From Candidatus Baltobacteraceae bacterium (GTDB taxonomy: Bacteria > Vulcanimicrobiota > Vulcanimicrobiia > Vulcanimicrobiales > Vulcanimicrobiaceae): a stretch of DNA of 64,000 nucleotides. Made by a program: the position numbers and the translations under genes. The notes under the pieces are model-generated. The model saw nothing but the letters and a program-made list of their open reading frames with translations, was not told the DNA's origin and ran no database searches. The stretch is from contig DATJTX010000031.1 in assembly GCA_035502855.1 (NCBI GenBank), forward strand, positions 1 to 64,000. Direction: 5' to 3'. Below, piece by piece: positions 1 through 64,000 of the stretch (position 1 is the stretch's first letter; the number at the start of each line of letters is the position of its first letter).

Positions 1-139
1 TCGATCCGCGCGCGCACCATCCCCAAAAGGCACACACCCCGCCGATGACACACCCCTGGAAAAAACAAACCTACCGGGCGATCTCGACGAAGGGACATCT
101 CTAACGAGTTTCAGGGGGACATCCCAGCCGAGCTTGTAC
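1..139. mobile_element. Probable terminal fragment of an IS21-like insertion sequence
   Basis: Two 17-nt direct repeats at 92-108 and 116-132, both GGGACATC...CGAG and 24 bp apart, lie next to a TGTAC-type end near 135-140. Multiple short subterminal repeats of this kind are typical of IS21-family (and some IS481-like) ends. The transposase genes would lie to the left, outside the window. No transposase codons are visible here, so the assignment rests on the repeat pattern alone. Confidence 0.35.
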
Positions 140-178
140 ACGGTGGGTGGCACGGTCGCGGCTGGAGCGCCCGGGCCC

Positions 179-258
179 TTCGACAAGCTCAGGATGACAG
201 AGGTGGAACTGTCATGGTGAGCCTGTCGAACCACGACACCATCGAAGCGCCCCAGCGC
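179..258. repeat. REP-like palindromic element, copy 1
   Basis: Arms 179-199 and 210-230 are inverted repeats matching at 18 of 21 positions around a 10-nt loop. The second arm carries the core TGAGCCTGTCGAACCACGAC at 218-237. The same core and the following CCATCGA-GCGCCC recur at 1410-1443. A hairpin with a dispersed second copy suggests a REP or small MITE family rather than a gene. Two minus-strand reading frames ending or beginning with a SWFDRL peptide are translations of this repeat. Confidence 0.6.
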
Positions 259-513
259 CCCTCCATCACGCATCGTGTCCTCGCTGGAAAGGGTTCAAAT
301 GGAAATCGTCCGACTAAATCAAAAGCGCACGCGCGGCTCCAAAAATAACGAGGCGCCGCATTACTGCGGCGCATTGCGGCTGGAGCGCCAACGGAATCGA
401 ATTTTTTGCACACCGCCCGCTTTTGTGGATTTCCCCGTGAAATCGGTTCCTCAAGACCCTCTCCGTCCCGTGTCGTCCCGCCTCGTAGGCTGACATTGGG
501 CTGACGGAACGAC
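259..513. other. Intergenic, no supported gene
   Basis: Short reading frames exist on both strands, but none has a ribosome binding site or recognisable protein features. I see no RNA gene or clear promoter here. It is probably part of the accessory region that holds the IS end and the repeats. Confidence 0.5.
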
Positions 514-960
514 TTAGGCTGCGGACTTTCGCGGGCGCCCCCCCTTGGCGCCGTTCGCCCTAGACGCCGTCGCGCGTGCCGGAGACTTCTTCGAAGCATT
601 GATACGGGCTCCGATCGTTCCGAGCGTTGACTCGCCAGCGGCTAGCACGAGCAATTGCTCAAGGAGCACCCCGTCATCCACGGAGTCTGACCACAGAGAT
701 TCGCGCGCGGGCAGAATTGCGAGATCAGTTAGTTGCCCGGGGCGAGCTTTAGCAAATCCCGGGATGGCCTTTCGCGGTACAGCGAGCGTTGCGCCAGTGG
801 AGAGGACGCTGACGATCGAATCGCATGACTTATCATATCGCGCTGAGATGATTTTCGTTGCCGTCTTCTCTCGTTCGCGCGTGCGCTTAACAGCCTGACG
901 AATCTCAACGTCTGTCGTGAGCACTCTGCCCTTGGTAGATTTCATTGCCCTAATCCCCAT
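514..960 (-). CDS. DUF2442 domain-containing protein
   Basis: The 148-residue protein has the DUF2442 pattern: an ARYDKSCDSIVSVLSTGATL segment near residues 41-60, then VPRKAIPGFAKARP, then ESLWSDSVDDGVLLEQLL near 87-104. Its basic tail contains NGAKGGRPRK, common in this family. DUF2442 genes often sit beside DUF4160 genes and the pair is suspected to be toxin-antitoxin-like, but no DUF4160 partner is visible. The start could be Met1 or Met6 (ATG at 945); neither has a strong ribosome binding site. A sigma-70-like promoter lies about 100 nt upstream. The function is unknown. The solitary position beside IS and repeat remnants suggests an accessory gene. Confidence 0.8.
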   Translation of the reverse strand: MGIRAMKSTKGRVLTTDVEIRQAVKRTREREKTATKIISARYDKSCDSIVSVLSTGATLAVPRKAIPGFAKARPGQLTDLAILPARESLWSDSVDDGVLLEQLLVLAAGESTLGTIGARINASKKSPARATASRANGAKGGRPRKSAA

Positions 961-1063
961 GGCTTTTTTCCCAAAGCGCCAATAGGAACAGCGGCGCCGG
1001 CGTGATCGCCTGAAATGGCCCTGAAACGAACTTGGCCTATTCGCCTACTGCCCACTCCACTTT

Positions 1064-1092
1064 ACGATAGAACCTAAGCCTAGGTTTGTCAA
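1064..1092 (-). promoter_or_regulatory. Sigma-70-like promoter with palindromic spacer
   Basis: Read on the minus strand, TTGACA (1092-1087) is followed after exactly 17 nt by TATCGT (1069-1064). The spacer contains the inverted repeat AACCTA-GGCT-TAGGTT (1071-1086), a plausible repressor site. It points toward the DUF2442 gene and implies a 5' leader of roughly 95 nt. Confidence 0.5.
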
Positions 1093-1405
1093 TATTCGTA
1101 AGGCCGCGAGTGCCGACAGCACGAACGACCCCCACGGCCCGGCATTGTGTTCACCCGACATTGTGTTTAGTGGATCGACAGCTCAAGCTCAGCCGGAGTA
1201 AACCCATGATGGCTCGCTCGATCCTCGGAAAATGTCTCCGGATTGCTCGCGTGAACTGGAAGCGGTCAATTCCCGCTTTACCAAATTCGTGGCAGCAGAT
1301 CCGCGTTGTAGACTCGCTTTCCGCCTCGCCCGCGGCGCGTTCGTCGACTTCTCATTGCTCGCGGCGATCGCGGCGGTAATTTCCGTGCGGCGCCGCCCGA
1401 TCATC
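1093..1405. other. Intergenic, no supported gene
   Basis: Several short overlapping frames occur on both strands, one reading on the plus strand from 1232 into the downstream repeat. None has family features or a convincing ribosome binding site. A decayed gene cannot be excluded. Confidence 0.4.
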
Positions 1406-1470
1406 GTGATGAGCCTGTCGAACCACGACGCCATCGAGCGCCCGGCCTACCTCCATCCCGCGTAAGCGGG
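1406..1470. repeat. REP-like element, copy 2 (half element) plus small hairpin
   Basis: Positions 1410-1429 are identical over 20 nt to 218-237 of copy 1, and the similarity continues to about 1443. The first hairpin arm of copy 1 is absent. A separate 5-bp hairpin, CCCGC-GTAA-GCGGG, lies at 1457-1470. Confidence 0.6.
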
Positions 1471-1543
1471 TTGTCGGGTAGCTCTGCGGAACTCACGAGA
1501 ACGCCATGAGTTTGTTTTCGCCCCGCACGCCGCGCATCACGGA

Positions 1544-2680
1544 GTGATTGTCATAGCGATCCTCGTTGCGTTCCTCGTGCTCGTGAATCTCGCGTTCGCA
1601 TTTCGCAGCCAGTACATCGCCTTCAATTCCCGTTTTGCGCTCGAATCCGTCCCTGCGCCGAAGGTCGCGCCGAAAATCAGCATCATCGTGCCGGCGCGTA
1701 ACGAAGCGCACCAGATCGAACAATGCGTGCGCTCGCTGCTTGCGCAAGACTATCCCGACTTGGACGTCATCGTGCTGGACGATTGCTCCGAAGATCGTAC
1801 CGCGGCGATCGTTGCACGCGTCGCTGCCGAAGATCCGCGCTTGCGCTTGATCCACGGCGAGCCGTTGCCGGAAGGTTGGGTGGGGAAGCCGTGGGCGCTC
1901 GATCAGGGCGCCCGGCGTGCCGACGGGGACTGGCTGCTATTCACCGACGCCGACACGACGCATGAACCCGGCGCACTGAGTGCGGCGTTCGGCTACGCTC
2001 GCGCCGGCAATCTCGACGTACTCAGCGTGCTGACCGAACAGGTCATGCAGACGCCGGCCGAGCGGATCTTTCTGCCCAGCATTCTGTGGACGATCGCCTT
2101 TGCGATCGGATCGCTGAAGGCGATCAACGATCCGGCGCGCGAGAGCGCCTTGTTCAACGGCCAGTACGTGCTCGCTTCGCGCCGTGCGTACGCCGCGATC
2201 GGCGGCCACGAAGCGGTGCGCGGCGAGATCGCCGAGGATCTCGAGCTCGCGCGGCGATTCAAGCGCGATGGTCGCTTTCGTACCGCGCTCGTCAACGGGA
2301 ATGGGCTCGTACGCGTGCGGATGTACTGTTCCTTCCGTGAGCTCTGGCAAGGGTTCGTCAAGAATTTTTGGGTCGGCGCGCGCGATCAACATGTGCTGGC
2401 GGCAATCGGCGTGTTCTTGCTCGCCTGCGTCTCCCCGCTCACGCCGATCGTGCTCATCGCCGCGCTCGTCCTGCACGCATCGGCATTTGCCGTCGCGCTG
2501 GCGATCGCGATGTGCTCGGCGATCGCCGGTGCGGCGCCCGGCATGCGGCGGCTCGGGCTCGGTGCGTCGTCGCCGCTCTATCTACCGATCGGTATAAGCG
2601 CGGTGGCGGCCATTTTCCTCACGTCAATCGTTCGTCACGCCTGCGGCGGCGTTTCCTGGCGCGGTCGTCGGTATGCTTGA
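1544..2680 (+). CDS. Family 2 glycosyltransferase (HpnB/CrtQ-like)
   Basis: This 378-residue membrane-anchored glycosyltransferase has an N-terminal hydrophobic helix (about 1-20). The GT-A domain follows: ISIIVPARNEAHQIEQC near 45-61, VLDDCSEDRT, a GWVGKPWAL segment, and the metal-binding FTDADTTHEPG near 130. Two to three C-terminal membrane helices follow. GWxGKxWA is shared by hopanoid-associated HpnB and carotenoid CrtQ enzymes, which suggests a lipid or isoprenoid acceptor, but the substrate cannot be read from sequence. The start is GTG at 1544. It overlaps the stop of a 13-codon reading frame (ATG 1506), which may be a coincidental leader. The stop codon overlaps the -35 box of the ilv promoter. 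The gene is therefore separate from the ilv operon. Confidence 0.8.
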   Translation: MIVIAILVAFLVLVNLAFAFRSQYIAFNSRFALESVPAPKVAPKISIIVPARNEAHQIEQCVRSLLAQDYPDLDVIVLDDCSEDRTAAIVARVAAEDPRLRLIHGEPLPEGWVGKPWALDQGARRADGDWLLFTDADTTHEPGALSAAFGYARAGNLDVLSVLTEQVMQTPAERIFLPSILWTIAFAIGSLKAINDPARESALFNGQYVLASRRAYAAIGGHEAVRGEIAEDLELARRFKRDGRFRTALVNGNGLVRVRMYCSFRELWQGFVKNFWVGARDQHVLAAIGVFLLACVSPLTPIVLIAALVLHASAFAVALAIAMCSAIAGAAPGMRRLGLGASSPLYLPIGISAVAAIFLTSIVRHACGGVSWRGRRYA

Positions 2681-2705
2681 CATGCCGAATCCGGCATGGT
2701 AGGGT
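2677..2705 (+). promoter_or_regulatory. ilv operon promoter with spacer operator
   Basis: A consensus -35 TTGACA (2677-2682) is followed after 17 nt by TAGGGT (2700-2705). The spacer carries a perfect 7-bp inverted repeat CATGCCG-AATC-CGGCATG (2681-2698), a likely repressor operator between the boxes. Transcription is expected to start near 2711-2713, essentially at the leader-peptide ATG, so the message would be leaderless. Confidence 0.75.
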
Positions 2706-2712
2706 GCGAGAA

Positions 2713-2796
2713 ATGCTTCTGACCGCGCTCCTCATCGTAGTCCTCGTCCTTATTAGCCGTTCGTCGCCGAATCGGTTGGGATTGACTACTGCGTAA
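2713..2796 (+). CDS. ilv operon leader peptide
   Basis: This 27-codon frame begins at ATG 2713. Eleven of residues 2-14 are Leu, Ile or Val (LLTALLIVVLVLI), followed by SRSSPN and a short tail ending in TAA. It sits between a strong promoter and a perfect terminator hairpin ahead of ilvB, as do ivbL and ilvL in enterobacteria. The control codons end at 2754. That would place the leading edge of a ribosome stalled for charged Leu/Ile/Val tRNA just before the antiterminator strand that begins at 2765. It has no ribosome binding site because transcription probably starts at or next to the ATG. The product has no expected function beyond sensing aminoacyl-tRNA supply. Confidence 0.88.
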   Translation: MLLTALLIVVLVLISRSSPNRLGLTTA

Positions 2797-2841
2797 GGAT
2801 TAGCGAAAAACGCACTAGCACGAGGCCCCGCCGGTTCGGCG
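2765..2841 (+). promoter_or_regulatory. ilv attenuator: antiterminator pairing
   Basis: CGCCGAATCGG (2765-2775), inside the leader ORF and downstream of the Leu/Ile/Val codons, can pair over 11 bp (one G-U) with CCGGTTCGGCG (2831-2841). The latter covers the loop and 3' arm of the terminator, so the two structures exclude each other. A ribosome stalled at the control codons leaves 2765-2775 free and gives readthrough. A ribosome that reaches the stop covers it and allows termination. Confidence 0.8.
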
Positions 2842-2856
2842 GGGCCTCGTGTTTTC
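2819..2856 (+). terminator. ilv attenuator terminator
   Basis: A perfect 15-bp GC-rich stem (2819-2833 with 2837-2851) and a 3-nt loop are followed by TTTTCTTTA. This is a strong intrinsic terminator placed between the leader-peptide stop (2796) and the ilvB ribosome binding site (2863-2867). Confidence 0.92.
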
Positions 2857-2872
2857 TTTATTGGAGGTCATC

Positions 2873-4567
2873 GTGCACGGGAGGCGTACGGGCGCAGCCA
2901 TCGTTCTCGATACGCTCGAGAACCTCGGGGTCGAAACGGTCTTCGGGTATCCGGGCGGCGCGATCATGCCGCTCTATGACGCGCTCTACGATCACCGGCT
3001 CGCGCACGTACTGGTACGGCACGAAGCGGCCGCCGTTTTTGCCGCAAGCGGCTACGCGCGCTCGACCGGACGCACCGGCGTCTGCGTCGCGACCTCAGGG
3101 CCCGGTGCGACGAATCTGATCACCGGCATCGTCGATGCGCTGATGGACAACGTCCCGCTCGTCGCGCTGACCGGACAAGTGCGCACGGCGGTGATGGGAA
3201 CCGACGCATTCCAGGAAGTCGACGTCGCGGCGATTACTCATCAGGTGACCAAACGCAACATCGTCGTGCGCTCGATCGATCAGATCGAGCCCGCGCTGCG
3301 CGAGGCGTTTTCGTTGGCTTCGGGTTCGCGGCCGGGGCCCGTGCTGGTCGATCTTCCAACCGACGTGCTGCGGGCGCTCGTGCCTTCAGAGCACCTCGAT
3401 CCGCGTGTCGAATCGAGTTCGCCTCGGGCCAAGCCGCAGGCTGAGCCGGCGTTGCTCGACGCGGCGATCGCCGCGCTGGCAACGGCGGAGCGGCCGGTCG
3501 TCATCGTCGGCGGCGGCGCGCGCTGGTCGGGCGCGACCGAGGTCTTTCGCTCGTTCGCGGCGCGCGCCGGTGCTCCGATCGTGGCGACGCTCCACGGCTT
3601 GGGGGCGGCGTATCCGGGCGACCCTGCCTTCTTGGGAATGCTCGGTATGCACGGCTGGAAGCGCGCGAATCATGCGGTCGCGAAAGCCGACGTGATCTTC
3701 GCGCTCGGCATGCGCTTCGACGACCGCGTGACCGGCGATCCGTCGAAATTCGCACCCAATGCGCGTACGATCGTGCACGCCGATATCGATCGCTCCGAGT
3801 TCAACAAGGTCGTGCCCGCGCAGATCACGCTGCACGGCGACTTGCGCGAAACGCTGGTCGCGCTCGATCATCGCCTGGCTCGCGTCGCCCTTCCCTCGTT
3901 CGCGCAGTGGCGCGCGCAGGCGTGCGCTCCGCACGAACGGCTACCTTGCGACGATACGCGCGACGACCACCTCTCCGCAACCGATTTTCTGGATGCGCTC
4001 TTCGCCGCGCTGCCCGCCGACGCAATCGTCAGCACCGACGTCGGCCAGCATCAGATGTGGGCGGCGCAGCGCGTGCGTGCGAGTCATCCGCAGCACTTCC
4101 TCACCTCGGGCGGCCTGGGTTCGATGGGTTTCGGTTTGCCGGCCGCGATCGGCGCGCAGGTCGCTCATCCGGGGCGCACCGTGGTCGCGATCGTCGGCGA
4201 CGGCGGCTTCCAAATGTCGATGGCGGAACTCGCAACACTGCGCCGGCACGATCTGCCGGTCAAGATCGTCTTGCTCGACAACCGCAACCTCGGCATGGTG
4301 CGGCAGTGGCAGGAGCTCTTTTACAATGCGCGCTACTCGGCAACGGCGCTGCCCGACAATCCCGAGTTCACCACGATTGCACGCGCCTACGGAGTCGAAG
4401 CGCGTCTGGTCGATCACGCGAACGCCGTGGACGCGGCGATCGCGCGGATGATCGAATCGTCAGGGCCGATGTTGTTGCACTGTGCATGCTATCCGCACGA
4501 GAACGTGTGGCCGATCATCCCGTCGGGCAAGGGCGTCGACGATCTGCTCGAGGCCTTACCGGCGTGA
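2873..4567 (+). CDS. ilvB: Acetolactate synthase, large subunit
   Basis: This ThDP- and FAD-dependent enzyme condenses pyruvate with pyruvate or 2-oxobutyrate, the first common step to valine, leucine and isoleucine. The 564-residue protein opens with FGYPGGAIMPLYDAL and the activating Glu51 in RHEAA. It continues with TSGPGATNLITGI and the central FAD/ADP-type domain, and ends with the ThDP motif IVGDGGFQMSMAELATL and GMVRQWQELF. I chose the GTG at 2873 because GGAGG lies 5 nt upstream. A frame-open GTG at 2849 falls inside the terminator hairpin and is unlikely. It is the first structural gene of the attenuated ilv operon and overlaps the next gene by 4 nt. Confidence 0.97.
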   Translation: MHGRRTGAAIVLDTLENLGVETVFGYPGGAIMPLYDALYDHRLAHVLVRHEAAAVFAASGYARSTGRTGVCVATSGPGATNLITGIVDALMDNVPLVALTGQVRTAVMGTDAFQEVDVAAITHQVTKRNIVVRSIDQIEPALREAFSLASGSRPGPVLVDLPTDVLRALVPSEHLDPRVESSSPRAKPQAEPALLDAAIAALATAERPVVIVGGGARWSGATEVFRSFAARAGAPIVATLHGLGAAYPGDPAFLGMLGMHGWKRANHAVAKADVIFALGMRFDDRVTGDPSKFAPNARTIVHADIDRSEFNKVVPAQITLHGDLRETLVALDHRLARVALPSFAQWRAQACAPHERLPCDDTRDDHLSATDFLDALFAALPADAIVSTDVGQHQMWAAQRVRASHPQHFLTSGGLGSMGFGLPAAIGAQVAHPGRTVVAIVGDGGFQMSMAELATLRRHDLPVKIVLLDNRNLGMVRQWQELFYNARYSATALPDNPEFTTIARAYGVEARLVDHANAVDAAIARMIESSGPMLLHCACYPHENVWPIIPSGKGVDDLLEALPA

Positions 4568-4776
4568 GAACCGTTACCGCGACCGACGGCCGGCTGCTCG
4601 CCCGCATCATTCACCTTGCCCACCGCTTCGGTTGCACGTATACCAGCGTCGCCTCGCAGCGCGCCGGCGCCGCCTATCGCATCGAGTTCGCTTTCGCGGG
4701 CCCGGGCGATGCGCTGCGCCGTCTCGATGCCCAAATCACCAAACTACTCGATGACGACAGGGAGACCATGGAATGA
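4564..4776 (+). CDS. Very short acetolactate synthase regulatory subunit (IlvM-like)
   Basis: The 70-residue protein lies between ilvB and ilvC, overlapping both by 4 nt (GTGA, ATGA). Its pattern is a beta strand, a [10 protein letters not shown] helix, then TYTSVASQR and a YRIEFAFAG strand, and a final helix [15 protein letters not shown]. This matches a single ACT-like domain as in E. coli IlvM (87 aa) rather than the usual two-domain IlvN of about 160-170 aa. Position and fold pattern support it as the subunit that activates IlvB. The lack of the C-terminal domain suggests reduced or absent valine feedback control, which would leave attenuation as the main control. The identification rests on context plus weak similarity. 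Confidence 0.75.
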
Positions 4777-5822
4777 ACGCCCTCTACGATCACGATACCG
4801 ACGCAGGGACGCTGCGCGGCAAAACGATCGCCATTATCGGCTACGGCAGCCAAGGCCGCGCGCATGCGCTCAACCTGCATGAGTCGGGAGCGCGCGTGGT
4901 CGTCGGACTGCGCGAAGGCTCCGCCTCGTTCGAGGAAGCGAAGCGCGACGGTCTCGACGCGCAGACGGTCTCGCATGCCGTCTCGATTGCCGACGTGGTG
5001 ATGGTACTCGCGCCGGACGAAGAGCACGGCGCGCTCTACATGCGCCAGATCCACGAGCACCTCGCGCCCGGGGCGTATCTCGCCTTTGCTCATGGGTTCT
5101 CGATTCACTTCGGAACGGTCGTTCCGCCCAAGACGGTGAACGTGTTCATGGTCGCGCCGAAAGGGCCCGGTTCGCTCGTCCGCACCGAGTACGAAGCCGG
5201 ACGCGGCGTGCCGGCGTTGATCGCCGTGCATCAAGATCCGAGCGGCGATACGCGCGCGGTGGCGCTTGCGTATGCGGCCGGAATCGGCGCCGGACGCGCC
5301 GGCATACTCGAGACGACGTTCAAGGAAGAGACCGAAACCGATCTCTTCGGCGAGCAAGCCGTGCTCTGCGGCGGGCTCACCTCGCTGATCCAAGCGGGCT
5401 TCGAAACGCTGGTGGAAGCCGGCTACGCGCCGGAGATGGCCTACTTCGAATGTATGCACGAGATGAAACTCATCGTCGACTTGCTCTATGCGCGCGGCAT
5501 CGAAGGGATGCGCGATGGTATCAGCAACACCGCCCAATTCGGCGACTACACGCGTGGGCCGCGCGTCATCGGGAGCGAATCGAGGGCGGCGATGCGCGCG
5601 ATTCTCGCCGAGATCCAGAGCGGCGCGTTCGCGCAGGAATGGGTCACCGAGCACGCGGCGGGCAAACCGCGCTTCAACGAATACAAGCGCCGTTCCGACG
5701 CGCACCCGATCGAGCGCATCGGCGCGCAGCTGCGCTCGCTGATGCCGTGGATGCGCGAACCGGCGATCGCGGCCGAGGCGAAGGCCCGTACCGACGAGGA
5801 CATGAAGTTCAGGGTATGCTGA
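4773..5822 (+). CDS. ilvC: Ketol-acid reductoisomerase (class I)
   Basis: This enzyme isomerises and reduces 2-acetolactate or 2-aceto-2-hydroxybutyrate with NAD(P)H and Mg2+. The 349-residue protein has the nucleotide-binding GYGSQG at 23-28 after KTIAII, the VAPKGPG segment, and the knotted C-terminal domain. Metal-binding carboxylates are visible in [17 protein letters not shown] and in [14 protein letters not shown]. The length fits the short class I form. The ATG at 4773 overlaps the preceding stop (ATGA). The 3' end overlaps ilvD by 7 nt, indicating translational coupling across the operon. Confidence 0.97.
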
Positions 5823-7486
5823 GTCACATTCTCACCCAGGGCGCCACGCGCGCCGCGGCGCGCGCGATGTTCAAGGCCAATGGCTTCACCGACGAGGATT
5901 TGCGTAAGCCCTTGGTCGGTGTTGCCAACACGTGGGTGGAGACGATGCCATGCGGGTACCATCTGCGCGAGCTGGCCGAGCACGTCAAGGCCGGCGTGCG
6001 GGCGGCGGGCGGCACGCCGATGGAATTCAATACGATCGCGATCAGCGACGGTATCACGATGGGGACGCCCGGAATGAAAGGTTCGCTGATCAGCCGCGAG
6101 GTGATCGCCGATTCGATCGAATTGATCGGGCGCTCGCATTACTTCGATGCGATGGTGGGGTTGGTCGGCTGCGACAAGACCATACCCGGAACAGCGATGG
6201 CGTTTGCGCGTTTGAACGTTCCGTCGGTGATGATTTACGGCGGATCGATCGCACCGGGAAAGCTCGACGGGCGGGATCTCACGATCGTCGACGTGTTCGA
6301 AGCGATCGGCGCGCACGCACGCGGGACGATCGACGATGCGCAGCTCAAAATCATCGAAGATCGCGCTTGTCCGGGGCCCGGCGCGTGTGGTGGGCAGTAC
6401 ACCGCCAATACGATGGCGATGGCGATGGAATACCTCGGGCTCTCGCCCGTCGGCAGCGCCAGTCCGGGCGCAACGTCGCAGCGGCGCGCGCAGTGGGCGC
6501 ATGACGCGGGCACGATCGTCATGGAGCTGCTCGCCAAGGAGGTTCGTCCGCGCGACCTGCTCACCCGCGCCTCGTTCTTGAACGCGATCGCGCTCGCGGC
6601 GGCAACCGGCGGCTCGACCAACAGCGTGCTGCATCTGCTCGCGATCGCGCACGAGGCGGGCGCGCAGCTCTCGATCGAGGACTTCGATAGCGTGAGCCGG
6701 CGCACGCCGATCATCGCCGATCTGCGTCCGGGCGGAAAATACGTCGCGCTCGACGTCGATGCGGCGGGCGGAACGCAATTGCTCGGCCAGCGTCTCGCGC
6801 AAGGCCATCTCGTCGACGTGTCGGTGATCACCGCGACCGGCCGTAGTTTCGCGCAAGAGGTCGAAGGCGCGGTCGAAACGCCCGGACAAGCGGTGATCGC
6901 GACCGCGGAGCGTCCCTTCAAACCGCACGGCGGCTTGATCATTCTCAAAGGAAATCTCGCCCCGGCGGGCGCGGTCGTCAAGATCGCCGGCTCGGAACGG
7001 CTCTATCACCGCGGTCCGGCGCGCGTATTCAATTCGGAAGAAGCGGCGATGCAGGCGATCCTCGATGACGAGATCATCGCGGGTGACGTGGTTGTGATTG
7101 CCTACGAAGGTCCCAAAGGCGGCCCCGGTATGCGCGAGATGCTCAGCGTAACCGGCGCCATCGTCGGCGCCGGTTTGGGCGAAAGCGTCGCGCTCGTCAC
7201 CGACGGGCGCTTTTCGGGTGGAACGCACGGCTTGATGGTTGGACACGTCGCGCCCGAAGCGGCCGTCGGCGGGCCGCTTGCCGCCGTGCGCGACGGCGAC
7301 GAGATCATCATCGACGTTGAAGCGCGTGTGCTCGACCTTGCCGTCGCTCCGCCGGTGATCGCCGAGCGTTTGCACGTATGGCGCGCACCCGAGCCGAACT
7401 TTCGCGGCGGCGTCTTCGCCAAGTACGCGGCGACGGTCGGATCGGCCGCGCACGGCGCGGTAACCACGACCGAGGTCTGCCCGTGA
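5816..7486 (+). CDS. ilvD: Dihydroxy-acid dehydratase
   Basis: This iron-sulfur enzyme dehydrates 2,3-dihydroxy acids to 2-oxo acids in the valine, leucine and isoleucine pathway. The 556-residue protein shows the expected cluster and metal signatures: [16 protein letters not shown] near the start, [15 protein letters not shown], and [19 protein letters not shown]. The C-terminal region has [16 protein letters not shown] and [16 protein letters not shown]. The start ATG 5816 lies inside the end of ilvC. A longer open frame begins at 5450, but it runs through ilvC and has no family sequence there. The next gene starts 4 nt before the stop. Confidence 0.97.
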
Positions 7487-8400
7487 TTGCAACGGCTCCG
7501 GCGCGCGAGCGCATGTGGTTCGACGGCGAGCTGGTCGACGCGGACGAGATCGCGGTTCGGCCCTTCACCCACGCGCTGCACTACGGTTCAGGGGTCTTCG
7601 AAGGCATTCGCGCGTACGAAACACGCAAGGGCACGGGCGTCTTTCGGTTGAGCGACCATCTGCGCCGTTTCTTCGTTTCCGCGGATGTCTACGGCTTGCA
7701 CGTTCCGTACGACCAGGAAACGCTGGCGCGCGCGGTTTTCGCAACGTTAGAGGCCAACGCGTTTAGCAGCGGCTACATTCGACCGCTGGCGTACTTCGGC
7801 GAGAAGGGTATCTCGCTCGCCCCCACCTTTCACTGTCCGACGCACGTTCTGATCGCGCTCAAGCCGCTGGCCGGTTCGCTGCTCGGAGAATCGGCGGGCA
7901 TTCGGGTGACGATGTCTCCCTGGCAGAAGACGCCGTCGCGCTCGCTGCCCTCGACGGTAAAGGCCTGCGGGCATTACACCAATTCGATTTTGGCGCTTCA
8001 GGACGCGCAGCGTCGCGGATTCGAGGAAGCCATTTTGCTCAACGACCGCGGCGACGTAGCCGAGGGCACCGGCGAAAACATCTTCGTCGTGAGGAACGGC
8101 GCGCTACGGACCAACGATGCGAGCGCCGACATCCTGGCGGGAATCACGCAGGCCAGCGTGGTCGAGCTGGCACGGGATCGCGGCATGACGGTTGAAATCG
8201 GCAACATCACGCCGGCGGATCTGCTTGCGGCCGATGAGATCTTCTTCACCGGTACGGCGGCCGAGGTGATGCCGATCCTTCAGATCGATGACTACGTGTT
8301 GCCGCAAGCGCGTCCGGTCACCGACGAACTCTGCCGCGCCTACGCGCGCGCCGTTCGCGGAGCCGATCCGCGTCATCCCGGCTGGGTTGAATACGCGTAA
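7483..8400 (+). CDS. ilvE: Branched-chain amino acid aminotransferase
   Basis: This fold-type IV PLP enzyme performs the last step of valine, leucine and isoleucine synthesis using glutamate. The 305-residue protein has MWFDGELVDADEI at its start, then HYGSGVFEGIRAYET and YIRPLAYFGEKG. The PLP lysine is Lys160 in STVKACGHYTNS, followed by NDRGDVAEGTGENIF and TGTAAEV. The length is normal for bacterial IlvE. The GTG at 7483 overlaps the ilvD stop (GTGA). It is the last gene of the ilv operon; a convergent marR gene begins 4 nt further on, and no clear intrinsic terminator separates them. Confidence 0.96.
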   Translation: MIATAPARERMWFDGELVDADEIAVRPFTHALHYGSGVFEGIRAYETRKGTGVFRLSDHLRRFFVSADVYGLHVPYDQETLARAVFATLEANAFSSGYIRPLAYFGEKGISLAPTFHCPTHVLIALKPLAGSLLGESAGIRVTMSPWQKTPSRSLPSTVKACGHYTNSILALQDAQRRGFEEAILLNDRGDVAEGTGENIFVVRNGALRTNDASADILAGITQASVVELARDRGMTVEIGNITPADLLAADEIFFTGTAAEVMPILQIDDYVLPQARPVTDELCRAYARAVRGADPRHPGWVEYA

Positions 8401-8404
8401 GGCG

Positions 8405-8899
8405 CTATTCGTCCGCGTCCCACGTCCGGGACGTCGTGACGACCAGGCTCTTGAGCATGCAATCGGTGAGCGCGACGAGGCTTGCGTCGAGCGACTGAAC
8501 CTGCTCCTCTCCAAGCGTCTCCGTCACGTAGCGCTCGGCTGAGGCGATTCGCGAGCCGGCGCGTTCGAGAATCGCCTGACCTTTCTCGGTCAGGTGGGTT
8601 TCCAAGACGCGTCCGCCGCCCTTGCTGCGGGCGATGAGCCCGTCGGCCTCGAGCCGCGCAACGTTGTTCACCATTGCTTGCGGCGAAACGAAACACTCAC
8701 GGGCGAGCTGCGCGCTGGAGACCGCGGGCGTCAACTCGATCGCGCGAAGAATCAAGAGTTGCGGGACGGTGATTCCGATGTCGTCGAGCACGTCGGTGAG
8801 CGCGGCACGCATGACCCCGTGGGCGGCCTTGAGGTGGAGGAAGAGTCGCCCAGTCTCCTCATCGGATTGCATGAGCGACTCTTCGGGACCGGCGGTCAT
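8405..8899 (-). CDS. MarR-family transcriptional regulator
   Basis: The 164-residue winged-helix regulator has LTDVLDDIGITVPQLLILRA, a recognition-helix region SSAQLARECFVSPQAMVNNV near 60-80, and the wing ARLEADGLIARSKGGGRVLE, with dimerising helices at both ends. MarR proteins bind palindromic sites and usually respond to small aromatic or oxidising ligands. Its ATG overlaps the stop of the upstream secreted-protein gene (ATGA), so both are co-transcribed. A strong AT-rich palindrome lies just upstream of that gene and is the probable autoregulatory operator. The ligand is unknown. Confidence 0.9.
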   Translation of the reverse strand: MTAGPEESLMQSDEETGRLFLHLKAAHGVMRAALTDVLDDIGITVPQLLILRAIELTPAVSSAQLARECFVSPQAMVNNVARLEADGLIARSKGGGRVLETHLTEKGQAILERAGSRIASAERYVTETLGEEQVQSLDASLVALTDCMLKSLVVTTSRTWDADE

Positions 8900-9288
8900 T
8901 GGGCTTGCCAGATGCTACCATCGGCGAACGCGACCGACGCCACCGAGCACTGGACGCTGCCGAGATCGTCGCCGAATTCGGGCGTGGCGAAGCTGTGATC
9001 GATCTCGACGCCGCTGGAAAAGGTGCCCTTATCGACGATGCGGCTGGTCGTGCGGCCGTCGCTGACCGTGAAGACGACCGACGCGATCGGGCGCTGGTCC
9101 GTATTGACGAACGAGATGGCCGTCGAACTGACGCCGGCCGGCACGGCCGGGCCGAAGGGATAGGCGATCGACGGATCGGCGGCGTCGAGGGCACATGAGG
9201 CAACGCGAACCGGTTCGATCCCGGTATAGGCGGTCTGGGGCGGGGCCGGCGACAAGCCGGCGGCGAGAAGTAGTGAGGCGATGAACAT
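8896..9288 (-). CDS. Small secreted protein co-transcribed with marR
   Basis: The predicted 130-residue protein starts at ATG 9288, which has an AGGAGGA ribosome binding site (9295-9301 on the complement). A longer open frame to 9399 is less likely because it reads through the operator. An N-terminal hydrophobic signal peptide, MFIASLLLAAGLSPA, is followed by a mature domain rich in Ser, Thr and Val with two cysteines (SCALDA and VQCSVAS) that may form a disulfide. The strand-rich pattern suggests a small beta-sandwich. I do not recognise the family. Overlap with marR makes it the likely regulated product or partner. Confidence 0.75.
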   Translation of the reverse strand: MFIASLLLAAGLSPAPPQTAYTGIEPVRVASCALDAADPSIAYPFGPAVPAGVSSTAISFVNTDQRPIASVVFTVSDGRTTSRIVDKGTFSSGVEIDHSFATPEFGDDLGSVQCSVASVAFADGSIWQAQ

Positions 9289-9317
9289 TGGCGATCCTCC
9301 TGTAATTGATGCCATGT

Positions 9318-9347
9318 ATTGTATATCAAGTAAGTTATATACAGTAC
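9318..9347 (-). promoter_or_regulatory. Probable MarR operator
   Basis: TGTATAT and ATATACA half-sites (centred on 9321-9326 and 9337-9342) form an extended imperfect palindrome, TA-TGTATAT...ATATACA-TA. It is strikingly AT-rich in a GC-rich region and lies 30-60 nt upstream of the secreted-protein/marR start. The size and composition are typical of MarR-family operators. Confidence 0.65.
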
Positions 9348-9404
9348 CATGACAAAAGTCGGACCGGGGGTATTCGGCCGGGCCTGATAAATTGAACACC
9401 CCTT

Positions 9405-10742
9405 ATGGAGCCCACGAACCCCCGCGTCACAATGGACGAGATCAGCGCTCTGGCCAAACGCCGCGGGTTTATCTTCCAATCGAGCGAGATCTACGGCGGG
9501 ATCAACGGCTTCTGGGATTACGGTCCGCTGGGCGCCGTGCTCAAGCGCAACGTCAAGGAAGCGTGGTGGCGGGAGAACGTGCTGCTTCGCGACGACGTCG
9601 TCGCCTTCGATTCGTCGATCATCATGCATCCGCTGGTGTGGAAGGCCTCCGGCCACGTCGATGCGTTCCACGACAAACTGGTCGATTGCAAGGTATGCAA
9701 GCACCGGTTTCGTTTCGACCATCTCAAAAATCCGCACCAATGCCCCGATTGCGGAAGCAAAGACAGCTTCACCGAACCGCGCAATTTCAATTTGATGATG
9801 CAGACTCAAGTGGGCCCGATGGAAGATACGGCTTCGATTGCGTATCTGCGGCCCGAGACGGCGCAAGGCATCTTCGTCAATTTCAAAAATGTCTATCAAA
9901 CGGCACGCAAACGGCCGCCGTTCGGCATCGCCCAGATCGGAAAGTCGTTTCGCAACGAGATCACGCCGGGAAATTTCACCTATCGCGTGCGCGAGTTCGA
10001 GCAAGCCGAACTCGAGTATTTCGTGCCGGACGACGGCAATGATTTGCGCGCGTTTTCCGAATGGGTCGATCGGCGAAAGGCCTGGTATTCGCAGTACGGC
10101 ATCAAGCCCGACCGTCTACGCTTCTATGAACTCACGCCGCAGGAGCGACCGCACTACGCCAAAGCGGGCACGGACGTCGAATACCTCTTTCCGTGGGGCT
10201 GGGGCGAACTCGAGTCGATCGCGCATCGCGGCACTTACGATCTCGACGCGCACATGGCGCTCTCCGGCAAGGATCTGCGCTACTACGATGAGGCGAGCAA
10301 GACCCACTACACGCCGATTTTGATCGAGAGCTCGGCGGGCGTCGACCGCACGACGCTCACGATGCTGATCGACGCCTACGAACGCGAGAATAGCGTGGAT
10401 CCGAACGGAAAAGAGACCGAACGCACGGTCCTTCGATTCCACCCCTTCATTGCGCCGGTCCAGGTGGCGGTGTTCTCGCTGGCGCGGAACAGGCCCGAAC
10501 TCGTCGAGCGGGCGCGAGCGATCGAATCGGCGCTCCGCCCTCGGTACCGCACGCAGTACGATGAGGGCAATATCGGTCAACTGTATCGCCGTCAAGACGA
10601 GATCGGCACGCCGTTGTGCGTAACCGTCGACTTCGATACGCCGGCCGACGGAACGGTGACGGTTCGCAACCGTGATTCGATGCGGCAGGAGCGCGTCGGC
10701 GCGGAAGCGCTCGAAGGATATCTGGGTACACTGCTGCGGTAG
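9405..10742 (+). CDS. glyS: Glycyl-tRNA synthetase, alpha2 (class II) type
   Basis: This enzyme charges tRNA-Gly. The 445-residue protein is the single-chain eukaryote/archaeon-like type rather than the alpha2-beta2 glyQ/glyS type. It has FQSSEIYGGINGFWDYGPLG at the N-terminus and a zinc-ribbon-like insertion with CKVCKHRF and CPDCGS. Motif 2 is seen in RPETAQGIFVNF and GKSFRNEITP, and motif 3 in ESSAGVDRTTLTML. The C-terminal anticodon-binding domain ends at YLGTLLR. The start could be ATG 9405 or ATG 9432 (MDEISALAKRRGF). Neither has a Shine-Dalgarno sequence, so a leaderless start is possible. It is followed 16 nt later by ppdK. Confidence 0.96.
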   Translation: MEPTNPRVTMDEISALAKRRGFIFQSSEIYGGINGFWDYGPLGAVLKRNVKEAWWRENVLLRDDVVAFDSSIIMHPLVWKASGHVDAFHDKLVDCKVCKHRFRFDHLKNPHQCPDCGSKDSFTEPRNFNLMMQTQVGPMEDTASIAYLRPETAQGIFVNFKNVYQTARKRPPFGIAQIGKSFRNEITPGNFTYRVREFEQAELEYFVPDDGNDLRAFSEWVDRRKAWYSQYGIKPDRLRFYELTPQERPHYAKAGTDVEYLFPWGWGELESIAHRGTYDLDAHMALSGKDLRYYDEASKTHYTPILIESSAGVDRTTLTMLIDAYERENSVDPNGKETERTVLRFHPFIAPVQVAVFSLARNRPELVERARAIESALRPRYRTQYDEGNIGQLYRRQDEIGTPLCVTVDFDTPADGTVTVRNRDSMRQERVGAEALEGYLGTLLR

Positions 10743-10758
10743 ATGAGGGGATAGTCAC

Positions 10759-13425
10759 GTGGCCACGATTGTGTCGACAAACTACATCTATTTCTTCGAC
10801 GAGGGCGATGAGTCGATGATCGACCTCCTCGGCGGGAAGGGCGCGGGCTTGGCCGAGATGACGCGTGCCGGCCTTCCGGTGCCGCAGGGCTTTACGATCA
10901 CGACGCAGGCGTGCTTGGAGTACTTCCGCGCCGGTCGAACCTACCCGCGGGGCCTCGATGAGCAAGTGCAGCGTTCGATGCGCGAGCTCGAAGCGCGGAC
11001 CGGCAAGCGCTTCGGCGATGCTTCCGATCCGCTACTCGTTTCGGTGCGCAGCGGCGCGCGCGTCTCGATGCCGGGCATGATGGACACGATCCTCAACCTT
11101 GGGCTGAATGACGCAACCGTGCTCGGCTTGGCGAAGCTCTCCAACAACGAGCGTTTCGCGTGGGATGCCTATCGTCGCTTCATCATGATGTTCGGTGAGG
11201 TGGTGCTGGGCATCGAGAACGAGCGCTTCGACGAATTGATCGACCAGCGCAAGCGCGAAATCGGCGTCGAGAGCGACCCGCAAGTCGACGCCGCGTCGTG
11301 GCGCGAGCTTTCCGGCCGGTTCAAGGCGCTCGTGCAAGAGCGTTCAGGACGCGCGTTTCCGCAGGACGTGAGCGAGCAGCTGCGCCTCGCGATCCAGGCC
11401 GTCTTCGATTCGTGGAATTCGCGGCGTGCCGTAGACTACCGCCGCTTCAACAAGATCTCCGACGAGTGGGGCACCGCGGTGAGCGTGGTCGAAATGGTGT
11501 TCGGCAACTTGGGCGAGGACTCGGGAACCGGCGTCGCGTTCACGCGCGATCCCAATACCGGCGATCACCTGCTTTTCGGCGAATATCTCACCAACGCCCA
11601 GGGCGAGGACGTCGTCGCCGGTACGCGTACGCCGCAAAAGATCGCCGATCTCGAGCGCGCGCAGCCCGAGATCTACCGGCAATTCGTCGACATCGCGCGG
11701 CGGCTCGAAGCGCACTACAAGGACATGCAAGACATCGAGTTCACCGTCGAGCGCGGTAAGCTCTACATGCTGCAAACCCGGACCGCCAAACGCAGCGCCC
11801 AAGCTGCGGTGCGCGTCGCGCTCGACATGGTCGACGAAGGTTTGATCGATAAGCGCGCGGCCGTTTCGCGCGTGAGCGCGGGATCGCTCGATCAGCTCTT
11901 TCACGCGCGCATCGATCCGCAGCAACGGGTGGTCGTCGCGGCCAAGGGGCTCAACGCCTCGCCGGGTGCGGCTGCCGGGCAGATCGTCTTCACGGCCGAC
12001 GACGCGGTTGCGTGGAAAGAAGCCGGCAAGGATACGATCCTCGTTCGCGTCGAGACAACACCCGACGACGTGCACGGTATGATCGCGGCGCGCGGCGTGC
12101 TCACCGCCAAGGGCGGAGCGACCTCGCATGCGGCCGTCGTGGCACGCGGTATGGGCAAACCCTGCGTAGCCGGCTGCGAGGCGCTGGAGATCGATCGCCG
12201 CACCAAGACGGTCGGCATCGGTCCGATGGTTTTGCACGAGGGCGAGTGGATCACGATCGACGGGAATACCGGCAATGTGATCATCGGCAAGGTCGAGTTG
12301 ATCGACGCACCGGCCGAGCTTCCCGAGTGGCTCGCGCGTTTTCTGTCTTGGGCCGACGAATTGCGGCGCATGGAAGTGTGGGCCAATGCGGACACACCCG
12401 AAGATGCGCGCAAGGCGCGCGAACTCGGCGCGCAGGGCGTGGGTCTGTGCCGCACCGAGCACATGTTCATGCAGCCAGACCGTCTCCCGGTCGTACAGCA
12501 GATGATCATGGCAACGACGCCCCAAGGCCGCGCGCAGGCGCTCGAAAAACTCCTTCCCGTTCAGCGCGAGGATTTCGTCGGGATTCTCGAAGCGATGGCC
12601 GGCCTGCCGGTCACGATCCGGTTACTCGATCCGCCGCTGCACGAGTTTTTGCCCTCGCTCGAGCAGCTTCTGGTGGAAACGACCGAACTGCGCGTGGGCG
12701 GCCGTTCCGGCGATCCCAGCTATCAAGAGAAGATGGCGATGCTGCGCCGCGTGCAGCAACTCCACGAGCAAAATCCGATGCTGGGGCTGCGCGTGTGCCG
12801 GTTGGGCATTCTCTTCCCGGAAATCTATGCGATGCAGGTGCGCGCGATCTTCGAAGCGGCATGCGAGCTCAAAGCACGCGGCGTCGATGCGCGTCCGGAC
12901 GTCATGATTCCCGGTGTCGGCACCAAGGAAGAGATGCGCGTCACCTACGACGCGGCCAAGGCCATAGCCGACGCGGTCATCGCGGAGCGCGGCACTGCGG
13001 TCGACTACCACATCGGCACGATGGTGGAGTTGCCGCGCGCGTGCATCATTGCCGACGCGTTGGCGACGATCGCGCAGTTTTTCTCGTTCGGCACCAACGA
13101 TCTCACCCAAACGACGTACGGTTACAGTCGCGACGACGCCGAATCGACTTTCATCCCGGCTTATCTCGATAAGAAGATCTTACGCGACGATCCCTTCCAA
13201 GTGCTCGATCGGGTGGGCGTGGGCGCGCTGATGCGGCAAGGCGTTGTACTCGGACGCGCCGCGCGTCCCGATTTGAAAATCGGAATTTGCGGCGAACACG
13301 GGGGTGAGCCCTCTAGCGTGGCATTCTGCGATCAGCTCGAGCTCGACTACGTCTCGTGCTCGCCCTACCGCGTGCCGATCGCGCGCCTCGCCGCCGCGCA
13401 ATCGACCCTTGGATCTCTAACGTAG
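10759..13425 (+). CDS. ppdK: Pyruvate, phosphate dikinase
   Basis: This enzyme interconverts pyruvate, ATP and phosphate with phosphoenolpyruvate, AMP and pyrophosphate. The 888-residue protein has an N-terminal ATP-grasp domain (LLGGKGAGLAEMTRAGLPVP and the SVRSGARVSMPGMMDT loop). The central swivelling domain carries catalytic His457 in GGATSHAAVVARGMGKPC. The TIM-barrel PEP domain has LCRTEHMF, LGLRVCRLGI, FSFGTNDLTQTTYG and the catalytic Cys in ICGEHGG. GTG 10759 follows GAGGGGAT. Its last 9 nt overlap the convergent HD gene. The role is most likely gluconeogenic PEP formation or pyrophosphate-linked glycolysis. Confidence 0.97.
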   Translation: MATIVSTNYIYFFDEGDESMIDLLGGKGAGLAEMTRAGLPVPQGFTITTQACLEYFRAGRTYPRGLDEQVQRSMRELEARTGKRFGDASDPLLVSVRSGARVSMPGMMDTILNLGLNDATVLGLAKLSNNERFAWDAYRRFIMMFGEVVLGIENERFDELIDQRKREIGVESDPQVDAASWRELSGRFKALVQERSGRAFPQDVSEQLRLAIQAVFDSWNSRRAVDYRRFNKISDEWGTAVSVVEMVFGNLGEDSGTGVAFTRDPNTGDHLLFGEYLTNAQGEDVVAGTRTPQKIADLERAQPEIYRQFVDIARRLEAHYKDMQDIEFTVERGKLYMLQTRTAKRSAQAAVRVALDMVDEGLIDKRAAVSRVSAGSLDQLFHARIDPQQRVVVAAKGLNASPGAAAGQIVFTADDAVAWKEAGKDTILVRVETTPDDVHGMIAARGVLTAKGGATSHAAVVARGMGKPCVAGCEALEIDRRTKTVGIGPMVLHEGEWITIDGNTGNVIIGKVELIDAPAELPEWLARFLSWADELRRMEVWANADTPEDARKARELGAQGVGLCRTEHMFMQPDRLPVVQQMIMATTPQGRAQALEKLLPVQREDFVGILEAMAGLPVTIRLLDPPLHEFLPSLEQLLVETTELRVGGRSGDPSYQEKMAMLRRVQQLHEQNPMLGLRVCRLGILFPEIYAMQVRAIFEAACELKARGVDARPDVMIPGVGTKEEMRVTYDAAKAIADAVIAERGTAVDYHIGTMVELPRACIIADALATIAQFFSFGTNDLTQTTYGYSRDDAESTFIPAYLDKKILRDDPFQVLDRVGVGALMRQGVVLGRAARPDLKIGICGEHGGEPSSVAFCDQLELDYVSCSPYRVPIARLAAAQSTLGSLT

Positions 13426-14619
13426 CGACGCAATGATTTTGGCACAGATGTCGCGGGCTTCGCGTACGTCGGCGCGGTCGCGCCGAACGAAGAGCTTGCG
13501 CCAATAGGCGGTGCCGCTGAGTTTGTTGATGAGATCGGATACCTCGCGCGCGTCCACCAGCCCGGCCGGCGTACCGACCCAAACGGTATGGCGTCCTTCC
13601 GCGACCAGCGGCAGGCGATGCATCACCTGCGATTGCTCGTCCGCCCACACCGCGTCGTCGCCGAAGCGCTCGCGCAGCGCCGCTTCGCTGGCCGTGAATG
13701 CCGCCTGATCCGCGCTCGCGTTGAACTCCGCCGCAAGGGCGTAGATGCGCAGGCGCTCGCGCAGGGCACGGGCTGATTCGCTCCTGCGATCGCGCAGTTC
13801 GTTGAGTACGCGAAAATCGTCCCACCGCAGAAACTCGTCGATCGAATCGAGCGCGCGCGGATCGGGCCACAGGTCACGCAGCGCGTCTTGCAAGATGCGC
13901 TCGAAAAGGCGCGTGGTGTGATGAAAGTAGACCGACGCGAACATCATGTAACGCGCCACGACGAACGATTCCAGCGCCACGACGCCGCGTGAGTCGATGC
14001 CGACGACGGCGGCGCCGTCGTGATCGAACAGACGCAGCGACGCAACCAGCTGATCGGCGTCGTAACGGCCGCTCGCGACGCCCGTAAAATACGCGTCGCG
14101 CAAGAGATAATCCATCCGGTCGGCGTCGAGGTTCGGACCGCTGACCAGCTCGCGCAGCGCCGGGAAGGCGGCCGCCGGATCGCCGACGATGAGCGCGAGC
14201 ACGTCTTGCGGATCGACGTCCAGCGCTTCGATTCCGCGCCGCATCGGTTCCAGCGCGAGGATCTCGCGCGTCCGCGCTTCGTGCGCGATCCCGAGCACCG
14301 CTTCGCAGGCGTGACTGAACGGACCATGACCGATGTCGTGCAGCAGCAATGCGCAGCGCACGAGACGCCGCTGATACGCATGTTCGGCGCCGTGGTCGCC
14401 GCCGGCGTACCGGGCGAGGGTATCGTATGCGCGAGCGCCCATCGCGAGCGCTCCGAGCGCATGGGTGAAGCGCGAGTGCTCCGCCGAGGGGAACGCGAGG
14501 TAGGCGAGTCCCAATTGGCGCAGGCGCCGCAGCCGCTGCATCGGCGGCAAGTCGAGCAGCCGGGCTTCGCCGGGCTCGAGTTCGATGAAGTGATGGACCG
14601 GATCGAAGATGCGCTTCAC
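13417..14619 (-). CDS. HD-domain phosphohydrolase
   Basis: The 400-residue metal-dependent hydrolase is of the dGTPase-like/YdhJ-like HD type. It opens with IFDPVHHFIELEPGEARLLD and LRRLRQLGLAYLAFPSAEHS, a segment shared by this group. The first metal His is in SRFTHALGAL and the catalytic pair in LLHDIGHGPFSHACE near 90-105. The remaining ligand Asp is probably in ADRMDYLLRDAYFTG. Members of this group hydrolyse dNTPs or other nucleotides; the substrate here cannot be fixed. It is transcribed divergently from dnaG and overlaps the 3' end of ppdK by 9 nt. Confidence 0.88.
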   Translation of the reverse strand: MKRIFDPVHHFIELEPGEARLLDLPPMQRLRRLRQLGLAYLAFPSAEHSRFTHALGALAMGARAYDTLARYAGGDHGAEHAYQRRLVRCALLLHDIGHGPFSHACEAVLGIAHEARTREILALEPMRRGIEALDVDPQDVLALIVGDPAAAFPALRELVSGPNLDADRMDYLLRDAYFTGVASGRYDADQLVASLRLFDHDGAAVVGIDSRGVVALESFVVARYMMFASVYFHHTTRLFERILQDALRDLWPDPRALDSIDEFLRWDDFRVLNELRDRRSESARALRERLRIYALAAEFNASADQAAFTASEAALRERFGDDAVWADEQSQVMHRLPLVAEGRHTVWVGTPAGLVDAREVSDLINKLSGTAYWRKLFVRRDRADVREARDICAKIIASLR

Positions 14620-14672
14620 GGTGGCTAACCGGGATTCGGCCGCCTGAGCCGAACCTCCGTTCTGTTACCGTC

Positions 14673-16487
14673 ATGCCTCGGCTCGACCAAAGCGTCATTC
14701 GCGAGATCCACTCCCGGATCGATATTGCTACGTTCGTCGGTCAGTACGTTTCGTTGAAAAAACGTGGACGCGACTTGGTCGGGCTTTGTCCGTTCCACGG
14801 CGAGAAGACGCCCTCGTTTCACGTGCATCCCGAAGAAGGCTATTTCAAGTGCTTCGGGTGCGGCGCGGGCGGCGATGTGATCGCGTTTGCGATGAAGCTC
14901 GAAAATATGCCCTTCGCCGATGCCGCGCGCATGCTCGCGCTCAAGGCCGGGATCGAAATCGAATCCGAGGACCCGCGCGCGGCACGGCGGCGCAGCGAAC
15001 GCGAAGCGATCTACGAAGCCAACGCGATCGCGGCCGCATATTTCGAACGGATGTTTCGCTCGCCGGCGGGCGCCGGCGCTCGCGCCTATTGCGAGCGGCG
15101 CGGCTTCGGCGAGGCGGTCGTGGAAAGGTTCCATCTCGGCTATGCGCCCGACGGCTGGAACGGCCTGGTCGACGAGTTGCGCAGCCATGACGTCGATCTC
15201 GTGCTGGCAGAGCGTGCCGGGCTCCTCAAACCCTCGCAGCGCGGCGGATACTACGATTTCTACCGCAACCGCCTGATGGTGCCCACCTACGCGACGACAG
15301 GCGAGGTCATCGCCTTCGGCGGCCGCGAACTCGGTGAGGGCGAGCCGAAGTATCTGAACACGAGTACGACGCCGGTCTATATCAAAGGCGACCATCTCTT
15401 CGCGCTCAACATTGCACGTCGCGCCGCGCAGGCCGATCGAACCTTGATCGTCGTCGAGGGATACCTCGATTGCATCGCGCTCCATCAGGCTGGTTTCGAA
15501 GGCAGCGTCGCGGCGCTCGGCACATCGTTCACCGAGCGTCAGGCGGCCGAACTGCGGAAATACGCCGAAAACGTCTATCTGTGCTTCGACGCGGACTCTG
15601 CCGGAAGCACCGCTGCAACCAAAACCGTCGATATTGCATCTAAGGTGATCGAGCATACCGGGTCCAGCGTCCGAATCGTGACGTTGCCCCCGGGCGACGA
15701 TCCCGACAGCTTCCTGCGGGCCAAGGGAGCCGCGGCCTTCGCAGAATTGCTGCAAGCGGCCAAGCCCGCGGTCGAGCTCAAGCTCGAAGAACGGATCGCC
15801 GCCCTGACGAGCGGTTTCGAGTCTCGGGCCGTGATCGCTCGAAAAGGCGAGGCCGTCATTCGCGAACTGATGCCGCGCGAGGAGTGGGACCACTGGCGCG
15901 TCTACGTGGCCGGACGGTTGAAGGTGAACCCCGACGATCTTCGAAATAGCCGCTTCCTCGCAAACCCCGCCAATTTTACACGGCGTCTCGACGGAGCGAG
16001 TGCCGCGGGGAGCCGACACGTTCGTGTCAACGGAAGGTTTGATGCGGTCGAACCGCTCTCGTTCGAACGCGAAGTACTGGGAATCGCCGTCGAAGATCCC
16101 ACACTCGTGCTCGAATACGCGACTCGGATCGATCCGCTTCGTTTTCGCGGCGACGTGTACCGGCGCGCATACCGGCTTCTCCTCGAACATGGGAGCGAAC
16201 TGCGGACGGCGGCGGACGTGCTCGCGGCTTGCGCGGACGACGACGAAGCACGCGAACTGCTGGCATCGCTCGGGCAGCGGGATCGCAGCTCGACGGTTCG
16301 TTACGGCGACACCGAAGAGCGGCGCGCGCATTTGGACCGAATCGTCGAGCGATTGGCGCGTGAGGACGAGGCCAATCGGTACGCCGAGCTCTCCCGCTCG
16401 ATCGATGAACTGTACGAAGCGGGTGAGTCCGTACCATCGGAACTCATGGGTGAGTTCGAGAATCTTAAACTAAAACTAAAGAAGTAA
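14673..16487 (+). CDS. dnaG: DNA primase
   Basis: This enzyme makes RNA primers at the replication fork. The 604-residue protein has the CHC2 zinc ribbon (Cys39, His42, Cys60, Cys63). The catalytic core has LMVPTYATTGEVIAFGGREL, and the TOPRIM segment has VVEGYLDCIALHQAG and CFDADSAGS. A C-terminal helicase-interaction domain (about 450-604) ends in a helical, charged tail. ATG 14673 has no Shine-Dalgarno sequence. It lies upstream of rpoD, an arrangement that resembles the macromolecular synthesis operon, with a 218-nt structured gap between the two. Confidence 0.96.
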   Translation: MPRLDQSVIREIHSRIDIATFVGQYVSLKKRGRDLVGLCPFHGEKTPSFHVHPEEGYFKCFGCGAGGDVIAFAMKLENMPFADAARMLALKAGIEIESEDPRAARRRSEREAIYEANAIAAAYFERMFRSPAGAGARAYCERRGFGEAVVERFHLGYAPDGWNGLVDELRSHDVDLVLAERAGLLKPSQRGGYYDFYRNRLMVPTYATTGEVIAFGGRELGEGEPKYLNTSTTPVYIKGDHLFALNIARRAAQADRTLIVVEGYLDCIALHQAGFEGSVAALGTSFTERQAAELRKYAENVYLCFDADSAGSTAATKTVDIASKVIEHTGSSVRIVTLPPGDDPDSFLRAKGAAAFAELLQAAKPAVELKLEERIAALTSGFESRAVIARKGEAVIRELMPREEWDHWRVYVAGRLKVNPDDLRNSRFLANPANFTRRLDGASAAGSRHVRVNGRFDAVEPLSFEREVLGIAVEDPTLVLEYATRIDPLRFRGDVYRRAYRLLLEHGSELRTAADVLAACADDDEARELLASLGQRDRSSTVRYGDTEERRAHLDRIVERLAREDEANRYAELSRSIDELYEAGESVPSELMGEFENLKLKLKK

Positions 16488-16580
16488 ACCGAAAATCACG
16501 AGTCTAATGATACACAACTCCCGCAGGCTGATAGTCGACAGCCCAACCGGGGCCTCGAAGGGCCGTAGTACCCTTGGGGT

Positions 16581-16680
16581 CCCACGCCGCAGCGTCGGCG
16601 TGGGGGCGCGCAGTTCGGGTTTTTCCGCGAAGTGGAAAAAGTCGAACGAAGCGCCGGAGCAACGCGCAACGTGCGTTGCG
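16581..16680 (+). promoter_or_regulatory. Structured rpoD leader: three consecutive inverted repeats
   Basis: Three perfect inverted repeats follow each other. CCCACGCCG/CGGCGTGGG is at 16581-16604 (9 bp, 6-nt loop). TTTTTCC/GGAAAAA is at 16620-16640 (7 bp, 7-nt loop). CGCAACG-TG-CGTTGCG is at 16665-16680, more like a DNA operator than an RNA hairpin. The rpoD ribosome binding site follows at 16690-16697. The first two could partly terminate or process the dnaG transcript. Confidence 0.6.
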
Positions 16681-16705
16681 ATCTTTAAAGGGGGTGACGT
16701 CGAAA

Positions 16706-17875
16706 GTGGCACGTAAGAAAGCCGGCGGCGCGGTTGCGGAAGCGCAGCCCACGCTGACGCTGGACGAGCTGAAGAAGAAGCTGATCGCGCGCGGAAAGCA
16801 GCGCGGGTCGCTGACATACGAAGAGATCAATTCGGCGTTCGATGCGCTCGACGACGTCAACCCTGACGAAATCGACGGCCTCTTCGAAGAGATCACGGGC
16901 GCCGGTATCGAGATCATCGACGACCAAAAGGACGAGAAGCCCGAGGGTGAGCCTGAGGAAGAGCAAGAGGAACCGATCCCCGATGGGCTCTCGCTCGACG
17001 ATCCGGTCCGGATGTATCTCAAAGAGATCGGTCGCGTGCCCTTGCTCTCCATGGAGCAAGAAAAATCGCTCGCGATGCGGATCGAAGCGGGCGAATTGGA
17101 ATTGCAGCGCAACGGGACGGCCGACTCGCGCATCGTCACCGACGGCGAGGAGGCCAAACGCCAGCTGACCGAGGCCAACCTGCGTCTGGTCGTTTCGATC
17201 GCCAAGAAGTACGTCGGGCGCGGTATGCTCTTCCTCGATTTGATTCAGGAAGGCAATCTCGGTTTGATTCGGGCGGTCGAGAAGTTCGACTATCGCAAAG
17301 GCTACAAGTTCTCGACCTACGCGACGTGGTGGATCCGCCAGGCGATCACCCGCGCACTCGCCGATCAAGCTCGCACGATCCGTATTCCCGTACACATGGT
17401 CGAGACGATCAACCGCCTGATCAAAGTCTCGCGCCAGCTTCTCCAAGAACTCGGCCGTGAACCCTCGGTCGAAGAGATCGCCGAAGCGATGGCGCTGACG
17501 CCCGAGAAAGTGCGCGAGGTCATGAAGATCTCGCAGGAACCGATCTCGCTCGAAACGCCGATCGGCGAAGAAGAAGACTCACACCTGGGCGACTTCATCG
17601 AGGACCAGGAAGCGGTCGCGCCCGCCGAGGCTGCGTCGGTCATGCTTCTCAAAGAGAAGATGCAAGACGTGCTGCAAAACCTGACCGAGCGCGAGCGCAA
17701 AGTGCTGGTATTACGCTTCGGCCTCGAAGACGGTCATCAGCGCACGCTGGAAGAAGTCGGTCAAGAATTCGGCGTCACCCGCGAACGCATCCGCCAGATC
17801 GAAGCGAAGGCGCTCCGCAAACTCCGCCATCCTTCGCGCGGAAAAGCTCTCAAAGACTACTGGAGCAACGAATAA
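16706..17875 (+). CDS. rpoD: Primary sigma factor (sigma-70/RpoD)
   Basis: The 389-residue housekeeping sigma factor has region 1.1 ([20 protein letters not shown] to about residue 75), an acidic linker and region 1.2 ([20 protein letters not shown]). Region 2 has [39 protein letters not shown] and [20 protein letters not shown] for -10 recognition. Region 3 follows, then region 4 with [15 protein letters not shown] and [20 protein letters not shown] for -35 recognition. GTG 16706 is preceded by GGGGTGA with suitable spacing. The open frame extends upstream to 16574, but that part is low-complexity leader. The TTGACA/TATAAT-like promoters in this window are consistent with it. Confidence 0.96.
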
Positions 17876-17981
17876 AATTCGGACATATCGGGCCCATGTT
17901 GTCGTCGGCTCGGTCCTCGATTACCATGTGTAAACTTCGGACCTCGCCTCCTAAACCTGGACCCAATCTGCCCGAATTTGG

Positions 17982-18641
17982 CTAGTCCATGCTTTGGGCG
18001 TTTGCGCTGGGATGCACGAGCGGATTCTTATCCGCGAAGGCGCCGTTGGGATTGGGCATCACCCAAACCTCGAGATCCCAGATGTTCGGGAAGAGAAAGA
18101 CCGCTTTTACGGCGTTGACGTTTTTTGCCAGGCCCATCTTCACCAGCGTCGCAGCTTGCGGATCGTTGATATTGCCGCCGGCCGCCTCGAACTTCTTGAC
18201 CGACGTGGAATGCCCGTAGGCCATCATGCCGCTCTGGTTGAGCACGTAATGAACGTGCGCGCCGAATTGAATCCAGCGGCTCGGGGCGACGCCCCAGAGT
18301 TTCGGCGGATTTCCGGCTGAGTACGGCTGTGAGAAGTCGGCTCCGAGCAGCTTGCCGTTGACGCCGTACCAGAGTTGGCTCGGGTGCTGGGGGTCGTTCG
18401 AGGTCCATCGCAGGTTGACGTAACTGATCGCCCCGGTGTCGTCCTCGTTGGTATAGCGGAAATAGCCGGCCTTCTCGGCATCGGCGATGGTTGGGAAACG
18501 CGCGTTCAGATCTTTTTGGATGCTCGCGACGAAGGCGATCTCGGCGCCGTGGGGTTTGGGAGATAACGCGGCTGCGCCGAGCGCGACGCCGGTGGCGAGC
18601 GCGGCCAGCGCGGCCAGCGCGGTGAAATATCGAAAAATCAC
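17982..18641 (-). CDS. Secreted protein of unknown family
   Basis: The 219-residue protein has a signal peptide (MIFRYFTALAALAALATGVA with an Ala-rich cleavage region near 24). It is followed by a soluble domain with aromatic motifs such as YVNLRWTSND, LWYGVNGKLLGADFS and VFLFPNIWDLEVWVMPNPNG. There is no lipobox, no C-terminal anchor and no recognised catalytic motif. It is convergent with rpoD across about 106 nt that lacks a clear hairpin terminator. The upstream neighbour, also secreted, starts on the same strand and ends 16 nt before it, so the two may be co-expressed. Confidence 0.75.
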   Translation of the reverse strand: MIFRYFTALAALAALATGVALGAAALSPKPHGAEIAFVASIQKDLNARFPTIADAEKAGYFRYTNEDDTGAISYVNLRWTSNDPQHPSQLWYGVNGKLLGADFSQPYSAGNPPKLWGVAPSRWIQFGAHVHYVLNQSGMMAYGHSTSVKKFEAAGGNINDPQAATLVKMGLAKNVNAVKAVFLFPNIWDLEVWVMPNPNGAFADKNPLVHPSANAQSMD

Positions 18642-18657
18642 GTGCGGCTCCTTTGGA

Positions 18658-19458
18658 TTAGACGGGGGGCGTCGGTAGAACCGGGTTTGGTGTGAGTGCC
18701 GAGACCGGCGACGGTAATCCCGACGACATCGTCGGCCTCCCGGGCGTCAGCGACGGTACCGGCAGCGGCGGTTTGTAGTTATCCGGCGGTGAGGCCATCG
18801 GCATGGCTTTGAAAGACGAGATCGGCGTCTCGGCGTCCAGAATCAACGGCGCCGGCGTTTCGACCGCGACCGTGCCGCCGCTCTCGAGCAGGACGGTCGC
18901 ATCGGTAACGGCTTTGATGCGCGCGCCGGGTTCGAGCACGAAGTTGCGGCCCTTGCGAAAAACGTGAAGCAGCAGCGTTGGTGCGAAGATGTCGCCGACC
19001 GTGTTCTCCACGTCCGCCGTCGACTCGTGACCGGCGGAAACGTGGACGCTCAGATGCGACGCCGGTGCGTGCAGCGGGATCAGGCTCCCGTCGGGAAGCG
19101 CGAGCGGGCGAAAATAGATGTCGACATAGCCGTAGATATCGGGATTCGAAGCCGGTGACGCGTCGGCGATCTTGATCTGCACCGGCGAGCCGGCCGGCAA
19201 GACGGTCACGCCTTCGAGCACGAGCGCGCGCTCGAGATGCGCCTGCACGATTTCGCCCGCCTTCGACTTCGACGACGAGATCGTGCCGTCGAGCACGAAC
19301 GTGAGCGACGAACCGAACGGCAAAACATTCGGCGCTGCTTTGAGCGTCGGGATCGGTGAGGCACTGACCGGCGCCTGCGGCGTTTGGAGTGGAAAAGCGC
19401 TTACGCGGATCGGTGAAAACGGAGCAACTGCGGCGAGCATCACGCTCGCCGCGATCAA
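18658..19458 (-). CDS. Secreted proline-rich protein of unknown function
   Basis: The protein has an N-terminal hydrophobic segment (IAASVMLAAVAPFSPIRVSA). A globular middle follows, with LPFGSSLTFVLDGTISSSKS, AGEIVQAHLERALVLEG and LPAGSPVQIKI, a pattern seen in surface or cell-envelope beta domains. The tail is Pro- and Ser-rich. The start is uncertain: TTG 19458, GTG 19443 and ATG 19440 are close together. ATG 19626 would give a basic 50-residue extension but would overlap the KGG gene by about 160 nt in another frame. I do not recognise the family. The gene directly follows the KGG gene on the same strand. Confidence 0.65.
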   Translation of the reverse strand: MIAASVMLAAVAPFSPIRVSAFPLQTPQAPVSASPIPTLKAAPNVLPFGSSLTFVLDGTISSSKSKAGEIVQAHLERALVLEGVTVLPAGSPVQIKIADASPASNPDIYGYVDIYFRPLALPDGSLIPLHAPASHLSVHVSAGHESTADVENTVGDIFAPTLLLHVFRKGRNFVLEPGARIKAVTDATVLLESGGTVAVETPAPLILDAETPISSFKAMPMASPPDNYKPPLPVPSLTPGRPTMSSGLPSPVSALTPNPVLPTPPV

Positions 19459-19468
19459 TGTCAGGAAA

Positions 19469-19810
19469 CTAACTTGCGCGCTTTTCGCGCTCCGCTTCTT
19501 GCGCAGCGGCTGCGCGCTTCCCCTCTTCGATGAGTTGCTTGACTTTCTGGCCACCTTTTTGTCCGATTCGTTCGTAGAAGTCTGGGCCGTAGCGGTCGCG
19601 CGTGGCTTCGCCACCTTTCTTTCCACCCTTCTTACCGATCTGCTCGTAGAACTCGTGACCGTGAGCTTGCTTGGTGGCCAGCCCGCCTTTACGTCCGATC
19701 TGTTCGTAGAACTCCGGTCCGTACTTTTTCTTGACGGTTTCGCCGCCTTTTTGGCCTGCTTCGCGGACGGACATGCCGCTGGTCTTCTTACCGCTGTCGG
19801 GGGTTGCCAT
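19469..19810 (-). CDS. KGG-repeat (stress-induced GsiB-like) protein
   Basis: The 113-residue hydrophilic protein is built from repeated helical units with KGG turns: AGQKGGETVKKKYG, IGRKGGLATKQAHG, IGKKGGKKGGEATRDRYG and IGQKGGQKVKQ, separated by EFYEQ/DFYER segments. This is the KGG/GsiB-type repeat found in general-stress and desiccation proteins. I chose ATG 19810 (MATPDSGKKTSG) rather than the upstream in-frame ATG at 19861, because the extra 17 residues show no family resemblance. A perfect 8-bp hairpin (19837-19856) lies in its leader. The likely role is protection against osmotic, heat or drying stress, inferred from family. Confidence 0.85.
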   Translation of the reverse strand: MATPDSGKKTSGMSVREAGQKGGETVKKKYGPEFYEQIGRKGGLATKQAHGHEFYEQIGKKGGKKGGEATRDRYGPDFYERIGQKGGQKVKQLIEEGKRAAAAQEAEREKRAS

Positions 19811-19836
19811 GCTTGCTCTCTTTTCCACCTGTGGGC

Positions 19837-19856
19837 AGCCGTCCAAAGGGACGGCT
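19837..19856 (-). promoter_or_regulatory. Perfect 8-bp hairpin between divergent genes
   Basis: AGCCGTCC-AAAG-GGACGGCT lies in the leader of the KGG-repeat gene, 27 nt upstream of its ATG, and between divergent promoters. It could be an RNA hairpin affecting translation or a DNA site for a regulator. There is no U-run after it on the minus strand, so it is not an intrinsic terminator. Confidence 0.45.
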
Positions 19857-19909
19857 ATCATCGTGCATATACTAGAACGCAGGTTCGGTGCTATTGGTTT
19901 GGGGGACGG

Positions 19910-21385
19910 ATGCGAGAATCGAGATCTTGGTTGGTTCGGCCGCTGCTTGTGGCCGCCGCCCTATTGGTGGGTGCGGTCTCTGCCGGCGACCGGTCGGAAA
20001 TCCTCACGCTCGAATCCCACCGTTCGCTCGGCGGCGGCCGGTTGGCCGCGCTCCTCGCTTCGCCCGATGCCGCGACGGCAGCACGTGCTGCGCTCGCGAT
20101 CGGGAGAACCAAGCAACCGGATGGCGTCTTGCTACTCGAACGTCACCTCCACGATCCGCGTGCTGCCGTCCGAGCCTTCAGCATATACGGCTTAGGTTTG
20201 ATTGGGCTGGGAAGCGACGCGCCGGCCGTTACCGCGGCGGTCCGAGGCGACCGCAACGGGGCAGTGAAAATCGCCGCCATCGACGCCCTTGGCCGCTACG
20301 AGGAGGCGCGCAAACTGCCCGCCGGCGCCGAGGCGACGGCGGTGCGCCAGCTGGTTTCAGCGATGGCTGAGCGACGCTTCTCACCGGTCGTTCGCGGGCG
20401 CGCCGCGATTGCGCTCGGGCTCTTTGCCGGCTCGCCGGCGGGCCGGCACATCGCGGCTGCCCTGGCGACGGCCTACGGGCAAGAACGCGATGCGGGAGTC
20501 CGGGAGCGGATCATGTGGACGATCTTCCGTGACTACGCCGCCGGGGTGCCTTTGGCGACCCTTCGCGCCGGTCTGCGCGATCCGGACGAGGTCGTACGGA
20601 TCGAGGCCGTCCGGGCCTACGGGCATCTCACCGGCCCGGCGCGCGCAGCGGAGCTGCAGCCGCTGCTAAACGATCGATCCTGGCGCGTCCAGGAGCAGAC
20701 CGCCGAGTCGATCCGTCTGCTGCGCGGCGGAACGCTGACCCAGCACTGGACCGCGATTCCGGCGTTTGTCCACGTTCCGCCCGTCCGCCCCGATCCGTAC
20801 GCGGCGCTGCCGGCGCTGCCGCGCCACCCGGTCGCCCCGGGCGCTCCGCGGCCGGCCGACGTCCCGACGGCGCCCTCGCTGCTGCCGCAAACCGCAGCCG
20901 AAATGACCGCTCCGGCGCACGGCGAGCATCCGCGTCTGCGTATCGTGACGAGCGAAGGCGACATTTACGTCGTGCTCTATCCGGAGTGGGCGCCGTTGAC
21001 CGTGACCAATTTTCTCAATCTGATGAACCGCGGCTTCTTCGACAACAACCAGTGGTTCAGAATCGTGCCCGATTTCGTCGTGCAGACCGGCGAGCAGGAC
21101 GCCAAGAACGCGCCCGGACCCGGCTACTCGATTCCGGCCGAAGAAAATCCGCTGGAACAGAACGGTTACGTGATCTCCATGGGCCTGAACTACGACGAGA
21201 AAACGAACACGCCGATTCGGGACTCGGCCGGCAGCGAGTACTACATCACGCTCTCCCCACAGTACCATCTCGACAACGCCTTCACGGTCTTCGGCGCGGT
21301 GTGCGGCGGCTTCGACGTACTCGGCCGGCTCACCGAATCCGACAAGGTCATCCGCATCGAGCGAATCGCCGACGTCGATCTCTAG
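19910..21385 (+). CDS. HEAT-repeat protein fused to cyclophilin-type peptidyl-prolyl isomerase
   Basis: The 491-residue exported protein has a signal peptide (residues 1-25). Five to six HEAT-like repeats follow to about residue 270 (LLASPDAATAARAALAIGRT, LRAGLRDPDEVVRIEAVRAY). A Pro-rich linker then leads to a cyclophilin domain at about 340-491 with VVLYPEWAPLTVTNFLNLMN, FFDNNQWFRIVPDFVVQTGE and YYITLSPQYHLDNAFTVFG. Cyclophilins catalyse cis-trans isomerisation of proline bonds. The HEAT array probably presents clients. ATG 19910 follows GGGGGAC. Secretion implies a role in folding extracytoplasmic proteins. A perfect 18-bp duplication spans its stop codon. Confidence 0.88.
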   Translation: MRESRSWLVRPLLVAAALLVGAVSAGDRSEILTLESHRSLGGGRLAALLASPDAATAARAALAIGRTKQPDGVLLLERHLHDPRAAVRAFSIYGLGLIGLGSDAPAVTAAVRGDRNGAVKIAAIDALGRYEEARKLPAGAEATAVRQLVSAMAERRFSPVVRGRAAIALGLFAGSPAGRHIAAALATAYGQERDAGVRERIMWTIFRDYAAGVPLATLRAGLRDPDEVVRIEAVRAYGHLTGPARAAELQPLLNDRSWRVQEQTAESIRLLRGGTLTQHWTAIPAFVHVPPVRPDPYAALPALPRHPVAPGAPRPADVPTAPSLLPQTAAEMTAPAHGEHPRLRIVTSEGDIYVVLYPEWAPLTVTNFLNLMNRGFFDNNQWFRIVPDFVVQTGEQDAKNAPGPGYSIPAEENPLEQNGYVISMGLNYDEKTNTPIRDSAGSEYYITLSPQYHLDNAFTVFGAVCGGFDVLGRLTESDKVIRIERIADVDL

Positions 21386-21406
21386 CACGACGTCGATCTC
21401 TAGCAC
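21371..21406. repeat. Perfect 18-bp tandem duplication over the stop codon
   Basis: GACGTCGATCTCTAGCAC at 21371-21388 is repeated without change at 21389-21406, giving a second in-frame copy of the final residues and stop. It looks like a recent slippage duplication. It leaves the coding sequence intact and ends 1 nt before dtd. Confidence 0.9.
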
Positions 21407-21856
21407 TTAGAACGCGCGCTGCGAATCGAGTAGGATCGTCACCGGCCCGTCGTTGACCAGTTCGACCTGCATGTCGGCGCCGAATTCGCCGTACTCGACG
21501 TGCAGGCCCAACCGCTCCAACTCGCGTCCGGTGCGTTCGTAGAGTTCACTTGCCAGCGGCTCCTTCGCCGCGGCGATGAACGAAGGGCGCCGTCCCTTGC
21601 GCGCATCGCCGTGCAGCGTGAATTGTGAAACGAGCAGAATCGAGCCGCCGGTCTCGAGCACGCTGCGATTCATCAGTCCGCCCTCGTCGGGAAAGATGCG
21701 TAAATTCGCGATCTTCTCAGCCATGTACCGCGCGTCGTCGTCGCCGTCCGGAGCGGCGACGCCGAGCAGCACGAGGAGCCCGGCTCCGATACTTCCGATC
21801 GTTCGGTCCTCCACGCGAACGCTTGCGCGCAAAACGCGCTGCACCACGGCGCGCAC
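21407..21856 (-). CDS. dtd: D-aminoacyl-tRNA deacylase
   Basis: This enzyme removes D-amino acids (and glycine) from mischarged tRNAs. The 149-residue protein shows the hallmark motifs: MRAVVQRVLRASVRV at the start, SQFTLHGDARKGRRPSFIAA near 78-97, and NDGPVTILLDS near the end, the Gly-cisPro pair being in GPVT. The length is normal. Its ATG lies 1 nt after the stop of the proline dehydrogenase gene on the same strand, so the two are co-transcribed. Confidence 0.96.
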   Translation of the reverse strand: MRAVVQRVLRASVRVEDRTIGSIGAGLLVLLGVAAPDGDDDARYMAEKIANLRIFPDEGGLMNRSVLETGGSILLVSQFTLHGDARKGRRPSFIAAAKEPLASELYERTGRELERLGLHVEYGEFGADMQVELVNDGPVTILLDSQRAF

Positions 21857-21857
21857 G

Positions 21858-22751
21858 TTACTTTGCGAACATCGACGAGAGCGCGAAGAGCGCGTTCTCG
21901 CGCCGCTCCATCACGCGGCGGTAGAAATATCCGGCCCAATGCGTTCCGAACGGAACGTAGACGCGCACGCGGTAACCTTGCGCCACCAGTTCGCGCTGAA
22001 GCTGCGGGCGGCAGCCGTAGAGCATCTGAAATTCGAAACGATCGCTCGCGATGGCGCGTTCGCGCGTGAACGCGCGAACCTCGTCGATGAGCGAGCGGTC
22101 GTGAGTGGCGATCGCGGGGTAGTTTCCGCGCTCGAGCAGCTCGTGCGCCAGTTGGAGGTAGGCAACGCGAATCGCCGGCATCTCCTTGATCGCAAGCTCC
22201 GGCGGTTCGTCGTAGGCCCCTTTGCACAAGCGTACGCGCGCGCCGATTGCGATCGCGCGCGCAACGTCCGCAGGCGTTCGCCGCAGATAGGCCTGCAGCA
22301 CGATGCCGACGTTCGTATCCTTGGCGTAGGCCGACTCGAAGAGATCGAGCGTGGCCGCAGTGACCGCCGAGCCCTCCATGTCGATGCGAACGAACGGGTC
22401 GGCGTTGCGCTGCGCATCGTGCAGGATGCGCGTGAGGTTTTCGAGCGCGAACCGTCGATCGATCAACAGCCCCATGGCGGTCATCTTAACCGAAACGTTG
22501 CTTTGCACGCCGCTCTCGCGGATGCGGTCGAGCACGGCGAGGTAGGTATCCCGTGTCTTGAGGGCGGCATCGCGTTCGAGCACGTCCTCACCGAGGAAGT
22601 CGAGTGTTGCGGTCATGCCGGCGCTATTGAGCTCGCGGACCGCAGCGATCGCCGAATCGATGGTTTCGCCCGCCACAAAGCGCTTGGCGAGGAAGAAGAA
22701 GTTCTTTTGGAAACCCGAGTTGGGAGCGAGAAGTCGATCGATAAGGGCCAT
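21858..22751 (-). CDS. Proline dehydrogenase (monofunctional)
   Basis: This FAD enzyme oxidises proline to pyrroline-5-carboxylate. The 297-residue protein starts at ATG 22751 (MALIDRLLAPNSGFQKNFFF). The longer frame to 22868 lacks family sequence. It has the beta-alpha-barrel motifs ATLDFLGEDVLERD, NVSVKMTAMGLLID, VRIDMEGSAVTAATLD, RLCKGAYDEPPELA and FEFQMLYGCRPQLQRELV. The length fits the short proline dehydrogenase found in Gram-positives and deep-branching bacteria; no P5C dehydrogenase domain is attached or adjacent. It is probably the first gene of a two-gene unit with dtd. A single-domain response regulator is transcribed divergently. Confidence 0.94.
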   Translation of the reverse strand: MALIDRLLAPNSGFQKNFFFLAKRFVAGETIDSAIAAVRELNSAGMTATLDFLGEDVLERDAALKTRDTYLAVLDRIRESGVQSNVSVKMTAMGLLIDRRFALENLTRILHDAQRNADPFVRIDMEGSAVTAATLDLFESAYAKDTNVGIVLQAYLRRTPADVARAIAIGARVRLCKGAYDEPPELAIKEMPAIRVAYLQLAHELLERGNYPAIATHDRSLIDEVRAFTRERAIASDRFEFQMLYGCRPQLQRELVAQGYRVRVYVPFGTHWAGYFYRRVMERRENALFALSSMFAK

Positions 22752-22947
22752 TTCGGGCACTAGACTACGACGCGGGTTCCCAAAACCCGGCGCCGGGCCC
22801 GAATGGGTGAGGTTTGCGGAGGGAGCGGCGCAGGGCAGCTGAAGGTTCCAGGCGGGATGTGCGACCACCGCGGCGGCCGGACCGTCATTATGGAAAATTT
22901 ACCAAAGCCTCACGCGGCCATCCGAGGCGTGAAAGTGGCATACACGA

Positions 22948-23379
22948 ATGGCTGAAGAGATGGTTCAGCGCAATTGGCGGGTATTGATCGCCGACGATGA
23001 CCCGGCTATCTGCACGCTGATCGATACGGTCTTGCGCAAGGGCCCATATGAGATGATCATGTGCAACGATGCCGAAAGCGCGCTCGTTGCGGTCGACCGG
23101 CAGGGGCCATTCGACATCATCATCTGCGATTTCATGCTGCCCGGAATCTCGGGCATCGATCTGGTCGAACGCCTGCGCGCAAAAGACGGCACGCGCGGCG
23201 TCCCGATTCTGATGATCTCCGGTCACACCAACTACGCGATGGATGGCCGCGCCAAGAACGCCGGCGCCAATCTCTTCCTGAATAAGCCCTTCACGATCTC
23301 GCAACTGCGCGCAGCGGTGACTCATCTGCTCTCGCAATCGGTCAAACGCGACTCGTATTCAGGCGCGCCCTTCTTCTGA
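22948..23379 (+). CDS. Stand-alone receiver-domain response regulator
   Basis: The 143-residue protein consists of one receiver domain. The acidic pocket is Asp16-Asp18, the phospho-acceptor Asp61 (IIICDFMLPG), the switch Ser91 (MISGHTNY) and the invariant Lys113 (NKPF). No output domain follows, so it would act as a CheY- or Spo0F-like relay or by binding a partner. No histidine kinase is encoded nearby. Its stop overlaps the start region of mntP. The Ser/Phe-rich tail SYSGAPFF is unusual. It is the first gene of a compact plus-strand series that leads to kamB, kamC and kce. Confidence 0.9.
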   Translation: MAEEMVQRNWRVLIADDDPAICTLIDTVLRKGPYEMIMCNDAESALVAVDRQGPFDIIICDFMLPGISGIDLVERLRAKDGTRGVPILMISGHTNYAMDGRAKNAGANLFLNKPFTISQLRAAVTHLLSQSVKRDSYSGAPFF

Positions 23380-23930
23380 TCAAGGTTTTCCTCGTAGCGT
23401 TTTCGCTGGCGCTCGACGTCTTCGCGGTGAGCGTCGGCGTCGGTGTGCGCGGCGCCTCGACTGCGGCAAAGATCCGTATCGGCGCCGCGTTCGCGAGCGC
23501 GGAAATTGCGATGAACTGTATCGGCGCCGGGCTCGGCCTGGCGGTTGGGCGCGTGATCGGCGACGGTGCCGCATACCTCGGCTACGTTGCGCTGGTCGCG
23601 GTCGGCGTCTACATGACGATCGAGGCGCGGCGCAATCTGGGCGATCGCCCTGCGCTCGAATTGGACAGCGGCTGGGGGCTTCTGCTCGCCTCGCTCGGTA
23701 TCAGTCTCGACTCACTCGGCATCGGGTTCTCGATCCTCTACATCGGCGTGCCCTTGGTCGTGGCGCTCGTCACGATCGGCGTCGTTTCCGTCCTTGCCAC
23801 GACGCTCGGGTTGAGCCTCGGCCGCGCGCTCGGCACGCGCGTGGAAGACGCTGCCGAGACACTCGGCGGCGTTTTGCTTGCACTGACCGGGGCCGCATTC
23901 ATCGCGCTCAAGGCACTGCACGCCGGCTAG
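23376..23930 (+). CDS. mntP: Manganese efflux pump MntP-like, probable non-AUG start
   Basis: This is a six-helix membrane protein of the MntP family, about 184 residues. It shows the paired family motifs SLALDVFAVSVGVGVRG near the start and SLGISLDSLGIGFSIL in the second half, and ends GGVLLALTGAAFIALKALHAG. The first helix requires translation from about 23376, but no ATG, GTG or TTG is in frame there. CTG 23376 overlaps the preceding stop as CTGA, or ATC 23379 would serve. The first ordinary candidate, GTG 23427, would remove most of helix 1. Expected role: export of Mn2+ from the cytoplasm. No mntP (yybP-ykoY) riboswitch is visible, as the gene is coupled to the response regulator. Confidence 0.85.
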   Translation: MIKVFLVAFSLALDVFAVSVGVGVRGASTAAKIRIGAAFASAEIAMNCIGAGLGLAVGRVIGDGAAYLGYVALVAVGVYMTIEARRNLGDRPALELDSGWGLLLASLGISLDSLGIGFSILYIGVPLVVALVTIGVVSVLATTLGLSLGRALGTRVEDAAETLGGVLLALTGAAFIALKALHAG

Positions 23931-23944
23931 CGAAACGCGCGGCT

Positions 23945-24841
23945 ATGCACGCGCGCGTCGGCGAATCGATTTTGCAGCTCTGGCGGGCCAGCGGCGCGCG
24001 GTCGCTGTTCGTGGCCGGCACGGCTAAGAACGTCGGTAAGACCGTCGCGCTGCGCGCCGTCTACCGGGCGTGCACGGCGACGGGATCCTTCCCCGGAATC
24101 GCCTCGATCGGCCGCGACGGCGAAGCCGTCGACGCCGTTGATGCGATCGCAAAGCCGCGACTCTGGCTCGAACCGCAAACGGTGATCGCCACCGCGCGCG
24201 ACGTCTTACCCGCGTCTCCCGCGAGCGAACTGCTCGCACTCTCCTCCATCACGACGGCGGCCGGCGTGCTCGTCTTTGCTCGCGTACGCTGCGGCGCGCA
24301 CTACGAGCTGATCGGACCACCGAACGCATCGGCGGTCCGCGCCGTCGTGGATCGGCTCGTCGACTACGCCGGGATCGCGATCGTCGACGGCGCGGTCGAT
24401 CGCGTCGCCGCGCTGGCCGGTGGTGATGACGCGATCGTGGTGGCGTGCGGCGCCGCAGGTGCGGCAACGATCGGCGAGATCGTCGACGACGTGCGTGCGC
24501 TCGTTGTGCGCTTGCAGACGCCGCGCTACGACGGTCGCGGCGAAGCGCTCGCGATCGAGGGCGCGCTTACGCCTGCGCGCGTGGCGCAACTGATCCATGC
24601 CCGCGAGCAGCGCGCGATCGTGGTCCGCGATCCAACGCAGATCGTGCTCCGCGGAAAGGCCGTGCTCCACGCCTTCGAGCGGCTGCGGATCCGCTGCGAA
24701 CGCCCTCTGCGCGTCATTGCTGCGACGGTCGCCTCGATCGGCGGCGACCGCTCCTTCAGCCCGCGCGCTCTGGCCGAAGGCGTCGCGCGCGCGACCGGGC
24801 TTCCGACATTCGATGTGTATGCGGCGGAGCGCGCCGCATGA
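23945..24841 (+). CDS. kamB: Lysine 5,6-aminomutase reactivase subunit KamB-like
   Basis: The 298-residue P-loop protein has LFVAGTAKNVGKTVALRAVY (Walker A 25-33), IASIGRDGEAVD, VIATARDVLPASPASELL and VRAVVDRLVDYAGIAIVDGA followed by VDR. This motif order matches KamB of lysine-fermenting bacteria. There, KamB with the MutS-like KamC removes damaged cobalamin from adenosylcobalamin-dependent lysine 5,6-aminomutase. The last about 100 residues extend beyond the core. The gene overlaps kamC by 4 nt (ATGA), as expected for a two-subunit complex. The aminomutase genes kamD/kamE are not in the window, so the client must be encoded elsewhere or differ. Confidence 0.85.
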   Translation: MHARVGESILQLWRASGARSLFVAGTAKNVGKTVALRAVYRACTATGSFPGIASIGRDGEAVDAVDAIAKPRLWLEPQTVIATARDVLPASPASELLALSSITTAAGVLVFARVRCGAHYELIGPPNASAVRAVVDRLVDYAGIAIVDGAVDRVAALAGGDDAIVVACGAAGAATIGEIVDDVRALVVRLQTPRYDGRGEALAIEGALTPARVAQLIHAREQRAIVVRDPTQIVLRGKAVLHAFERLRIRCERPLRVIAATVASIGGDRSFSPRALAEGVARATGLPTFDVYAAERAA

Positions 24842-26448
24842 GGCCGGGCCGGCTGGTCGATGCCCCGACCGCTGCGGCGATCGGCTTTGGTTGGCTTCGT
24901 GAAGCGCTCAAACCGCGCAGCTCGTACGGTGAAGCCGCCTTCGGTGATCTTTTGCCGTTCGCGCCGCATCGAGCGGCGCAGGCCCGCGCGCGTGCCGCGC
25001 GAATCGAACGAATCGCTGCCGCTCTCGACTCCGAGCAACTGGATGAGGCGCGCGAGGTCGCGCGGCACGTTCCCGACGTGACCTCGGCCATCGCGCGCGC
25101 TTCGATGGGCGACGTGCTCGAGGACGCGAATTTTTTCGAGTTGCAGCGATTCTTCGAGGCGTGCGAGCGGCTCGATGCGCTCACGGCCGCGTGCAACGAT
25201 CTTCCCCGGACCGCGAGCACGCCGCTGCGCGAGTGCGCGCGCGTCCTCGAGTCTGGGCGCACCGCCCGTCCCGGTTTCTATCTCGCTGATGCATTCGATG
25301 ACTCGCTCGCGCAGGTGCGCGCAGCGTTCGTACGCGCGCAAGCGCAATACGAGGCGGCGCGCGGCCGGGCAAACGCCGCCGTCGCCGAGGAGCTCGGGCG
25401 CGAGATCTCGCCGCCGGAATTCATCGTGATGCGCGCGGATCTCCGCGGGCCGCTGCCGGCGGGTGTGCGCGTCGTTCGCGAGGCGCCGACGTATCTGCTG
25501 TGCGAACTCGACGCCGATGAAACCGTGCTCGCGGCGCTGCGCCGGCGCGACGAAACCGCCGCGGAGGTGGCGCGTGCCGAGGGTTCCGTGCGAGCGCGCA
25601 TCTCGGAGACGATACGCGCACACGTTCCCGCGCTCGACCACGCGATGCAGGCGTTCGGTCAGTGCGACGTGTTGATCGCCGCCGCGCGCTTCACGCGCGC
25701 ACAGCGCTGCCACGTCGCCGAACTCGCCGATGACGGAGTCTTTTCGTTCGAGGGCGGACGGTTCGTACCGCTCGCGCTGGAACTCCAGACGCAGGGACGC
25801 AGGTTCACCGCGATCGACGTACGGCTCGACGGCATCGCCGTGTTGACCGGGCCGAACATGGGCGGGAAGAGCGTCGCGCTGCGGACCTGCGGATTCATCG
25901 CGCTCTGTGCGGCCTTCGGCGTGCCGGTTCCGGCCGCGCGTGCTCGCGTTCCGCTCTTCTCCGAAATCGCGTGGCTCGGTATCGGCGGTGACGGCGAATC
26001 GAGCGCCGGTGATCTCCTCTCTTCGTTTGCGCGCGAGATCGTGCGGCTGCGCGATTTGCTCGGCCGGCGCGCGGGACCGCGGCTGTTCCTGCTCGATGAG
26101 TTTGCCCGCACGACGACGCCGCGCGAAGGTAAGGCGCTGCTGGTCGCGGTGATCGAACGGTTGCGCGAGGAAGATGCGTCGGGATTCGCGGCAACACACC
26201 TCGACGGCATCGCCAAGGCGGCAGCGGCGCGGCACTACGCGGTGCGGGGTTTGCGCGGCATCCCCGAACGACCGGCGGGCGACGATCTGGAAGAGGCGCT
26301 TGAAACGCTGGCGGCCTCGATGGATTATACGTTGGAAGAGGTCGCAGCCGACGGGGCGCGGGAAGCTGACGCGATCGCGCTGGCCGCACTGCTCGGCATC
26401 GATCCCGCGGTCATCGACGCGGCTCATCGCGCGATGGAGTCGGAATGA
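24838..26448 (+). CDS. kamC: MutS-like ATPase, aminomutase reactivase subunit KamC-like
   Basis: The 536-residue protein has a helical lever/clamp region (about 30-330) and a C-terminal MutS-type ATPase: Walker A GPNMGGKS at 338-345, a signature region GGDGESSAGDLLSSFARE, Walker B LFLLDEFARTTTPREGKA near 417 and a final FAATHLDG. It lacks the mismatch-recognition domain and Phe-x-Glu motif of true MutS, and its length suits KamC-type reactivases. Adjacency to kamB supports this. A longer open frame from 24445 is only a shadow of kamB. The stop overlaps a repeat micro-ORF. Expected function: ATP-driven opening of the aminomutase to release inactivated cobalamin. Confidence 0.85.
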   Translation: MRPGRLVDAPTAAAIGFGWLREALKPRSSYGEAAFGDLLPFAPHRAAQARARAARIERIAAALDSEQLDEAREVARHVPDVTSAIARASMGDVLEDANFFELQRFFEACERLDALTAACNDLPRTASTPLRECARVLESGRTARPGFYLADAFDDSLAQVRAAFVRAQAQYEAARGRANAAVAEELGREISPPEFIVMRADLRGPLPAGVRVVREAPTYLLCELDADETVLAALRRRDETAAEVARAEGSVRARISETIRAHVPALDHAMQAFGQCDVLIAAARFTRAQRCHVAELADDGVFSFEGGRFVPLALELQTQGRRFTAIDVRLDGIAVLTGPNMGGKSVALRTCGFIALCAAFGVPVPAARARVPLFSEIAWLGIGGDGESSAGDLLSSFAREIVRLRDLLGRRAGPRLFLLDEFARTTTPREGKALLVAVIERLREEDASGFAATHLDGIAKAAAARHYAVRGLRGIPERPAGDDLEEALETLAASMDYTLEEVAADGAREADAIALAALLGIDPAVIDAAHRAMESE

Positions 26449-26492
26449 TCGACCTGAAAATGATGGACCTGAGAACGATGGATCTGAGATGA
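26445..26492 (+). CDS. Tandem-repeat micro-ORF bridging kamC and the next gene
   Basis: Three consecutive 15-bp near-identical units (26445-26459, 26460-26474, 26475-26489) encode the pentapeptides MIDLK, MMDLR and TMDLR, then TGA. The ATG overlaps the kamC stop (ATGA) and the stop overlaps the ATG of the next gene (ATGA). This frame would therefore relay terminating ribosomes from kamC to the membrane-protein gene. It may be a slippage-made linker, a coupling peptide, or chance. Confidence 0.45.
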   Translation: MIDLKMMDLRTMDLR

Positions 26493-26734
26493 AACAGCGT
26501 ACCGTCTTCGATGCAATTGCGATCGCCGGTTTGATCGTGCTCTTCACTTTTGCTCTCGACCGCGGATGGCACTGGCACACGTGGCGGATTCCGGTATATA
26601 CGCTCGCGGTGTACTTGTTCTCGTGGACCCTCGAGCGCTTTCCGGAGCGCAGTTGGGTGCATCAGTCGATCGTCTTCATCCGGGTGGCGGTCGTGCTAGC
26701 CGCGTGCTGGGCGGAGTTCCACTTGCCGCGCTGA
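26489..26734 (+). CDS. Small membrane protein of unknown function
   Basis: The 81-residue protein starts at ATG 26489, inside the end of the repeat micro-ORF, and has two or three hydrophobic segments: TVFDAIAIAGLIVLFTFALD, YTLAVYLFSWTLERF, and FIRVAVVLAACWAEFHLP. It has no cysteine motif or other clue to activity, and I do not recognise the family. It lies between kamC and kce in the same direction with tight spacing (11 nt to the kce ATG), so it is likely part of the same transcript. Confidence 0.65.
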   Translation: MKQRTVFDAIAIAGLIVLFTFALDRGWHWHTWRIPVYTLAVYLFSWTLERFPERSWVHQSIVFIRVAVVLAACWAEFHLPR

Positions 26735-26745
26735 ACCTTGCTCGG

Positions 26746-27570
26746 ATGCAGCCGCTGATCATAACCTGCGCTCCGGTCGGCGCCGAAGTCACGCTCGATC
26801 AAACGCCGCACTTGCCGCACACGCCGGCCAAGCTCGCGGAGACGGCGCGCGCGATCCGCGCCGCGGGCGCGTCGATCGTTCACGTGCATTGCCGGAACGA
26901 CGACGGCACGAACACGCACGAACTCGCGCGATTCAAGCAAGCCTACGACGCGATCCGCGGCGCGAGCGACCTCATCGTCCAATTTTCCACCGGCGGCGCG
27001 ATCGGGATGACACCCGAAGAGCGGGCGAGCGTGCTCCAGCTGCGTCCCGAAATGGCGACGCTGACCTGCGGCACGGTGAATTTCGGCGACGACGTCTTCG
27101 AAAACAGCTTTCCGATCATGCGCGGCATCCTTGCGAAGATGCGCCAGTACGCCGTTCGCCCGGAACTCGAGATCTTCGATAAGGGACACATCGCCAACGC
27201 GCGCCGTCTGGCCAAGGAAGGTCTGCTGAATTTCCCGCAACACGTCGACTTCGTGCTGGGGGTGCCCGGCGGGCTCGAGGCGACGGTCCAGAATCTCTGC
27301 GACCTGGTCGATAACCTTCCGCTGGGCTGCACGTGGTCGGTTGCCGGAATCGGACGCGCACAAGTATCGATGGCGTTGGCGGCGATCGCGATGGGCGGCC
27401 ACGTGCGCGTGGGCCTGGAAGATAACCTGTATTACAGTCGCGGGCGCTTGGCGCGCAATGAGGAACTGGTGGCGCGCGTGGCTCGTATCGCCGAGGAGGC
27501 CGGACGGCCGATCGCCGCCCCCGACGAGGCGCGCGAGATCCTCGGCCTGCAGAAGTTAGCCGCAGCTTAA
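26746..27570 (+). CDS. kce: 3-keto-5-aminohexanoate cleavage enzyme family (BKACE)
   Basis: The 274-residue TIM-barrel enzyme carries the zinc-binding HVHCR at 46-50 (His46, His48) and the conserved Glu225 in VRVGLEDNLYYSRG. It also has ITCAPVGAE at the N-terminus, FSTGGAIGMTPEERA and VLGVPGG. The family condenses a beta-keto acid with acetyl-CoA. Kce proper converts 3-keto-5-aminohexanoate plus acetyl-CoA to aminobutyryl-CoA and acetoacetate in lysine fermentation. Family members use varied beta-keto acids, so the substrate is inferred mainly from proximity to kamB/kamC. The ATG 26746 start matches family length; the longer frame upstream reads through the small membrane gene. Confidence 0.9.
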   Translation: MQPLIITCAPVGAEVTLDQTPHLPHTPAKLAETARAIRAAGASIVHVHCRNDDGTNTHELARFKQAYDAIRGASDLIVQFSTGGAIGMTPEERASVLQLRPEMATLTCGTVNFGDDVFENSFPIMRGILAKMRQYAVRPELEIFDKGHIANARRLAKEGLLNFPQHVDFVLGVPGGLEATVQNLCDLVDNLPLGCTWSVAGIGRAQVSMALAAIAMGGHVRVGLEDNLYYSRGRLARNEELVARVARIAEEAGRPIAAPDEAREILGLQKLAAA

Positions 27571-27605
27571 GAGCGGATGAAGGTGCGCGGGGCCGGGGCT
27601 CTTAA
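27567..27605 (+). promoter_or_regulatory. Stem-loop after kce
   Basis: TTAAGAGC (27567-27574), which includes the kce stop, is perfectly complementary to GCTCTTAA (27598-27605), with a 23-nt GC-rich loop between. There is no U-run, so it is more likely an RNA-stabilising or processing element between kce and dppB than a terminator. Confidence 0.4.
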
Positions 27606-27618
27606 CTAGCCGCCGTTC

Positions 27619-28593
27619 GTGTTTACCTATGTCCTGCGCCGGACGCTCGCGGCCATCCCGCTGTTGCTCCTGATCTCGATCATTCTGTTCGTGATCTTGA
27701 ATAACGCTCCAGGCGGCCCGCTTGCGCCGTATCTGCAGAACCCGCACATCACGCCGGCCGACATCGAACGGCTCAAGCACAATCTCGGACTCGACAAGCC
27801 GATCTGGTATCGCTACCTGGCCTGGCTCGGACAGATTTTCCACGGCGACTTCGGGTATTCGACCAGCAATTCCGAGCCGGTTCTACAAGCGATCGGTCAG
27901 CGGATCGGTGCGACGATCGAACTCATGGGCGTCTCGTTCGTCGTCGCGCTGGGCATCGGGCTTTCGGCCGGTATGTTTTCCGCGGTGCGTCCGTACTCGT
28001 TTGCCGATTATTTCATCACGACGCTGGCGTTCTTCGGCCAGTCGATGCCGGTCTTCTGGTTCGCCCTGATGCTGCAACTGCTCTTCGCGGTGCATGGCAT
28101 TCCGCTTCCCGGGGGATACGAGATCGTCTTGCCGTCGGCAGGGCGATGCAGTACCGACACGTGCACGTTCGGTGACGCGATCGAACATCTCGTGCTCCCG
28201 GTCATCGTGCTCGCGCTGCTCAATCTTGCGTTGTACAGCCGCTTCATGCGCTCTTCGCTGCTCGAAGTGACCAAGACCGACTACATGCGCACGGCCGCGG
28301 CCAAGGGACTTGGCCCGGGCACGATTCTGTTCAAGCACGGCCTGAAGAATGCGCTCATTCCGGTCGTCACGATCGTCGCGCTCTCGTTTCCCGGCGTTTT
28401 GGGCGGCGCAATCGTGACCGAGCAGATCTTTGCCTGGCCCGGCGCCGGCCGCATGTTCTATGCCGCGCTGCAGCAGAGCGACATCGCGCTGATGATGGGC
28501 TATCTGCTGATCATCGCGGTGGCCGTCGTCTTCTCCAACCTGATCGCCGACCTACTCTACGCATGGCTCGATCCGCGCGTGAGATACGACTAA
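27619..28593 (+). CDS. ABC transporter permease, DppB/OppB type
   Basis: The 324-residue inner-membrane permease of peptide-type importers starts MFTYVLRRTLAAIPLLLLIS. It has a periplasmic segment with HNLGLDKPIWYRYLAWLGQI and HGDFGYSTS, five further helices, and the EAA loop DYMRTAAAKGLGPGTILFKH that contacts the ATPase. An extra periplasmic loop near 170-185 contains two cysteines (RCSTDTCTFGD). GTG 27619 is the start. It pairs with the next gene. No substrate-binding protein or ATPase genes accompany them in the window. Dipeptides, oligopeptides or nickel are typical substrates of the family. Confidence 0.93.
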   Translation: MFTYVLRRTLAAIPLLLLISIILFVILNNAPGGPLAPYLQNPHITPADIERLKHNLGLDKPIWYRYLAWLGQIFHGDFGYSTSNSEPVLQAIGQRIGATIELMGVSFVVALGIGLSAGMFSAVRPYSFADYFITTLAFFGQSMPVFWFALMLQLLFAVHGIPLPGGYEIVLPSAGRCSTDTCTFGDAIEHLVLPVIVLALLNLALYSRFMRSSLLEVTKTDYMRTAAAKGLGPGTILFKHGLKNALIPVVTIVALSFPGVLGGAIVTEQIFAWPGAGRMFYAALQQSDIALMMGYLLIIAVAVVFSNLIADLLYAWLDPRVRYD

Positions 28594-28597
28594 ACCG

Positions 28598-29536
28598 ATG
28601 GCATCGACGCTTCCGGCAAGCGCGCACCCATTCGACGACGACGACGCCGTCTATTCGAAGGTCACGTTTTGGACCCGTCTGCGCCGTCACCGTCTCGCGG
28701 TCGCCGGCATCGTTGTGCTTTCGATCATCGTGTTATGCGCGGTTCTGGCGCCGCTGCTCGCACCGTTCGACCCCAACGCGATCGACAACGTGCACTGGCA
28801 GGGAACGCCGCTGCCGCCGTGTTTCCAGGATCATATCTTGTGCGGCGGACATCCGCTCGGCACGGACGAGGTCGGCCGCGATCTGCTCTCGCGCCTGCTC
28901 TACGGCGCGCGCATCTCACTGACGATCGGCATCTTCACCGTCCTCTTCGAATTGCTCATCGGCGTGACGCTCGGCTCGCTCTCGGGCTACTACGGCGGCT
29001 GGGTCGATTGGCTGATCATGCGCATCACCGACGTGTTCCTCTCGATCCCGCTCCTGCCGCTATTGCTGGTACTGACCGCGATCGTGGCCGCGAGCTCGAA
29101 CAAGGCCGCGCTCAGTTTTTGGGTGATCGTGCTGATCATCGGGGCGCTTTCGTGGCCGACGGTGGCGCGCTTGGTGCGCGCCTCGTTTCTCGTACTGCGC
29201 GAACGCGAGTTCACCGAGGCGGCGCGGGCCGTCGGCAACGGCGACTTGCGAATCATCTTCCGGCACCTCTTGCCCAACGCCGTCGCCCCGATCGTGGTGC
29301 AGGCCACGCTCGACGTGGCCAACGTCATCGTGCTCGAATCCACGCTCTCGTTCTTGGGCTTCGGCATCCAGCCGCCGACCGCGTCGTGGGGTAACATGCT
29401 CTCGGACGCGCAGGCCAACCTCCAAATCGCATGGTGGGCGGCGGTCTTCCCCGGCTTGTGCATCCTCTTCACCGTGCTCTCGATCAACTACATCGGCGAT
29501 GGCCTGCGCGACGCCCTTGACCCGAACATGAAGTAG
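28598..29536 (+). CDS. ABC transporter permease, DppC/OppC type
   Basis: The 312-residue partner permease has an N-terminal cytoplasmic tail, then the first helix (VAGIVVLSIIVLCAVLAPLL). The HPLGTDEVGRDLLSRLLYGA segment typical of DppC follows, then ISLTIGIFTVLFELLIGVTL, the EAA loop EFTEAARAVGNGDLRIIFRH, and TLSFLGFGIQPPTASWGNML near the end. A short insert with two cysteines (PPCFQDHILCGGH) precedes the motif. It begins 4 nt after dppB. The tRNA-Leu promoter overlaps its last codons. Substrate as for dppB; linkage with kce hints at uptake of peptides or amino acids for catabolism. Confidence 0.93.
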   Translation: MASTLPASAHPFDDDDAVYSKVTFWTRLRRHRLAVAGIVVLSIIVLCAVLAPLLAPFDPNAIDNVHWQGTPLPPCFQDHILCGGHPLGTDEVGRDLLSRLLYGARISLTIGIFTVLFELLIGVTLGSLSGYYGGWVDWLIMRITDVFLSIPLLPLLLVLTAIVAASSNKAALSFWVIVLIIGALSWPTVARLVRASFLVLREREFTEAARAVGNGDLRIIFRHLLPNAVAPIVVQATLDVANVIVLESTLSFLGFGIQPPTASWGNMLSDAQANLQIAWWAAVFPGLCILFTVLSINYIGDGLRDALDPNMK

Positions 29537-29544
29537 GCTATAAA
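29517..29544 (+). promoter_or_regulatory. tRNA-Leu promoter
   Basis: TTGACC (29517-29522) and TATAAA (29539-29544) are separated by 16 nt. The boxes lie across the dppC stop codon and give a start about 25 nt before the tRNA. Confidence 0.6.
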
Positions 29545-29576
29545 CTAGCGCAGTTGTCCAAAAAGAACCCTCATGC

Positions 29577-29663
29577 GCGCAAGTGGCGGAATTGGTAGAC
29601 GCACTAGCTTGAGGGGCTAGCGGGAGCAATCTCGTGCTGGTTCGAGTCCAGTCTTGCGCACCA
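29577..29663 (+). tRNA. tRNA-Leu (anticodon GAG)
   Basis: The 87-nt class II tRNA has a 7-bp acceptor stem GCGCAAG/CTTGCGC. The D-arm has GGCGGAATTGGTAGACGC. The anticodon stem CTAGC/GCTAG encloses the loop TTGAGGG, so the anticodon is GAG. A long variable arm (GGGAGCAATCTC) and a TTCGAGT T-loop follow. The 3' CCA is encoded. It would read CUC and CUU. The last 24 nt are duplicated in inverted orientation immediately downstream and partly again in direct orientation at 29811-29826. Confidence 0.95.
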
Positions 29664-29723
29664 AAACCAAAGGGCCCTGAAATGGGCCCTTTGGTTTTGG
29701 TGCGCAAGACTACGGACTCGAAC
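29650..29723 (+). terminator. tRNA-Leu terminator formed by inverted copy of the tRNA 3' end
   Basis: Positions 29650-29677 are perfectly complementary to 29684-29711 (28 bp, loop TGAAAT). After a 2-nt interruption the match continues (29640-29649 with 29714-29723). The lower stem is the tRNA 3' strand; the upper stem AAAACCAAAGGGCCC is followed by its T-rich partner. The hairpin may terminate transcription, but it could also compete with tRNA folding. Confidence 0.8.
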
Positions 29724-29826
29724 GCGAAGCGACTTCGAGTCACGCGCAGGACGCGCGTAGAGGTCCCGAGGGCAGGATGCCCGGCCGCGCGTTAGCGCGG
29801 CGGGACCCTTCAGTCTTGCGCACCAA
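29697..29826. repeat. tRNA-3'-end repeat cassette (inverted then direct copy)
   Basis: An inverted copy of the tRNA 3' end (29697-29723) is followed by about 87 nt of GC-rich unique sequence, then a direct 16-nt copy CAGTCTTGCGCACCAA at 29811-29826 identical to 29649-29664. Direct repeats of a tRNA 3' end are typical integration (att) scars. Here the enclosed 146 nt hold no integrase. A minus-strand frame across it encodes a LDSNQH-like peptide of the kind often mis-annotated next to tRNAs. Confidence 0.7.
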
Positions 29827-29836
29827 TTCAACAGCG

Positions 29837-30337
29837 ATGATTCAGGATTGGAGCGTGGTGGCCCAGATTGCGGCCGGCGCGAGCGCGACCTTGTTGGGCC
29901 TGCTCTTTGTGGCCGTCCAACTAAACCGCGAGTGGATCGTAAAACACGCCGCGCTGCGAGGGCGAACGATTCAGACCCTTCTGATCTTCATGCTTCCGCT
30001 GATCGCGTCGGTTGTGCTTGCCATCCCGCATCAGTCGGTTCGCGTGTTGGGCGCGGAACTCGTGGTCATTGACTGCTTGTATGGGACGGGGCTTGTTGTC
30101 GTGAGCCGTATGAACAAAGCGATCACGCCACTCGACCGGTTGCGCAACATCGGTCCACCGGGCCTGCTGACCACGCTGGTCACGCTCATCTCGGGCGCAA
30201 CGCTCGTATGTGGTCAATCGAGCGGACTTTATTGGCTCGTGGCGGCCATTGTTCTAGCGCTCATCGGCGGCGTTGGCGACGCCTGGATGCTTCTTATGGG
30301 TGACGTCGTCGGAGACGGCGGGAGGCCGCGTTACTAG
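29837..30337 (+). CDS. Four-helix membrane protein of unknown function
   Basis: The 166-residue protein starts at ATG 29837, just after the direct tRNA repeat. It opens with WSVVAQIAAGASATLLGLLF, a first helix with an AAxLLGLLFV pattern seen in a widespread family of uncharacterised bacterial membrane proteins. Helices near 48-65, 73-92, 105-122 and 128-150 follow. No catalytic residues stand out. Lying on the far side of a possible att-like repeat, it may be an acquired gene, although its base composition is not obviously unusual. A longer frame from 29777 reads through the repeat and is unlikely. Confidence 0.7.
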   Translation: MIQDWSVVAQIAAGASATLLGLLFVAVQLNREWIVKHAALRGRTIQTLLIFMLPLIASVVLAIPHQSVRVLGAELVVIDCLYGTGLVVVSRMNKAITPLDRLRNIGPPGLLTTLVTLISGATLVCGQSSGLYWLVAAIVLALIGGVGDAWMLLMGDVVGDGGRPRY

Positions 30338-30432
30338 CACCGCATCGAGAGCCGGAAGGCCCCTTAGGCATTGAAACAACGGCCGAGCCTCGCCCGTAGT
30401 GGTAGGCATAGCTGCCTCGGGAGAGTTTCGTT

Positions 30433-33400
30433 GTGTGGTTAACGCGCTTCGCCATCAGTCGCCCCGTGATCACGGCCATGATTTTCGTGGCGCTGGTCGT
30501 TTTCGGGACGATTTCGTATTTCGAGCTGGGGCGCAGCAACAATCCGCCGGGCACGACGTTCCCCATCGTCGAGGTCGACGCGTCCTATCCCGGCGCCTCG
30601 CCGCAAGACATGGAGAAGCTGGTCATCAAACCGATCGAAGATCAGCTCGACGGCATCGACCACCTCGATCTTATTAGCGCGACGGCCCAGGAAGGCACGG
30701 CGACGATCGTCGTGCAGTTCAAGCTCGGCACCGATTTGGACCTTGCCGCAGTCGACGTGCAGCGCCGAGTCGACACGGCCCGCGTGTACATGCCGACCGA
30801 TCTCGATCCACCGGGCGTGTATAAGAACGGCAGCAGCGAGCCGCTGCTCGACATTGCGGTCAGCTCGGACTCGCTCTCGCAGCCGCAGATCGCCGACCTC
30901 GTCAATAACCAGATCAAGCCGCTGATCAGCCAAATCCCCAACGTCGCGAGCGTCAACGTCTATGGTACGGCGGACCGCGAGTTCCACGTCTATCCCGATC
31001 CCGTTGCACTCGTCGGAACCGGTGCAACGCTGGAAGATATTTACAACGCGGTCTCCTACAACAACGCCAACGTGCCGGGCGGAATCATGACGCAGCCGAC
31101 GCGCGAAGCGACGGTCGCGATCCACGCCTACATCGATCACGCCAGCGACATCGCCGCGATACCGCTTTCACCGGTAGCGGTGTTGAACTATCCGGTGAAG
31201 TCCCTCAAAATCGGCGACGTCGCGCGGGTCGAGGACGGCCACGTCGAGATGCGCACGATCTCCCATTACAACGGCTTGCCGCGCGTCTATCTCAGCATCG
31301 GCCGCGACATCAACAGCGACGAGATCAAGGCGACCGAGATCGCGCGCGAGCGCATGAAAACGATCGAGTCCCAGTTCCCGCAGCTCAAGTTCACGGAGAT
31401 CGACGCACCGGCGGATTACACCGCGAAGTCGTTGCTCGGCGTGGGACAATCTCTGATCGAAGGCATCTTCCTCACCGCGATCGTGATGCTGCTCTTTCTC
31501 CACGCTTGGCGCAACGCGGCCGTCATCTTCCTTGCGATACCGACCTCGATTCTCTCCACGTTCATCGTCATGCGCGCGCTCGGCTTCCACATCGACTCGA
31601 TGTCGATGATGGGACTCTCCTTGATCATCGGCATCTTGGTGGACGACTCGATCGTCGTGCTGGAAAACATCACGCGCCACCGCGATCTCGGCGAAGACCC
31701 GATGAGCGCTGCAATCAACGGGCGCACGGAAATCGGTAATGCCGCGATTGCGATCACGATGGTCGACGTGGTCGTGTTCCTGCCCGTCGCCTTTTTGCCC
31801 GGCATCGTCGGCGCGTACCTGAAGGAGTTCGGCGCCGTGATCGTGATCGCGACGCTTTTCTCGCTTCTGGTGTCCTTTACGCTCACGCCGCTCCTGGCGG
31901 CGAAATGGAGCGTCAAAAAGCGTTCCGAGGCGACGCCGAAGTGGCTGCTGGCGCTCGACAGTGCGGTCGTCAATGCGGCGCTGTTCCTGACCGCGGTCGG
32001 TGCGTTCGTGGCAGGTATGGTGTTCCAAGTGATCTTGCTCAAGGTCGTCGGCATCCTGATCGTGGCGGTGTTGATCCTCAACCTCTTCGTTCACCGCTAT
32101 GACGGCATTCTCGAAGCCTACCGCGCGAAGTGGCTGCCGTTCGCACTCGAACACGGATCCTTTGTGATCTTCACCTGCACGCTGCTGCTGACCAATTCGC
32201 TAGCACTCGTCGGTGGAGGTATGAACGCTCTCTGGGTAGACGCGGCCTGGCTCGCTGGTCTCGTTCTCGCGTATGCCGTTGCCGCTTTCGTCCGCCGAGG
32301 GCGCCGCTACACGCGCGGGTTCGCCTCGCTGGGGACCTTCCGCCCCCTGACCGTTCTCACGTTCCTCATGCCGGTCGCTTTGGGTGCGGCAATGACGGCG
32401 CTTGGCGGCATCAATTTCGATTTCGTTCCGCAAGAGCAAACCGGGCACATCAACATGACCGTCACGTATCCGCCGGGGACGCCGATCACGATGACCGATC
32501 ACTATGTGACCCAATTGGAAGACGCGATCTTGAAGATCGACGGCGTCAAGGACGTCAGTTCCACGGTGGGGCGTAAACCGTCGGGTTGGGGATCCTCGAT
32601 CGGCGGCAACTATGCCCAGCTCGGCGCCGACATGCAGCCCGACCGCCGCGGTGACACCAACGCGACCATTGCGAAAATACGCAAGCTCGCCTATCTGGTT
32701 CCGGGCGGTGAACTTCAAGTGGCCGGCGACAGCGGTAACGGGTCGGGCGCGGAGATCTTCTACGCGCTCTCAGGACCGGAAGACGAGATCGCTCCCGCGG
32801 CAGAAAAAGTCGCATCGGTTCTTCGCTCGACGCCGGGATCGGTGAACGTGCAGACCAGCGCGGAAAACGGTGCACCGCGCCTCAACGTCGACGTCGATCC
32901 CGCCAAATGCGCCGTGCTGGGCGTTTCCCCGGCTGACGTTGCGACGGTTGCGCGCATCGCGATTGCGGGCGCGGTCGCGACCAAGGTGCGAACCTCGACC
33001 GGCTTGGTAGACGTGCGCGTGCAATTCCCGGGCGCCGATCGCACCAACGTTGCGCAGCTCGAGAACGTGCGCGTTCGTGCCAACGACGGCACGCTCGTAC
33101 CGATCTCGTCGGTTGCGACGTTCACGTGGGCGACGGCGCCGACGAAGATCGAGCGCCTCAACCGCCAGCGCGTCGTGAACGTTTTCGGTGACGTGCTCCC
33201 CGGCTACTCGCTCGGCGCGGTGACCGCGCCGCTCGAAGCGAAGCTCAAGCAGCCCGGTTTCCTCCCCCAAGGCGTGAGTACGACCGCCCAGGGCGACACG
33301 CAGTTCATGGAAGAAACGTTCACCAACATGGGCATCGCGCTGATCCTTTCGTTCATGCTCGTGTACATGCTGATGGTGATCCTCTACGGATCTTTCGTGG

Positions 33401-33891
33401 AACCGCTGATCGTGATGTTCTCGGTTCCTATGGCGATCATCGGCGCGTTGATCTTCCTGGCGCTCATGGGCCGGCTCGAGCCGGATCAGGGACAATCGCT
33501 CAACATCGTCTCGATGCTCGGGATCATCATGCTCTTCGGGTTGGTCGCCAAGAACGGTATTCTGCTGGTCGACTATTCGAACACGCTGTGCAAGCGCGGG
33601 ATGCGCGTGCGCGATGCGGTGCTGCAGGCGGCGGCGACGCGCTTCCGTCCGATCATCATGACGACCGCGGCGATGATCTTCGGCATGCTGCCGCTTGCTC
33701 TAGGTTTCGCCGAGGGCGGCGAATGGAGGCAAGCGATCGGTACCGTCATCATCGGCGGCCTGCTCAGCTCGCTGATCCTCACGCTCTTCCTGGTGCCGAT
33801 GATCTACAACACCTGGATCGGTTTCTTCGACCGACGCGCCGACCGCAAGGCTGTTGTCTCCGAACTGGAGACCTCACCCGCGATAGTTTAG
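30433..33891 (+). CDS. RND-family efflux/transport protein with enlarged membrane domain
   Basis: The 1152-residue AcrB-like proton-driven inner-membrane pump opens with WLTRFAISRPVITAMIFVAL. Its periplasmic porter segments include VEVDASYPGASPQDMEKLVI and QRRVDTARVYMPTDL. The helix-4 region has MMGLSLIIGILVDDSIVVLE with the proton-relay acidic pair. The second half repeats the plan with LFGLVAKNGILLVDYSN. The stretch between helices 6 and 7 (about 500-660) contains roughly four extra hydrophobic segments not expected in AcrB. GTG 30433 follows GGGAGAG. No adaptor (MFP) or outer-membrane channel gene is adjacent. The substrate is unknown; drugs, lipids or solvents are usual. Confidence 0.9.
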   Translation: MWLTRFAISRPVITAMIFVALVVFGTISYFELGRSNNPPGTTFPIVEVDASYPGASPQDMEKLVIKPIEDQLDGIDHLDLISATAQEGTATIVVQFKLGTDLDLAAVDVQRRVDTARVYMPTDLDPPGVYKNGSSEPLLDIAVSSDSLSQPQIADLVNNQIKPLISQIPNVASVNVYGTADREFHVYPDPVALVGTGATLEDIYNAVSYNNANVPGGIMTQPTREATVAIHAYIDHASDIAAIPLSPVAVLNYPVKSLKIGDVARVEDGHVEMRTISHYNGLPRVYLSIGRDINSDEIKATEIARERMKTIESQFPQLKFTEIDAPADYTAKSLLGVGQSLIEGIFLTAIVMLLFLHAWRNAAVIFLAIPTSILSTFIVMRALGFHIDSMSMMGLSLIIGILVDDSIVVLENITRHRDLGEDPMSAAINGRTEIGNAAIAITMVDVVVFLPVAFLPGIVGAYLKEFGAVIVIATLFSLLVSFTLTPLLAAKWSVKKRSEATPKWLLALDSAVVNAALFLTAVGAFVAGMVFQVILLKVVGILIVAVLILNLFVHRYDGILEAYRAKWLPFALEHGSFVIFTCTLLLTNSLALVGGGMNALWVDAAWLAGLVLAYAVAAFVRRGRRYTRGFASLGTFRPLTVLTFLMPVALGAAMTALGGINFDFVPQEQTGHINMTVTYPPGTPITMTDHYVTQLEDAILKIDGVKDVSSTVGRKPSGWGSSIGGNYAQLGADMQPDRRGDTNATIAKIRKLAYLVPGGELQVAGDSGNGSGAEIFYALSGPEDEIAPAAEKVASVLRSTPGSVNVQTSAENGAPRLNVDVDPAKCAVLGVSPADVATVARIAIAGAVATKVRTSTGLVDVRVQFPGADRTNVAQLENVRVRANDGTLVPISSVATFTWATAPTKIERLNRQRVVNVFGDVLPGYSLGAVTAPLEAKLKQPGFLPQGVSTTAQGDTQFMEETFTNMGIALILSFMLVYMLMVILYGSFVEPLIVMFSVPMAIIGALIFLALMGRLEPDQGQSLNIVSMLGIIMLFGLVAKNGILLVDYSNTLCKRGMRVRDAVLQAAATRFRPIIMTTAAMIFGMLPLALGFAEGGEWRQAIGTVIIGGLLSSLILTLFLVPMIYNTWIGFFDRRADRKAVVSELETSPAIV

Positions 33892-33922
33892 CAGCGCCAA
33901 CATGGCTGGGTAAAAGCGGAGC

Positions 33923-34684
33923 ATGATACAACGTCTACTCGGCGCCGCGGCGTGTGCGCTGCTACTTCCTGCCGCGGTCATCGCGCCGGCCCTCGCGCAG
34001 CAGAGCGCCGGCGTCACCGTCATCGTGAACGGGCAAACGATGAACTTCCCTCAGCCGCCGGTCGAACAGGCCGGGCGCGTCTTCGTTCCGCTCCGCGGAA
34101 TCTTCGAACAACTCGGGGCGAGCGTCGTGTACCAGAACGGCACGATCAACGCGACCGGTAACGGCCGCAACGTTTCGCTGCACATCGGCTCCACCCAGGC
34201 GACCGTCAACGGTCAGCCCGAAACACTCGACTCACCTCCGTTTATCGAGAACGCAACGACGCTCGTGCCGCTGCGCTTCATCGCCCAGGCGCTCGGCGCG
34301 TCGGTCAACTGGAACAATAACACCTCGACCGTAGCGATCTACAGCGCCCACGGGCATTCGGCCAGCGGTTACCGCGGCAACGCTTACAATGCTCCGCCGG
34401 AGCAACCGATGAACGCGGGGGCGTACGTCACCAATCGTGAGCCGGTCGGCATGACGCGCGATCGCGATCCGGCGATCTCGGCCGATTTCGCGCGGCCGGT
34501 GCGCCGCGATTCGGTGCACGTTACGCTCGACGGACGCGACATCACTGGAGCCGTCGATGTCAGCAGCGACGGGTTCCAATACACGCCCGATCGCCCCCTC
34601 TACCCGGGACGCCACACCATTCGTGTCAGCGGCGTGACCCAAGAGGGCGCCTCCTTCTCGACGAGCTGGGATTTCACCGTGTAA
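33923..34684 (+). CDS. Secreted protein with copper amine oxidase N-like domain
   Basis: The 253-residue exported protein has a signal peptide ending near ALAQQ (residue 26). A copper-amine-oxidase-N-type domain follows, with VIVNGQTMNFPQPPVEQAGR, VFVPLRGIFEQLGASVVY and TTLVPLRFIAQALGASVNWN. A C-terminal beta domain has RRDSVHVTLDGRDIT and RPLYPGRHTIRVSG. This domain is a beta-rich wall- or ligand-binding module without oxidase activity. The C-terminal part resembles an Ig-like fold. It follows the RND gene by 31 nt, which may indicate co-transcription, but a functional link is not shown. Confidence 0.85.
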   Translation: MIQRLLGAAACALLLPAAVIAPALAQQSAGVTVIVNGQTMNFPQPPVEQAGRVFVPLRGIFEQLGASVVYQNGTINATGNGRNVSLHIGSTQATVNGQPETLDSPPFIENATTLVPLRFIAQALGASVNWNNNTSTVAIYSAHGHSASGYRGNAYNAPPEQPMNAGAYVTNREPVGMTRDRDPAISADFARPVRRDSVHVTLDGRDITGAVDVSSDGFQYTPDRPLYPGRHTIRVSGVTQEGASFSTSWDFTV

Positions 34685-34701
34685 AACGGGAAGCACCACG
34701 G

Positions 34702-35319
34702 GTGCGAATCGACATCTGGAGCGACGTCGTCTGCCCGTGGTGCTACATCGGGGTCTCACGTTTTGAACGCGCGCTCGTGCTGTTCGACGGCGAGGTGACG
34801 ATCCGGCTCCATCCGTTCCAACTCGATCCCGACGCACCGATTCCCGGAATCCCGGCGCGCGAGCGGTATGCCGCGAAATTCGGTGCCGAAGCCCCCGCGA
34901 TACTGGAACGGGTTACGCGCGAAGCCGCGAGCGAGGGCTTGACCTTCGACTTCGACCGCGCGCTGACCGCGAACACGTTCGATGCGCATCGAGCGATGGC
35001 GTATGCGCGCGAGTACGGCCTCGATCGCGATCTCGAAAAGCAGCTCTTCCGCGCGTACTTCACGGATGGTCTCGACGTGAGCGACCACGGCGTACTGGCC
35101 GATGCAGGTGCGCGACTGGGTCTGGACCGCGCAGAACTCGCTGCGTATCTCGAAAGCGATCGGGGCGTCGACGAGGTGCGCCGCGAACTGGTGGACGGAT
35201 TCGAACGCGGGATCACGGCGGTGCCGAGTTTCGTCTTCGAAGACGAGTTCTTGGTTCCGGGTGCGATCGATACCGCAAGCTTCGTTCGCGTCCTCGAGCA
35301 GATGCGCGCGGTTCGATGA
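34702..35319 (+). CDS. DsbA-family (FrnE/2-hydroxychromene-2-carboxylate isomerase-like) oxidoreductase
   Basis: The 205-residue thioredoxin-fold protein has the redox motif CPWC (Cys11-Cys14) in IWSDVVCPWCYIGVSRFERA. A helical insertion carries AHRAMAYAREYGLDRDLEKQ, and the cis-Pro region ITAVPSFVFEDEFLVPGA ends the fold. No signal peptide is present, so it acts in the cytoplasm like FrnE, which has disulfide isomerase activity in other bacteria. GTG 34702 is the start. It overlaps the following SDR gene by 4 nt, suggesting a redox-related pair. Confidence 0.92.
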   Translation: MRIDIWSDVVCPWCYIGVSRFERALVLFDGEVTIRLHPFQLDPDAPIPGIPARERYAAKFGAEAPAILERVTREAASEGLTFDFDRALTANTFDAHRAMAYAREYGLDRDLEKQLFRAYFTDGLDVSDHGVLADAGARLGLDRAELAAYLESDRGVDEVRRELVDGFERGITAVPSFVFEDEFLVPGAIDTASFVRVLEQMRAVR

Positions 35320-36083
35320 TGCCCCGCGCGCGCCGCGCGCTCGTCACCGGCGGCGGGAGCGGCCTCTCTTCCGGCATCGCCGCCGCGCTTGCGGCCGACG
35401 GTTTCCAGCACGTTGCCATTACCTATCGCGCGAGCGAACCCGGTGCAGCGCTGCGTGCGATCGAGGCCGCGGGTGCAACGTCGAGCGCGGCGCACGTCGA
35501 TTTCTCCGGCGAGGCTGCGGCGATCGCCGCAGCGCTCGAACGCCTGGTCGTCGATCACGGCCCGATCGATACGTTGGTCCACGGCGTCGGGGCACTCACC
35601 GTCAAGCGTTTTGCCAACCTCACGCTGGACGATTACGATCGGCTCTTCGAAGCCAACGTCCGCAGCGCTGTGCTCGCGACCCGCGCCGTGTTGCCGGCGA
35701 TGCGCGAAGCACGGTTCGGCCGTATCGTCGTTTTCGGCAGTAACGGGTCGAGCGCGACGCTGCCGTTTCGCGGGTTCAGCCTCTATCAAGCTTCGAAGAG
35801 CGCGTTGATCGCGTTCGCGCGCACGCTGGCGATCGAAGAGGCGCCGAACGGCGTGACCGTCAACGCGATCGAACCGGGCGACATTCGCGACAAAAGTCAA
35901 AGCCGTGAAGCTGCCCGCTTTCAGGAAAGTTCCAATCCGCGCGGACGCCCCGGCAGCGTCGACGACATTGCCGACGTCGTGCGGTTTTTGGTGGCGCCCG
36001 AGCGAGACTTTATGACCGGAGCGGTGATCGCGGTCACCGGGGGGTTGACGCAGGCCGACGGGCGAAACGCGAAGCGTCCATGA
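35316..36083 (+). CDS. Short-chain dehydrogenase/reductase
   Basis: The 255-residue Rossmann enzyme has the cofactor motif TGGGSGLSSGI (11-21), LVHGVGALT for the NNAG-like region, a Ser near 144 (GSNGSSATLP), and catalytic Tyr157 and Lys161 in LYQASKSAL. The tail NAIEPGDIRDKS and GSVDDIADVVRFL, then GAVIAVTGGL, is typical of the FabG-like classical SDRs. Cofactor preference is not clear. The gene overlaps both neighbours by 4 nt (ATGA), forming a tight unit with the DsbA-like protein and the M1 peptidase. The substrate is unknown. Confidence 0.9.
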   Translation: MMPRARRALVTGGGSGLSSGIAAALAADGFQHVAITYRASEPGAALRAIEAAGATSSAAHVDFSGEAAAIAAALERLVVDHGPIDTLVHGVGALTVKRFANLTLDDYDRLFEANVRSAVLATRAVLPAMREARFGRIVVFGSNGSSATLPFRGFSLYQASKSALIAFARTLAIEEAPNGVTVNAIEPGDIRDKSQSREAARFQESSNPRGRPGSVDDIADVVRFLVAPERDFMTGAVIAVTGGLTQADGRNAKRP

Positions 36084-38641
36084 AATATCGCGATGACAAT
36101 GAGACGCACCGCGCTTTCGCGCTACCCGGTTCCCCATTGCAATACGGTCCCGACAAGTCGGTCGCCGTCGAACACATCGATCTCCGCCTCGAACCGGACC
36201 TCGAACGCCGTTCGCTCGAAGGGATCTGCACCACGACGGTACGTGCGTACGACGAACCGGTCGAGCAGCTCGTCCTGAACGCCGTCGATCTCGCGATCGC
36301 CTCGGTGGAGCGAGACGGGAAGCCGCTTGCATTCGAGGCACGTGACGAGAAGCTCGACGTCCGGTTCGAGCCGCCGCTTGCCCCACATGAGCGCGCTACT
36401 TTCCGGATCGCGTACAGCGTAACGCGCCCGCGGCATGGGCTTTTTTTCATCGAACCGACGCCGCAGTATCCGCGCAAGGTGCGCCAGGCGTGGACGCAGA
36501 GCCAGGACGAGAATGCGCGCTATTGGTTCCCCGCGCTCGACTATCCCTCCGAGAAGCAAACTACCCAGACGACCGTCATCGTCCCCAAGGGGCTCTTCGC
36601 ACTGTCGAACGGTGCGCTGGTCGAGCGCAGGGACGAAGGCGATCGCACGATCTACACCTATCGCGAGGACGTTGCGCACTCGACGTATCTCATGACAATG
36701 GTGGTGGGGCCGTTCATCGAGGCGCGCCAGGGCGACGCCGGCGCACGCAGCGTGCCGGTCTTTTACTACGTGCTTCCGGGCCGCGAAGCCGACGGCGCGC
36801 GCTCGTTCGGCAACACGCCAAGGATGATCGAGGCGTTCGAGCGCGCTATCGGAACGCCGTATCCGTACGCGCGCTATTCGCAGATCGCCGTGAGCGACTT
36901 CATCTTCGGCGGTATGGAGAACACGTCGGCGACGACACAGACCGACCGCACGCTTCACGACGAACGCGCCCATCTCGATTTTTCGAGCGATCCGCTCGTG
37001 TCACATGAGCTCGCGCATCAGTGGTTCGGCGATCTGCTCACCTGCCGCGACTGGTCGCAAGCTTGGCTGAACGAAGGCTTCGCGACGTACTTCGAATGCA
37101 TCTGGCGCGAAGTCGACCTCGGATACGACGAGTATCTCTACGACGTCTTCGGCTGCGTCGCACGCTATCTAGAGGAAGACAGCGAGCGCTACCGGCGCCC
37201 GATCGTGTGCAACCGCTTCCGCGATCCGATCGAAGTATTCGACCGCCATCTCTACGAGAAGGGCTGCGCCGTGCTGCACATGCTGCGCTGCGAGCTCGGT
37301 GATCTCCGCTTCTGGCGCGCGATCGGCCGTTACGTGCGCGACAATGCGCAGCGCACGGTTGAAACGATCGACTTGGTTCGTGCGATCGAAGAAGAGACTG
37401 GCCGTAACTTGCGCGGGTTCTTCGACCAATGGGTCTATCGCGGCGGCCATCCCGAAGTCGAGATCGGCGTGAGTTGGGACGCTCAGCGCAAAGCCGCCAC
37501 CGTGACGATCGAACAAAAGCAGACCGTCGACGATGAGAACCCGCCGTATCGATTCGACGTCGATCTCGGGTTTTGCGCCGGCGTTCCCGCGGCGATTGCT
37601 GCGAACGCCGGCCCCGGACCGCTGGCGGGCGAGCGGCGCATTCGCGTACGCGTCGAGCGTGCGCACGAAACCGTGACCGTCCCGCTCGACTTCGAGCCGA
37701 AGCTGGTGCGCTTCGACCCCGGCGCGTCGCTGCTCGGCAGCATCACGTACAAACTCGGTCCGACGTTCGCAGCCGCCGCTTTGCGAGGCGATCCCGATCC
37801 GGTTGCGCGCATTCGTGCGGCGCGCGAACTCGCCAAGGACGGTTCGCAAGGCGCCCGCGAGGGGCTGCGCGCGGCGTTCGAGCGCGATCCGTTTTGGGGG
37901 GTGCTCGCCGAAGCCGCGCAAGCGATCGGCAAAACGCGCGCACCGTGGGCGCGCGAGCTGCTTCTGAACGCGCTGCGGCACGCACATCCGAAAGTGCGGC
38001 GCGCCGTTGCCGATGCGCTGGGTGAGTTCCGCGCTGCGGACGTCGCGACCGCGCTGCTTGCGCTCGGGAAGGGCGACCCGTCGTATTTCGTCTGTGCGGC
38101 GGCGCTCGCATCGCTCGGAAAGACGCGCGATCCGCGCGCATTCGACGCGCTGGTTACCGCGATCGGCGGCACGTCGTGGAACGCGACGGTCGAAGCCGGT
38201 GCGGCGCGCGGACTTGCCGAACTCGCGGATCCGCGCGCGATCGATCCGTTGCTCGACGCCGTGCGATTGGGCCGTGACGAAGGCTTGCGCCGCGTTGCCG
38301 CCGGCGCGCTTGCACGCGCTGGCGAACTGCTCTACGAAGCGCGAGCGCGGATCGCCGATGCGATCGTGCAGCTGCTCGACGATCCGATGTTTTTGGTTGC
38401 GTTGGCAGCGATCGCAGCGGCCGAGGCGCTCGAAGATCCGAGCGCGCTGCCGGCGCTCGATCGCCTTGCCGTCAGCGGCTTCGACGGCCGCATCCGGCGC
38501 GACGCCGCCGAAGCCGCAATGCGGATCCGTGAAGCGGCAAAAGTTCCCTCTCAAGTGAGCGCTCTGCGCTCGGACCTCGATAGCCTGCGTGAAGAACAGC
38601 GTACGTTACAAGAGAAGATCGAAGCGCTCTCGCGGCATTAG
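36080..38641 (+). CDS. M1-family zinc aminopeptidase with C-terminal HEAT repeats
   Basis: The 853-residue cytoplasmic peptidase has an N-terminal beta domain, the exopeptidase motif GGMENTSATTQ and the zinc site His309-Glu310...His313 in HELAHQWF with Glu332 in WLNEGFATYFE. The ERAP2-type domain follows. From about residue 565, repeated Ala-rich HEAT-like helices run to about 830 (ALRHAHPKVRRAVADALGEF, AALASLGKTRDPRAFDALVT), ending in a short coiled coil (LREEQRTLQEKIEALS). It is similar to bacterial M1 peptidases with HEAT arrays. Expected role: N-terminal trimming of peptides. Its 3' end overlaps dacB by 53 nt. Confidence 0.95.
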   Translation: MKYRDDNETHRAFALPGSPLQYGPDKSVAVEHIDLRLEPDLERRSLEGICTTTVRAYDEPVEQLVLNAVDLAIASVERDGKPLAFEARDEKLDVRFEPPLAPHERATFRIAYSVTRPRHGLFFIEPTPQYPRKVRQAWTQSQDENARYWFPALDYPSEKQTTQTTVIVPKGLFALSNGALVERRDEGDRTIYTYREDVAHSTYLMTMVVGPFIEARQGDAGARSVPVFYYVLPGREADGARSFGNTPRMIEAFERAIGTPYPYARYSQIAVSDFIFGGMENTSATTQTDRTLHDERAHLDFSSDPLVSHELAHQWFGDLLTCRDWSQAWLNEGFATYFECIWREVDLGYDEYLYDVFGCVARYLEEDSERYRRPIVCNRFRDPIEVFDRHLYEKGCAVLHMLRCELGDLRFWRAIGRYVRDNAQRTVETIDLVRAIEEETGRNLRGFFDQWVYRGGHPEVEIGVSWDAQRKAATVTIEQKQTVDDENPPYRFDVDLGFCAGVPAAIAANAGPGPLAGERRIRVRVERAHETVTVPLDFEPKLVRFDPGASLLGSITYKLGPTFAAAALRGDPDPVARIRAARELAKDGSQGAREGLRAAFERDPFWGVLAEAAQAIGKTRAPWARELLLNALRHAHPKVRRAVADALGEFRAADVATALLALGKGDPSYFVCAAALASLGKTRDPRAFDALVTAIGGTSWNATVEAGAARGLAELADPRAIDPLLDAVRLGRDEGLRRVAAGALARAGELLYEARARIADAIVQLLDDPMFLVALAAIAAAEALEDPSALPALDRLAVSGFDGRIRRDAAEAAMRIREAAKVPSQVSALRSDLDSLREEQRTLQEKIEALSRH

Positions 38642-40109
38642 ACGCCGCCTCATCCTCGTCGTGGTGCTGGCCGTCATCGCACTCGCGATCTGGTCGCTCC
38701 TGCGCGGTTGTGCTGCGCGCGCCCCTGCGCCTAGACCGAACCAAACGGCTGCGGCCGCCCGTCCGGTGCCGCGCCCGGCGCCGTGGAGCGCCGCAGAGAT
38801 CGCGCGATTGCATCGGGACCTGACCGACGCGTTCGCGCCGGCGCTCTCCGACCGGTACAGCCTAGCGGTAATCGACGCGACCGGAAGGGTGATCTATGCC
38901 GATCGCGCGCGCTCGGCAGTCACACCCGCCTCGGTGCAAAAGCTCATCGTCGCCGACGCCGCGCTGAATGTGCTGGGCACGAACTATCGCTTTCACACGC
39001 TGCTCGCCGCAACCCAAGCACCGTCGAACGGCACGCTCGAGGGTAACCTCTGGTTCATCGGATCGGGCGATCCCTCGCTCCGCAGTGATGACCTGCGTAG
39101 CGGCGTGCGTCTGCTCGCGCGCAGCGGTCTGAGGCACATCGACGGCGCGGTTGCGGTCGACGCGACGGCGATGAGCGGTCCGGAAATCAATCCGCACTGG
39201 GATCCGAGCGACGCCAACGAAGATTTCCAGGTGCCGACGAGCGCGGCTTCGATCGACGACGACACGGCCGAGTTTCGCGTCTATGGCGGAATGCCGGGCT
39301 CTCCCGCGCGGGTGGCCGTCGTTCCGGCTAGCCGCGACGTGCATGTGACCGGGGAGGTGCGCAGCAGCACGGGTGAGGATGACGTCATCATCGCGGCGGA
39401 TTCGCCGAATAACTTTGCCTTGAGCGGCGCGATTCCGGCGCAGACCGAGGAGAAGTTCTGGTTGCCGGTGCACGATATGCCGGTCTACGTCGGTGACGTG
39501 CTCGCGCACATGCTGCGTCAAGCGGGCATTACCACCTCGCAGCAGCCACAGGTCTCCGCGGCGCCCCTCGATTCGATCGTGCTCTGGGATCACCGCTCCG
39601 CTCCGCTGCGAATGGTTATCGAACACATGCTCTACGTTTCCGACAATCACTACGCCGAACAGCTGATGCGCACGCTCGGGATCGATATCGAGGGCCGCGG
39701 CGACGACGCCGGCGGACTGGCTGCTGAACGATCCTTCTTGAATGCGCGCGGCATTCCGACCGACGGCATGCGCATCGTGGACGGAAGCGGATTAGCGGAG
39801 AGCAACCGGGTGGCGGCCATCACGCTCGCGCGAATTCTCAGCGATGCCGAATTGCGGGACCACGGTGTCGAACTCTACGACTTGCTGCCGGCCGGCGGAC
39901 GCGACGGAACACTGACCGACTACGACTTTACCACCGCTCTTGGGCGGGTCCGTGCCAAGACCGGGCATTTGAGCGATGCCGATTCGCTCGCAGGATACGT
40001 GAATACGATGCACCACGGGCGCGTCGCCTTCGCGTTCATGATCAACGATTCGCCGGGCGATCCCGACAGCGCGTACGTGCGCGCGGTAGACGAACTCGCC
40101 ACGTTTTAA
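38589..40109 (+). CDS. D-alanyl-D-alanine carboxypeptidase (S13 family, DacB-like)
   Basis: The 506-residue penicillin-binding protein 4-type enzyme trims peptidoglycan side chains and cross-links. Motifs are SVQK (Ser115, Lys118), SDN (351-353 in YVSDNHYAEQLM) and KTG in RVRAKTGHLSDADSLAGYV. The N-terminus is basic (VRYKRRSKRSRGIRRR), followed by one membrane helix (21-38), so it is a signal-anchored periplasmic enzyme. That basic stretch is encoded within the last 53 nt of the aminopeptidase gene in another frame. A start after the overlap would lose the positive N-region, which supports GTG 38589. Confidence 0.93.
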   Translation: MKNSVRYKRRSKRSRGIRRRLILVVVLAVIALAIWSLLRGCAARAPAPRPNQTAAAARPVPRPAPWSAAEIARLHRDLTDAFAPALSDRYSLAVIDATGRVIYADRARSAVTPASVQKLIVADAALNVLGTNYRFHTLLAATQAPSNGTLEGNLWFIGSGDPSLRSDDLRSGVRLLARSGLRHIDGAVAVDATAMSGPEINPHWDPSDANEDFQVPTSAASIDDDTAEFRVYGGMPGSPARVAVVPASRDVHVTGEVRSSTGEDDVIIAADSPNNFALSGAIPAQTEEKFWLPVHDMPVYVGDVLAHMLRQAGITTSQQPQVSAAPLDSIVLWDHRSAPLRMVIEHMLYVSDNHYAEQLMRTLGIDIEGRGDDAGGLAAERSFLNARGIPTDGMRIVDGSGLAESNRVAAITLARILSDAELRDHGVELYDLLPAGGRDGTLTDYDFTTALGRVRAKTGHLSDADSLAGYVNTMHHGRVAFAFMINDSPGDPDSAYVRAVDELATF

Positions 40110-40131
40110 AGGAAGGCTCGTTCAACCCGCC

Positions 40132-41541
40132 ATGCTCGATCGCGACGTCTACCGCAAGCTTCTTGCCCGCGCACTGCGCCACGGCGGCGATTTTGCGGAC
40201 ATTTTTTGCGAGCGGCGTCTGTCCTACTCGTTCCGGCTCCAGGACGGCCGCATCCATGAAGGCTCGAGTTCCGTTGCGCAAGGCGTCGGCATTCGCGTGG
40301 TGATCGGCGAATCGGCGGGCTACGCTTATAGCGACGAGCTCGATTTCGATGCGTTGCTGCGCGCCGCCGAGGCGGCTTCGCTGATCGCGCGCGGTGCTCC
40401 GGCGCAGACGATTGCGCTTGCGGATCTCACCGGCACGCAAGTCGCGGCGCCTTACGATCAGTCGCGGGTTTCTCACGCACCGGCGCAGCAATATGTAGAC
40501 CTGCTCGATCGAGCCGATCGCAGCGCGCGTGCATTCGATTCGCGCATCGTAGCCGTCAACGCGCACGTTGCCGACCAACTGCAGGACGTCTGGATCGCGA
40601 CGAGCGACGGACTGCTCGTGCACGACCATCGTCCGATGATCGCGTTTGGCGTACAAACGGTGGCGAAATCAGGCGGTGAACGCGGAGCGGGCTACGTGGG
40701 AGACGGCGGGCGGACCTCGATTGCGTATTTCGACGATCACACGCCCGAAGTGCTCGCCGGCGACGCGGCGCGTATTGCGGTGACGAATCTGCAGGCCGAA
40801 CCGGCGCCTGCCGGTGAGATGGAGATGGTTGTCGGCGCGGGCGGCGGCGGCGTGTTGCTTCACGAAGCGGTCGGGCATGGTTTAGAGGGCGATTTCAACC
40901 GGCGTGGGACCTCGCTCTACAGCGGGCGAGTCGGAGAGCGCGTGGCGAGCGAATTGGTGACGATCTACGACGACGGGAATCTACCGGAAGAGCGCGGCAG
41001 CGTTTCCGTCGACGACGAAGGCGTTCCCGGTCAACACAAGGTGCTGGTCGAAGACGGCGTGTTGCGCGGTTACATGCAGGACGAGCTCAACGGGCGTCTG
41101 ATGGGCGTCGCCTCGACCGGCAGCGGACGCCGTCAGTCGTTCCGCTTCTTGCCGCAGCCGCGCATGTGCAATACGTACATGCCGAGCGGCACGAGCAGCG
41201 TGGAGGAGATCATCGCCTCGACCAAACGCGGTCTCTACGCCAAGGCGTTCGCGGGTGGCCAAGTGGAGATCAGCAAGGGCGACTTCGTGTTTATGGTCGC
41301 CGAGGGGTATCTGATCGAGAACGGCAAGGTGACGGCGCCGGTGAAGAACGCGACGATCGTCGGCAACGGACCCGAGGCGATGACCAAGGTCGTCGCCGTC
41401 GGAAACGATAGCCGTTTGGCGCGCCGCCATTACACCTGCGGAAAAGCTGGGCAACGCGTGCCGGTCGGTGTCGGTATGCCCACGCTCAAGATTTCATCCA
41501 TCACCGTTGGAGGCACCGGATCGCTCCATGACGGACAGTGA
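40132..41541 (+). CDS. tldD: Metalloprotease TldD
   Basis: The 469-residue TldD/PmbA-family protease subunit has the zinc motif HEAVGH at 244-249 followed by GLEGDFN. It also has the family segments YVGDGGRTSI, KVLVEDGVLRGYMQDELNGR and SGRRQSFRFLPQPRMCNTYM. TldD and TldE (PmbA) form a heterodimer that degrades small peptides and matures microcins or modified peptides in E. coli. It overlaps the next gene by 14 nt, as expected for partners. No precursor-peptide gene is recognisable nearby, so a general proteolytic role is more likely. Confidence 0.95.
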   Translation: MLDRDVYRKLLARALRHGGDFADIFCERRLSYSFRLQDGRIHEGSSSVAQGVGIRVVIGESAGYAYSDELDFDALLRAAEAASLIARGAPAQTIALADLTGTQVAAPYDQSRVSHAPAQQYVDLLDRADRSARAFDSRIVAVNAHVADQLQDVWIATSDGLLVHDHRPMIAFGVQTVAKSGGERGAGYVGDGGRTSIAYFDDHTPEVLAGDAARIAVTNLQAEPAPAGEMEMVVGAGGGGVLLHEAVGHGLEGDFNRRGTSLYSGRVGERVASELVTIYDDGNLPEERGSVSVDDEGVPGQHKVLVEDGVLRGYMQDELNGRLMGVASTGSGRRQSFRFLPQPRMCNTYMPSGTSSVEEIIASTKRGLYAKAFAGGQVEISKGDFVFMVAEGYLIENGKVTAPVKNATIVGNGPEAMTKVVAVGNDSRLARRHYTCGKAGQRVPVGVGMPTLKISSITVGGTGSLHDGQ

Positions 41542-42859
41542 CGCGATCGAAGTCGCTGCCGGCGCCGTCGACTTCGCTTTGGAAGCCGGTGCCGACGCAG
41601 CGGAGGCGGCGTACGCGATCGCCGAGCGATTTCACGTCGAGGCGCGCGATGCGACGATCAGTAAACTGGAGCGCTCGACCGGGTCGAGCCTGCAGCTGCG
41701 CCTTTGGAACGGCGGACGCCACACCTCGTTCTCGACCTCGGATCTTCGTCCGGCGGCGTTGCGAGAAGCGGTCGCACGCGCATTCGAGCAGTCGGCGTAT
41801 GTTGCCGCCGACCCGTACGCCGGCCTTCCCGACGAGAACGGATCGTTCGGCGGCGATCTCGAGCTTTTCGATCCGCGCATCGCGCAATTCGAAGGCGCCG
41901 CCAAGGTCGATGACGCGCTCGCGCTCGAGCGCGTCATCCGAGCCGTCGATCCGCGCGTCGTCAACTCCAACGGCTCACACTACTCCGATGCAACGAGCAC
42001 GATCGCGTTGGTAAACTCCCGCGGGTTTCGCGGGCTGTACTCGGGCACGCGTGCGTCGCGATCGACCGCCCCCGTCGCGCAAGCGGACGGCACGAAGCGG
42101 ACGGCCCATTATGGAACGGCAGGGCGCTTCATGCGCGACCTCGAGCCGGCCGAACGCGTCGGCGCGATCGCCGCGCGGCGCGCGGTCGAGATGTTCGGAG
42201 CGCGTAAACCGTCCACCATGCGCGTGCCGGTGATCTTCGAGCGCGACGTCGCGGCGGCCGTTCTCGACGATATTTTCGCGGCGGTCGCGGCTTCGAACGT
42301 GGCGGTGGGCAATTCTTGGCTGGCCGACCGGATCGGCGAGCGCGTCGGCAGCGAACTCGTGACGATTATCGACGACGGCACGTTACCCGGCCGCTTGGGC
42401 AGCGCACCATTCGACGGCGAGGGCGTGGCGACGCGCCGGACCCCCGTCTTCGAGGCCGGGATCTTGCGCACGTTTCTCTTCGACGCGTACTACGCGCGTA
42501 AGCTGGGCGCGCGGACCACGGGCAATTCTACCGGCGGGGGAATCGGCCCGAACAATCTCTACCTCGAGCCCGGGGCGAAATCGCTCGAGGAGCTGATCGC
42601 GGCGACCCCGCGCGGCGTTTTGGTCCTCGACACGATCGGCTTTGCCGCTGAGCATGCTTCCGGCGCGTACAGCCGGGGAGCGCGCGGCTTCATGATCGAA
42701 AACGGCGAGCTGACCTATCCGATCGACGAGTTCACGATAGCCGGGAACTTTGCCGCGATGCTTGCGGCCCTCGACGCGGTAGCGAGCGATCTACGCTTCG
42801 ACGGCGCAACGGCTGCCCCGTCGTTTCGCGTAGCGGAGATGACCGTCAGCGGAAATTGA
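41528..42859 (+). CDS. pmbA: TldE/PmbA metalloprotease partner
   Basis: The 443-residue partner of TldD lacks the HExxxH motif, as is normal for TldE. Family segments include TGSSLQLRLWNGGRHTSFST, RVGSELVTIIDDGTLPGRLG, a GPNNLYLEPGAKSLEELIAA region and RGARGFMIENGELTYPIDEF. ATG 41528 lies 14 nt before the tldD stop, so translation is coupled. The longer frame from 41468 is tldD sequence in another frame. Malic enzyme starts 6 nt after its stop. Confidence 0.94.
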   Translation: MTDSDAIEVAAGAVDFALEAGADAAEAAYAIAERFHVEARDATISKLERSTGSSLQLRLWNGGRHTSFSTSDLRPAALREAVARAFEQSAYVAADPYAGLPDENGSFGGDLELFDPRIAQFEGAAKVDDALALERVIRAVDPRVVNSNGSHYSDATSTIALVNSRGFRGLYSGTRASRSTAPVAQADGTKRTAHYGTAGRFMRDLEPAERVGAIAARRAVEMFGARKPSTMRVPVIFERDVAAAVLDDIFAAVAASNVAVGNSWLADRIGERVGSELVTIIDDGTLPGRLGSAPFDGEGVATRRTPVFEAGILRTFLFDAYYARKLGARTTGNSTGGGIGPNNLYLEPGAKSLEELIAATPRGVLVLDTIGFAAEHASGAYSRGARGFMIENGELTYPIDEFTIAGNFAAMLAALDAVASDLRFDGATAAPSFRVAEMTVSGN

Positions 42860-42865
42860 GAAGGA

Positions 42866-44308
42866 ATGCCTCCTGTAACCATTAGCTTCACCCTAGTCAT
42901 GCGTATCGAGATGCCGAACGAGAACGGCGCGTTCGGTGTGCTTGCCAACGCCATCGGCGATGCCGGCGGAGAGATCGTCGCCGTCGACATGCGTTCGGTT
43001 ACACGAGCGCGCGTCGTGCGCGACGTAACCATCAACGTCAGCTCGGACGGAATCGGCACCGAAGTTCGCAATGCGGTTGAGCGGCTGGAAGGCGTGCGCG
43101 TCGTCTCGGTTTCCGATTCCACATTCCTGGCTCACCTGGGCGGCAAGATCCGTATCGAACCGAAGATGGCGGTCAAGACGCGTAAGGATCTTTCCATCGT
43201 TTACACGCCGGGCGTCGCTCGCGTCTCCATGGCCATCGCCGCCGATCCGTCCAAGGCGTTTCAGCTCTCGATCAAACGCAACACCGTTGCGGTCGTATCC
43301 GACGGTACGGCAGTGTTGGGTCTGGGCGACATCGGACCGCTCGGTGCGCTGCCGGTCATGGAGGGCAAGGCGATGCTCTTCAAGCAATTTGCCGGTATCG
43401 ACGCCTTCCCGATTTGTCTGGAGACCAAGGACGTCGATGAAATCGTCGAGACGGTCGTCCGGATCGCGCCGGTCTTCGGGGGAATCAACCTCGAAGACAT
43501 CTCGGCTCCGCGGTGTTTCGAGATCGAGCAACGGTTGATCGAGCGTCTCGATATCCCCGTGATGCACGACGATCAGCACGGGACCGCAGTCGCCATTCTC
43601 GCCGCGCTGATCAATGCGGCCAAGGTCGTGGACAAGGATTTGCGCGATCTGCAAGTGGTCGTTTCGGGCAGCGGCGCGGCCGGAACGGCGACGATCAAGA
43701 TGCTTCTGGAAGCCGGGGTGCGCGACGTCATACCGGTCGATCGCAATGGAGCGATCAATCGGGAGGAGCGCTACGACAACGCGCACTGGCGATGGCTGGC
43801 CGAACACACCAACCGTGAAAACCGGCGCGGTACGTTGGGGGACGTGCTCGCAGGCGCGGACGTGTTCATCGGCGTCTCGGCGCCGGGCATCCTTCAGCCC
43901 GACCAGATCCGCGGGATGGCACGCGATCCAATCGTCTTTGCCATGGCCAATCCCACGCCGGAAATCATGCCGGACGTTGCCGCGCCGGTTGCCGCCGTGG
44001 TTGCTACCGGCCGCTCGGACTTTCCGAACCAGGTGAACAATTTGCTCGCCTTCCCGGGTATTTTCCGCGGCGCGCTCGACGTGCGCGCGAGCCGGATCAC
44101 GGAACGGATGAAGCTGGCGGCGGCCTATGCAATCGCCTCGATCGTGACCGAGGAGGAGCGCGGCGCGGAATACATCATTCCGAGCGTTTTCGACCCCCGC
44201 GTGGTGGATGCGGTGGCAAAGGGGGTGGGCGCGGCGGCAGTCGACGAAGGCGTAGCACGGCGAACGCTGGTAAAGACCGAAGAAGAAGAGATTGATTCTA
44301 AAGTCTAG
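42866..44308 (+). CDS. ACT-domain NAD(P)-malic enzyme
   Basis: This enzyme decarboxylates malate to pyruvate with NAD(P)+. The 480-residue protein starts with an ACT regulatory domain (about 8-90: MRIEMPNENGAFGVLANAI, DVTINVSSDG). The malic enzyme core follows: VYTPGVARVSMAIAADPSKA, GLGDIGPLGALPVMEGKAML, the metal/substrate segment FGGINLEDISAPRCFEIEQR, the HDDQHGTA motif and the nucleotide site VVSGSGAAGTATIKMLLE. The ACT domain suggests allosteric control by an amino acid. ATG 42866 follows AAGGA; ATG 42899 is an alternative start at the ACT boundary. Together with PPDK it could feed gluconeogenesis from C4 acids. Confidence 0.94.
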   Translation: MPPVTISFTLVMRIEMPNENGAFGVLANAIGDAGGEIVAVDMRSVTRARVVRDVTINVSSDGIGTEVRNAVERLEGVRVVSVSDSTFLAHLGGKIRIEPKMAVKTRKDLSIVYTPGVARVSMAIAADPSKAFQLSIKRNTVAVVSDGTAVLGLGDIGPLGALPVMEGKAMLFKQFAGIDAFPICLETKDVDEIVETVVRIAPVFGGINLEDISAPRCFEIEQRLIERLDIPVMHDDQHGTAVAILAALINAAKVVDKDLRDLQVVVSGSGAAGTATIKMLLEAGVRDVIPVDRNGAINREERYDNAHWRWLAEHTNRENRRGTLGDVLAGADVFIGVSAPGILQPDQIRGMARDPIVFAMANPTPEIMPDVAAPVAAVVATGRSDFPNQVNNLLAFPGIFRGALDVRASRITERMKLAAAYAIASIVTEEERGAEYIIPSVFDPRVVDAVAKGVGAAAVDEGVARRTLVKTEEEEIDSKV

Positions 44309-44344
44309 CCGCGTAGCGGCCGAGGTGAAAAGAGTGAGTGCTCG

Positions 44345-45037
44345 ATGGCTCTAGCACGGATGTTGGTAATTGAGGACGACGAGGACGTCGCTCGCTTAGA
44401 GCAGACGGTCCTCGAGCGTGCCGGTTACGAGGTTCGGGTGACGTCGAGCGGTGCCGAGGGGCTGGAATTGGCGGACAGCTACAAGCCGGACGTGGTCGTG
44501 CTCGACGTCGGCTTGCCCGACATCTCGGGCCTAGACGTCTGCACCTCGCTTTCGAATTCGAACAACGCCTTCATCCTGATGGTCAGCGGCCACTCGCGCG
44601 AGCAAGACATCCTGCTCGGCCTGGGGTTGGGCGCGGACGACTACATCACCAAGCCCTTCTCGGGCAACGAGCTGGTTGCGCGCATCGCCTCGTTTCTGCG
44701 CCGGCGCGAGAAATTCGCGCAGAAGAAAGAGGGCAACAATATTCTCGCCCTGGGCAGCTCGCAGCTCGATCGCGATTTCCATACGCTGCACAACGGCGGC
44801 ACGAACGTCTCGTTGACCGCACTCGAGTTTCGATTGCTGTGGTTTTTAGGTGAGGCTGAGGGCCGGCTTCTCACCCGTGCCCAAATTCTCGAGCAGGTGT
44901 GGAACGACACGTCGGGTGTCCCGACCCGCGTGGTCGACGTGCACGTAGCGGCGCTGCGCAAGAAACTGCTCGAAGTCGACGCCCCGCTCGAGATCTCGAG
45001 CGTACGGGGCATCGGCTATCGCCTCGACAAGCGTTGA
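44345..45037 (+). CDS. OmpR-family response regulator (orphan)
   Basis: The 230-residue regulator has a receiver domain with Asp11-Asp12, phospho-acceptor Asp54 (VVLDVGLPD), Ser81 and Lys103 (ITKPFSG). The C-terminal winged-helix domain has VSLTALEFRLLWFLGEAEGR, LLTRAQILEQVW and RVVDVHVAALRKKL. No sensor kinase gene is adjacent. The stop overlaps the start of the MocR-type gene (TTGA), so the pair is co-translated and may act in one circuit. The target genes are unknown. Confidence 0.93.
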   Translation: MALARMLVIEDDEDVARLEQTVLERAGYEVRVTSSGAEGLELADSYKPDVVVLDVGLPDISGLDVCTSLSNSNNAFILMVSGHSREQDILLGLGLGADDYITKPFSGNELVARIASFLRRREKFAQKKEGNNILALGSSQLDRDFHTLHNGGTNVSLTALEFRLLWFLGEAEGRLLTRAQILEQVWNDTSGVPTRVVDVHVAALRKKLLEVDAPLEISSVRGIGYRLDKR

Positions 45038-46500
45038 CCGACGGACGTGACTTCTCCCGAGCTTCCCTGAGCCTCGACCCGCGAGACGGTCGTCCCCTCT
45101 ACGTTCAACTCGCCGACCAGTTCGCGGAAGCGATCGAGTCCGGCGCGCTCGCGCCGGGCGACCGGCTTCCCGCGATGCGCGTGCTCGCGCGCGATCTGGG
45201 CTGCGCCCTCGTCACGGTCACGCAAGCGTACGAATTGCTGGCGGCGCGCGGACGCGTCCTCTCGCGTGTCGGGAAAGGCACGTTCGTCGCCGGGCCGCCG
45301 GAAGCGCCGACGCCGTTTTCCCCGCGGTGGGAACCCGACGTCTCGCGCTTCTCGCGCGCGCAGCGGCTCGACGGTGTCATGGAGCAGCTCACCCGCGCGA
45401 ATCATCCCGGCGCGATTACGCTGGCAACCGGACATCCGGCGCCCGAAACGTTTCCGCTCGCCGATTTCGGCCGCGCGGTGCATCGGACGCTTCTCGACGA
45501 TCCGCCCGAGATGATGCAGTATCGTTCGTCTGCCGGCGATACGCAGCTCTGCGAAACCTTCGCCGAGCTCTTGCGCTCGCGCGGCGTGCAGGCCGATGCA
45601 AGCGAGGTGCTCGTGTGCAGCGGCGCACAGCAAGCCGCCGATCTGGTGGCGAACGTGCTGCTCGAAGCGCGCAGCGTCGTCGCCAGCGAGAGTCCAACCT
45701 ATTCGGGAACGCTCGGCGTCTTCGATGCTCGCGGCGTGACATACGTCGAAGTCCGCAGCGATGATGACGGCGTGCGTGTCGACGACGTCGAGCGAGTCTT
45801 CGCCGAATATCGCCCGCGCTTGTTCTACGTGAATCCGATCGCGCAGAATCCGACCGGCGCCGTCTTGCCGGCTCGCCGCGCGAAGCAGATCGTCGCACTT
45901 GCACGCCGGTACGATGTCATGGTGTTGGAAGATCAGACCGGCTGGCAGCTCACCTATGACGGTCCCGCGCCGCAACCGCTTGCCGCGTTCGACACCGACG
46001 GCCGCGTGGTGGTAATGGAGAGCCTCTCGAAGTCGATCTTCCCGGCGCTGCGCATCGGATACGTTTACGCCCGCGGCGCCATCGCCGCGGCGCTCGAAGT
46101 GGCGAAGATGCGCGCCGACGTCTTCACGTCGACACTCACGCAGCGGGCGCTTTGGCGCTTCATGAACTCGCCCGCATATCAACGCCACTTGCGCAGCTCC
46201 CGTGCGCTTTATCGCGAGCGCCGCGATGCGTTCGTCGATGCGCTCGGCGAATATGTTGCGTGGTCACAAATTCGTTCTCCGGCGGCGGGCGTGAACGTTT
46301 GGCTGCCCCTCCCGTCGCGGATCTCGACGCAGGCGGCATTTGATGCATGCGCGCGCGAAGGCGTGCTGGTGATGCCGGCTGAGCCGTTCTATCCGACGCG
46401 AACGGGACCACCGGCATTGCGGCTTTCATTCGGTCATCTCGAGAAGGCGGCGGCGCGCGAAGGCGCTCGCCGTGTCGGTCGCGCGCTCGAGCTTCCCTGA
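45034..46500 (+). CDS. MocR-type regulator: GntR domain fused to aminotransferase
   Basis: The 488-residue protein has a GntR winged helix (about 12-85: PLYVQLADQFAEAIESGALA, LPAMRVLARDLGCALVTVTQ, VGKGTFVAG). A fold-type I PLP domain follows, with NPIAQNPTGAVLP and the Schiff-base lysine in ESLSKSIFPALRIGYVY. Such MocR proteins use PLP or aminated ligands to control genes for vitamin B6, GABA or taurine metabolism. The TTG 45034 start overlaps the regulator upstream by 4 nt. A true aminotransferase role cannot be excluded, since all the main PLP-site residues seem present. Confidence 0.9.
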   Translation: MTDGRDFSRASLSLDPRDGRPLYVQLADQFAEAIESGALAPGDRLPAMRVLARDLGCALVTVTQAYELLAARGRVLSRVGKGTFVAGPPEAPTPFSPRWEPDVSRFSRAQRLDGVMEQLTRANHPGAITLATGHPAPETFPLADFGRAVHRTLLDDPPEMMQYRSSAGDTQLCETFAELLRSRGVQADASEVLVCSGAQQAADLVANVLLEARSVVASESPTYSGTLGVFDARGVTYVEVRSDDDGVRVDDVERVFAEYRPRLFYVNPIAQNPTGAVLPARRAKQIVALARRYDVMVLEDQTGWQLTYDGPAPQPLAAFDTDGRVVVMESLSKSIFPALRIGYVYARGAIAAALEVAKMRADVFTSTLTQRALWRFMNSPAYQRHLRSSRALYRERRDAFVDALGEYVAWSQIRSPAAGVNVWLPLPSRISTQAAFDACAREGVLVMPAEPFYPTRTGPPALRLSFGHLEKAAAREGARRVGRALELP

Positions 46501-46540
46501 CGAAAAGGTTCCGCGGACCGCGCGTCCGTAGCCTAACCGG

Positions 46541-48925
46541 GTGAAGCCTGTAGGACCCATTGCGGCGGCATTGGCCGCCGTTTTGCTGGGCGCGGCACCG
46601 CGTTCGGCTCCGTTGACCGTCTACTCTGCTCCTGCGCGCGACCGGCTTGCCGGTGCGTCGGCAGAGCGAGCAACCGATGCGGTTTTGCCCGACGGACGCA
46701 TCGCGGCGCCGCTGGGCGATGCGATCTTCGTCGGCACCGATCCGCTCGCCGTCGCCGTTACTCCCGACGGCCGTTACGCGATCGTCGCCAATGCCGAACA
46801 AAATCCCAATCCGCCGTCGCCGCCGCGATCATCGTCGAATATCGTCGCCGGCTATTCGCTTACCGTCGTGGATACGCGCACGATGCGGATCGCGAGCGTG
46901 TACCACGATCCCGCACTTGCACTCTTCACCGGCCTAGCCGTAACCCGCGATCCTTCCAATCTCTTGCGCACGCTCGTGCTCGTGCCCGACGGCGCACACG
47001 GCGTCGTTCACTTTTTCGATTTGAACCCCGATGGGTCGTTGACGCTCGAGCAGCAGAATGTCGCCGTCGGCGGATTTGCGGACGCAATAGCGCTCGCGCC
47101 GAACGGACGCACCGCCTACGTCGCGAGCGATCTCGGTAATCGCGTTACCGCAATCGACGTCGGCGCGCGACGGGTGCTCGGTGATGCGCAAACGGGATAT
47201 TTCCCGGCGGGTATCGCCGCCGCCGGCGATCGGCTCTACGTCGTGAACGGCGGGCTCTCGAGCTACGGCGCGCTCTCGCAGCCGGTGCGCGCCCCGCGTT
47301 TCGCCAATCCGGCATCGGACGAAACGCAAGCTTCCTCGCTCTCCGTCTTCAGTTTGCGCCCGACCGGTGAGATCGACATGACGGACGCGCTGCCGAACCT
47401 TGCGATGGATCCGACACCCGACGGCGCGGTGGACGTCGGCGGCGCGCGTCCGGATGCGATCGTGGTGCGTCATCATGGCGCGTACGCATACGTCACGATG
47501 GCCAACGTGGACCGCGTTGCAACCGTTTCGCTCGACGGCGAACCGCACGTCGTCGCAGGATTGGATCTGCGGCAAGCCGTCGGCTGGCCGTACGGTACGC
47601 AGCCCAGCGCCGAGGTGCTCTCGCGCGACGACAGACGCCTCTACGTCGCGCTGGCCGGCCTGAATGCCGTAGCCGTACTCGATGCGCGCGCGCCGGCGCG
47701 GCTGCACCGGCTCGGACTCATTCCCACCGGCTGGTATCCCAGCGCGCTCGCGCTCTCGCCGAACGGACGATATCTCTACGTCACTTCGGCCAAGGGAGTC
47801 GACGGGTGGGGCGAATTGCAGCGCATCGACTTGCGGAGGCTGCCGCTCGAAGCCGCGACGCTCTCCGCGTTTCGCTACGATCGCACGCCGAGCGCTGCCA
47901 AGCTCAATGCCGTCGTCCCGCCGATGGGTTCGGGGAAGCGCAGCAGCGTCATCGATCACGTCGTGTACATCGCGATCGGCGACCAAAATTACGACGCGAT
48001 TTTCGGCGATCTGGGAGAAGGCAACGGCGACCCGGCGTACACCGTCGACGGCGCAAGCGTGACTCCGAATCTGCACGCACTCGCGAAGGCATACGGCATC
48101 GCCGACAACTTTTACGTCGCCGATCCGGACCCCGATATCAACGCCCAGGCCTCGCTCGCGGGCGAGGCCTCGCTCTACACGCAGCGCGTGCTGCACGTCA
48201 ACGCGGCACGGATGCCGCTCGACGACCATGGCAACGATCCCGAGGATTACCCCCGGGCGGGCTATCTCTTCAACGCGCTGGCGCGAGCCGGGCTCTCTTA
48301 CCGCGATTACGGCGGAATGCTGACCCTCTCGGGCTATCGACCCCAAAGCCCGCCCCGATCCAGAAACGGCCGGCCTGCGCCGGCCTTGGGGGGGCCGGGC
48401 GGGCTCTATACGCTCGATGTGCCGGCCTTGGCGGCGCTCGACGGGCACGTGGACCTGGATTATGCCGGGTGGAACCCGCAGATCGGCGACGGCACCCGGG
48501 CGGACGAGTTCATCGACGACATGAGCCGGTTGGTGCAGGCGGACGAGGAGCCGGCGTTCACCTACATTCGGCTTCCCGCCGCGTCGGCAGACGGCTTAGC
48601 CGGAGCCGATCGCGCGCTCGGCCGCGTGATCGCCTTCCTGAGCGGCACGCCCCACTGGTCCTCGACCGCCGTCTTCATCGTCGGAGAAGGCGTTCTCAGC
48701 CCGCGTGATCACGTCAATCCGGCACGTAGTTTTGCCCTGGTCGTTTCCCCGCTGGCGCGGCCCGGCTACGTGGGCCACCGGCACTTGAGCGTGGCAAGCG
48801 TGGTCAAAACTGAAGAAGAGCTCCTCGGCCTCCCGGCCCTCTCGCTCTCCGATCTGCTCTCAACCGACATGGCGGACTTTTTCGGAGCGGTCCCGTATCC
48901 GTCGAGCTACCAAGCCATTCCGTAA
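46541..48925 (+). CDS. Secreted beta-propeller/phosphoesterase fusion
   Basis: The 794-residue exported protein starts with a signal peptide (to about residue 22). A YVTN/YncE-like beta-propeller follows (about 50-440) with repeated DGRYAIVANAE, NGRTAYVASDLGN and NGRYLYVTSAKG blades. The C-terminal alkaline-phosphatase-superfamily domain starts at IDHVVYIAIGDQNYDAIFGD. It has TPNLHALAKAYGIADNFYV, NDPEDYPRAGYLFNALARAG and VFIVGEGVLSPRDHVNP. Similar fusions are annotated as bifunctional YncE/alkaline phosphatase family proteins. The usual catalytic Thr is not obvious, and the usual first motif has Gln-Asn (DQNYD). A nested palindrome sits inside the coding sequence near residue 605-620. Confidence 0.82.
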   Translation: MKPVGPIAAALAAVLLGAAPRSAPLTVYSAPARDRLAGASAERATDAVLPDGRIAAPLGDAIFVGTDPLAVAVTPDGRYAIVANAEQNPNPPSPPRSSSNIVAGYSLTVVDTRTMRIASVYHDPALALFTGLAVTRDPSNLLRTLVLVPDGAHGVVHFFDLNPDGSLTLEQQNVAVGGFADAIALAPNGRTAYVASDLGNRVTAIDVGARRVLGDAQTGYFPAGIAAAGDRLYVVNGGLSSYGALSQPVRAPRFANPASDETQASSLSVFSLRPTGEIDMTDALPNLAMDPTPDGAVDVGGARPDAIVVRHHGAYAYVTMANVDRVATVSLDGEPHVVAGLDLRQAVGWPYGTQPSAEVLSRDDRRLYVALAGLNAVAVLDARAPARLHRLGLIPTGWYPSALALSPNGRYLYVTSAKGVDGWGELQRIDLRRLPLEAATLSAFRYDRTPSAAKLNAVVPPMGSGKRSSVIDHVVYIAIGDQNYDAIFGDLGEGNGDPAYTVDGASVTPNLHALAKAYGIADNFYVADPDPDINAQASLAGEASLYTQRVLHVNAARMPLDDHGNDPEDYPRAGYLFNALARAGLSYRDYGGMLTLSGYRPQSPPRSRNGRPAPALGGPGGLYTLDVPALAALDGHVDLDYAGWNPQIGDGTRADEFIDDMSRLVQADEEPAFTYIRLPAASADGLAGADRALGRVIAFLSGTPHWSSTAVFIVGEGVLSPRDHVNPARSFALVVSPLARPGYVGHRHLSVASVVKTEEELLGLPALSLSDLLSTDMADFFGAVPYPSSYQAIP
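48347..48405. repeat. Nested palindrome inside the phosphoesterase gene
   Basis: Outer arms AGCCCGCCC (48347-48355) and GGGCGGGCT (48397-48405) enclose a second perfect palindrome GGCCGGC-CTGC-GCCGGCC (48368-48385). It is in frame and encodes a Pro/Arg/Gly-rich stretch (SPPRSRNGRPAPALGGPGG) that looks like a loop insertion. It may be a REP-type insertion tolerated in frame. Confidence 0.6.
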
Positions 48926-48948
48926 GTCCTCGACAAGCAAAGGAACCG

Positions 48949-49776
48949 ATGACGAGCATCGACTTTGGGCCGCGCCTGGTGGGCACACCGACCGGCAAAC
49001 TGCGCGCCGCCCTTTTAATGAAGCCGAACGCCGCGCTCGAAGCGGCGAAGGCGCTGCCCGGCGAACCCGGCGCGGTGTACACGCGCGCGCTCGAACAGCA
49101 CGAAATTCTCCGCAAGACGCTCGCGTATTTCGGCGTCGAGGCGATCGTGCTCGAACCGCGCGGTGACGATCCGTACGAGACCGCGATCGGCGATGCCGCC
49201 GTGGTGTTCGAAGACGGCGTGCTGATCATGCGCCCGAGCGCAATGTCGCGTCGCGCGGAGGCGGATCGCGTGGAGGCGGAGTTTTCGCGGCACGATATTC
49301 CGATTGCCGGATACATCGCGGCGCCGGGACTGCTCGACGGCGGCGACGTGCTGCTCGTCGGCCGTACGGCATTCGTAGGCAACGGAACGCGCGGCAACGC
49401 CATCGGCCGCGCGGGTTTCGCCGCAGTTGCCGGCGCGCATGGTTATCAGGTCGTGGAAGTTGCGCTCGCGCCCGACGTTTCCTCGCTGCGGTCGGTCGCC
49501 TGCGCGGTCGCGCGCGATACGGTCGTGATCGCGCCCGATAAACTCGACGCCCGCGCGTTCGCGGGATTTCGTACGATCGGAGTCGATCTGGGGGAGGAGC
49601 GCGCCGCCGGCGTGCTCTGTATCGGCGAACACCACGTGATTGCCGACGTGCGCTATCGCACGACGCTGACGCGTCTGCGCAAGGCCGGCGTGGTCGTCGA
49701 GGGCATCGATCTCTACGATTTCGAGAAGGTCGGTATCGCGCCGGCACTGCTCGCCCTCGCTTTCAAGCGCGACTGA
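48949..49776 (+). CDS. DDAH/arginine-deiminase-like protein lacking catalytic residues
   Basis: The 275-residue protein follows the dimethylarginine dimethylaminohydrolase pattern: AALLMKPNAALEAAKALPGE, DDPYETAIGDAAVVFEDGVL, IMRPSAMSRRAEADRVEAEF, LLDGGDVLLVGRTAFVGNGT and a C-terminal CAVARDTVVIAPD. In active DDAH a His (LHLK) and a Cys near the C-terminus are essential. Here the corresponding segments read SSLRS and GIAPALLALAF, so both residues appear to be missing. It may bind arginine-like ligands without hydrolysing them, or catalyse something else. It lies 13 nt before a metallophosphoesterase gene on the same strand. Confidence 0.75.
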   Translation: MTSIDFGPRLVGTPTGKLRAALLMKPNAALEAAKALPGEPGAVYTRALEQHEILRKTLAYFGVEAIVLEPRGDDPYETAIGDAAVVFEDGVLIMRPSAMSRRAEADRVEAEFSRHDIPIAGYIAAPGLLDGGDVLLVGRTAFVGNGTRGNAIGRAGFAAVAGAHGYQVVEVALAPDVSSLRSVACAVARDTVVIAPDKLDARAFAGFRTIGVDLGEERAAGVLCIGEHHVIADVRYRTTLTRLRKAGVVVEGIDLYDFEKVGIAPALLALAFKRD

Positions 49777-49789
49777 GCGCTTTTCACGC

Positions 49790-50518
49790 ATGCGCGTCGC
49801 GGTCGTTTCCGATATACACGGAAATCTCGTCGGTCTGGACGCGTGCTTGGCCGATCTGCATGCGCAAGGCGGCGCCGACGCGATCATCGCGGCGGGCGAC
49901 CTTTGCCTCGATGGTCCCAAACCGAAGAAAGTGCTGCAGCGGCTCGAGGAGGTTGGAGCGCAATCGATTCGCGGCAACACCGACCGCTATCTCGCCACTC
50001 CCGGCGCCGAAAAATTCGAAACGCAGGAACACGCACTGCTGGAGTGGGCCCGGCGTGACCTAGGCGAGAAGTGGCTCTCGTGGCTGGCCGATCTGCCGTT
50101 CGCGATTCGCATCGGTGACGACGACAATCAGCTGCTGGTCGTGCACGCTAATCCGTCGAACGACGACGAACATCTCTGGCCCGACGCCGACGAAGAAACA
50201 CTCGTCCGGCTCGTCGGCGATGAACGCGCGACCGCCATCGCGTTCGGGCACCTTCACCTGCCTTACGTGCGGATCTGGCGCGGAAAAATTCTGGTCAACG
50301 TCGCATCGGCGGGTCTCCCCAAGGACGGCGATGCGCGTGCCTGCTACGCGATCTTTACCGAACGTGCCGGCGGCTGGGAGGTCAAACATCGCCGCGTCGA
50401 GTTCGACGTAAAGAAAGTTGCAACCCAGCTCGCCGATTGTGGGATTCCGGAGAGTATCGAGCTGATCGCAACCTTGCGACGGCACCGCTACAGACGTCTC
50501 AAAGGATTCGTGCCGTAA
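49790..50518 (+). CDS. YfcE/MJ0936-like metallophosphoesterase
   Basis: The 242-residue calcineurin-like phosphoesterase has metal-binding motifs in order: VVSDIHGNLVGLDACL, AAGDLCLDGPK, IRGNTDR, VVHANPS and AFGHLHLPYVRIWRGKI. The layout (GDxC and GHxH with NVASAGLPKDGDARA) is that of the YfcE/MJ0936 phosphodiesterase group. The target may be a nucleotide, a cyclic nucleotide or a phosphorylated metabolite. The C-terminal 40 residues are basic. Its 3' end overlaps the ABC ATPase frame. Confidence 0.9.
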   Translation: MRVAVVSDIHGNLVGLDACLADLHAQGGADAIIAAGDLCLDGPKPKKVLQRLEEVGAQSIRGNTDRYLATPGAEKFETQEHALLEWARRDLGEKWLSWLADLPFAIRIGDDDNQLLVVHANPSNDDEHLWPDADEETLVRLVGDERATAIAFGHLHLPYVRIWRGKILVNVASAGLPKDGDARACYAIFTERAGGWEVKHRRVEFDVKKVATQLADCGIPESIELIATLRRHRYRRLKGFVP

Positions 50519-51234
50519 CACCTGCCATCGTCATCGACCATCTCGTCAAGCGTTACGGCGATTTCACCGCCGTCGACGACGTTTCGCTGCGAGTCGAGGC
50601 GGGGGAGTTCTACGGCTTTCTCGGACCCAACGGCGCCGGCAAGACCACGACCATCAACGCGATCGTCGGACTCGCGAAGCCGGACGCCGGCGCGATTTCC
50701 GTCCACGGCTACGACAACCGCGCGCAATGGCGCGAAGCGCGCCGCGTCATCGGGCTTGCACCGCAAGAGTACAACTTCGACCGGTATCTCTCGATTCGCG
50801 ACGTGCTGATCTTCCAGGCGGGATATTTTGGCCTGCGCGGACCGGCCGTACGCGAACGGGCGGACATGCTGCTCGAGCGCTTCGGGTTGGCGAGCAAGGC
50901 GAAGGTCGAATACACACGCCTCTCCGGCGGCATGAAGCGCCGTCTCACGCTCGCGCGTGCGCTGATCCATCAACCGCAACTGGTGATCCTCGACGAACCC
51001 ACCGCCGGCGTCGACGTCGAGCTGCGGTTGGAACTGTGGGACCTCCTGCGCGAATTGAACGGCGACGGGCTGACGATTTTCCTCACCACGCATTATTTGG
51101 AAGAAGCCGAAGAGCTCTGCAAAAACATCGCGATCATCCGTCAGGGACGTATCGTAGCCCAGAAGCCGACCCACGAGCTGATCGCCGACGGCGCGAGCCT
51201 GCAGGACGTCTTCTTGGAGTTGACCAGAACGTGA
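50437..51234 (+). CDS. ABC-2 type transporter ATPase
   Basis: This ATPase is the motor of an ABC exporter. It shows IVIDHLVKRYGDFTAVDDVS, Walker A GPNGAGKTT, the Q-loop LAPQEYNFDRYLS, the signature LSGGMKRRLTLARAL, Walker B LVILDEPTAGVD and the switch LTTHYLEEAEELC. The start is unclear. TTG 50437 would overlap the preceding gene by 82 nt, and no ATG or GTG occurs in frame closer to the conserved domain. Non-AUG starts such as ATT 50506, just after AAAGG, are possible. It overlaps the permease gene by 4 nt. Substrate unknown. Confidence 0.92.
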   Translation: MWDSGEYRADRNLATAPLQTSQRIRAVTPAIVIDHLVKRYGDFTAVDDVSLRVEAGEFYGFLGPNGAGKTTTINAIVGLAKPDAGAISVHGYDNRAQWREARRVIGLAPQEYNFDRYLSIRDVLIFQAGYFGLRGPAVRERADMLLERFGLASKAKVEYTRLSGGMKRRLTLARALIHQPQLVILDEPTAGVDVELRLELWDLLRELNGDGLTIFLTTHYLEEAEELCKNIAIIRQGRIVAQKPTHELIADGASLQDVFLELTRT

Positions 51235-52028
51235 CGACCACGCCAACGAGGATAAAAACTTCTTCGTTCAACGGCGTTGCGCTGTGGACGCTCGTCAAAC
51301 GCGAGGTCATCCGCAGCCTCAAGATCATCAATCAGGTGATCTGGCCGCCGATCATTTCGACGCTGCTTTACGTCTTCGTCTTCGGTCTGGCGCTCGGAAG
51401 CCGCATTCAAAGCGTTCAGGGCGTAAGCTACGCGCAGTTCCTCATTCCGGGCCTGATCATGCTGCAATCGATCGATTCGTCGTACGGCGAGTGTTCGAGT
51501 TCGGTATTCCAGGGCCGCTTCATGAACTCGATCCAGGAGATGCTCATCGCGCCGATGTCGGCGTTCGAGGTCGTCGCGGGGTACGTGCTCGGCTCGCTCG
51601 CGCGCACCTATCTGATCGCCGTGCTGATCACCCTGCTCGGCGCGGTGCTGGTGCATACGTGGCCGCAAAATTGGGTTTTGTATCTCGGCGTACTCACGCT
51701 GGTATCGGTCTTGTTTTCCTCACTCGGCCTGATCTTCGGATTGATCGCGGAGAAGTTCGATCACCTGGCTGTCTTGACGACGTTCATCATTACGCCGCTG
51801 ACCTTCGTGGGGGGCGTTTTTACCTCGGCCCAAATGCTGCCGCTGGTGTTGCGTCGTCTCGAACTCTTCAACCCGATCTTCTACACGATCGACGCCTTCC
51901 GCCGCAGCTATACCGGGGAGAGTTATCTCTCGCCCGCCGTATCGGTGAGCGCCATCGCGCTGCTCAGCGCCGTCGCGCTGGCGATCGCGTTGCGAATGGT
52001 GGCGAGCGGGTATAAGCTCCGGAGTTAG
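51231..52028 (+). CDS. ABC-2 type transporter permease
   Basis: The 265-residue six-helix membrane protein is the partner of the ATPase and starts at GTG 51231 (GTGA overlap). It has FNGVALWTLVKREVIRSLKI, then VIWPPIISTLLYVFVFGLAL, YAQFLIPGLIMLQSIDSSYG, FQGRFMNSIQEMLIAPMS and PLTFVGGVFTSAQMLP. This is the NodJ/DrrB-like ABC-2 family that exports lipids, polysaccharides or drugs. The cargo is not evident. A small secreted protein gene follows 19 nt later. Confidence 0.92.
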   Translation: MTTTPTRIKTSSFNGVALWTLVKREVIRSLKIINQVIWPPIISTLLYVFVFGLALGSRIQSVQGVSYAQFLIPGLIMLQSIDSSYGECSSSVFQGRFMNSIQEMLIAPMSAFEVVAGYVLGSLARTYLIAVLITLLGAVLVHTWPQNWVLYLGVLTLVSVLFSSLGLIFGLIAEKFDHLAVLTTFIITPLTFVGGVFTSAQMLPLVLRRLELFNPIFYTIDAFRRSYTGESYLSPAVSVSAIALLSAVALAIALRMVASGYKLRS

Positions 52029-52047
52029 CCGCTAGGAAAGGCCCCGC

Positions 52048-52392
52048 ATGTTCCTACCCCTCGTCCTCGCCGCCATCGGGATTACCCCTTGGAACGGAAC
52101 GGATCTGCCGACCGCGACGCAGGCGGCCGCAAAATATCGCCTGACGGTCTCGGGCAAACCTGGAGCCACGATTCATCTCCACACGAGCGACGTCGCCCAG
52201 GGATGGATCGCGGCGTTCTGCGATATGAAGGTCTGTTCGCCGACGCAGGTGACGGAGACCATCCCGAAGTCAGGCACCATCGTTCTGCAGTTCGAATTGA
52301 TCCGCGAAACCGAAGACGCGCCGCACCGGAGCGGCGCGGTCATCACGGCCAGCGACGGCTCACGGTTGGTCGTCCCCGCGGCCTCACGCTAA
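52048..52392 (+). CDS. Small secreted protein, possible Ig-like domain
   Basis: The 114-residue protein has a short signal sequence (MFLPLVLAAIGITPWNG). A single beta-rich domain follows with AAKYRLTVSGKPGATIHLHT, a likely disulfide pair (AFCDMKVCSP) and IVLQFELIRETEDAPHRSGA. The length and strand pattern suggest one Ig-like fold. I do not recognise a family. It is convergent with the HTH-MBL gene and overlaps it by 4 nt at the 3' end. Confidence 0.75.
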   Translation: MFLPLVLAAIGITPWNGTDLPTATQAAAKYRLTVSGKPGATIHLHTSDVAQGWIAAFCDMKVCSPTQVTETIPKSGTIVLQFELIRETEDAPHRSGAVITASDGSRLVVPAASR

Positions 52393-53228
52393 AAAAACGG
52401 GTTGTGCGCGCGTTCGAGCTCGATCGTCGAGGGTGGTCCGTGTCCCGGCATGATCACCGTAGCTTCGGGCAACGTGAAAAGTTTCGTTCGCACGCTGTGC
52501 AAGAGATCGTCATAGGTGCTCTCATCGGCGAAGATGCCGCCGACGCTGCCGGCGAAGAGCGTGTCACCGGTGAACACGGTCGATTTGAAGAGATACGAGA
52601 CCGATCCGTCGGTGTGACCCGGCGTGTGCAGCATGCGGATCTCGGCGCCCTCGCCGAACGGCAGGGCCTCGCCGTCGCGCACGGCAAGCGCTTTATGCGC
52701 GAGCGAGCCGATCGCGCCGACGTCGAGGCGGTGCATGACGATTTGCGCTTGCGGAAAAGCTGCTGCGACCTCCGCCGTTGCATCGCAGTGATCGGCATGC
52801 TTGTGCGTGATGAGAATGTATTGCAGGTGATACGGCCCTTCGCGCACGGCACGCAAGAGATTGGCCGGAATGCCCGCCGGATCGACCAGCGCCGCGCGCC
52901 TCCCTCCGTCGAGAAAAAAGATGAAGCCGTTGCTGGGATGCGGGTTCTGCGGATGGTGGCGCACGTCGGGCAATTCGATCTCCGGCGGGTACCAGGCATC
53001 GGCCGCGCGATCGGCGAGCTTGCCGGGATCGAGGCGAAGAATGCGCGCGATCGCGCGCGCTTGCGCATCGTCGGCGACGCCGCGATCTTGCCGCCAGGCA
53101 TCGATATCGGCGGGTGAAATACCGGTGCGTTCCGCGAGCGCGCGCGTATCGACGCCGTTGCCGCGCATCGCCTTGCGCAGCACGTCGCCGAACGTATCTT
53201 CCAGTGGAATCCTCGGCCAGGCAGTCAT
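52389..53228 (-). CDS. HTH domain fused to metallo-beta-lactamase-fold hydrolase
   Basis: The 279-residue protein starts at ATG 53228. The N-terminal about 75 residues resemble a Cro/Xre helix-turn-helix (VLRKAMRGNGVDTRALAERT, GISPADIDAWRQDRG, QARAIARILRLDPGKLADRA). The MBL domain follows, with HKHADHCD (metal site), MLHTPGHTDGSVSYLF, VFTGDTLFAG and IMPGHGPPSTIELERA. The MBL part resembles glyoxalase II-type or persulfide-type hydrolases. A DNA-binding domain joined to a hydrolase suggests a sensor-enzyme or an ancestral regulator. It is divergent from trxB, 61 nt away, which hints at a link with thiol metabolism. Confidence 0.88.
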   Translation of the reverse strand: MTAWPRIPLEDTFGDVLRKAMRGNGVDTRALAERTGISPADIDAWRQDRGVADDAQARAIARILRLDPGKLADRAADAWYPPEIELPDVRHHPQNPHPSNGFIFFLDGGRRAALVDPAGIPANLLRAVREGPYHLQYILITHKHADHCDATAEVAAAFPQAQIVMHRLDVGAIGSLAHKALAVRDGEALPFGEGAEIRMLHTPGHTDGSVSYLFKSTVFTGDTLFAGSVGGIFADESTYDDLLHSVRTKLFTLPEATVIMPGHGPPSTIELERAHNPFF

Positions 53229-53289
53229 GCTCGCCCTCTTCTCCGCGCAACCGGGACCCACTGCCGCCGGGTCGAAACCAAAGAACGAT

Positions 53290-54231
53290 ATGGAACGAGT
53301 CCTCATCATCGGGTCCGGACCGGCGGGATTGACCGCCGCGATCTATGCGGCCCGTGCGAATTTGCAGCCCCTGGTTCTGGCCGGAGGTCTGTACGGCGGT
53401 CAGCTCATGCTGACCACCGACGTCGAGAATTACCCGGGTTTTCCCGAGGGGATCATGGGGCCCGATCTGATGATCAAATTTCGCGAGCAAGCCGAACGTT
53501 TCGGCGCGCGGATCGAGAACGTCGACGCGACCCACGTGGACTTTTCGAAGCGCCCGTTCGTCGTGCGCACCGCGGATGAGGAATATCATGCCAAGACGGT
53601 GATCGTCGCGACCGGCGCGAGCGCGCGCTGGCTCGACATTGCGGGCGAGGAGAAGCTGCGCGGCCGCGGCGTCTCGACTTGCGCAACCTGTGACGGCGCG
53701 TTTTTCCGCGAGAAGCACATCGTCGTGGTCGGCGGCGGCGACTCGGCGATGGAAGAGGCGCTCTTCTTGACCCGCTTCGGCCGCCGGGTAACGGTGATTC
53801 ATCGCCGCGAAGGCCTGCGTGCGAGCAAGATCATGGCCGAGCGGGTGCGTTCGCATCCCAAGATCGATTTCATCTGGAATACGGTGGTCGACGAAGTGCT
53901 CGGCGAGCATCACGTGACCGGCCTAATGCTGCGCAACGTGCACGACGGCAGCGTAATGGAATACGAGGCCGATGCGCTGTTCATTGCGATCGGGCACACG
54001 CCCAACACCGCGATCTTCCGCGGGCAGCTCGATCTCGATGAGATGGGTTACATCGTCTCACCGGACGGGACTTCGACCAATGTCGAGGGCGTGTTCGTCG
54101 CGGGCGACGTCAACGACATCGCCTACAAACAAGCCGTGACCGCGGCGGGAGCCGGGTGCAAGGCCGCGATGGATGCCGAGAAGTATCTCGAAGCGCTCGA
54201 GTTTACGATCAAAGAAACGGTAGCGAGTTAG
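53290..54231 (+). CDS. trxB: Thioredoxin reductase
   Basis: This flavoenzyme reduces thioredoxin with NADPH. The 313-residue protein has the FAD site VLIIGSGPAGLTAAIYAARA, the segment GGQLMLTTDVENYPGFPEGI, the redox pair Cys131-Cys134 in CATCDGAFF, the NADPH site VVGGGDSAMEEALFLTR and VFVAGDVNDIAYKQAVTAAG. The length is standard. ATG 53290 has only a weak ribosome binding site. Longer open sequence upstream is a shadow of the HTH-MBL gene. The stop overlaps the aspartic protease start (TAGTG). Confidence 0.96.
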   Translation: MERVLIIGSGPAGLTAAIYAARANLQPLVLAGGLYGGQLMLTTDVENYPGFPEGIMGPDLMIKFREQAERFGARIENVDATHVDFSKRPFVVRTADEEYHAKTVIVATGASARWLDIAGEEKLRGRGVSTCATCDGAFFREKHIVVVGGGDSAMEEALFLTRFGRRVTVIHRREGLRASKIMAERVRSHPKIDFIWNTVVDEVLGEHHVTGLMLRNVHDGSVMEYEADALFIAIGHTPNTAIFRGQLDLDEMGYIVSPDGTSTNVEGVFVAGDVNDIAYKQAVTAAGAGCKAAMDAEKYLEALEFTIKETVAS

Positions 54232-55172
54232 TGCTCGCGCGCCTGCTTGCCGGCCTCGTCGCGATCGGCCTGATCGTGACGCCATGGGAACCGGCGCGCG
54301 CGGCGCAGACGCGATTCGAAATCGTCGAAGGCATTCCGATCGTCGACGTGACGATCGATGGCCGAGGGCCGTTCCGGTTTGCCGTCGATTCCGGAGCGAC
54401 GTGGACGATCGTCTCACCGGAGCTGGTTCGCAAATTGAATCTGGATATCGTCGGCATGCGACACGTCAGCGGCGCCGGCGCGGAGCAGATGGAAGCCGGG
54501 CAGCTCGTTCTCGATTCGCTGAACGTCGGCGGGGCGGTGGTAAAACGCACGGTCGCGTACAGCGTCGAATTGCCGCCGCGCCTCGCGCATCCCCCGGGAT
54601 TCGCGCAAGTCGACGGTTTGCTCGGAGAGACGTTCTTTCACGCGTTCGTGACGACGCTCGATTATGAAACCAGCATGATCGAATTCGACGAGGTGCGCTC
54701 GTTCGCGCCTCCCACGCAGGCAGCGGCGCTGCCGATGCGGTTGGTCTCGGGCGCCGCCGTCCCGGCCGTTCCGGTGCAGGTCGACGGACAAAATACGTAT
54801 TTCGAGCTCGACACGGGCAGCGGCAGCTGGCCCGTACTCACGCGCGCGTTCGCAGATTTGGGCATCAACGCGCGGTATCCGCAGGGCTCGATTCAGAGCG
54901 CTCAGGGCGAGGGCGGTTCGTTCTCGCTGCGTGCCGCCTGCGTTCGCTCCTTTGGGCTCGGCGGCACACAGTTCAACGACGTTCAAATGTACGTGCAGCC
55001 CGAAGACCTGGGCATCACGGCGGAGGGCGATTTCGGCGGGAGCTTCGGCTACGCGATCCTGCGCGATTTCACGGTCTCGCTCGATTTTTCCAATCGTACG
55101 GTCTATCTGACCAGAAATCTCGTGCGCGCGCTGCCGGGCTGTACCCGATCGCTGGCGGACAAGGGCCGCTAA
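54231..55172 (+). CDS. Secreted two-lobed retropepsin-like aspartic protease
   Basis: The 313-residue protein starts at GTG 54231. It has a signal peptide (to about residue 25) and two aspartic-protease half-sites: DSGAT at 53-57 in FRFAVDSGATWTIVSPELV, and DTGSGS at 194-199 in TYFELDTGSGSWPVLT. The flap-like and hydrophobic-hydrophobic-Gly segments VDGLLGETFFHAF and GSFGYAILRDFTVSLDFSN follow each half. The family is often called retropepsin-like or clan AA, and the duplicated arrangement is common in Gram-negative soil bacteria. The substrate is unknown. It overlaps the trxB stop by 1 nt. Confidence 0.88.
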   Translation: MLARLLAGLVAIGLIVTPWEPARAAQTRFEIVEGIPIVDVTIDGRGPFRFAVDSGATWTIVSPELVRKLNLDIVGMRHVSGAGAEQMEAGQLVLDSLNVGGAVVKRTVAYSVELPPRLAHPPGFAQVDGLLGETFFHAFVTTLDYETSMIEFDEVRSFAPPTQAAALPMRLVSGAAVPAVPVQVDGQNTYFELDTGSGSWPVLTRAFADLGINARYPQGSIQSAQGEGGSFSLRAACVRSFGLGGTQFNDVQMYVQPEDLGITAEGDFGGSFGYAILRDFTVSLDFSNRTVYLTRNLVRALPGCTRSLADKGR

Positions 55173-55180
55173 GAACCGGG

Positions 55181-56023
55181 TCAGTGCAAGAGATCGCGAA
55201 GTGCCGAGTCCAGCCCCGTGAAGGCGAAGCGATAGCCGGAAGCGATCGTGTGCTCCGGCAGCACGCGCGCGCCGCTGAGCAAAATGTCGGCGCCCTCGCC
55301 GAGGATCGCGCGCAGCGCAAAGGTTGGTGTGGGAAGCACGGTCGGGCGGTGCAGTGCGCGACCCAAGGCGTGGGTGAGCTGCGCGTTGGTTACGGGCTGT
55401 GGCGCGGTCGCGTTGAACGTGCCTTCCGCGCCGTCGAGCGCATGCAGGTAGATGCCCACGACGTCGTCGACGTGAACCCACGAGACCCACTGCCGTCCGT
55501 CACCGATCACGCCGCCGAAGCCAAAGCGGAACGCCGGCAACATCATCCCGAGCGCGCCGCCGTCGACGCCGAGCACGACGCCGGTGCGCACGATCGCAAC
55601 GCGCATGCCCAGTTCGGCGGCGCGGTGCGCTTCACGTTCCCATGCTGCGCATAGCTCGCCGAGAAAATCGTTCCCGTGATTGCTCGCCTCGGTGTAGGTC
55701 GCGCTCTCGCTCGGCGGGTAGTAGCCGATTGCCGAGGCGGAGATGTAGGCCGGCGGATGGTGCGCATCGCGTGCCAGCGCATCGAGCAAGGCGCGCGGAG
55801 CGTCGACGCGGCTGGCGCGCATGCGTTCCTTCGCAGCCGCTGTCCAACGTTGGGCGATCGGTTCGCCGGCGAGGTTGACGAGCGCATCGCAGCTGCGCAC
55901 CGCAACCGCCGAGGTATCGGGCTCGCGCAGCGAGGCCAGGACGACATCGTCGCCGCGCGCCCGCAAGGCCGCTTGGAGATGGCGGCCGATGAATCCGGTT
56001 CCTCCGATCAGCCCGACGCGCAT
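55181..56023 (-). CDS. TIGR01777-family (YfcH-like) NAD-dependent epimerase
   Basis: The 280-residue extended-SDR protein has the Rossmann motif MRVGLIGGTGFIGRHLQ, CDALVNLAGEPIAQRWTAAA, SASAIGYYPPSESATYTEAS, then VRTGVVLGVDGGALGMMLPA and WVSWVHVDDVVGIYLHAL. The family signatures NLAGEPI and GYYG-like (here GYYPPS) identify it as YfcH-type, whose substrate is not established. It is the last gene of a minus-strand run starting at glcD and overlaps the M28 peptidase stop by 1 nt (TAATG). Confidence 0.93.
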   Translation of the reverse strand: MRVGLIGGTGFIGRHLQAALRARGDDVVLASLREPDTSAVAVRSCDALVNLAGEPIAQRWTAAAKERMRASRVDAPRALLDALARDAHHPPAYISASAIGYYPPSESATYTEASNHGNDFLGELCAAWEREAHRAAELGMRVAIVRTGVVLGVDGGALGMMLPAFRFGFGGVIGDGRQWVSWVHVDDVVGIYLHALDGAEGTFNATAPQPVTNAQLTHALGRALHRPTVLPTPTFALRAILGEGADILLSGARVLPEHTIASGYRFAFTGLDSALRDLLH

Positions 56024-57852
56024 TACCGGCGCGGCGTCGCGGCTGCGATCGCGCTCGTGACGTCGTCGAGCTCGTGGACCGTGCGCCCGACCGCGGCCGA
56101 GATCGCGGCTTCGTTTCCGCTCGCAATCGCATCGCTCAGGATCGGAACCGGAACGGCGGCGTAGCCGTTTACGCCGTAGGCCAGCTTGTCGAGGCGGTGC
56201 ACGAGCCCGATCTCGATATTGCCGTCGATCCCGCGATGGTCGGCGAGCGCGGCGCGGTACGCGAAGCGATCTACCGCGCGTAAGACCGGCGCAATATCGT
56301 GGCGATAGTGCGTTCCGGCAAGCCCGGCGACGCCGGCGCGCAGCACGCTCGCGTAGGGAACGAGACGATAGGGCATGATGCCGCCGGCAAGCCGCATCGT
56401 CAAAAGCGCGACCATTTGCGCCAGTGCGCGGTGATTCACGAATCCCGGATCGGCCTGCGTCATCGCGTAGTCGAGATCGTCGAATCCCGAATGATAGGTG
56501 CCGAAGACGCCGTGAAAGCCGACCTGCAGAATCGGAATGCCGAGTTCGTAGAGAAACGATTCGAAATCCGATCCGCCGCCGGGGGCGCGTACATGTATCC
56601 CTTGCGGCTGCGCTTTCCAGCGTTGATAGAGCGTCTGCGTCGGGGTAGCCGGATCGGGGACCATCTCGGTCGCGGGCTCGATCGCGTCGCGCAACGCCGC
56701 CGCGGCGCTCGCACCGAAGGTCTGACCGGTCGTGACCTCGTCCTCGTTGATGTACGCGATGCAGCCGCTCTCGAGCTGGCCCTGGTGCATGCGCACGTAC
56801 GCCTTTGAACCGACTTCGCCGATCTCTTCACCGTCGAATCCGACGACGACGATCGAGTATTGCGGACGCCAGCCGCTGCGGTAGAGATAGCCCAGTGCCC
56901 GCGCGGCCGTGAGAATGACGGAGGTGCCCGAGCCGTTGTCGGTGACGCCGTAAACCCAGGCGTCGCGGTGTGCGCCGATCACGACGCTGTGCGTCGGATC
57001 GATCCCCGGAAGTACGCCGACCGTGTTCCACAGGCGCGCGTTGTGTTTGACGTCCATCTCGACGCTGAGCCGAAACGGTGTGTTGCTGATGCCGTTCGCG
57101 ATCGTCGCGAGCACGCGCTGGGCGACGAGCGCATTCACCGGCAGCGTCGGAATCGTAATCGCGCCCTCGATCAGCGCGCCGCGCTGCACCGAGCCGAGAG
57201 GGCGATACGGACCATCGGGATAGGCGGGCCCATGCAGCGATCCGTCGGGATCGGCCGGGTCGGAGAAGAAGATCACGCCCGCCGCGCCATGATCCTGTGC
57301 GCGCTTGGCCAGCGTTCCGCGAAACTCGCGCCCGTAGCGGATCAACATGATGCGCGTGCGGACGTCGATCCCACGGGCTGCCAGCGAACGGTAGTCGGAT
57401 TCGAGCCCGTGCCCGGCGTCGACGACATTGGCCACCACGATGCCGCTGCCGCTCCACGCGTTGAACGGCGGACCGGCATCGCGCCGCGTGCCGTCGGGGT
57501 CCTGCGCTATCGGCACTTCGCCGAGTTTGAAACGGATCCAATGCGGATACCGGAACATCTCCAGTCCGAGGAAGCGCGAGAACGGAACGTCGTGCGAGAA
57601 GACCTCGTTCGTCGCGATGAACCCGGCGGCGGCGAGTTGGCTGCGCATCCATTCCGCTATGTGCTCGTCGCCCGGCGTGCCGGCATAATGCGATTCCGCG
57701 TTCAGACGCATCGAATCCGCTTGCGCCTCGGCCGCGGTCGGTTCGTCGAGCAGAAGTGCTTCCATCGACCGCTCGTCGGCGCGCGCCGGACCGGCAAAAC
57801 TGAGGAGAATGCTGGCGCCCAAGAGCGCGGCGATCGTGCGTTTGCGCATCAA
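56023..57852 (-). CDS. Secreted M28-family zinc peptidase (glutamate carboxypeptidase II-like)
   Basis: The 609-residue exported peptidase has a signal peptide (1-25) and a PA domain (GIVVANVVDAGHGLESDYRS, MLIRYGREFRGTLAKRAQDH, GAAGVIFFSDPADPDG). The M28 catalytic domain follows: VVIGAHRDAWVYGVTDNGSG, VVGFDGEEIGEVGS and the zinc ligand region FGTYHSGFDD. A C-terminal helical dimerisation domain ends it. The arrangement is that of glutamate carboxypeptidase II/PSMA-like enzymes, which remove C-terminal acidic or N-terminal residues from peptides. With the aspartic protease and M1 peptidase it indicates peptide scavenging. It lies 36 nt after the DUF2600 gene. Confidence 0.92.
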   Translation of the reverse strand: MMRKRTIAALLGASILLSFAGPARADERSMEALLLDEPTAAEAQADSMRLNAESHYAGTPGDEHIAEWMRSQLAAAGFIATNEVFSHDVPFSRFLGLEMFRYPHWIRFKLGEVPIAQDPDGTRRDAGPPFNAWSGSGIVVANVVDAGHGLESDYRSLAARGIDVRTRIMLIRYGREFRGTLAKRAQDHGAAGVIFFSDPADPDGSLHGPAYPDGPYRPLGSVQRGALIEGAITIPTLPVNALVAQRVLATIANGISNTPFRLSVEMDVKHNARLWNTVGVLPGIDPTHSVVIGAHRDAWVYGVTDNGSGTSVILTAARALGYLYRSGWRPQYSIVVVGFDGEEIGEVGSKAYVRMHQGQLESGCIAYINEDEVTTGQTFGASAAAALRDAIEPATEMVPDPATPTQTLYQRWKAQPQGIHVRAPGGGSDFESFLYELGIPILQVGFHGVFGTYHSGFDDLDYAMTQADPGFVNHRALAQMVALLTMRLAGGIMPYRLVPYASVLRAGVAGLAGTHYRHDIAPVLRAVDRFAYRAALADHRGIDGNIEIGLVHRLDKLAYGVNGYAAVPVPILSDAIASGNEAAISAAVGRTVHELDDVTSAIAAATPRR

Positions 57853-57888
57853 AGCCCTCCGTGCCTAACCTTCAGCCGCATCGTGCGG

Positions 57889-58965
57889 CTAGTCCCTGGT
57901 CCAGGCGTTCGTGCGCAGGAGCGCCCGAGCCTCGCGCTCCAGGCCTTGCGCCGCGATCTTGGGGTGACTCAAATAGAACAGCGTCATGACGTCGAGCACG
58001 AAGCGGTGCGCGCGCTTACCCGGCAACCGGCGCAGTCGCTCGTCGGCTGCTTCGAAGAGCCGGCGTAAACGCGCGCGCAGGGCGGCGGCACCGCCATACA
58101 CGCGGCTGAAGTTCAGCTCACCGTGCTCACGGTCTTCGGCCTGATCGATAAAAGCATCGAGCAGCACGTGCAGCGCGCTCACGTACGGGAAGTAGGCGTT
58201 GTAGGTGCCGGCGATTGCCTGTGGGCGGTTACGAAAGGCTTCGAAGAGCGGGGCGTAGACGTGGAACTGCGAGCCGGCGGCCGAGGCGAACTCGTGCCAG
58301 TCGATCTCGCGATAACGTTCGCGATGTTGCTCGTACCAGCCGACACAGCGGCGTTCGCGCTCTCCGGCGGGATAGTGTTTGTGCGTCTGCATCTCGCCGT
58401 AGAGCGCCGCGGCGTGCGCGAAATGCGGCAAGAGCAGATCGAGATGCGGAGCGGCGGAAAGTGCGTGCTGCGTGCGCTGCACGAGTTCGCGCAGGTAGCC
58501 GCCGTCCTCACCGGCGGGTCCGCACGCATAGTAGTCGCGCGGCGCAGCCGATGGATCCAGCGCATCCGCAATCGCTCGATGCAGCACGGGAAAGGCTTCG
58601 ACGTCCACGCCGGGATGGCGATCGCAGAGGCTGTCGAGATAATCGTAGATGCTCTCGAGCGGCGCGACGATGGCCACGTAGGCGCGGGCCGCCTCAGCCG
58701 GGAGAAATGTCGCGAGAATGCACGCGCCGGCGACATGGTAGGACTTGCCGTCGACGCTCGCCAGCGCTTCAAACCGCAGTCGATCGTCGGGAATCAGCTC
58801 GGCTCGCCGGCGAATCTCTGCGAGGGCCGCGGCCGCGAGCGGCACCACCCGCAAGAGGAACCGCAGCAGGCCGTAGACGGTCCCGGCACCACCGGCGAAG
58901 AGCGCACGCAAGCGTTCGGGCGTGCGCAGGACCGAGCGCAGCGCAAAGACGATGTCGCCGAACAT
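57889..58965 (-). CDS. DUF2600 family, YtpB-like (tetraprenyl-beta-curcumene synthase type) terpene synthase
   Basis: The 358-residue all-helical protein has the first Asp-rich motif in ESIYDYLDSLCDRHPG and the second acidic region in HVLLDAFIDQAEDREHGELN, plus a YYACGPAGEDGGYLRELV segment and FYLSHPKIAAQGLE at the C-terminus. These match DUF2600 proteins. The characterised member, Bacillus YtpB, cyclises tetraprenyl diphosphate to tetraprenyl-beta-curcumene. The two Asp-rich motifs are the Mg2+/diphosphate sites of class I terpene synthases. It starts 14 nt after glcE on the same strand, an unusual partner. The actual prenyl substrate is not known. Confidence 0.9.
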   Translation of the reverse strand: MFGDIVFALRSVLRTPERLRALFAGGAGTVYGLLRFLLRVVPLAAAALAEIRRRAELIPDDRLRFEALASVDGKSYHVAGACILATFLPAEAARAYVAIVAPLESIYDYLDSLCDRHPGVDVEAFPVLHRAIADALDPSAAPRDYYACGPAGEDGGYLRELVQRTQHALSAAPHLDLLLPHFAHAAALYGEMQTHKHYPAGERERRCVGWYEQHRERYREIDWHEFASAAGSQFHVYAPLFEAFRNRPQAIAGTYNAYFPYVSALHVLLDAFIDQAEDREHGELNFSRVYGGAAALRARLRRLFEAADERLRRLPGKRAHRFVLDVMTLFYLSHPKIAAQGLEREARALLRTNAWTRD

Positions 58966-58979
58966 GGGCTAACGAAGCA

Positions 58980-60169
58980 CTAGAGGCCGGCCACGAAACG
59001 GCCGGGATTCAGAATGTTCTCGGGATCGAAGCGGCGTTTGAGTTCGCGCATCCGTTCGAGGCCGTCCGGCGGCTCGCCCCACACGTTGAGCAGCGCGCGG
59101 CCGGGATGGTTGCCGGCGATGACCACCGCGCGCGGTTCGCGATCGTGCAGCGCGTCGTCGAACATCTCGATCTTCGCGCCGAACGCGCGCGCGTCCAAAT
59201 CGCTGACCCGTACGAGCAAGTCACCGTTCATCGCGTCGACGATCGCATCGAAACGCAATTCGAACCGCGCCGCGAGCGCCTTACATTCATCGGCGCGCGG
59301 CGGCGCCTCGTCGGGGAACCCCGCGATCCGATAGGTGACCGAGCGCTCGCCCAGGCACGCGATATAGGTGTCGACGATGCGCTCGAACGATTCGCGCGCA
59401 CCCGCATCGACGACGCGCGTCTCGGGAACGCCGGCGCGGCCCATTGCCGAGCGCAGATCGCGCGTACCGCGTTCGAGCACATCGAGCGAACCCTCGAGCA
59501 AGACCGACATGCGTCCTTCTTGCCCGTCCTCGCCGTCGACCGCGCCGCGGTAACCGTCAATCCAAAAAGCCGCCGACGGCGTCACCGCCAGATTCGGCAG
59601 TTGCGCCAGTGCGCGTTCGCGCGTGTACTCGGGGAGACGCAGGTGAAACATGCGAGCCGCTGCCGGCGCGGCGATCGTCTTCAAGTTGACTTGAACGAGC
59701 ACCGCGAGCGTACCAAAAGAGCCGACGTAGAGCCGGCTCAGGTCATAACCGGTGACGTTCTTGACGACCATCCCACCCGCGCGTGCGATCGTGCCGTCGG
59801 GCAAGACGGCCACCGTTCCGATCACGAAGTCGCGCGGACGGCCGTAGAGGTGACGGCGCGGGCCAAGCCAGCCGGCGGCAAGCGTTCCTCCAACGGTCGC
59901 ATCGGCAGGCTGCGGCGCGTCGAAAGGAACGTGCGTGCCGTGTTTGCTCAGCGTCGTCGCGAGCGTGCGCAGCGTGACGCCGCTTTGCGCGGCGATCGTT
60001 AGATCGTGCGGTGCGTCCTCGACGATCGCGTTCAAGTCGAGCGTCGAAAGCGTGACGTCGGCACGTAGCGGTGGGCGCCCCATGCCGCGCAGCGTATTGC
60101 CCCCGCAGACGAGGACGCTGCGCCCCTCCCGCGTGCACGCGCCGAGCGTCTCGGCGATCGATTGCGCGG

Positions 60170-60173
<4 letters not shown>
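58980..60173 (-). CDS. glcE: Glycolate oxidase FAD-binding subunit GlcE-like
   Basis: The 397-residue FAD-binding (PCMH-type) protein has DLTIAAQSGVTLRTLATTLS, FDAPQPADATVGGTLAAGWL, RDFVIGTVAVLPDGTIARAG and GGMVVKNVTGYDLSRLYVGS, with a C-terminal RRFDPENILNPGRF. This is the GlcE subunit pattern. ATG 60173 overlaps the glcD stop (ATGA). The open frame continues far upstream to 61346 as an antisense-frame shadow of glcD. Together with GlcD it would oxidise glycolate or a related 2-hydroxy acid. The third subunit GlcF (iron-sulfur) is not encoded beside them. Confidence 0.93.
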
Positions 60174-61561
<1,388 letters not shown>

Positions 61562-61621
61562 CCCGCGGTGGTCTTTGGGTGAGCAGGAAGCGAGGCCTGC
61601 CCGCGACAACGCCCAACTGCC

Positions 61622-62140
61622 GTGTTCTTTTTCCGGCGCAAGCCTGCCGATGCGCCCAAGGGCGAGGGCAAGAGCAAAGCCACGACATCGCAGAAGCGGT
61701 CGTCATTTCGTATGCCCGTCGAATTCGACGTGCTCTACACGTTACGCGACCGGCCGGGCAGGCGCCACGGACGTGCGAACGATCTTTCAGCCGGCGGCTT
61801 GCGTCTCTCGACCGACGAAGATTTCCTCAAAGGCTCGGTGCTCGATTTGGACTTCCGTCTGCCGGACGAGTTCATCAGCGAACTTTCGATCGAAAAGGAA
61901 GTTTTCAAACAGACGCCGTTCGGGCTGCGTCCGGAAACGGTCAAATCACAGCCGAACCCATTCTCGCCGATGCGCATGAGCGCCACCGTGCTCTCGACCT
62001 TCTACATCCCGGCGACGAAAACGCTGGCACACGGCACGAAGTTCACCGAGATCGATCCCGAAACGCAAGAAGAGTTGCAGCGCTTCATTCACCTTTGGCA
62101 GCTGCACCAAATTCGTTTGCGCGCCGAAGCCATGAAATAA
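61622..62140 (+). CDS. PilZ-domain protein (c-di-GMP binding)
   Basis: The 172-residue protein starts at GTG 61622 with a basic, Lys-rich N-terminus. The PilZ signature appears as KRSSFRMPVEFDV (an RxxxR-like motif) and the second site DLSAGGLRLST, followed by VLDLDFRLPDEF and a helical tail. The first Arg of the motif is partly altered (KRSSFR), but spacing is right. PilZ domains bind cyclic di-GMP and control motility, exopolysaccharide or transcription. No c-di-GMP synthase is in the window. The target is unknown. Confidence 0.85.
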   Translation: MFFFRRKPADAPKGEGKSKATTSQKRSSFRMPVEFDVLYTLRDRPGRRHGRANDLSAGGLRLSTDEDFLKGSVLDLDFRLPDEFISELSIEKEVFKQTPFGLRPETVKSQPNPFSPMRMSATVLSTFYIPATKTLAHGTKFTEIDPETQEELQRFIHLWQLHQIRLRAEAMK

Positions 62141-62272
62141 GTTGTTTTGCCTTCGCAAACGTAGGCCGCGGCACCGAGGTCGATGGGGAGCGGCAGCGCT
62201 TTTAGCGAGAGAATTCGTCGGGTGATCTACATGGCCCATTTACGGCTATATTTTTGGTTGTAGGATAGAAGC

Positions 62273-63058
62273 GTGGGCAGACCTGCGCTTACCCGGGGCG
62301 GCGCATTAGCAGTGGCTGCGGCAGTCGCGGCGATGGCTAGCTTACTGGGGTGTGGAACTGGTGACTCCGCAACGCCGCAGGCGGGTGGCGTTCCAATTTT
62401 CAATGATCCCCGACCACTCTCGACGCCGTCCTCCGGGATGGTCTGGACGTATGTCGACAGCATCGTGGAGCCGTCTCGGTGGCCCCTTCCGACAAGCGGA
62501 GTCATATCTCTAGAATACCTTGGTCCCGCGACATATAGGGGCTCGGTCTACGACGAAACGCAAGAGATTGATCCGATTTCATCGGACATGATCGTCGTAT
62601 ATTCCATTTGGAGCGACGGATTTGACGAGAAGGCAGCAGCCAACGCGTTATCGCCTCCGATGCCATGTGCATCGCCTCCCCGCAGTGAGACCATTCTCAG
62701 CGCTGCCGCCGATTTCTCCCACGCCCATTCCATTGTCCAGGGTACGGCCGAGTATTACTTTTGCGGTTCGCCAGGCGGTACGCTCGACTGGTCTCTCGTG
62801 ACGACGGCACAGGCCGGAACGTTGGTGATCGGCGTTCCTGCCGGGAGCTTTGTCGTCTCGACCGTGACGGGCGTGTGGAAATATGGAGCCATTGAGCGCG
62901 ACTACACGGATTATCTCTACGGAAATGCGCTCGTCGAACGGAAGGCCACCCAATACAACAATGGATCGTTTGATGGGTCGTTCTTGATTCAGCTCGCAAG
63001 CGGCCCAACGAACGTTGCAATTCCCGGCCCCTCAACCCTCGGCGCAGACTACTGGTAA
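62273..63058 (+). CDS. Lipoprotein of unknown function
   Basis: The 261-residue protein starts at GTG 62273 with GGATAG upstream. Its signal peptide has a lipobox, AMASLLGC (Cys27), so it is a membrane-anchored lipoprotein. The mature part is rich in Ser, Gly and aromatic residues: SGMVWTYVDSIVEPSRWPLP, ISLEYLGPATYRGSVYDE and AGTLVIGVPAGSFVVSTVTG. It contains only a few cysteines. The GSFVVSTVTG-like strand is seen in several uncharacterised surface lipoproteins, but I cannot assign a family. Intergenic AT-rich sequence at 62240-62265 may be its promoter. Confidence 0.75.
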   Translation: MGRPALTRGGALAVAAAVAAMASLLGCGTGDSATPQAGGVPIFNDPRPLSTPSSGMVWTYVDSIVEPSRWPLPTSGVISLEYLGPATYRGSVYDETQEIDPISSDMIVVYSIWSDGFDEKAAANALSPPMPCASPPRSETILSAAADFSHAHSIVQGTAEYYFCGSPGGTLDWSLVTTAQAGTLVIGVPAGSFVVSTVTGVWKYGAIERDYTDYLYGNALVERKATQYNNGSFDGSFLIQLASGPTNVAIPGPSTLGADYW

Positions 63059-63103
63059 TAGCCGAACGCCCTAGTTAGGGTCGTTCCGAAGGGAGAACTT
63101 CCG

Positions 63104-63166
63104 ATGCGCTTTGCCTGTATCTCCATGCTGCTTTGCACTCTGGCACGCCAAATCGCAGTGGCTTAA
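63104..63166 (+). CDS. Possible 20-residue peptide
   Basis: ATG 63104 follows AAGGGAGAA with good spacing and encodes MRFACISMLLCTLARQIAVA, then TAA. The sequence is hydrophobic and signal-like with two cysteines. It could be a toxin-like micropeptide, the remnant of a truncated secreted protein, or chance. Confidence 0.3.
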   Translation: MRFACISMLLCTLARQIAVA

Positions 63167-63170
63167 AGCC

Positions 63171-63731
63171 TTACGTCGCGGTGGGGCATTCGCCGCCGGC
63201 GATGCCAAGGGGATCGTCAGCGATGCTGAACTCGCCGTATAGCGGGGGGCCTCGATGGATGAACCGGCGCACTCCCAGCGGCGGCGGAGCGTGCGGAAAG
63301 GCGAGTACAGCGAAAAACATCGTCGCACGGTGACGCTTGTCGTCCCACGCTTCACCGAACGTCCGAACGTGAGCGTCGGACACGATGCCGTCTTGTACGA
63401 ACTGTACCGAGCGAGCGTGGCCCAGCGTGACGAAGACGATATTCTTCCCAAATTGGTGCCCACCGCACCCGGTTCGCAATAGGTCTGCCTCCGTGCGCGA
63501 CATGCACTTGTACGCGCGGTAAGGTATCGGCTGGGAAAACAACCGCGCGGCTCGTGAGCCGAAGATTTGCCGGGAACCTGGTCGACACGCGCCGTGATGG
63601 GCCGTTGTGATGCCTACCACGAGAAGCGGCGGGGGATCGGAACCGCCGTGGTGCGCCGCGCAGCCCGCCGCGCACAGCAGCACTGCCAGCAGCGTGCGGC
63701 GCACGATCGAGAAGTACAGTCGATACTCCAT
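63171..63731 (-). CDS. Hypothetical secreted protein, possible lipoprotein
   Basis: The 186-residue protein starts at ATG 63731 with a basic, hydrophobic N-terminus (RRTLLAVLLCAAGCAAHHGG) that resembles a lipoprotein signal with an imperfect lipobox (AAGC). The mature part has several Cys, His and Arg residues, for example CRPGSRQIFGS, ADLLRTGCGGHQFGKNIVFV and RRFIHRGPPLYGEFSIADDP. I do not recognise a family. The opposite strand also has open frames, so the call is moderate; the coherent signal sequence supports the minus strand. Confidence 0.5.
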   Translation of the reverse strand: MEYRLYFSIVRRTLLAVLLCAAGCAAHHGGSDPPPLLVVGITTAHHGACRPGSRQIFGSRAARLFSQPIPYRAYKCMSRTEADLLRTGCGGHQFGKNIVFVTLGHARSVQFVQDGIVSDAHVRTFGEAWDDKRHRATMFFAVLAFPHAPPPLGVRRFIHRGPPLYGEFSIADDPLGIAGGECPTAT

Positions 63732-64000
63732 GCGCGCGACTTTGAGGCAGCGCACGCCCGGGCCACCTCGCGGATTACAAAAGTATTTCGGTTCGGGGGA
63801 GACGTCGTATCTGTCTTCGCTTGGGTTCGATGGCCTAGCGCGGATCACAACGAGACGACCTTTTCAGGGTCCCTGACAAATTCCGTGGAAGTTGACGATT
63901 CTCGATGCGCGCGCATACTGAGCCACAACGCCATAATAGTCATTGTCGAAGCCGCCACTCGTCTGCTGCGGAGTTCTTCAGGGTGTTCACTAGCGGGTCA
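63732..64000. other. Window end, no supported gene
   Basis: No convincing coding sequence, RNA or repeat is visible here. It probably contains the promoter of the minus-strand hypothetical gene and the start of whatever follows outside the window. Confidence 0.4.

Follow-up and report, generated by a model that had tools for sequence, protein, structure and literature searches.

Organization of the ilv locus

The window analysed here is a 64-kb stretch of DNA from the genome (G000) of an uncultured bacterium that belongs to the phylum Eremiobacterota and to the same family as Vulcanimicrobium alpinum. On the 3' side of the leader region the gene order is ilvB, a 68-aa ORF, ilvC, ilvD and an ilvE-like gene (Table 1), whereas the gene upstream of the leader, encoding a glycosyltransferase on the same strand, ends at position 2680. 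The 68-aa ORF occupies the usual place of ilvN and is possibly a very short regulatory subunit.

Table 1. Positions of the leader elements and of the ilv genes in the window
Feature	Position	Strand	Basis
-35 box TTGACA	2677-2682	+	read from sequence; TTGAC counterpart in all 19 ilv leaders
-10 box TAGGGT	2700-2705	+	weak consensus match; arrangement kept in relatives
Leader-peptide ORF, apparently leaderless, 27 codons + stop, MLLTALLIVVLVLISRSSPNRLGLTTA	2713-2796	+	sequence; peptide type kept in 18 relatives
Control codons, 11/13 Leu/Ile/Val (residues 2-14), the last being the rare pair CTT ATT	2716-2754	+	leader versus window-gene codon usage
1:2 hairpin (anti-antiterminator), AGCCGUUCG (2755-2763) with CGAA-U-CGGUU (2768-2777)	2755-2777	+	folding, partner-swap test, covariation
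Antiterminator 2:3	2765-2841	+	folding; covariation
Intrinsic terminator hairpin 3:4, GC-rich, 2819-2833 : 2837-2851, 15 perfect bp, loop GTT	2819-2851	+	scan, folding, covariation
U-tract	2852-2862	+	sequence
Shine-Dalgarno sequence GGAGG of ilvB	2863-2867	+	-10.0 kcal/mol with anti-SD
ilvB, acetolactate synthase large subunit, first structural gene, GTG start	2873-4567	+	TPP enzyme N, M, C domains
68-aa ORF between ilvB and ilvC	4570-4776		no Pfam match
ilvC, ketol-acid reductoisomerase	4773-5822	+	KARI_N, KARI_C
ilvD, dihydroxy-acid dehydratase	5816-7486	+	ILVD_EDD
ilvE-like class IV aminotransferase	7483-8400	+	Aminotran_4

The initial annotation placed a consensus promoter in front of the leader. 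The TTGACA hexamer and its distance of 17 nt from TAGGGT stood up to inspection, and this arrangement is kept in relatives, but the -10 hexamer agrees with the consensus at three of six positions only, and for this reason the promoter was missed by a sigma-70 consensus scan. The spacer contains a perfect inverted repeat, CATGCCG-AATC-CGGCATG (2681-2698), which was considered as an operator. Because it is missing in the same-genus locus L002 and in the other relatives inspected, the repeat was treated as a chance occurrence, which it probably is.

An essentially leaderless start had been noted initially. The leader ATG at 2713 lies 7 nt 3' of the -10 box, and its position is conserved: across the ilv leaders the start is located 7-14 nt after the presumed -10 box, and the TTGAC of the -35 box lies 36-43 nt before the ATG in 19 ilv leaders. 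Anti-SD pairing is weak at the leader start compared with the -10.0 kcal/mol obtained at ilvB. The ORF, whose stop codon is at 2794, is thus apparently leaderless. Inspection of the translation confirmed the Leu/Ile/Val run. No other ATG ORF of 12-40 aa in the 64-kb window has 11 such residues among 13, and none was found in 30 base-shuffled windows. Codon choice in the leaders differs from that in seven genes of the window: ATT makes up 89% of the Ile codons in leaders versus 15% in the genes, and CTT 44% versus 6% of the Leu codons. Rare codons are thus favoured in the control run, and CTT ATT are the usual final control codons across the ilv leaders.

Alternative RNA structures of the leader

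The perfect terminator stem followed by a U-run was found as originally described (Table 1), and was scored as 17 pairs by the terminator scan, which found two terminator-like sites in 0.9 kb versus 0.6 in shuffles. The 11-bp pairing 2765-2775 : 2831-2841, previously proposed as the antiterminator, is present (one of the pairs is G-U), but it is only the core of a larger structure. Folding yielded a long imperfect hairpin, 2765-2794 : 2810-2841, in which 2765-2776 pairs with 2830-2841, 2778-2780 with 2826-2828 and 2782-2784 with 2821-2823, and the inner pairs are 2786-2788 : 2816-2818 and 2790-2794 : 2810-2814.

When a stall at Ile14 was simulated by leaving the RNA free from 2765, the antiterminator was the minimum-energy fold for exposed ends 2834 to 2846 (reaching -36.3 kcal/mol for ends up to 2846), and the terminator was better only from exposed end 2849.

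The initial annotation had proposed direct two-state switching in place of the four-segment layout, and had missed the 1:2 hairpin, which lies directly 3' of the last control codon. Since most relatives can pair segment 1 with segment 2, the layout is the usual one of 1:2, 2:3 and 3:4 pairings.

Conservation and covariation in relatives

The window was aligned with 18 relatives found via IlvB, loci on the minus strand being reversed. Loss of the leader ORF or of the hairpin in close relatives was looked for, but the leader is kept, with altered sequence, in the 18 aligned relatives. The leader peptides of the ilv set are 19-27 codons long, nearly all have the Leu/Ile/Val run (weakest in L007), and all leaders have a GC-rich terminator. 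Conserved, too, is the spacing between control codons and antiterminator strand, which had been likened to a ribosome footprint. The operons of V. alpinum (G009) and of one more genome (G020) begin with ilvC, and there the leader precedes ilvC. About half of the genomes of family f1, nearly complete ones among them, are without a close ilvB, and branched-chain amino acid synthesis appears to be patchy across this family.

As foreseen for an attenuator, the mutually exclusive 2:3 and 3:4 stems are both conserved and covary. In the alignment pairing reaches 87% in the 3:4 stem, where 41 double changes occur, and its covariation score is 0.416 versus 0.205 after shuffling, a procedure that leaves sequence relatedness in. 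The 2:3 pairing is 71% paired, its true register is clearly the best, and compensatory changes are seen, for example AU, UA and GC at column pair 63-129; in L004, L006 and L011 the pairing is weaker or shifted in the aligned core. Pairing of each segment with its own partner was also compared with pairing to the partner of another species (17 sequences, 20,000 permutations). For 2:3 the mean energy was -19.35 kcal/mol with own and -15.35 kcal/mol with permuted partners, and none of the 20,000 permutations reached the own value. The control segment, i.e. the control codon run, showed no preference for its own partner (11,201/20,000).

Whether the 1:2 hairpin is functional decides between the four-segment layout and a bare switch between terminator and antiterminator. 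In favour of the latter, segment 2 can pair directly with the terminator apex, and the own 1:2 partners give no advantage over swapped ones in L011, L012 and L013. In the whole set, however, own partners are better than swapped ones (4/20,000 permutations), the 1:2 pairs show substitutions in both strands, and the leader-alone fold of G000 (-30.7 kcal/mol) contains the hairpin. In the alignment 1:2 is 61% paired, more than in shuffles, but a shift by one position scores as well, and the precise register is therefore known with less confidence than for 2:3. On balance a switch lacking a functional 1:2 hairpin seems improbable.

An alternative to ribosome stalling, namely control by a protein or by an RNA that binds a ligand or tRNA (T-box, ppGpp riboswitch), was also considered, as a ppGpp riboswitch can control ilvB in other bacteria (PMC10272879). 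A covariance-model search of the ilv leader with the Rfam leader families and T-box gave no match at the gathering score, sub-threshold matches appearing only in permissive scans. No T-box was found in the family of V. alpinum and G000; three T-box-like matches just under the gathering score (L204-L206) are confined to another family of the phylum, f16. The conserved feature is moreover codon identity, with peptides varying with the pathway, which makes such control very unlikely. Equally little can be said for the hairpin being a mere terminator of the glycosyltransferase gene and the Leu/Ile/Val-rich ORF a product of chance: the terminator does lie 3' of that gene on the same strand, but leader, promoter and terminator occur together before ilv genes despite differing upstream sequence, the alternative pairings covary, and shuffled windows gave no comparable ORF.

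Proposed mechanism of attenuation

The preferred reading is that a classical ribosome-mediated transcription attenuator governs the ilvB-C-D-E operon, and this is very probably correct. The locus has a short leader ORF, in which the codons for the regulated amino acids form a run, an intrinsic terminator between this ORF and the first gene, a conserved 2:3 pairing that excludes the likewise conserved 3:4 pairing, and a 1:2 hairpin that a ribosome stalled on the control codons could mask, although its register is less certain in some relatives. These elements, their conservation, the covariation of the alternative pairings and the energetics are observed, and the comparative evidence strongly supports the attenuation reading. 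The earlier suggestion of ilv attenuation outside Enterobacteria is thereby supported by elements conserved, and pairings covarying, in the relatives from Eremiobacterota; the proposed alignment of related genomes gave covariation in both stems and Leu/Ile/Val codons in nearly all leaders.

The start site, leader translation, stalling, termination and the response to amino acids are inferred from the arrangement of these elements, and would be connected as follows. Transcription would start at or adjoining the leader AUG, so that the ribosome loads at the 5' end of the RNA. With charged tRNAs for Leu, Ile and Val at hand, the ribosome would pass the control codons and reach the stop codon, where it would disrupt segment 2, or 1:2 would re-form behind it; in either case the 3:4 terminator could form and transcription would end at about 2855-2860. 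A point against the model is that in G000 the core of segment 2 ends 18 nt before the stop codon, so that a ribosome halted at this codon would directly disrupt only the inner part of 2:3. If any of Leu, Ile or Val is scarce, the ribosome would stall at codons up to Ile14, where its A site would be at 2752 and its leading edge at about 2764. Segment 1 would then be masked and segment 2 left free from 2765, to capture the emerging 5' arm and loop of the terminator ahead of the complete 3' arm, and with 2:3 formed transcription would proceed into ilvB.

Comparison with known attenuators

In Enterobacteria the ilvL (ilvGMEDA) and ivbL (ilvBN) leaders follow the classical 1:2, 2:3, 3:4 logic, encode a Leu/Ile/Val-rich peptide, and are translated from a ribosome-binding site. 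The Eremiobacterota leader shares this logic and peptide type but its translation is apparently leaderless. Ribosome-mediated attenuation of ilvB has been demonstrated experimentally in C. glutamicum (PMC11857589) and M. tuberculosis (PMC13236596), it was predicted in other Actinobacteria (PMC1262725), and ilvB motifs in several phyla have been suggested to work in this way (PMC10272879). With C. glutamicum ilvBNC and the ilvB-II motif (PMC11857589, PMC10272879), the latter compared by description only, the present leader has in common a Leu/Ile/Val ORF (here apparently leaderless), ilvB as the head gene, and an anti-antiterminator, antiterminator and terminator. It differs in phylum, in a longer Leu/Ile/Val run and in leader length (19-27 codons, versus typically 15-17); moreover, ilvB-II occurs once per genome, whereas the Eremiobacterota build is found before many amino acid operons. 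M. tuberculosis ilvB1NC (PMC13236596) has a similar short uORF rich in branched-chain amino acids, and the same logic, in which a stall frees the antiterminator and a ribosome at the stop permits the terminator, is proposed here. That system belongs to another phylum, differs in sequence and was demonstrated by experiment, while the Eremiobacterota leader is known from sequence comparison.

Further amino acid genes preceded by leaders of this build

A covariance model built from the ilv leaders was run on 149 genomes of the phylum, and recovered the ilv leaders plus further matches. Leaders were read from twenty model matches and from the matches in the window's own genome and in V. alpinum, and representative downstream genes were identified by NCBIfam and Pfam. 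As the -10 hexamers are variable, a strict promoter regular expression detected no leaders, which were instead read from the match regions. In G000, the same build recurs in leaders upstream of leuA, hom, hisG and a gene for an ssuA-like sulfonate-binding protein. In relatives they are found before pheA/DAHP synthase fusions, aroA, ilvA, ilvE, cysI (sulfite reductase), cysH (PAPS reductase), and tauE-like and aspartate kinase-like genes. No leader was seen in the stretch inspected at the trpE-like locus of G000 (L116).

The G000 leuA leader (L147, C20:7318-7453) encodes the Leu-rich peptide MLVTSLLLLALALVGRSASNRLGLTTA and is near-identical to the ilvB leader 3' of the codon run. A Thr/Met/Ile/Cys-rich leader precedes the homoserine dehydrogenase gene (L171, C37) and a Met/Cys leader the ssuA-like gene (L148, C25). 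The hisG leader (L115, C21), found without the ilv model, encodes MSLAQAHVHHHHHHGFCRIACDDCLT with seven His residues and has its terminator directly before hisG; it is probably a histidine attenuator of the ilv-leader build. Peptides were selected visually, at the position expected for a leaderless start, and residue classes were assigned from pathway knowledge; on this basis peptide and pathway matched in 26 of 30 leaders (permuted mean 8.4, maximum 17; 0/20,000 permutations). In the non-ilv leaders pairing with the own terminator was better than with swapped ones (0/20,000), and the distance from TTGAC to ATG was 36-41 nt in most.

Even with the terminator excluded, a resemblance to ilv leaders beyond shuffles is seen in the switch halves (segment 1 to terminator) of the leuA leader, the aspartate kinase-like and ssuA-like leaders and several pheA leaders; this resemblance is partly selected for, since most leaders were found via the ilv model. 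The independently found hisG leader also shows it (5/500), whereas it is not seen beyond shuffles for the hom leader or for one each of the pheA and ilvE leaders. We tentatively suggest that copies of one ancestral leaderless attenuator cassette may have come to lie in front of many Eremiobacterota amino acid operons, the switch half being retained and the codon run replaced. The family of V. alpinum and G000, which yielded no T-box, would then control an entire amino-acid regulon (Leu/Ile/Val, Leu, Ile, His, Phe/Tyr/Trp, Cys/Met, Thr/Met/Ile) by leaderless attenuators.

The Cys/Met leaders before cysI, ssuA-like and tauE-like genes, for which Cys sensing is predicted here, recall the leaderless cysteine attenuators of mycobacteria (Canestrari et al. 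2020, as cited in PMC9031893). According to PMC9031893, the mycobacterial polycysteine sORFs act on translation of downstream genes, whereas the Eremiobacterota leaders have an intrinsic terminator and a covarying antiterminator. The type of switch is known, with leaderless examples in Actinobacteria; what is new is the phylum and the apparent regulon, as a search of open-access papers gave no report of ribosome-mediated attenuation in Eremiobacterota. Complete, covarying ribosome-mediated attenuation with apparently leaderless ORFs is thus placed in this poorly studied phylum, and the results suggest a regulon of several attenuated operons, comparable to the enterobacterial one. Related leaders with differing codon runs would offer a natural experiment on the origin and re-targeting of the switch, and the predictions are directly testable because V. 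alpinum is in culture. At one locus in a relative (L112, G016:C206) ilvB and leuA are divergent, and each has a leader and a terminator.
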